DNA from: a virus
Strand: one strand, 5' to 3'
DNA: 20,325 nt
IMG/VR virus record: IMGVR_UViG_3300019880_000033
Location: 1-20,325 of that record
Shown here: piece by piece, positions 1 through 20,325 of the stretch
How positions within the stretch are numbered: the stretch's first letter is position 1
How the letters are laid out: each line of letters starts with the position of its first letter
The notes under the pieces: model-generated
Told to the model about the DNA's origin: nothing
Database searches by the model: none
Seen by the model: the letters and a program-made list of their open reading frames with translations, nothing else
Position numbers and translations under genes: made by a program

Positions 1-48
1 AAAATAAAAAAAAAAAAATAAATAAAAAAAAAAAAAAAAAAAAAAAAA
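1..48. repeat. A-rich homopolymer tract
   Basis: Almost pure A on the + strand, broken by three T residues. It lies at the extreme left of the window, beyond the last leftward gene. It could be a genuine T-run after leftward transcription or an assembly or contig-end artefact. The sequence alone cannot separate these. Confidence 0.8.
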
Positions 49-135
49 CAATACTAACTTTACTTCTCTCCTCTCGCTGTCCGCCCCAAAAGTGCCTAAA
101 TGTGCCTATGGGGAGAGGGAGTCAGAGAGACGGAA

Positions 136-154
136 CTGTCCTGTTTTCAGACAG
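136..154 (-). terminator. Weak hairpin after the leftward gene chain
   Basis: CTGT-C-CTG TTTT CAG-ACAG forms a 7-bp stem with one bulged C and a 4-nt loop, just past the stop of the last leftward gene at 162. No T run follows directly on the minus strand, so termination here is only a possibility. The rest of 49-161 holds a short direct repeat (GTGCCTA at 92-98 and 102-108) and no gene I can support. Confidence 0.3.
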
Positions 155-161
155 ATTACAT

Positions 162-326
162 TTAATCAAAACCAGTATAACGACTGTATTTAGACCATGT
201 AATACCAATGAATACGTTACGAAACCATAATCCCAACCAATAATCTACGGTATTAGTTGGACAATCATCATAATTATCCCATCGTCTAGTGACACGATAG
301 ATACAATTCTGGTATTCAAGAGTCAT
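162..326 (-). CDS. Small protein of unknown function (54 aa)
   Basis: Not recognised. A 54-aa protein rich in Trp, Tyr and Arg, with a central stretch DYWLGLWFRNVFIGITW at about residues 28-44. This is hydrophobic and aromatic but interrupted by Arg and Asn, so it is more likely a packed core than a membrane helix. The start is chosen because its ATG overlaps the stop of the upstream gene as TAATG (328-324), the same coupling arrangement seen repeatedly in this genome. It has no clear Shine-Dalgarno of its own, which fits translational coupling. It is the last gene of the leftward chain. Reality as a gene rests on the overlap and the plausible composition. Confidence 0.6.
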   Translation of the reverse strand: MTLEYQNCIYRVTRRWDNYDDCPTNTVDYWLGLWFRNVFIGITWSKYSRYTGFD

Positions 327-454
327 TAGTCTTTACCTTTTACAACAGTAGTTTCATGTAGTTTAGTAGGCGAAATTTGGCATTGTTCTGTTCTGTATTC
401 AAAATAACTAATTCGCTTTTTACAATACAGACAGATAGGTTTAGATTCAGTCAT
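326..454 (-). CDS. Cys-containing small protein (42 aa)
   Basis: A 42-aa basic protein starting MTESKPICLYCKKRI, with a CxxC pair at residues 8 and 11 and one more Cys at 25. It resembles half of a zinc ribbon; the second pair is incomplete, so metal binding is uncertain. An upstream in-frame ATG exists at 580, but the ATG at 454 is preferred: GGGGATAATGTT lies directly before it on the minus strand, giving a strong Shine-Dalgarno, and the longer form would lie inside the neighbouring gene. Its stop overlaps the next start as TAATG. Function unknown; it belongs to the leftward set of tiny genes. Confidence 0.65.
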   Translation of the reverse strand: MTESKPICLYCKKRISYFEYRTEQCQISPTKLHETTVVKGKD

Positions 455-458
455 AACA

Positions 459-707
459 TTATCCCCATTGTGTAATCGTCCCATTATGTGTAACCATACC
501 ATGACCTTGTATAAATTGTCCATTACTGATAAGCTGATACCAATAATCACCTTCTGGTAAGTTACTACCTCGCAAATCAATCTCCCAATGTCCCGTTACT
601 CGACTAGCCACGATAATTAGTGCATTACTTCCAATCTTAGGAGCAACACCGTATGATATGCCCTTACAGATTACTTTACAGGATACACCGTCTAATGTAA
701 CAGACAT
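459..707 (-). CDS. Hypothetical small beta-rich protein (82 aa)
   Basis: Not recognised. An 82-aa protein with alternating hydrophobic residues and many Gly and Thr, for example GHWEIDLRGSNLPEGDYWYQ in its middle, which reads like beta-sandwich strands with a turn. No signal peptide or membrane helix. It starts 4 nt after the stop of the upstream zinc-ribbon gene, and GGTG lies just before the ATG. Its stop codon carries the GGGGA that serves as the ribosome site of the next gene. A small binding or structural role is possible, but nothing in the sequence identifies it. Confidence 0.7.
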   Translation of the reverse strand: MSVTLDGVSCKVICKGISYGVAPKIGSNALIIVASRVTGHWEIDLRGSNLPEGDYWYQLISNGQFIQGHGMVTHNGTITQWG

Positions 708-710
708 AAA

Positions 711-836
711 TCACCAAATCCCCTTATTACAAAACATACAAAACAGTAAGGCTTTCCATCCCATAATCTTGTATGTCATTTGGTGACAATGTGGACATAC
801 ATCTAACATGCTGTAGATACCCTTTTTCTTAGTCAT
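711..836 (-). CDS. Small zinc-ribbon protein (41 aa)
   Basis: A 41-aa protein with two CxxC knuckles, CPHC at residues 14-17 and CMFC at 33-36, spaced 15 residues apart. This is the classic four-cysteine zinc-ribbon layout. The chain is basic at the N-terminus (MTKKKG) and ends GIW. Its ATG overlaps the stop of the upstream gene as ATGA (836-833), and AAGGAAAAGAA provides a ribosome site inside that gene. Phage zinc ribbons of this size often bind nucleic acid or host proteins; which applies here is unknown. Confidence 0.75.
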   Translation of the reverse strand: MTKKKGIYSMLDVCPHCHQMTYKIMGWKALLFCMFCNKGIW

Positions 837-958
837 TTCTTTTCCTTCAATAACTCAGATACAATTTTCTTAGATTTTGCCTTAGTATATCCTGCCTTAC
901 GAAGTAAACTAACCATACACCAAAATCGACCAGAATGGGTTTTTAGATTGTATTTCAT
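833..958 (-). CDS. Small basic protein (41 aa)
   Basis: A 41-aa Lys-rich protein (starts MKYNLKTHSGRFW, ends LLKEKK). Its helical C-terminal half AGYTKAKSKKIVSELLKEKK resembles a short nucleic-acid-binding helix, but there is no recognised domain. Start chosen for the AGGA 8 nt upstream; an in-frame ATG at 973 has no ribosome site. It is the first gene after the terminator at 1025-1059, so it needs read-through or its own promoter. I saw no convincing promoter between 959 and 1024. Confidence 0.65.
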   Translation of the reverse strand: MKYNLKTHSGRFWCMVSLLRKAGYTKAKSKKIVSELLKEKK

Positions 959-1024
959 ACATGTAATCCTCATTAGATACACCAATGGTTAACATTTAGT
1001 CCAATCAAAATTGATTGTTTAATT

Positions 1025-1059
1025 CTGCCCTAGAATATCTCATAAATACTCTAGGGCAG
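1025..1059 (-). terminator. Hairpin terminator of the 118-aa gene
   Basis: CTGCCCTAGA at 1025-1034 pairs perfectly with TCTAGGGCAG at 1050-1059 (10 bp, 15-nt loop), 14 nt past the stop at 1073. The minus strand then reads AATTAAACAATC, and a second inverted repeat CAATCAA-AA-TTGATTG lies at 1002-1017. The T tract is poor, so it may leak into the downstream small genes or act as a processing or stability hairpin. Confidence 0.7.
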
Positions 1060-1072
1060 TCAAAAGAATCAA

Positions 1073-1429
1073 TTACGCCGCAAGCTTAACTCCAAGCGTA
1101 GCCTCAGCAATCTGTGTAGCAGTAGCTTCGTCCTTACCGCTGGCAACCAATGCCTTAATAATCGTCTTAAGCTGAACCTGTGGGTCATCAAGAGTAGGCT
1201 TGGAAACGCCAGCAGCATCAAGCGCAGCCTGCATAGACTTCTGACGTGCATTTGCCTTACGCTTGTTGTTAATCAATGCAAGCTGTTCATCCCTACTAGG
1301 CAAATCCTGTGCCTTTGAAGCTTCATCATAATTCTCGTAAGCCTCAAACGTGCCATCAAACTTTACTGCCGCCGGAAGTGTAGAACCGTAAGCCGATTCA
1401 ATCGTTCCGCTAAACTTCTCAGTCTTCAT
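1073..1429 (-). CDS. Probably highly expressed phage protein of unknown function (118 aa)
   Basis: A 118-aa protein. The N-terminal half is acidic (SGTIESAYGSTLPAAVKFDG, about residues 6-25). The middle is basic (NNKRKANARQKSMQAALDAAG, positions 54-74), followed by a helical C-terminus ending in EATLGVKLAA. The overall pattern recalls a conserved hypothetical family of environmental phages that I know only as unnamed proteins. All 12 lysines use AAG and other codons are unusually G/C-ending for this genome, a sign of optimisation for high expression. It is flanked by a near-consensus promoter (1478-1506) and a 10-bp hairpin terminator, so it is effectively monocistronic. AAGGA lies 8 nt before the ATG. 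No membrane segment or signal peptide. Confidence 0.85.
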   Translation of the reverse strand: MKTEKFSGTIESAYGSTLPAAVKFDGTFEAYENYDEASKAQDLPSRDEQLALINNKRKANARQKSMQAALDAAGVSKPTLDDPQVQLKTIIKALVASGKDEATATQIAEATLGVKLAA

Positions 1430-1477
1430 GGTGTCTGTCCTTGTTTTGGTTTGGGCTAATTCCCTTACCTGAGAGAG

Positions 1478-1506
1478 ATTGTAACATAGTCGGTTCTGAA
1501 AGTCAA
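1478..1506 (-). promoter_or_regulatory. Sigma-70 promoter for leftward transcription
   Basis: On the minus strand TTGACT (1506-1501) and TACAAT (1483-1478) are separated by exactly 17 bp. This is five of six matches in each hexamer. The start of transcription would fall near 1471, leaving a leader of about 40 nt before the ATG at 1429. It is the best promoter in the window. Confidence 0.8.
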
Positions 1507-1513
1507 GTCTTTT

Positions 1514-1603
1514 CTACTTATGTCGGGAAACAAACAGTCGGATATCGGTCAACGAAACATTCAATGGGATGTAGAAGGACAATGAACCGATATTGACAAC
1601 CAT
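1514..1603 (-). CDS. Possible 29-aa leftward peptide
   Basis: A 29-aa open frame, MVVNIGSLSFYIPLNVS followed by LTDIRLFVSRHK, alternating hydrophobic residues with a basic tail. Its support is a good ribosome site, GAGGG with a 7-nt spacer before the ATG. It ends just upstream of the strong leftward promoter at 1478-1506. Two hairpins (1621-1660) precede its ribosome site. Function unknown; short enough to be chance. Confidence 0.45.
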   Translation of the reverse strand: MVVNIGSLSFYIPLNVSLTDIRLFVSRHK

Positions 1604-1620
1604 TATGTAACCCTCGTCAG

Positions 1621-1660
1621 TGACACTTTATTGTGTCATACCATGTATTGACTACATGGT
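1621..1660. repeat. Two adjacent perfect hairpins
   Basis: TGACAC-TTTATT-GTGTCA (1621-1638) is followed after one base by ACCATGTA-TTGAC-TACATGGT (1640-1660), with stems of 6 and 8 bp. They occupy the gap between the leftward ORFs at 1677-1832 and 1514-1603. There is no T run, so they may be operator palindromes or RNA-processing hairpins rather than terminators. Confidence 0.65.
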
Positions 1661-1676
1661 TTCGGGTATTTCAATT

Positions 1677-1832
1677 CTATCGATTGTTGGTCTCAATCAA
1701 CCACATCTTACGTTTTGCTACTCTAACCAATTTGATAGTGGCGATACGTGCTAACTCACCATGACCTGATTTGATGTAATTCAATACAGTGTCAAATCTG
1801 TTATCGAACGAAAGCGTATGTAGTTTTACCAT
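1677..1832 (-). CDS. Small basic protein of unknown function (51 aa)
   Basis: A 51-aa protein starting MVKLHTLSFDNRFDTVLNYI. It has an amphipathic helical middle (about residues 14-43, with GELARIATIKLVRVAKRKMW) and no membrane segment. The composition, with periodic hydrophobic positions and a balanced charge pattern, is much more protein-like than expected from random DNA in this region. Its ATG follows the TAA of the next upstream ORF by one base, as elsewhere in this phage, although no strong Shine-Dalgarno is present. Likely a phage early or regulatory protein, but no family is recognised. Confidence 0.6.
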   Translation of the reverse strand: MVKLHTLSFDNRFDTVLNYIKSGHGELARIATIKLVRVAKRKMWLIETNNR

Positions 1833-1833
1833 T

Positions 1834-1953
1834 TTAGTATACGCGCCTAACATGTCTTACGATACAGTAAGTAACGAATGTGTCACAACCGACTGGCACG
1901 AAGTATGTATACTTTCCTACGCTTACGTATATGCCGTTTGTTAGTGTCTTCAT
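1834..1953 (-). CDS. Possible small protein (39 aa), frame open further upstream
   Basis: A 39-aa frame, MKTLTNGIYVSVGKYTYF followed by a Cys, Thr and Val-rich end and a basic tail RHVRRVY. It looks like a small beta protein. It ends one base before the start of the 51-aa gene. There is no ribosome site, but its ATG overlaps a TGA in another frame. The same frame stays open for 18 more codons upstream with no usual start codon, and again from 2142 to 2026 beyond two TAA codons. It may therefore be the intact end of a decayed longer gene. Moderate to low certainty. Confidence 0.4.
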   Translation of the reverse strand: MKTLTNGIYVSVGKYTYFVPVGCDTFVTYCIVRHVRRVY

Positions 1954-2193
1954 ACAGTATGTAACTGCATCACGTATGCCAAGTTTACTATCCTCTAAGT
2001 CCTTTGTTTACTTATACTTACCTTAATGTAAGTTGCCAGTAGTGTAACTCGCGGTTGACAATCGTAAGTAGGTTAAGTGCTTTGTATTCAATGACTTAGC
2101 ACCTTTGTCAGTTAGAGTACTATCATATATGTCGTATAGTTCTTACTGTCCTACTTATATGCAGTAGTAGTTAGACTGGCACGGATTTTGCGC

Positions 2194-2221
2194 TTGACTT
2201 ATACAGTTCTGCGCGTATGTT
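2194..2221 (+). promoter_or_regulatory. Candidate rightward promoter
   Basis: TTGACT at 2194-2199, a 16-bp gap, then TATGTT at 2216-2221. It lies about 490 bp before the first rightward gene. A transcript from here would carry a long structured leader. It may be a chance match in AT-rich DNA. Confidence 0.25.
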
Positions 2222-2257
2222 TACACTTATTCGCGAGGCTTTACACTTTGTCATTCA

Positions 2258-2285
2258 ATTATCATGCCATGTTTAATCGTGCCAA
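2258..2285 (-). promoter_or_regulatory. Candidate leftward promoter
   Basis: On the minus strand TTGGCA (2285-2280) and GATAAT (2263-2258) are 16 bp apart. It would drive the tiny leftward ORFs between 1514 and 1953. The flanking inverted repeat TCATGCCAT/ATGGCATGA overlaps its -10 side and lies just upstream of its -35, a classic repression geometry. Confidence 0.45.
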
Positions 2286-2307
2286 TCCAATATATGTAAT
2301 GGCATGA
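2262..2307. repeat. 9-bp inverted repeat flanking a promoter (operator-like)
   Basis: TCATGCCAT at 2262-2270 and ATGGCATGA at 2299-2307 are perfect inverted copies separated by 28 bp. The centre-to-centre distance is 37 bp, roughly 3.5 turns. The left arm covers part of the -10 and spacer of the candidate leftward promoter. Confidence 0.6.
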
Positions 2308-2437
2308 GTGTTGCCGCATACGCGAAGTGTCAGTGAGTTACAGTCATGTATCGTGCCACTTACATATGTAGTATGGCATAGCTTATGAATGTATTGAATT
2401 CATACATACTTATTTATTTTTTATGGCATGATGTATG

Positions 2438-2498
2438 CCCACCTACCACCAATGTAAGAGTAGTTACATATCTGTCATGGGTAGGGGGGAACATTGGT
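2438..2498. repeat. Two interleaved inverted repeats
   Basis: CCCACCTACC (2438-2447) pairs with GGTAGGGGGG (2480-2489) with one mismatch, and ACCAATGT (2448-2455) pairs perfectly with ACATTGGT (2491-2498). The order A-B-A'-B' means the stems cannot nest. In RNA they would form either a pseudoknot-like fold or two alternative hairpins. Confidence 0.6.
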
Positions 2499-2659
2499 CA
2501 TATGTATTTTGGAATATATTTTAGTACATTTCCAAATAGGGTCCCATATATTCCATCCACATGATAAATGATACCAAAAAGTACATAAGAACTGACCCCG
2601 AGTCTAGTACATGTATAAGTTAAGTCGTTCTTAGACAATGAGTTAGATAGGCTTGACAT
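2498..2659 (-). CDS. Doubtful 53-aa leftward ORF
   Basis: An ATG-initiated frame of 53 codons, Ser/Asn-rich at the start (MSSLSNSLSKNDL) and hydrophobic and aromatic afterwards (SSYVLFGIIYHV, GTLFGNVLKYIPKYI). It has no Shine-Dalgarno. It overlaps the candidate rightward promoter and two long inverted repeats, so it may be chance. If real it would be a small membrane-associated protein. Confidence 0.3.
   Translation of the reverse strand: MSSLSNSLSKNDLTYTCTRLGVSSYVLFGIIYHVDGIYGTLFGNVLKYIPKYI
2508..2554. repeat. Overlapping alternative inverted repeats
   Basis: GGAATATAT (2511-2519) matches ATATATTCC (2546-2554), and TTTGGAA (2508-2514) matches TTCCAAA (2530-2536). Both are perfect and share bases, so only one stem can form at a time. 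GGGTCCC at 2539-2545 adds a further small palindrome. Confidence 0.5.
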
Positions 2660-2681
2660 AGGGGTCGATTCGTGCTAAGCT
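2653..2681 (+). promoter_or_regulatory. Candidate promoter of the rightward operon
   Basis: A perfect TTGACA at 2653-2658, a 17-bp spacer, then TAAGCT at 2676-2681, which keeps the three most conserved -10 bases (T1, A2, T6). Transcription would begin about 20 nt before the first rightward start at 2708. Position and spacing make it the best candidate for the head-gene operon. Confidence 0.5.
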
Positions 2682-2707
2682 GAACGGGAGTCCCTGGTGT
2701 ACATGTA

Positions 2708-2824
2708 ATGAATATAGTTAGATTAATAAGGGTGGTAATTCAGTTCCTGTTTATAGTAAGCATATTAGTTGTGGCAATAACTTATGGGTTAATACTGGTT
2801 CCACTTGGAGTCAATAATGATTGA
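2708..2824 (+). CDS. Small single-pass membrane peptide (38 aa)
   Basis: A 38-aa peptide with a short positively charged start (MNIVRLIR) followed by about 25 hydrophobic residues (about 9-33: VVIQFLFIVSILVVAITYG then LILVPLG) and a polar tail VNND. By the positive-inside rule the N-terminus would stay in the cytoplasm. It starts about 25 nt downstream of the -10 of the candidate promoter, with GGTG 8 nt before the ATG, and overlaps the next gene by 8 nt. Small membrane peptides in phages include holins, antiholins and superinfection-exclusion peptides; nothing here chooses between them. The continuous hydrophobic run is unlikely by chance. Confidence 0.6.
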   Translation: MNIVRLIRVVIQFLFIVSILVVAITYGLILVPLGVNND

Positions 2825-3008
2825 TAGATTTGGCAGAACAGTGTCAGTAGGGGACAGAGTAAAGTTACCCAATGGAGATGTTGTATTAGTATTGGGTCAG
2901 TTAGATATCAGGCGCGAAGTAAAGATGAATCAATGTGAAATTGTGGACCGTAAGACTAAGCTAAAGAGAACTAATAGACCTGTTGTTGGTGAGGTAATGT
3001 ATGGATAG
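2817..3008 (+). CDS. SH3-like small protein (63 aa), paralogue of the 7738-7998 product
   Basis: A 63-aa protein beginning MIDRFGRTVSVGDRVKL and containing NGDVVLVLG. This G-D-x-V plus GDVVLV pattern is typical of small SH3-like (KOW-type) beta barrels. The same pattern, including the later C-x2-VD-x2-T-x-L part, appears in the protein at 7738-7998, so the two are diverged copies. ATG at 2817 is preferred over an in-frame TTG at 2805 because TTGGAG then becomes its ribosome site. It overlaps the next gene by 8 nt. The specific role is unknown; SH3-like folds in phages bind proteins or nucleic acid. Confidence 0.75.
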   Translation: MIDRFGRTVSVGDRVKLPNGDVVLVLGQLDIRREVKMNQCEIVDRKTKLKRTNRPVVGEVMYG

Positions 3009-3288
3009 AAGAACTTTTATTCTAACAGTTCTGTCACTTCCTCTAATCAATAAACTGATTCCATCTCCAGTTAGACTTGCATCTGATAAGTTTAATTATA
3101 AACCACATCCCTCTCAGTTAGCATTCTTTGAACGCGAAGGCCCAGAAATATTATGGGGTCTTCCATATCATGAATCTAATGCATCAGTAGGAACATGGTG
3201 TGGAATTAGCAGGTCAAGCCCTGAAACACAGGAAGCTATATTAGAAATGGTTAAGAAACTTCAAGAAGATAAATCAGTATGGCAATAG
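3001..3288 (+). CDS. 95-aa protein with Tat-like N-terminus and a capsid-like segment
   Basis: The N-terminus MDRRTFILTVLSLPLINKL has a twin arginine at 3-4 followed by a hydrophobic stretch, resembling a Tat signal or anchor, though no clear AxA cleavage site follows. Residues 52-72 (WGLPYHESNASVGTW and on to RS) match residues 230-250 of this phage's own major capsid protein (FGVPYHHSNASTGTW and on to RS) at 14 of 21 positions, and the DNA is also visibly similar. The C-terminus is a short helix (ETQEAILEMVKKLQED). GAGG precedes the ATG, and it overlaps both neighbours. No known function. It could be a capsid-derived decoy, an exclusion factor, or a coincidental shared peptide motif. Confidence 0.75.
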   Translation: MDRRTFILTVLSLPLINKLIPSPVRLASDKFNYKPHPSQLAFFEREGPEILWGLPYHESNASVGTWCGISRSSPETQEAILEMVKKLQEDKSVWQ

Positions 3289-3848
3289 GAATAGTCAACG
3301 ATGATGATTTTAATTTGGAGATAGATAAGTGTAATACTGTTCCATCTAAGCCAATCATTATACCCGAAGTAATTCCAATTGAACGTGGCCGAGGCAAGGG
3401 TAATGTAGCGGTTCCAGAATCTTTACAGAAAATTATTGGTGAAGAATCTAATATAAATGGAAGACAAGAAGCAATTGTACTTGCTCAATCTTTTGGAATT
3501 AGCCCAAGTTCTGTCTCAGCTTATGCTAATGGAGCGGCATCAACTTCAACTTATAATGAAACGAAACCATCCATTCGACAACACATTAATGCAGCAAAAG
3601 AACGAATCAGTAAGAAGGCCAGAGGAAAATTACTGGCTGCCTTAAATGAAATCACTCCAGATAAATTAAAAGAAGTAACTAAGCTACGTGACATATCAGG
3701 AATCGCGAAGGATTTATCTGGTATAGTTCGTGATATGGAACCTGCCAAAGAAGAATTAGCCGATACAAGTAATCGACCCACCTTCGTATTCTACTCTCCT
3801 TCGTTTAAAAAAGAAGAACACTTCGAAACAATTATTTTGAATGAATGA
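3279..3848 (+). CDS. terS: Terminase small subunit
   Basis: A 189-aa protein, the usual size for a small terminase, which recognises the packaging site and controls the large subunit. Residues 61-85 (GRQEAIVLAQSFGISPSSVS) fit a helix-turn-helix. The middle (about 100-160) is helical and Lys/Glu-rich, suitable for oligomer formation. The C-terminus RPTFVFYSPSFKKEEHFETI resembles the conserved tail of many phage TerS proteins that contacts TerL. The call rests on this architecture and on TerL lying five genes downstream. It overlaps the preceding gene by 10 nt and ends with ATGA shared with the next start. No catalytic residues are expected. Confidence 0.75.
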   Translation: MAIGIVNDDDFNLEIDKCNTVPSKPIIIPEVIPIERGRGKGNVAVPESLQKIIGEESNINGRQEAIVLAQSFGISPSSVSAYANGAASTSTYNETKPSIRQHINAAKERISKKARGKLLAALNEITPDKLKEVTKLRDISGIAKDLSGIVRDMEPAKEELADTSNRPTFVFYSPSFKKEEHFETIILNE

Positions 3849-4006
3849 TTATGCCAAAATCTTTATTTGGTTCTGTCATTAGACCACCTGATAAACCACA
3901 AGCTAATGTGAAGAAGGGTATGGTTCGTGATAGAGCATTAGAGAAACAGGGAATCAAATCTAAAAAGACTGCAAGTAAAACAGTTAATCTCAAAGGAAAA
4001 AGATAA
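3845..4006 (+). CDS. Small basic hypothetical protein (53 aa)
   Basis: A 53-aa, strongly basic protein (MIMPKSLFGSVIRPPDKP, then a Lys-rich tail ending VNLKGKR), probably disordered. It is joined to its neighbours at both ends, ATGA with TerS and TAATG (4004-4008) with the next gene, which strongly supports it although it is short. An ATG two codons later (3851) is an alternative start. The opening SLFGSV echoes SLFGSI in the next protein. It is likely a small virion or DNA-associated protein, but no family is recognised. Confidence 0.6.
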   Translation: MIMPKSLFGSVIRPPDKPQANVKKGMVRDRALEKQGIKSKKTASKTVNLKGKR

Positions 4007-4224
4007 TGGGATTAGGTTCTTTATTTGGTTCCATTGGTAAAGCTGTTAAGAAAGTGGGTGGTGGTGCAATTAAAACTGTAGGCAAAGCAGTTAAGGGAAC
4101 TGCAAGCCAAGTTAATAAAGTAATGCCACCTGGAATTAAACAGAAGAAGAAAGTTCCTGGTAAGATATTTCCTACATCTGGTTCAAGTAGTGGAGTAAGT
4201 TCAGTTAAGAATCGCGAGGTATAA
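4006..4224 (+). CDS. Cationic amphipathic small protein (72 aa)
   Basis: A 72-aa protein whose first 35 residues (MGLGSLFGSIGKAVKKVGGG, then AIKTVGKAVKG) alternate Gly/Ala/Val with Lys. On a helical wheel this gives an amphipathic cationic face, as in membrane-active peptides. Similar N-termini occur on small proteins encoded next to phage structural genes. The rest is Lys, Pro and Ser-rich and probably disordered. AAAGGA lies upstream, and the start overlaps the previous stop as TAATG. It may be an internal virion or ejection protein, or simply DNA-binding; no direct proof. Confidence 0.65.
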   Translation: MGLGSLFGSIGKAVKKVGGGAIKTVGKAVKGTASQVNKVMPPGIKQKKKVPGKIFPTSGSSSGVSSVKNREV

Positions 4225-4464
4225 ATGCCAACAACTAAACTCGATATAGGATTAATTCATACATTAGTTCAAAACGTAGTATATGCATTACCAGCTAGAA
4301 CAGTTAGATTATCAGCTGCACCATTCGCTAATATTCAAGTATCAAATGCTGTAGGTGGAACTTTTCTTCTTCCTATAATGGATGCAGCAGGTCAATGCGA
4401 TTTATCTGGTGGATTTATTCGGGATACAGTTGGGGGTGCATTAGTTAAGCTTAGTGCATACTAA
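4225..4464 (+). CDS. Small beta-rich structural-type protein (79 aa)
   Basis: A 79-aa protein with alternating hydrophobic residues (VVYALPARTVRLSAAPFANI, then QVSNAVGGTFLLP) and no charged helices. This is the texture of small phage decoration or fibre proteins, where a lattice-exposed beta sandwich is common. A clear ribosome site (GAGGTATAA before ATG) sits at the end of the preceding gene. No specific family is recognised, and its placement before the packaging genes, away from the capsid gene, leaves its location in the virion open. Confidence 0.65.
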   Translation: MPTTKLDIGLIHTLVQNVVYALPARTVRLSAAPFANIQVSNAVGGTFLLPIMDAAGQCDLSGGFIRDTVGGALVKLSAY

Positions 4465-4465
4465 C

Positions 4466-4747
4466 ATGTTTGAAAAGGTGGACTTAAAGGCATTGGTAGA
4501 TTCAGTGACAGCATTAGTTGTTGCCATTGGAGTTCTTTATACAGCATGGCAGGCACACCATGTAAAGAAAACTGTTGCTACAATTGAAAAAAGTGTCAAT
4601 GGAACTGCAAGTAAAGCACAAGATGTAATCAATGAATTACGAAGACAACTTGCTAGAGAATTAGAAATATCTGCTGAGAAGACTACAACTGCTCAAGTAT
4701 TACAAGCATCTACTGGGCAGCAATCATTGATACCAAAAGAAAAATGA
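4466..4747 (+). CDS. Single-pass membrane protein with cytoplasmic helix (93 aa)
   Basis: After a short start MFEKVDLKALVDS, one hydrophobic helix lies at about residues 14-30 (TALVVAIGVLYTAWQA). It is followed by basic residues (HHVKKTV) and then a long polar helix likely to form a coiled coil (about 35-75, KSVNGTASKAQDVINELRRQ). The layout fits a small inner-membrane protein such as a holin-like or spanin-like component, but no motif decides it. An in-frame GTG at 4454 would add four residues. The stop is shared with the next start as ATGA. Confidence 0.6.
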   Translation: MFEKVDLKALVDSVTALVVAIGVLYTAWQAHHVKKTVATIEKSVNGTASKAQDVINELRRQLARELEISAEKTTTAQVLQASTGQQSLIPKEK

Positions 4748-5454
4748 AGACTAAAGTATTCATAGGAGTTCCTACATCTGAAACTGGACGCGCAGCAGTA
4801 TTCTATGACTATGTAAATAACCTGCATAAACCTGAAGGAACAATTGGTGCAGGATTTCATACATCTTCTGGTGCAATGAATAGGAATCTAATAATCGAAG
4901 AAGCAATCAGAACTAATTGTACTCATATATTATTTATTGATGATGACATGGCATTTCCCCCTAATGCTTTGAATAAATTATTAAGCCATGAAACAAGTAT
5001 CGTTTCTGGGTTATATTTTAATCGTAGCTATCCTCATAATCCTGTTCTATTCGATTATAATGCAAACAGCAAGTTTTCTAGGCATTTTCTAAGTGACGAT
5101 GAACATGGTCTTTATAAATGCGAGGCAGTAGGATTTGGATTTCTTCTAGTCAATACAAAGGTTTTTCAGTCATTGGTGAAACCTTTTGTAAGAATGGGGG
5201 AAGTTAGGTCTGATGAAAGAAACGAAGATATTGGATTTTGTCTTAGATGTAGGCAAGCTGGATTTAAAATTTATTGTGATTTAGATTTACCAATAGGCCA
5301 TATTGGACAGGCTACATTCTGGCCTAGTTATGTTAATGGAATATGGTGTACAGCTATTGATACTAATGGAGACCAGATTGCATATATTCCTCAATTAACA
5401 AATCCAAATATTCCTGATGGAATGACTTCTTTGGAATATCTGGAAAAGAAGTAA
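4744..5454 (+). CDS. GT-A-fold glycosyltransferase
   Basis: A 236-aa protein resembling nucleotide-sugar-dependent glycosyltransferases. After an N-terminal beta strand (KVFIGVPTSE) comes an N-R-N helix (about 44-57), then HILFIDDDMAFPPNAL at 61-76. The acidic cluster D66-D67-D68 supplies the metal-binding DXD of GT-A enzymes. A conserved GFGFLLVNTKVF (130-141), NEDIGFCLRCRQAGF (160-174) and a late GHIG with His186 match the usual acceptor, catalytic-acid and C-terminal metal sites. It could modify the virion, host surface glycans or DNA. It starts on the previous stop (ATGA) and ends on the TerL start (TAATG), so it is made with the packaging genes. Confidence 0.8.
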   Translation: MKTKVFIGVPTSETGRAAVFYDYVNNLHKPEGTIGAGFHTSSGAMNRNLIIEEAIRTNCTHILFIDDDMAFPPNALNKLLSHETSIVSGLYFNRSYPHNPVLFDYNANSKFSRHFLSDDEHGLYKCEAVGFGFLLVNTKVFQSLVKPFVRMGEVRSDERNEDIGFCLRCRQAGFKIYCDLDLPIGHIGQATFWPSYVNGIWCTAIDTNGDQIAYIPQLTNPNIPDGMTSLEYLEKK

Positions 5455-7130
5455 TGGGATTTTCAGGCAATGAATGGAAACCAAATCGAAAGCAGGAAAT
5501 CTTTCTATCTGTCCCAACTACGATTAAAGAAGCATTTTATGGGGGTGGTGCGGGTTCGGGTAAATCAGACGTATTGCTTGTTTATGGTATTGTCCATAAG
5601 TGGCACGAGAACCCAGCATTTAAACAAGTATTCTTACGTAGAACTTTCCCAGAATTAAGAAATGAAATAGTTCCACGCAGTCGAGAGATATTTCCTAGAT
5701 TTGGAGCATCATTTAATAAGACTGATATGGCTTGGACCTTTCCACGATTAGACCAATTTGGTGGAACAGGTATGGCCAATATGGGGGCAATGATATTTCT
5801 GGGTCATTGTGAGGATGAGACTGATGTTAAGAAATATGATACAATGGAAATCAGTCTATTTACTCCAGATGAAATTACGTCACTTACTGAATATATATAT
5901 CTCTATATCGCCTTCGAACGTAATAGAAGTCCTAAAGATAGTGGCTTACCCAGTATTACTCGTGGTGCTGGTATGCCTGGGGGTATTGGACATACTTTTA
6001 CAAAAAAGAGATTTGTAGACCCATATCCTTTGGGTGGAAAGATACTAATAGGTAAAGGTGGAAATAAAAGAATTTATATTCATGCTACTCTTGCGGATAA
6101 CGAAGAACATATTGACCCTACGTATTCTCAATCACTTGATGGAAGACCTGAAGCAGAAAGAAAAGCTAAGAAATTTGGAGACTGGTCCGCGTATTTAGGA
6201 CAAGTATTCGATGAGTTTAGGGACCGAAGATATCCTGATGAACCCGAAAATGCACTGCATGTAATTCCTCCATTCAATATACCAGATTGGTGGCCCAAGA
6301 TGGTAATAGGTGATTGGGGATTTGCAGCAATGTGCTACATAGGATTCTATGCCATATCTCCTTCCAAACGTCTCTACCTTTATAGAGAATTGCATTGGCT
6401 TAAAACCAAAATTTCGGATTGGGCCACTGTTATCAAGGACTTATGCGATAAAGAAAATCCTCGAATCATCAAGTTCTGTAAATCAGCAGGACAAGATAGA
6501 GGACAAGAGCATACAATCCAACAGCAAATAAGTGAAGCATTAGGAAGACCAGTTGATTTAACTAATAATCAGGCTGGTTCGCGAGTAGCTGGTAAGATGT
6601 TACTTCATGAATATTTTAGATGGAAACAACGCCCTGCGATTCCACCTGAAGAAATGCCAATCTATGATGAAGAAAGAGCATTTTGGATTCTACGTAACAA
6701 AGGATTAGCAGAATATAAAGCCTATCTCAAAACTTTTGACCCACCTGAAGAAGAAAATAATATTCCTATTATTCAAATATTTAGATGTGATGAAGAACAT
6801 CATGATGGACATCCTAATTGCTGCCCAGTAATGATTGATTCTATCAAGGCTTGTTCATATGATAAGCCTAAGAATAATAAACCAGCAGAAGATGTAGCCG
6901 AATTTGAGGGTGATGACCCTTATGATGATTTGAGATATGCTGCCGATTCCGCTGAAATGTATTATGAAGAAGCGGCCGAAGAATTTAAAAAAATTCAACA
7001 GCAGGAACAACTAATCCAAAGATTAACATCAAATGGAGACTTCACTGCATTTTATCGGCAGATGAGAACTGTTGATGCAGCTAATGGTGGATTTGAAAAC
7101 ATTCGTAGGTTTCATTCTTCGAGGAGATAA
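5454..7130 (+). CDS. terL: Terminase large subunit (packaging ATPase and nuclease)
   Basis: A 558-aa protein that drives DNA into the procapsid and cuts the concatemer. The N-terminal ATPase has Walker A GGGAGSGKS at residues 30-38 and a Walker B candidate MEISLFTPDE at 131-140 (D139-E140). The C-terminal RNase H-like nuclease begins around MVIGDWGF (283-290), with D287 as the first acidic ligand. Further acidic sites are likely in the later part (for example around DPYDDLRYAAD). The length is typical of the family. It overlaps the glycosyltransferase stop as TAATG and runs straight into the next gene by the same overlap. Confidence 0.93.
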   Translation: MGFSGNEWKPNRKQEIFLSVPTTIKEAFYGGGAGSGKSDVLLVYGIVHKWHENPAFKQVFLRRTFPELRNEIVPRSREIFPRFGASFNKTDMAWTFPRLDQFGGTGMANMGAMIFLGHCEDETDVKKYDTMEISLFTPDEITSLTEYIYLYIAFERNRSPKDSGLPSITRGAGMPGGIGHTFTKKRFVDPYPLGGKILIGKGGNKRIYIHATLADNEEHIDPTYSQSLDGRPEAERKAKKFGDWSAYLGQVFDEFRDRRYPDEPENALHVIPPFNIPDWWPKMVIGDWGFAAMCYIGFYAISPSKRLYLYRELHWLKTKISDWATVIKDLCDKENPRIIKFCKSAGQDRGQEHTIQQQISEALGRPVDLTNNQAGSRVAGKMLLHEYFRWKQRPAIPPEEMPIYDEERAFWILRNKGLAEYKAYLKTFDPPEEENNIPIIQIFRCDEEHHDGHPNCCPVMIDSIKACSYDKPKNNKPAEDVAEFEGDDPYDDLRYAADSAEMYYEEAAEEFKKIQQQEQLIQRLTSNGDFTAFYRQMRTVDAANGGFENIRRFHSSRR

Positions 7131-7468
7131 TGTTAGTTAGATTCTATCGTTGGATGATGAAAGAACCTGAACCATGTCAGAATTGTGATATGTTAAGGAC
7201 TATGTTAGCTAGTGAACAATATGAAAAGAAACAATTACTTAATACTATATTAGAAATGGGAAAACCTAATATTGAAATTCCTCCTACTGAAGCTGAAAGA
7301 GATTTAAAACCAGTTCAAGTAAGACATATACCCTGGCGTGTAAGACAACAAATGTTGGAGCAAGAAGATAGAGTTAAGGCTGAAATAATTCGTAAGAAGA
7401 AAAAAGAAGAAGAAGAAATTGCCCTGTTAGAAAAGGAAGTTAAATTAAAGGAAGTGAATAATGGCTAG
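7130..7468 (+). CDS. Phage protein with CxxC and coiled coil (112 aa)
   Basis: A 112-aa protein that opens with a hydrophobic, basic segment and a CxxC pair (C16, C19 in EPCQNCDML). A helical stretch follows, then PVQVRHIPWRVRQQMLEQED (about 72-91) and a strongly charged coiled-coil tail rich in Lys and Glu. It resembles an unnamed small protein family often seen next to terminase and portal genes in environmental phages. Only one CxxC is present, so metal binding would need a dimer. TAATG overlaps the TerL stop. Confidence 0.7.
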   Translation: MLVRFYRWMMKEPEPCQNCDMLRTMLASEQYEKKQLLNTILEMGKPNIEIPPTEAERDLKPVQVRHIPWRVRQQMLEQEDRVKAEIIRKKKKEEEEIALLEKEVKLKEVNNG

Positions 7469-7736
7469 TGCAGGGCCATCAGAAGGATTTCTAAGTAGAG
7501 CATTTGGTAAAAAGAAAATGTCTGGTGTATCGTCAGGTTCATCTTCAACCGCGAAGGAACCATATAAACGAACTAAACGCGATGAAGAAGTAAGTGCAGA
7601 AGGTAAATCATACGAAGGTAGTCGTGCTAGTAAGAATGATGATGAAGATGATGGTGGAATCTTTTCATCCGTGAGAAAAATGAAGAAGAAGTACAATCCA
7701 TTTGATAGATTTGTTGAAGCAACGAAAGGAAAATAA
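7461..7736 (+). CDS. Low-complexity charged protein (91 aa)
   Basis: A 91-aa disordered protein with a Gly/Ser/Lys N-terminal half (GFLSRAFGKKKMSGVSSGSS), an acidic patch DDEDDGG at about 61-67, and a basic end KMKKKYNPFDRFVEATKGK. No domain. It overlaps the previous gene by 8 nt. Such linkers often accompany portal and scaffold genes, but no role can be assigned. Confidence 0.6.
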   Translation: MASAGPSEGFLSRAFGKKKMSGVSSGSSSTAKEPYKRTKRDEEVSAEGKSYEGSRASKNDDEDDGGIFSSVRKMKKKYNPFDRFVEATKGK

Positions 7737-7737
7737 A

Positions 7738-7998
7738 ATGGCTAATGGAATTGTTGACTGCACAGGAAAAGCTATCAATATTGGTGACAAAGTTAGAACA
7801 GAACATGGCGATGTAATTTTAGTTCGTGGTGGAATGGTAAGTGAACATAAGTTATTTAATGCTGAGAAATGTTCACATGTAGATAAGAATACACCATTAA
7901 CTAATACGGGTCATATCAGTTCTTTATTAACAAATGAATTGGCGGGTGAAAAGAAAAAGCCAGTTGTTGTATATGATTGTGTAGTTTGGGGAACATAA
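7738..7998 (+). CDS. SH3-like small protein (86 aa), paralogue of the 2817-3008 product
   Basis: An 86-aa protein with GKAINIGDKVRTEHGDVILV near the start (about residues 10-29), matching GRTVSVGDRVKLPNGDVVLV in the 63-aa protein at 2817-3008. A second shared block follows (C-x2-VD-x2-T-x-L). It carries an extra 25-residue C-terminus (KKKPVVVYDCVVWGT). AAAGGA lies upstream of the ATG; an in-frame TTG at 7702 is not preferred because it would overlap the upstream gene without a ribosome site. Probably a small beta-barrel accessory protein made with head genes. Confidence 0.7.
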   Translation: MANGIVDCTGKAINIGDKVRTEHGDVILVRGGMVSEHKLFNAEKCSHVDKNTPLTNTGHISSLLTNELAGEKKKPVVVYDCVVWGT

Positions 7999-8238
7999 TT
8001 GAATAGACAAAAAATTCTAGCAGTTCATCCACATCTATTCCTCGATTTTCATATTCGAGGATTCAAGGGTGAACTAGAAATTATTAATCCAATACCTGAG
8101 GATGCTAAGTTTGTTCGAGTATATCAGGATGGAATTTTTGGGGTATTACATATTGTAATTGAAAGTGAATCATTTCCTGAATTAAAAGATGGAGATGAAA
8201 TTCCTTTAATCGCGAAGCCCATGTTTAATAAAAAGTGA
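7999..8238 (+). CDS. Hypothetical beta-rich protein (79 aa), TTG start
   Basis: A 79-aa protein beginning at TTG immediately after the previous TAA, with GGGGA six bases ahead as the ribosome site. The sequence (FHIRGFKGELEIINPIPEDA, then FVRVYQDGIFGVLHIVIESE) has regular beta-strand alternation and a basic end. No family is recognised. The stop overlaps the portal start as GTGA, so the two are likely translated in register. The TTG start and the coupling suggest modest expression. Confidence 0.65.
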   Translation: MNRQKILAVHPHLFLDFHIRGFKGELEIINPIPEDAKFVRVYQDGIFGVLHIVIESESFPELKDGDEIPLIAKPMFNKK

Positions 8239-10547
8239 AAAAGAAAAAAGAAATTCCAGAAGAAATTAAAGTTCTTCTGAAACAAGTTGCTGACCATTTT
8301 GATGATGAGGATAGACCTGCGCGTGAGCGTCAATTAAGAACTTGGCGTAGATTAAAGTTAGTATGGGAAGGATTTCAAAGGACATGGTATAGTGAAGTTG
8401 CCCATGATTGGCGGGTATGGGATGAAAATATCTCAAACGCTGATAATGACCAATCCTATTACGATAAGCCTGTCAATGTGTTTCGCGCTTATCTTGAGTC
8501 TATCATTGCGGCCCTCTCGATTACTGTACCTTCTATTAAGTGTTATCCTGATGACGCTGATAATCCTTTGGACTTATCTACTGCGAAGGCAGGAGACAAA
8601 ATCGGTGAACTTATATATAGACATAATGATGCTCCTCTTCTTTGGTTACATGCTTTATTTGTTTTTTGTACAGAAGGTTTAACAGCCTGTTATTCATATC
8701 CTAAGGCCGATGAGAAATATGGAACTTATGATGAACCCAAGTATGAGGAAGAAACTGAACATAAATTTGTTTGTCCATTCTGTCAAGCTGAAATCCCTGA
8801 TGAAGTAGTTGAAGAATTTAAAAGTCGTGAGACTGATGAATTCATGCCAGACGATGATGATGTTGTCTTGCATGATTTACTAATAAATCAAAATCAATTA
8901 GTATGTCCTGAATGTGCAACTCAATTAGACCCTGCATTGGAAAAATCTCCACTCATTATTACTCGATTAGTTGGAAATACTAAACGAGCCAAATCAAGAA
9001 TTTGTACTGAAGTATATGGTGGAACTTGTGTCAAGGTTCCAAATTACGCAAGGAAACAAGAGGATACACCATATCTTCATTGGTCGTATGAAACTCATTT
9101 CTCCAACGCGATTGAGAAATATCCTGAGTTACATTCCAAGTTTAGGATAGGTTCATCTGGTGCTGGAAATGATATGTATGAACAGTGGGCTAGATTAAGT
9201 CCACAGTATCATGGTGAATATCCAACTAATACTTGTACGGTTAGAAATTGTTGGCAGCGGCCCAGTTCATTTAATATCTTACCTGAAGAAGATGCGGCTA
9301 AGCTAAAGAAATTGTATCCAGATGGAGCGAAGATAGTAATTGTCAATGATACCTTTGCGGATGCTGAGAATGAAAACTTAGATGATTGCTGGACACTTAC
9401 CCATAATCCACTTAGTGACTACATACATCATGACCCCCTCGGTTTATTACTTACCAGTATTCAGGATATTACAAATGATATGATTAGTCTTATCTTACAA
9501 ACTATTGAACATGGAATAGGTCAAACTTTTGCTGACCCTGCGGTATTAAATTTCGAGAAATATAAACAGACTGAAGTAATTCCTGGTGGAGTTTATCCAG
9601 CTATTCCACGAACTGGTAAATCTGTTAATGATGCATTCTATGAAGCGAAGACAGCAACTTTATCACAAGAAGTTATGCCTTTCTTCGAGAAAATACAAGA
9701 ACTTGGTCAAATTATATCTGGAGCGTTACCTTCATTATTTGGTGGACAAGTTTCTGGTTCTAGAACTGCATCTGAATATAGTATGTCGCGTGCCCAAGCA
9801 TTACAGAGACTTCAAAATAACTGGAAGATTTTTACTATGTGGTGGAAGACCATATATGGTAAAGTCATTCCGATGTATATTAAGGAAGTAAGAGATGATG
9901 AACATTCTGTTGAAATGGACCAACAGGGTAGATTCATTAATGTATTTATTCGTAAGGCAGAATTAGAAGGAAAGATTGGAAGAATTGAATTAGAAGCTAA
10001 TGAAAACTTACCACTTACATGGTCACAGCAAAAAGACATTTACATGCAATTGTTGGAGAATCAAAATCCCAAGGTTCAGGAAACTATATCATCTCCTGAA
10101 AATATCCAGATGCTCGCGAATGCTATTGGATTAACTCAGTTCGTTGTGCCGGGTGAAGATGATAGACAGAAACAATACGAAGAAATTCAACAACTAGTCA
10201 ATTCAGAACCATTAGTTATTCCACCTGATGAGATGATGGTTCAACAAGCAGAAGTTAATGGATTACCTTCACCTGAAGAAACTGAAATGCCTTCAGTTGA
10301 AGTTGACCCAGATGTAGATAATCATGATATTGAAGCGGATATCTGCCGACGTTACTTAGTTTCAGAGGCAGGTAGAATGCTAAAGATTGATAATCCCCAG
10401 GGATATAAGAACGTATTATTACATATGAAAATGCATATGCAATTAATTCAACAGGCTATGCAAGAACAAGCTATGGCACAACAACAAGGTGCCGCACCAG
10501 GTAGTCCATCACCATTAACGGAGCAGGATAATGTCGCTACTGAATAA
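8235..10547 (+). CDS. Portal protein with a zinc-ribbon insert
   Basis: A 770-aa protein in the portal position, between terminase and scaffold/capsid, of the size seen in podovirus-type portals. Portals form the dodecameric vertex ring through which DNA enters and leaves. The N-terminal part is helical and acidic; the middle contains long helices (about 430-540) fitting the stem and wing. An insert at about 178-230 carries CPFC (C180, C183) and CPEC (C224, C227), a four-cysteine zinc knuckle 40 residues apart, separated by an acidic linker. The C-terminus is helical and Gln-rich (QAMQEQAMAQQQGAAPG). It starts at GTG, overlapping the previous stop; I saw no strong Shine-Dalgarno. Confidence 0.82.
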   Translation: MKKKKEIPEEIKVLLKQVADHFDDEDRPARERQLRTWRRLKLVWEGFQRTWYSEVAHDWRVWDENISNADNDQSYYDKPVNVFRAYLESIIAALSITVPSIKCYPDDADNPLDLSTAKAGDKIGELIYRHNDAPLLWLHALFVFCTEGLTACYSYPKADEKYGTYDEPKYEEETEHKFVCPFCQAEIPDEVVEEFKSRETDEFMPDDDDVVLHDLLINQNQLVCPECATQLDPALEKSPLIITRLVGNTKRAKSRICTEVYGGTCVKVPNYARKQEDTPYLHWSYETHFSNAIEKYPELHSKFRIGSSGAGNDMYEQWARLSPQYHGEYPTNTCTVRNCWQRPSSFNILPEEDAAKLKKLYPDGAKIVIVNDTFADAENENLDDCWTLTHNPLSDYIHHDPLGLLLTSIQDITNDMISLILQTIEHGIGQTFADPAVLNFEKYKQTEVIPGGVYPAIPRTGKSVNDAFYEAKTATLSQEVMPFFEKIQELGQIISGALPSLFGGQVSGSRTASEYSMSRAQALQRLQNNWKIFTMWWKTIYGKVIPMYIKEVRDDEHSVEMDQQGRFINVFIRKAELEGKIGRIELEANENLPLTWSQQKDIYMQLLENQNPKVQETISSPENIQMLANAIGLTQFVVPGEDDRQKQYEEIQQLVNSEPLVIPPDEMMVQQAEVNGLPSPEETEMPSVEVDPDVDNHDIEADICRRYLVSEAGRMLKIDNPQGYKNVLLHMKMHMQLIQQAMQEQAMAQQQGAAPGSPSPLTEQDNVATE

Positions 10548-11826
10548 ACTTAATTTAACTCCCTTCTATTCTCCTACTGATGTTGCAGATAAGTCTGCAA
10601 TTGAAGATAAATCAATGGGGAAAGAAGATGTAATAGATTTTCTAGGCACAGAAGATGGAAACAAAGAAGAAATTATTGAACTGGAAAAAGATAAGAAGAA
10701 GGATGATAAGACAGATGACAAAGAAGAAAAAGAAGAAATTGAAACGACTGTCGAAGATGAAATCGAAGAAGAATTAGCTGAACCTGATGAAGAAAAACTT
10801 GCATTAGTTGAAGCTCCACGTAAAAAAGAAATACTTGCTAAGTATCCCAATGTATTCAAAGATTTTCCTGGATTAGAAAAGGCATATTATCGTGAGAAAG
10901 CATATGCCGAAATTGTTCCAACTATTGAAGATGCAAAAGAAGCTATTGAAAAAGCCGGACTATTAGATACTTATGAACAAGATTTAATGGGTGGTTCTAC
11001 TGAATCAATTCTTAAAGCTGTTAAGGATGGAGATTCAGAAGCATTCAATAAATTAGTTGATAATTATCTTCCTAATCTACAGAAAGTAGATGAAGGTGCC
11101 TACTTTACTATCGTAGGAAATATTATTAAGCATACCATTTCTAGTATGGTTGGCGATGCTAAAGATTTAGATGAAGATGATAGAGACAGATTACTTGCGG
11201 CTGCCTCCGTTGTAAACGAGTATATTTTTGGAACTAAAAAATATACAGGTCCAGTTCGTTTAAGTAATCCGAATTCAGATAAGAAAGATGAAAAGACAAC
11301 TGAACTTGAACAGAAAGAAACTGAATTTCTTCAGCGTCAATTTGAAACTCATGGTGGTGCATTAGATGATAAGATTTCTAATATTATCAAATCAACTATC
11401 GATAAGAATATTGACCCCCGCGAATCGATGACTGGTTATGTTCGTGGTCATGCTACTCAAGAAGCAATGGATGAAGTAGATGCGTTAATCGCGGGGGATA
11501 GTAGATTTACTAAGATTTTAGATAGACTTTGGGAAAAAGCTTTCAATAGTAATTTCAGTAGTGGTTCAATGGACAGTATTAAATCAGCCTATTTGTCCAA
11601 GGCCAAAACCCTCCTACCTGATGTTATTAAGAAAGCTAGAAACAATGCGTTGAAAGGATTAGGTAAGCGTGTAGACGATGATGAGAAAGATAAGCGTGGT
11701 CCTTTACCTGTAGGCAAAACTAGGAATTCCACTTCCTCATCTCCCAGTGGACAAAAAACAGATAAGGACCGAGCCAAAGATATTCCTAAAGGAATGAAAA
11801 CTTTGGATTTTTTAAACAGTGACTAA
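10531..11826 (+). CDS. Scaffolding-type protein (capsid assembly)
   Basis: A 431-aa, highly acidic protein directly before the major capsid gene, the standard place for a scaffold. Residues about 28-90 are Glu/Asp/Lys-rich and disordered (for example ELEKDKKKDDKTDDKEEKEE). The middle is helical (AYAEIVPTIEDAKEAIEKAG) and the C-terminus is basic, ending DIPKGMKTLDFLNSD, which resembles capsid-binding tails of scaffolds. GGAG and CAGGATA precede the ATG. It overlaps the portal end by 17 nt. No protease motif was seen, so it would be removed by exit or by an unseen protease. The assignment is by position and composition. Confidence 0.7.
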   Translation: MSLLNKLNLTPFYSPTDVADKSAIEDKSMGKEDVIDFLGTEDGNKEEIIELEKDKKKDDKTDDKEEKEEIETTVEDEIEEELAEPDEEKLALVEAPRKKEILAKYPNVFKDFPGLEKAYYREKAYAEIVPTIEDAKEAIEKAGLLDTYEQDLMGGSTESILKAVKDGDSEAFNKLVDNYLPNLQKVDEGAYFTIVGNIIKHTISSMVGDAKDLDEDDRDRLLAAASVVNEYIFGTKKYTGPVRLSNPNSDKKDEKTTELEQKETEFLQRQFETHGGALDDKISNIIKSTIDKNIDPRESMTGYVRGHATQEAMDEVDALIAGDSRFTKILDRLWEKAFNSNFSSGSMDSIKSAYLSKAKTLLPDVIKKARNNALKGLGKRVDDDEKDKRGPLPVGKTRNSTSSSPSGQKTDKDRAKDIPKGMKTLDFLNSD

Positions 11827-11828
11827 TC

Positions 11829-11942
11829 ATGAGAATTTTTCTTCCAAATCAAGAAGGTGGAATCGATGTATCTATCTTCATGATTACATGGTTACAGAAA
11901 AATTACGTGATTAACAGGGAGATGAAACATGGCATTAGTTGA
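11829..11942 (+). CDS. Possible 37-aa peptide before the capsid gene
   Basis: A 37-aa frame, MRIFLPNQEGGIDVSIFMIT followed by WLQKNYVINREMKHGIS, filling the gap between scaffold and capsid and overlapping the capsid start by 14 nt. It has no Shine-Dalgarno of its own. It may be a real small gene or simply the capsid leader; the only support is its neat fit. Confidence 0.35.
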   Translation: MRIFLPNQEGGIDVSIFMITWLQKNYVINREMKHGIS

Positions 11943-13185
11943 GGCACAGGTTACAGCTCTTGAATTAGAGCGTGTAATCCCAAAGATTAGAGTTCTATTT
12001 GAAAGAGATGATAAATTCTACGCCAATATCAAGAAGCGTGACGTAGAGAAAATTTCTAATCGGCAGATGCGAGTTCCATTGGAATTAAGACCCGGTGGTT
12101 CATTCCAGTACTTTAATGCTGATGGGGGTGATTTAGGACGCGGTGGCGGGCCAACATTTGATAAGGCTGTACTTACTTCAGTATTCGTATCAGAGAATAT
12201 TGAATACACGAAGTTAAGTCAGTGGGCTACTGATGATGAACGCAAGGCAATTGTCAATTCAGTTAGACGTTTAACGGCTACTGCATTAGATGAATTGCGT
12301 CGTCAGTTAGACGCACAGATGATGCAGCCTGGTAATGGTGTAATCGGTACTGCTACTGTTTACACCGTGGGAACACCCGCTGGTTCAGATACTATCACAT
12401 TAACAACAGATGGATTCGGTGCAAGATTAATGAGGTTTGGACAGACTGTTCAAATCTTTGATGCAACACTTGCAACGAATAAAGGTTCTGCTGTTATTAC
12501 ATCATGGGATGTTGAGAACAAAACAATTCAGATTACTCCATCTATTCCTGCTGGATTAACTACTGATTTGATTGTTACCAACGGTATTTCAGCTCCTACT
12601 GCATTACCTGCATTGTTCGGTGTTCCATATCATCATAGCAATGCATCTACTGGAACATGGCTTGGATTTGCTCGTTCTGCAACTCCTGAAATTCGAGCCA
12701 ATAGAGTTAATGCGGGTTCTGCTGCATTAACACTTCCACTCCCCAGATTAGCAATTAACAAGATTGGTAATCGCATTGGATTGGATAATAATTTCAGTCC
12801 GAATGCATGGATGCATCCTGCACAGCAACAGGCTTATGAGGAAATTGGACAGCTTGTGTCCATTATTCATAAGGGTGCTAAGGATGAAGCGTTGGATTTG
12901 TATTTCAACGATAACATGCAGATGGCTGGTGCCCCAGTTAAGAAATCTTATAACTGGGATAAAACACGTATTGACTTCGTTACAGATGATGTATGGGGTC
13001 GTGGAGAAATTCTTCCAATTGGTTTCTATACAACTGATGGAAGAAAAATCTTCGAAATTCGTGGAGCATCAGGTGGTGTAGCTGCGGCTGATATCTTCTA
13101 CATGGTAGTTGGTATGCAGACATTTGTGAGCAATCCTGCTGGTTGTTCATACATTGATGCATTAGCCGTTCCAACGGGGTATTAA
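11929..13185 (+). CDS. Major capsid protein (HK97-fold by context)
   Basis: A 418-aa protein placed after the scaffold-type gene with a strong ribosome site (GGGAG, 8 nt before ATG). The N-terminal region (about 10-70) suits the N-arm and spine helix. The family-typical core segment FGVPYHHSNASTGTW lies at residues 230-244, followed by RANRVNAGSAALTLP and a helix-rich domain (about 270-330). Lys codons are mostly AAG, as in the other probably highly expressed gene. The fold itself is inferred from gene order, length and family-like motifs. Its 230-250 segment reappears in the small protein at 3001-3288. Confidence 0.85.
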   Translation: MALVEAQVTALELERVIPKIRVLFERDDKFYANIKKRDVEKISNRQMRVPLELRPGGSFQYFNADGGDLGRGGGPTFDKAVLTSVFVSENIEYTKLSQWATDDERKAIVNSVRRLTATALDELRRQLDAQMMQPGNGVIGTATVYTVGTPAGSDTITLTTDGFGARLMRFGQTVQIFDATLATNKGSAVITSWDVENKTIQITPSIPAGLTTDLIVTNGISAPTALPALFGVPYHHSNASTGTWLGFARSATPEIRANRVNAGSAALTLPLPRLAINKIGNRIGLDNNFSPNAWMHPAQQQAYEEIGQLVSIIHKGAKDEALDLYFNDNMQMAGAPVKKSYNWDKTRIDFVTDDVWGRGEILPIGFYTTDGRKIFEIRGASGGVAAADIFYMVVGMQTFVSNPAGCSYIDALAVPTGY

Positions 13186-13187
13186 CC

Positions 13188-13409
13188 ATGCCAAGTACAG
13201 CTACAATTACAGGGTCGGTTGGGCCTGGAATTGCAATTACAGCAAGTGTATTCACCAATGTGGTGAGAATCGATTTTGACACTGTAGGCGAAGTGATGAC
13301 AATCTACATGTCAGATAAGATTGCACCTGCATACGTTAATATTGCTGCGGCTACAACTCTATTGCTAACAGTTGTAGCTCCAAACAATTACACTCTCACG
13401 ATTACTTAG
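13188..13409 (+). CDS. Small beta-rich head protein (73 aa)
   Basis: A 73-aa protein with Thr/Ala/Val-rich alternating strands (ATITGSVGPGIAITASVF, then NVVRIDFDTVGEVMTIYM) and an end typical of a beta sandwich (APNNYTLTIT). It follows the capsid gene by two bases and has no Cys, signal or helix. Decoration or fibre-like head proteins commonly sit here. The role is inferred from position only. Confidence 0.65.
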   Translation: MPSTATITGSVGPGIAITASVFTNVVRIDFDTVGEVMTIYMSDKIAPAYVNIAAATTLLLTVVAPNNYTLTIT

Positions 13410-13421
13410 GAGAAATGAAAA

Positions 13422-13799
13422 ATGCTTCGTAAAATTCTTGATTTTCTTACAGGTCCATTGGAGGGAAAATACTGGACACCAGATATTGATTTTCAGAATT
13501 TATCGTCAGTTCAGAGTGGATTACAACCTGGTCCAAGAACAATTGCATCGGCAGCTACAATTGCTCCTACTACGTTCATGACAGTAGTTTCTGGAACAGC
13601 AGCTATTGTTACCATAACACCACCTGTAACGGGTGCTCACATGTTGGTGTTTGTTCCTTCTGGTGCATGGACAACTACTACTGCTGGAAATATTGATAAG
13701 GCTCTATCAGCAGCAGTAGCTCTTACACCTATCTTATTTTTCTACAATCCAGTTACCGGTAAGTATACCTGTGGTAAATTGACTATCGTTAGTTCTTAG
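13422..13799 (+). CDS. Probable head decoration or fibre-like protein (125 aa)
   Basis: A 125-aa protein. After a short helix (LRKILDFLTGP) the rest is Thr/Val/Ala-rich beta structure: SAATIAPTTFMTVVSGTAAI at about residues 41-60, then GAHMLVFVPSGAWTTTTAGN and FFYNPVTGKY. The pattern resembles small beta-sandwich proteins that decorate phage heads or tails. AGGAG precedes the start by about 10 nt. It lies between two other small head-type genes. No direct family hit can be made by eye. Confidence 0.65.
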   Translation: MLRKILDFLTGPLEGKYWTPDIDFQNLSSVQSGLQPGPRTIASAATIAPTTFMTVVSGTAAIVTITPPVTGAHMLVFVPSGAWTTTTAGNIDKALSAAVALTPILFFYNPVTGKYTCGKLTIVSS

Positions 13800-13806
13800 T
13801 GGGATA

Positions 13807-13846
13807 GTAGAATGCAAATAGATGTTCATGTCCATTTACATTCTAC
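13807..13846 (+). promoter_or_regulatory. Hairpin covering the start codon of the 98-aa gene
   Basis: GTAGAATG-C-AAAT (13807-13819) pairs with ATTT-A-CATTCTAC (13834-13846): 12 base pairs with one C-A mismatch and a 14-nt loop. The ATG at 13812-13814 lies within the 5' arm. In mRNA the stem would hide the start codon, so translation of this gene may depend on coupling to upstream ribosomes or on melting. Confidence 0.6.
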
Positions 13847-14108
13847 CGGAAATGTAGAAGTGAAGTTGGACAAAATTCTTTTAAACCAGGAGAAGATGAT
13901 GGCAAAAGTTGATGATTTGAAGGCAGAGTTAGTTGCAGCAAACGAAGTAACGAATGAAATCGCATCGGACATTGATGATTTAGTTAAACGCGTAGGAGAG
14001 GGTTCATTATCTCCTGCTGAAGCTGATGAAGTTAAAACACAGTTAAGTGCATTAACAACGAAGTTAAAGGGAGTAGCGGCAGTTCATACTCCTAATTCAC
14101 CTGTTTAA
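13812..14108 (+). CDS. Coiled-coil protein (98 aa)
   Basis: A 98-aa protein with a short beta start (MQIDVHVHLHSTGNVEVKLD) and then a long heptad-like helix (about 20-60: LLNQEKMMAKVDDLKAELVA onward), a turn GSLSPAEAD, and a second helix (about 72-90). Such helical hairpins occur in many phage head and tail accessory proteins. It is the last gene before the double hairpin terminators. No signal peptide. The start codon lies inside a strong hairpin, suggesting controlled expression. Confidence 0.65.
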   Translation: MQIDVHVHLHSTGNVEVKLDKILLNQEKMMAKVDDLKAELVAANEVTNEIASDIDDLVKRVGEGSLSPAEADEVKTQLSALTTKLKGVAAVHTPNSPV

Positions 14109-14117
14109 CAGAACTGG

Positions 14118-14141
14118 ACTAATCATAATCCTGTGATTAGT
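14118..14141 (+). terminator. First hairpin after the head-gene block
   Basis: ACTAATCA (14118-14125) and TGATTAGT (14134-14141) form a perfect 8-bp stem with an 8-nt loop, ten bases past the stop at 14108. It is followed by TTGGTGG, without a long T run, and works as a terminator only together with the next hairpin, if at all. Confidence 0.5.
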
Positions 14142-14146
14142 TTGGT

Positions 14147-14189
14147 GGTGGGGGGGGTTTTTGTTTGTTGTGTCCCCCCACCCTCTTTT
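14147..14189 (+). terminator. GC-rich terminator with T run
   Basis: GGTGGGGGG (14147-14155) pairs with CCCCCCACC (14174-14182), a 9-bp GC stem with an 18-nt T-rich loop, followed by CTCTTTT. A run of eight G is present in the 5' arm. It separates the capsid block from the next gene cluster, and reads as a rho-independent terminator of the rightward transcript. Some read-through is likely because no clear promoter follows. Confidence 0.75.
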
Positions 14190-14206
14190 AAAGAAGGGAA
14201 TTGAAA

Positions 14207-14566
14207 ATGAATGATTTTGTTGTTGGTTCTAAGGAACCCAAATCTGAAAATACAAATGATATTTTAAGGAAGATTGCAGAATTAAATGCTGCTACCCATT
14301 CAGAAAATAAGCCACCAGATGTTACTGTCACGGTGACCGCTAGTAAAGATGAATTAGATGAACTCAAAAAAATTGAAGAAAATGAAAAATTACATGCAGC
14401 AGTAAAGCATGTTGGGCCTGGAAATTTATTGAAATTACGTAGACAAAGACAAATTTCTGAAAGAGTAGGAGAAATTTTAAAGGAACACCAGGGATTAGAA
14501 AGTAATGTTCCAGTCAATCCTACACATGAATATTGGGTTTTATTGAATGAATTAAGAGCTCTTTAA
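14207..14566 (+). CDS. Hypothetical phage protein (119 aa)
   Basis: Not recognised. A 119-aa protein with a disordered start (DFVVGSKEPKSENTND), helices at about 18-30 and 50-70 (ASKDELDELKKIEENEKLHA), a basic stretch LLKLRRQRQISERVGEIL (about 75-95), and an aromatic end HEYWVLLNELRAL. The ATG at 14207 is preferred to an in-frame TTG at 14201 because GGGA then has a 7-nt spacer. First gene after the terminator, and so the head of the second block. Likely a small virion or assembly protein. Confidence 0.65.
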   Translation: MNDFVVGSKEPKSENTNDILRKIAELNAATHSENKPPDVTVTVTASKDELDELKKIEENEKLHAAVKHVGPGNLLKLRRQRQISERVGEILKEHQGLESNVPVNPTHEYWVLLNELRAL

Positions 14567-14567
14567 A

Positions 14568-15128
14568 ATGGAATTAACTGAATCTATTGATTCTCTAAAT
14601 AAACAATTAGTGAATCTATTTGGAATTGATACCATTACGGGCCATGCTATGTGGCGGATAGTATGGTCCGAAAATCAAGTTGAGAAACGTTTGATGGATA
14701 CAACTGATGAAGGATTTCAATTACTTAGACCAGAAGTTAGATTAGTTCCAAAGTATAAACAGTGGATTAAGGAACGATATGTTCTTGAACATTTAGTTGA
14801 AGTTCCTGATATTAATTCAGGTGAATTACCTACAACTAAAATATCTTATGAACCTATTTGGGTATTTGAAACTCAAAAGGGGGATTATTTACCACCTAAA
14901 TTAGAAGCTGCTAAACTTGTTGTAGATACAGTTCAGTCCTCAATTGGACATGGTGGATTAAGAAAATATAAAGACCCGGATTCACATCAGGAAGAAGCAT
15001 TAGAAAATCAGAAGAAACGAATTGATGGATTGGTAACAGATTTATTTGGTAATGAAACTGTTATAGGTGATGCTCTCGCGTATGGAGAAGGTGTTGGATT
15101 TACTACCTCTAAAATAAAGGTTGAATAA
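14568..15128 (+). CDS. Conserved phage hypothetical (186 aa)
   Basis: A 186-aa protein opening with helices (TESIDSLNKQLVNLFGIDTI), then GHAMWRIVWSENQVEKRL (about 25-42), a beta segment with VPKYKQWIKERYVLEHL, and a helical C-terminus (EEALENQKKRIDGLVTDLFG). I have the impression of an unnamed family from environmental phages, which appears near neck genes. No signal, membrane or metal motif. The stop lies one base before the next ATG. Morphogenesis or tail role is inferred by position. Confidence 0.65.
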   Translation: MELTESIDSLNKQLVNLFGIDTITGHAMWRIVWSENQVEKRLMDTTDEGFQLLRPEVRLVPKYKQWIKERYVLEHLVEVPDINSGELPTTKISYEPIWVFETQKGDYLPPKLEAAKLVVDTVQSSIGHGGLRKYKDPDSHQEEALENQKKRIDGLVTDLFGNETVIGDALAYGEGVGFTTSKIKVE

Positions 15129-15129
15129 A

Positions 15130-15828
15130 ATGTCTCAAGTTGGGGTATTTCCAGGATTTCATGATTTTCGGCGTAGAACTATTCGTGCTCCAGTTAATCC
15201 ATTAGATGTAAGCACTGTTGTATCTATTCTTCCAAAAGAAATAGATGAAAGAAAATGGACTATTCAGCCGGGTAGATTTCTTATTCCTGCTGGTTCATTT
15301 GAAAATCCTGCTGTATTAGTTATAGGACCAAGTAGTTGGTGGAAAGAATTAGATGAAGAACAACCATTACTTGAAATTCCATGTTCTAGCATACAAGTTG
15401 CTGATTCTGTTGTCAAGGACTATTGCAATGGTATTCTAGCCTGTAATATGGGCGATACTATGCCTGGTTTATTTTTTGTACCTGGTGAATGGAGTTCAGA
15501 AGGAATTAAGAAAGAACGTCGTGGTGAATTAAATCAGGCTTTAATGAAGCAGAGAAATTGGTATAAAGTTTTGGTTAAAATGGCTGACACATTTTGGGCC
15601 AGAACTAATGGAAATCCATTATCAATTTCAGATGATATGAGACTAGCCGCGAAGGAACTAAATCTTGAGTCTAATAAGGAATGGACTAAGGATACACAAG
15701 CAGTAGATTTACAACGTTGCGTTGCTTGTGGTTCATTAGGTAATCCTATGTTTCCTGTTTGTGCTGTATGTAAGGCAGTTAAAGACCCAGAAAAAGCTAA
15801 ATCACTCGGAATTACATTTGCAGTCTAA
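15130..15828 (+). CDS. Morphogenesis-region protein with C-terminal zinc ribbon (232 aa)
   Basis: A 232-aa protein with a beta-rich N-terminal part (VVSILPKEIDERKWTIQPGR at about 31-50), a central block with several Trp and GEWSSEG, and a helical stretch (about 120-160). The C-terminus is a zinc ribbon: CVAC and CAVC at 197-200 and 211-214 (CxxC-N10-CxxC). A zinc knuckle suggests binding of nucleic acid or a partner protein during assembly. The ATG at 15130 is preferred over an in-frame TTG at 15121. The stop is shared with the next start (TAATG). Unnamed family; function unknown. Confidence 0.65.
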   Translation: MSQVGVFPGFHDFRRRTIRAPVNPLDVSTVVSILPKEIDERKWTIQPGRFLIPAGSFENPAVLVIGPSSWWKELDEEQPLLEIPCSSIQVADSVVKDYCNGILACNMGDTMPGLFFVPGEWSSEGIKKERRGELNQALMKQRNWYKVLVKMADTFWARTNGNPLSISDDMRLAAKELNLESNKEWTKDTQAVDLQRCVACGSLGNPMFPVCAVCKAVKDPEKAKSLGITFAV

Positions 15829-16544
15829 TGCCTAGTACAACAGACCTTACAGCTGCACAAGTAATGGACCGTTCTGCATCATTAATGAATGATACAGCTA
15901 AGACTGTATATACATATGTGGCTCAACTTCCATATCTGAATATGGCTGTAGATGAATTACAGGAAATATTTGAATTGAATAATATTCCTGTAACTAATCA
16001 AACTCAAAGTCCTCCAATTACTGTAGCTGCTGGGATTATTGTAATAAATCCTTTAATTGGATACCCCCCTAATACTGCGCCAAATTATCCAATTGATTTA
16101 GTTGATATTCAGGGTTTATATGAGCGATTAGCTGGAAGTACTGAACCATTCATACCAATGACTCAGCGGGAATTTTTACCTCATTCTCTTGATAATCTAC
16201 CCACTGAGTCATTAGGATATTGGATTTGGCAAGACCAGAGAATTAAGTTTATTGGGTCTAGTATAGCTCGTGAAGTTAAGATAGACTATATTAAGAAAAT
16301 ATTTCCTGATGAATTAGTTTCATCCTCTGCAATAGGAATAATCAATGCGAGAGGTTTTCTCTATTATCGAACTGCCGCTCTATGTTCTCAGTTTATTGGT
16401 GAAAATTCTTCTAGGGCGTCTGAATTAAATACATTTGCTACATTAGCCTTAGATAGAATTACTGGAATTGGTATCAAGGGTAAGCAAGCAATTATGACAC
16501 GTCGTAGACCTTTCATGGCTACATACAAATCAAGGGGGTTCTAA
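15828..16544 (+). CDS. Head-to-tail connector (adaptor) type protein
   Basis: A 238-aa protein whose first part (MPSTTDLTAAQVMDRSASLM, then NDTAKTVYTYVAQLPYLNMA) is helical and matches the usual opening of podovirus-like connector/adaptor proteins, which bind the portal ring and close the head. Next come beta strands (QSPPITVAAGIIVINPLIGY) and helices (RGFLYYRTAALCSQFIGEN), ending in a basic tail RRRPFMATYKSRGF. The length and order fit a neck protein. It starts on the previous stop as TAATG and has no strong ribosome site, consistent with coupling. Confidence 0.7.
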   Translation: MPSTTDLTAAQVMDRSASLMNDTAKTVYTYVAQLPYLNMAVDELQEIFELNNIPVTNQTQSPPITVAAGIIVINPLIGYPPNTAPNYPIDLVDIQGLYERLAGSTEPFIPMTQREFLPHSLDNLPTESLGYWIWQDQRIKFIGSSIAREVKIDYIKKIFPDELVSSSAIGIINARGFLYYRTAALCSQFIGENSSRASELNTFATLALDRITGIGIKGKQAIMTRRRPFMATYKSRGF

Positions 16545-16613
16545 CCGATTAAAAATAATCTCACGCCACTACGCAATGTAGGTTGGTCCTTTCTTCCCAG
16601 GATGAGGTGAGTG

Positions 16614-16838
16614 ATGGCATTTCGATACGTTAAAAATATCTGGTCTACTCTCAGACAAACAGCAGATAGAGATGTTTGGCATGTAGCTGATGCAGGAGCA
16701 CCAGTTAATGGAACTTCAGGTACTGGTGTAGGTATGCTTGGTCCAGGAACTATATATTCAAATACAACTACTGGTAAGTTGTATGTGAATGTTGGAACTA
16801 AAGCATCCCCTACCTGGGAAACTGTAACTTCTGCATAG
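16614..16838 (+). CDS. Small structural-type protein (74 aa)
   Basis: A 74-aa protein with a short helix (FRYVKNIWSTLRQT), then Gly/Thr-rich beta turns (VNGTSGTGVGMLGPGTIYSN, TTTGKLYVNVGTKASPTW) that match the repeated turn-strand texture of phage fibre or neck proteins (compare GTLYYSTDT near 20151-20190). GAGGTGAGTG lies before the ATG, so 16614 is preferred to GTG at 16611. The 16545-16613 gap shows only this ribosome site and a 4-bp hairpin. Confidence 0.65.
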   Translation: MAFRYVKNIWSTLRQTADRDVWHVADAGAPVNGTSGTGVGMLGPGTIYSNTTTGKLYVNVGTKASPTWETVTSA

Positions 16839-16843
16839 TTAAG

Positions 16844-16904
16844 GGACCTTCTGTATTGACCGAGAATGACAGATATGACCTACTCTGGGAAATACAGAAG
16901 GTCC
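16844..16904 (+). repeat. 14-bp perfect inverted repeat around a TTG start
   Basis: GGACCTTCTGTATT (16844-16857) is the exact reverse complement of AATACAGAAGGTCC (16891-16904), with a 33-nt loop. The left arm contains part of the AAGGGA ribosome site (16841-16846) and the first two bases of the TTG start (16856-16858) of the 40-aa gene. In mRNA the stem would hide the start; as DNA it could also be a protein-binding site. Confidence 0.7.
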
Positions 16905-16978
16905 ATGATATTGTAAAATGTCATATTAGAGATTGCCCAAAGTGTAAAGAGTATTATAGGATTTTATTGGCAAAATAA
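16856..16978 (+). CDS. Small Cys/His protein with TTG start (40 aa)
   Basis: A 40-aa frame starting at TTG: MTENDRYDLLWEIQKVHDIV, then CHIRDCPKCKEYYRILLAK. C22, H23, C27 and C30 are grouped (CHx3CPxC), with H17 nearby, making a possible compact metal site. AAGGGA lies about 9 nt ahead, and the stop overlaps the next gene as TAATG, both supporting reality. The start sits inside the 14-bp inverted repeat, so expression may be structurally controlled. Function unknown. Confidence 0.55.
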   Translation: MTENDRYDLLWEIQKVHDIVKCHIRDCPKCKEYYRILLAK

Positions 16979-17292
16979 TGGCTGAATTGAAAATTAAAAC
17001 TGGGGTTAAACCAAGAAGTTTAGTGATAGCTGCTGCTGTAGTTAATGCAGCTAATGAGATGAAATTAGATAAGTATATGCTTATCACTAGTGGTAATGAT
17101 GGCAAGCATGGTATAGATAGTAAGCATTATTCAGATGAAGCATTAGATTTTAGAACAAAACATCTAGATAATTTTCAACTGGAATTGTTAATTAAGACAG
17201 TAAAACGGCATCTTGGTAAAGGATATCAATTAATAGTAGAGGAAAGAACTAAGGAAAATGAACATCTTCATATTGAGTATGACCCGGTATGA
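16978..17292 (+). CDS. M15-type peptidase (cell-wall endopeptidase)
   Basis: A 104-aa compact protein with the M15 zinc peptidase signature: SKHYSDEALDFR at residues 48-59 (H50 and D57 as metal ligands) and EHLHIEYDP at 95-103 (H96/H98 as the late ligand). The first part (LITSGNDGKHG) also fits. Such enzymes cut peptide cross-links in peptidoglycan, acting as endolysin or as virion-associated entry enzyme. Its place between connector and nozzle-like genes leaves both options open; no holin is next to it. No signal peptide. Starts on a TAATG and ends with ATGA into the next gene. Confidence 0.8.
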   Translation: MAELKIKTGVKPRSLVIAAAVVNAANEMKLDKYMLITSGNDGKHGIDSKHYSDEALDFRTKHLDNFQLELLIKTVKRHLGKGYQLIVEERTKENEHLHIEYDPV

Positions 17293-19193
17293 GAGACCAT
17301 GAACCATTAACACTCGAAGATTTTAACGGCTACTTTAATCGTGGTGACCCTGAAACTGTGCCCGAAGACCATTTTGTAGAAATTAATAATATTCAATTTA
17401 CAGAATCTGGATTTGAAACTAGAGATGGAATAGATTTATATCAGAGTCCTGTTGGAATTGCATTAGATAATGCTGTTCGAATTCAACCTTTTACTTTACA
17501 GAGTCAGCAATCTTTATTAGTTCTCACTACTGGTGGAAATATTCATCATATAATATCATCTACTGTAGTTCATCTAAATATACTTCAAAAGCCATTAATG
17601 ACTGATTTTAATGCTGCGGCCATAGCTGGTCGAGCATATATTACACCGTTCTTTACCAATGCGAATAATCAGGAAGTGGGATTACAAAATGAATTTCTTT
17701 ACGTTTATTTGGGTGCAGGCGTAACAGCACGTAAAGCCGCGGGGCCTAAACCTACTGGTCCTGCATTAATTGCAACTGCATCCGGGGTGGGATTTAGTGA
17801 TGTAGGATTTAAATTATTTGCGGTGGTATATGAAACTGATACAGGATATCTTACAGCACTTGGACCAGCTATTTTTGCATCTGCTACTTCTGTTAGTAAT
17901 ACTATCGGATTTGATATTTCTAATATTCCTGTTTCTCCTGATGTATTCGTTTTAAAGAAACATATAGTAGCAACTAAAACTATTCTAAATTATAATGGGG
18001 ACCAAGATGGGTATGAGTTCTTTTTTGTTCCTGGTGGTGATATGCTTAACGCTGTCACTACCAAGCATATTGATTTTTTTGATATTGACTTGCTCGAAGA
18101 AGCATCTCGTCTTATCGATAATTTTTCTGAAATACCTGCTGGTGTTGGACTTACTACGTATCATGGTCGTCTTGTTCTTACCACAACTTTCACGGATATT
18201 TCCATAGCTTATGTATCACATCCGGGTGAACCTGAAGCATTTGACCAAATAGATGGATTACTTATTGTTCCATTAGATGGTAATCCATTAACTAATTGTC
18301 AGGAATATCGAGACGTATTATATTTATTTAAGAAAACTAGAACGGTTGGATATTCGGATAATCAAGATGTTCCCAGCACTTGGCAACCATTTATCGTTGA
18401 TGAGGGTGTTGGTGCTCCTGTTCATGGAATTGCTACTGTTTTGGATTCTGGTGGAGTTAACGTAGATTTTCTACTTATTGCTGATTTTTCTGGTATCATG
18501 TTATTTAATGGGGCTTATACCAGACCTGAACTTAGTTGGAAAATAAGAAATTATTGGTTTGGATTAGATAGAACTCAATTCCGAAAGATTGAATTAATCA
18601 ATGATTCAATTGGAGAAAAATTATATTGTGTTCTTCCTACAGGAACTGTATTAGTAGGTAATTATCAGAATGGAATGAATCCCAAAACTATTAGATGGTC
18701 TAAATGGATTTTTGACGTTCCAATAACTACTCTAGAACTAATTGATACTAGTACGATTCTTTTGGGTGCAACTGTAAATGCGAGCAATCAATCGGGAATA
18801 TATAAAGTTATACCAGCTAAGACAAATGATACTTTGTATGACCTCGCGAATACGGTTTCGGTTGTTAAGATTCCAAATCCTCTAATTCAAACAGCATTTA
18901 CTGATGTTACTGAAGGGGAAACTATAGTTCATTTCACTGCAATAAAACTAAGAGTAATTGGAACTGGAAATCTTCTGATGACACTTTATTCATTAGATAA
19001 GGTAATATCTGAAGTATTAGTTCCAATTCCAATGACATTACTTTCAGACCGTCAACCTACTAGATTAGCCAATTTTCAAACTCAGAAAGCTAGTTTAGAA
19101 TTAAAGACTACAGTATTAAATGAGATATTTAAGATTAATAGAATTATTGTTTTTGCCAAGGAAGTATTTGCTGATTTTCCATCTGTTCAATGA
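17289..19193 (+). CDS. Tail nozzle / hub-like beta-propeller protein
   Basis: A 634-aa protein with an opening typical of podovirus nozzle/hub proteins: DFNGYFNRGDPETVPEDHF at residues 11-29 and FETRDGI at 42-48. The rest is dominated by regular beta strands (for example SLLVLTTGGNIHHI, LFAVVYETDTGYL, EYRDVLYLFKKTR), as in a beta propeller. Nozzle proteins form the terminal tube of short tails and contact the cell surface or needle. There is no signal or membrane helix. It overlaps the peptidase stop as ATGA and its own stop overlaps the next start. The nozzle assignment rests on pattern and position, not on a specific motif. Confidence 0.65.
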   Translation: MRDHEPLTLEDFNGYFNRGDPETVPEDHFVEINNIQFTESGFETRDGIDLYQSPVGIALDNAVRIQPFTLQSQQSLLVLTTGGNIHHIISSTVVHLNILQKPLMTDFNAAAIAGRAYITPFFTNANNQEVGLQNEFLYVYLGAGVTARKAAGPKPTGPALIATASGVGFSDVGFKLFAVVYETDTGYLTALGPAIFASATSVSNTIGFDISNIPVSPDVFVLKKHIVATKTILNYNGDQDGYEFFFVPGGDMLNAVTTKHIDFFDIDLLEEASRLIDNFSEIPAGVGLTTYHGRLVLTTTFTDISIAYVSHPGEPEAFDQIDGLLIVPLDGNPLTNCQEYRDVLYLFKKTRTVGYSDNQDVPSTWQPFIVDEGVGAPVHGIATVLDSGGVNVDFLLIADFSGIMLFNGAYTRPELSWKIRNYWFGLDRTQFRKIELINDSIGEKLYCVLPTGTVLVGNYQNGMNPKTIRWSKWIFDVPITTLELIDTSTILLGATVNASNQSGIYKVIPAKTNDTLYDLANTVSVVKIPNPLIQTAFTDVTEGETIVHFTAIKLRVIGTGNLLMTLYSLDKVISEVLVPIPMTLLSDRQPTRLANFQTQKASLELKTTVLNEIFKINRIIVFAKEVFADFPSVQ

Positions 19194-19318
19194 AAAAGAA
19201 AACTCGACTTCTTTGGTGCCAATACTGTAAACGCAAAAGAATATTTAAATCTTATTTGAAAACGAAATGTATTTGCAGTCAAGGTCATGTATTTCATGAC
19301 CCATTATATCCATTATGA
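19190..19318 (+). CDS. Small zinc-ribbon-like protein (42 aa)
   Basis: A 42-aa, strongly basic protein: MKKKTRLLWCQYCKRKRIFK, then C27-x-C29 and H33/H36 (CICSQGHVFH). CxxC plus CxC and two His gives a likely zinc site and a positively charged surface, suited to binding nucleic acid or a tail protein. Overlapping ATGA at the start (19190-19193) and an ATGA shared with the next gene (19315) support that it is translated. Function unknown. Confidence 0.65.
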   Translation: MKKKTRLLWCQYCKRKRIFKSYLKTKCICSQGHVFHDPLYPL

Positions 19319-19746
19319 GTCCATTCAAGAAGGGACCACAACAACCCGATTTTGCTGATTTAATTGTATCTCTATCTAATTCTCGTGCCCAGATTAAAGA
19401 GAATGCATTATATCAGACACTCTTTATTCTTCTACAACGAATTACTAGGTCTAGAGATTTAATTCTTGAAGATTTAAAAGATTTAGAAGGGCTTCTAAAT
19501 GACTTGAAAAACGTCACATTTATCACTATAGATGACGAAACAATTTCACTTCCTAATTCACGAAGATTAATGGAATCCTTGGGAATTGATTTTGATGATT
19601 CTGTATTTGGTGAGAGAACATTGCGCCTTACCCATTATTGGAATGTATTAACTGATGGTGCAACTCCACCTGCATTGATTTCCGCTGATGGAGATGCTAT
19701 AGCCTGCGAACATCCTGTAGACGATATTGCACCATTCTTCCCATAG
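19315..19746 (+). CDS. Tail-region hypothetical (143 aa)
   Basis: A 143-aa protein with a helical N-terminal half (residues 13-70: DFADLIVSLSNSRAQIKENA onward, with repeated Leu/Ile heptads) suited to trimeric coiled-coil packing, and a small domain at the end (TLRLTHYWNVLTDGATPPAL, then GDAIACEHPVDD). This helical-then-compact layout occurs in fibre connectors. It starts on the previous stop. Role inferred from position next to fibre-type genes. Confidence 0.6.
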   Translation: MSPFKKGPQQPDFADLIVSLSNSRAQIKENALYQTLFILLQRITRSRDLILEDLKDLEGLLNDLKNVTFITIDDETISLPNSRRLMESLGIDFDDSVFGERTLRLTHYWNVLTDGATPPALISADGDAIACEHPVDDIAPFFP

Positions 19747-19756
19747 GAGTTAGAAA

Positions 19757-20101
19757 ATGCCACGTACACCGAAAAGATTGTATGGACCCGCATTAGTTGC
19801 AACTGGCCCAGCTACAGTTTATACTGTTCCAGCAGTAACTAAGACAATCATTAGACAAATACATTTATCAAATCCATCTGGTGCCGCAGTTACATTTACT
19901 TTATCAATTGGTGCAGACGCTGCTGGAACTAGATTATGGTCAGCATATTCTATTCCTGCGGCTGCGGCTGGTGTAACTGATTCAGTACGTGATATTTTCA
20001 TGTATGAAGTTATGGAAGCTGCTGAAGTTTTACAGATTGCAGCAGGCACCAATAACATCCTGAATATTACCATTTCTGGCGATGAATGCACATTAGGCTA
20101 G
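19757..20101 (+). CDS. Small fibre/receptor-type beta protein (114 aa)
   Basis: A 114-aa protein made of beta strands rich in Ala, Thr and Gly (VTKTIIRQIHLSNPSGAAVT at about 27-46, then SIGADAAGTRLWSAYSIPAA). The motif LSNPSGAAVTFTLSIG is common in small phage tail or head appendage proteins. AGGAG lies before the start. No membrane or metal motif. Likely a tail-associated protein. Confidence 0.65.
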   Translation: MPRTPKRLYGPALVATGPATVYTVPAVTKTIIRQIHLSNPSGAAVTFTLSIGADAAGTRLWSAYSIPAAAAGVTDSVRDIFMYEVMEAAEVLQIAAGTNNILNITISGDECTLG

Positions 20102-20102
20102 T

Positions 20103-20325
20103 ATGCCTAGATTACAAGATGTAATCTTACGTGGAACATCAGGTGCTAGACCTCTAGCTACAGCAGTTACTGTTGGAACTTTATATTATTCAACAGATAC
20201 CGCTACAACTGACCGTTCTGATGGAACTAATTGGCAGACATATGCAGATGCAACTGTTGTAAGTACAGCTATACGCCAAGCAGCTCCATTCTTTCAGGAC
20301 TTAGAAGAACATATATATGAGCCTG
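20103..20325 (+). CDS. Fibre-type structural protein, cut at the right edge
   Basis: The first 74 codons are present; the gene continues beyond the window. The start MPRLQDVILRGTSGARPLAT is followed by VTVGTLYYSTDTATTDRSDG and NWQTY, the strand-turn-strand texture of phage tail fibre or neck proteins, then a helix (AIRQAAPFFQDLEEHIYEP). Starts one base after the previous stop. Full length and fold cannot be judged. Confidence 0.65.
   Translation, partial: MPRLQDVILRGTSGARPLATAVTVGTLYYSTDTATTDRSDGTNWQTYADATVVSTAIRQAAPFFQDLEEHIYEP
20109..20127 (+). repeat. 7-bp hairpin just after a start codon
   Basis: AGATTAC (20109-20115) and GTAATCT (20121-20127) pair perfectly with a 5-nt loop, six bases inside the last gene. 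It is the third start-proximal hairpin in the window. It could slow initiation, but AT pairs make it weak. Confidence 0.4.

Follow-up and report, generated by a model that had tools for sequence, protein, structure and literature searches.

The gene at 3001–3288 of the window, which is the whole 20,325-base IMG/VR virus record analysed here, encodes one of the small phage proteins of a family with at least 60 distinct members, in which a twin-arginine (Tat-type) leader comes first and a variable C-terminus follows. In the window protein and more than 30 others, an RR-type leader stands directly before a piece homologous to the major capsid protein (MCP), and the gene lies outside the MCP locus. 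The carriers are soil phages. The best explanation, to which we assign a probability of roughly 0.4, is that these proteins are capsid mimics with a Tat-type leader that act against an MCP-sensing defence or against the MCP of a rival phage.

The open reading frame starts with ATG and overlaps the gene upstream by 8 bases (Table 1). BLASTP aligns residues 51–77 of the protein with residues 229–256 of the window MCP at 17 of 28 identical positions (E = 7e-10). The Smith-Waterman score against the MCP is 91, while 5000 shuffles reach a maximum of 51 and the other window genes tested a best score of 47. An MCP profile matches the piece at iE = 1.2e-7, and none of 630 shuffled copies falls below 0.01. 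A preliminary description of this DNA had reported 14 of 21 identical residues between residues 52–72 and MCP residues 230–250, together with parallel DNA similarity between 3154–3216 and 12616–12678. The residue count proved exact, the DNA similarity amounts to 42 of 63 bases, and the capsid origin proposed for the segment is borne out: the piece is almost certainly capsid-derived. Chance similarity, in favour of which only the shortness of the match (28 residues) can be named, is refuted by the E-value, by the 5000 shuffles and by recurrence of the same piece in four other phages, and its probability is negligible. Since the codons at two conserved Ser and Arg positions lie at least two bases apart (TCT/AGC, AGG/CGT), the similarity reflects conservation at the protein level and not a recent DNA copy. 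With 28 of the 418 MCP residues matched, the protein lacks a full-length shell-forming fold, and at 95 residues it cannot hold the HK97 fold. The whole protein has no Pfam match and no significant PHROG match (best E = 0.15); used as a query, it found no relative in a direct search of the viral contigs and gave matches at chance level only against 50,697 named phages.

Table 1. Features of the window that bear on the leader and capsid-piece gene.
Feature	Position	Strand	Basis
Gene for leader and capsid-piece protein, 95 aa	3001..3288	+	ORF list; same layout in homologues L020, L114, L149, L235
Twin-arginine type leader, residues 1–20, MDRRTFILTVLSLPLINKLI	3001..3060	+	Sequence; Pfam TAT_signal match in relative L089
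MCP-derived piece, residues 51–77	3151..3231	+	BLASTP E = 7e-10; MCP profile iE = 1.2e-7
C-terminal tail, residues 78–95, without MCP similarity	3232..3285	+	Sequence; alignment
Small-terminase-like conserved core gene, immediately downstream of 3001..3288	3279..3848	+	Relatives before TerL in many MCP loci
Terminase large subunit	5454..7130	+	PHROG 979, E = 1.3e-32
Major capsid protein, HK97 fold, parent family of the piece	11929..13185	+	AF2, Foldseek, PHROG 14242
MCP segment homologous to the piece, MCP residues 229–256	12613..12696	+	BLASTP; alignments; DSSP

Judged by its predicted structure, the donor is a genuine MCP. An AlphaFold model built from a 67-sequence alignment reached a pLDDT of 84.5 and a pTM of 0.80 (an earlier model from 30 close sequences had a pLDDT of 44.5), and Foldseek placed it among HK97-fold capsids, with a best PDB E-value of 3e-11 and a best viral match (BFVD) to a phage MCP at E = 1.5e-24. 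The match to the PHROG 14242 major head protein has E = 2.8e-4. According to DSSP, the segment shared with the piece directly follows an inserted beta domain (about residues 138–217), and in the alignments it contains the near-invariant residues G231, P233, Y234, H235, G242, W244 and R249. The MCP as a query found no relative among the 50,697 named phages, and its profile found nothing relevant among PDB sequences; in viral contigs, some 300 candidate stretches encode MCP relatives. The product of the small-terminase-like gene contains a weak HTH. The gene directly upstream of the leader gene (2823–3008) has a small paralogue at 7735–7998 (32% identity over 53 aa, E = 3e-9), and the last 90–100 residues of the tail-like protein encoded at 17289–19193 form a separate gene in several relatives.

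Among 80 MCP loci, one further small protein stands out (L020:403–744, MERRSFLK...LYGVPYHQSNASTDRWLGFER), whose gene has a glycosyltransferase gene and TerL downstream, the same order as in the window. This protein led to L084:10001–10318, to L088/L089 and to L106 and L107; in the latter two, what comes after the leader is the MCP N-terminus (I-x-ALELER-x-x-P-x-I-x-x-LFERDD-x-FY), which matches the MCP of the same record at E = 4e-14 and 8e-9, respectively. Two leader-only alignment scans of viral contigs and one hit in a genome collection together comprise 65 ORFs. The family consensus at the N-terminus is xRRxFLK, and in most members RR-x-F-L is followed by a short hydrophobic run and the block D-x-E-KLLWVPG-x-KTIFLP (wider consensus: RR-x-[FL]-L-[KR], short hydrophobic run, D-x-[ED]-[KR]-LLW-[VI]-PG-x-K-x-I-F-[LI]-P). 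The window protein has the RR-x-F-L/K motif near its N-terminus and then a hydrophobic run. Its leader is a divergent version, most similar to that of L235:5081–5425 (MDRRTFMRALLAVPLAPLIPY), and its block deviates from the conserved form (NKLIPSPVRLASDKFNYKP) in a way also seen in L235:5081–5425 and L240:9585–9870. An alignment of L020 hinted that the leader block LLWVPGEKTIFLP might itself be an MCP copy, which was rejected as leaders alone score no better than shuffles. Homologues without the capsid segment or RR had been named in the preliminary description as evidence against its reading, and L084:10001–10318 is in part such a case: it shares the leader, with CR in place of RR, and has no recognisable capsid piece. 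This is better explained by C-terminus exchange than by coincidence, because the leader is also seen in combination with three or more different MCP pieces. Searches of named phages and of plasmids did not find the leader. A scan of 84,980 genomes gave one match, in an Acidobacteria MAG, and of 396 Acidobacteriota genomes searched with a profile, two contain the leader. At least some hosts may therefore be Acidobacteriota, which we state tentatively as MAG contigs can be misbinned.

The N-terminus had been described as Tat-like. RR and the hydrophobic run are indeed present, but Pfam TAT_signal (PF10518) does not match the window protein. The fuller leader of the relative L089 scores 23.9 bits against a cut-off of 22.7, and several other relatives fall just under the cut-off. 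Members share with Tat signal peptides the RR-x-F-L-K consensus and the hydrophobic run; they differ from them in that this run is often short and in the extra D-x-E-KLLWVPG-x-KTIFLP block, which is nearly confined to phage contigs. More likely than not, the leader is a working Tat-type signal. A TatA-family protein is encoded directly downstream of a leader gene at L240:2656–2844 (record G078; 57 bits, cut-off 21), and a second phage TatA-family protein at G075:14925–15062 (63 bits, cut-off 21). The association of TatA with leader contigs is suggestive; the counts, 2 of 50 leader contigs and 0 of 44 controls, do not differ significantly, and TatA as a general partner of leader genes was rejected on these numbers.

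When 63 distinct proteins were searched with profiles of two MCP families, 40 matched one family at iE < 0.01, as did none of 630 shuffled copies. Among 54 proteins found by the leader and not by capsid similarity, 32 (about 60%) match an MCP family profile, a share with a slight bias, as capsid pieces were part of the profile that had first picked up three seeds of the leader alignment. The pieces are drawn from the N-terminus, the middle or the C-terminus of the MCP; their overlap with conserved patches of the MCP may stem from biased detection. In phages with the window type of MCP (type 1), most pieces correspond to MCP residues 1–55, and about 20 proteins carry the MCP N-terminus. Middle pieces correspond to residues 219–287 (window, L020, L114, L149, L235) and C-terminal pieces to residues 382–411 (L234 and L236, weak matches with iE of 0.0013 and 0.014). 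Different pieces can be neighbours: in L235, the gene for an N-terminal piece overlaps the gene for a middle piece, and in L234 a gene with an N-terminal piece is followed two genes on by one with a C-terminal piece.

Other leader-bearing phages have a P22-type coat (PHROG 283), and here the similarity of the leader proteins is to the coat encoded on the same contig, at its N-terminus (L167, E = 2e-13; L170, 4e-10; L133, 3e-7), its middle (L178, 3e-12; L164, 1e-8) or its C-terminus (L240, 2.5e-6). The L167 protein matched 33 records among the 50,697 named phages; in the 15 listed with annotations, the match is named a coat, capsid or major head protein bar one 'hypothetical protein', the RefSeq twin of which is named major head protein. 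An Acidobacteriota MAG contig carries two overlapping leader genes (L408:43–611), one with the P22-type coat C-terminus (iE 7e-10) and the other resembling the coat N-terminus by eye only. Over both MCP families, C-terminal pieces occur in L234, L236, L240 and L408. Type-1 and P22-type MCPs, both of which we take to be HK97-fold proteins, are not alignable by hhalign (probability 0.6%). Thus, at the level of sequence, the same layout appears with at least two unalignable MCP families. A third MCP type is suggested by L138/L183 (E about 0.001–0.01), to which L132, L139 and L173 add no support. The pairing of RR leader and capsid piece, noted in the preliminary description for one protein, is found again in many phages, where both the piece and the MCP family it comes from vary.

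The use of the MCP as a donor is exclusive among the core genes compared. All small and all large ORFs of about 27 contigs were compared, covering the 16 gene families that occur in 10 contigs or more; as the contigs were chosen partly for the leader, this compares donor genes and not frequencies. The MCP counts 18 distinct distant small-ORF relatives, spread over 16 contigs. No such relative was found for twelve of the 16 families; among these are terminase, portal and scaffold, named after their window counterparts, and DNA polymerase and helicase-like proteins, named by inspection. The remaining three have 7, 1 and 1, which on inspection look like a naturally separate tail-protein domain and contig ends; small-ORF matches of family 1 look like a naturally separate C-terminal domain, and those of families 31 and 76 are by position apparently antisense artefacts opposite MCP and terminase genes. 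Hence, the MCP alone among these 16 families is used as a donor. The leader proteins are under purifying selection, with dN/dS of about 0.13–0.31 in pairs for which dS could be estimated. In a tree with 67 MCPs, a single split (support 0.78) separates all 21 N-terminal pieces tested from the MCPs, which indicates that type-1 pieces are an old, separately evolving lineage and not the product of repeated recapture. Their similarity to the MCP of the same phage ranks about as expected at random (24 of 41 for the window). Genes for leader and capsid piece are accessory: a piece occurs in 5 of the 20 type-1 records that reach 40 kb, and in other loci that contain the adjacent TerS-like gene, among them that of the closest relative L003 (90% MCP identity), the window gene was not detected. 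Genes for N-terminal pieces lie in operons with HTH, cold-shock-like and DNA polymerase genes, a context from which early expression is inferred.

A mimic or antagonist function, as read from these sequences, may apply, at somewhat less than even odds. The piece would show a conserved MCP surface yet build no shell, and would bind a factor that normally meets the MCP. The likeliest target would be an MCP-sensing host defence protein, for which the mimic would be a decoy made before or beside the real MCP; alternatively, the target would be the MCP of a rival phage and the mimic an assembly poison. The role of the leader would be to direct the mimic, together with whatever it has bound, to the membrane or the Tat translocon. 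Taken singly, the anti-defence decoy is possible but rather unlikely, and interference with a rival capsid slightly less probable still. The preliminary description had considered a decoy, a superinfection factor or an assembly regulator. A regulator of the phage's own head assembly that holds nascent shells at the membrane via the MCP piece, or a minor virion part, would agree with the homology of the piece to the MCP, with a leader that could give membrane attachment and with copies adjoining terminase genes in the window and L020. We consider this unlikely because the pieces do not co-vary with their own MCP and are patchily present: the own-MCP rank is near random, the fragments form an old separate clade, the gene is missing from most relatives, even from L003, and many copies lie in early-type operons. 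That own MCP is not tracked and that the clade is separate is as expected if the partner is not the own shell.

Similarly unlikely is that the piece was co-opted as a small stable module for a new periplasmic or membrane role unrelated to capsids, such as lysis timing or superinfection exclusion at the envelope. A Tat-type leader predicts an envelope location, and the pieces diverge freely, to the point that recognisable similarity is lost in L084 and L111; however, if MCP-likeness were irrelevant, the independent use of unrelated MCP families and the neighbouring genes with different pieces in L235 and L234 would be hard to explain. Phage genomes are mosaic, and short pieces are also joined to unrelated N-termini (L238), so that open MCP scraps fused by accident to a signal peptide might be envisaged as neutral debris of recombination. 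This is very improbable and largely refuted by purifying selection and by the MCP being the sole donor; moreover, the layout is conserved at clade level and repeated in unrelated MCP families. For the capsid mimic, a broader proposal, which we regard as speculative and improbable as a whole, would be that phages of soil bacteria, probably including Acidobacteriota hosts, encode dedicated sets of mimics, several small genes per genome that each give one MCP patch a Tat-type address. Such sets would bind MCP sensors or rival capsid proteins that are pulled to the membrane or through Tat, sometimes with a phage TatA. They would amount to a weapon of a new kind, directed at host defence or at other phages, with an origin in no fewer than two unrelated MCP families.

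Capsid protein serves as the trigger of many bacterial defences. In animals, Gag-derived restriction factors are captured capsid pieces that act against viruses, but these are retroviral and host-encoded and offer an analogy only. CapRel is triggered directly by the MCP, and Lit/Gol and PifA are cited as related cases in the CapRel paper (PMC9712102). Because such sensors bind or respond to the MCP or a short MCP peptide, an MCP piece would be a plausible decoy. These are host systems, whereas the window family is phage-encoded, and the accessible part of the same paper describes no phage-encoded decoy made of an MCP piece. In SaPIbov5, the satellite-encoded capsid-protein homologue Ccm blocks phage reproduction, which demonstrates that a capsid relative other than the shell protein can interfere with assembly (PMC5052747). 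Ccm has a nearly full-length HK97 fold, in contrast to the short pieces with an RR leader found here, and the contig that encodes the 95-residue window protein is a phage contig that has a terminase and an MCP of its own. Tab, a prophage tail assembly blocker, is likewise phage-encoded and stops virion assembly of invading phages, but it acts on tails, and the accessible part of its description gives no capsid origin (PMC10884400). The preliminary description knew of no family that combines a Tat-like leader with a capsid piece, and the open-access literature likewise yielded none. As far as searched, the parts are of known kinds, while their combination, its recurrence with unrelated capsids and the exclusivity of the MCP are new. 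How phages shield an essential, conserved capsid protein from recognition becomes directly testable with a family in which small export-tagged proteins repeatedly take up patches of the MCP and of no other core protein. The family further provides a handle on the roles that Tat-type signals and TatA play in phages and, among small 'dark matter' genes, represents a further class, one whose origin can be defined.

Several proteins depart from the common layout. The leader is not needed in every variant, since the MCP-piece proteins L236:7219–7542, L237:11100–11426 and L238:9477–9707 have no RR leader. The first two match MCP residues 325–390 and, by eye, begin with a GGDLGR motif like MCP residues 66–71; leaderless proteins of about 108 aa with this start and a C-terminal MCP match (FEIRGASGG) also include G023:17840–18169 on the L295–L297 contig. 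L238:9477–9707 and G018:24300–24584 have a zinc-ribbon-like N-terminus before an MCP N-terminal piece, as an alternative to the RR leader. Some leader members, such as L084 and L111, show no recognisable capsid similarity, and L115, L119–L122 and L126 share a common C-terminus (IPS-x-W..., YRIIDR-x-EAIKRGIL) without an MCP match; L020 has both an MCP middle piece and a tail of this type. The C-terminus of the leader protein L131:9980–10303 weakly matches an ORF of its own contig (LN-x-M-x-DTW-x-x-E, E = 0.006), perhaps a head-tail adaptor, and the leader may carry pieces of further virion proteins too. Finally, L239:3143–3811 encodes a protein of 223 aa without an RR leader that ends in a second P22-type middle piece (VGDVFTIAG), adjoining a leader gene that carries the same piece.
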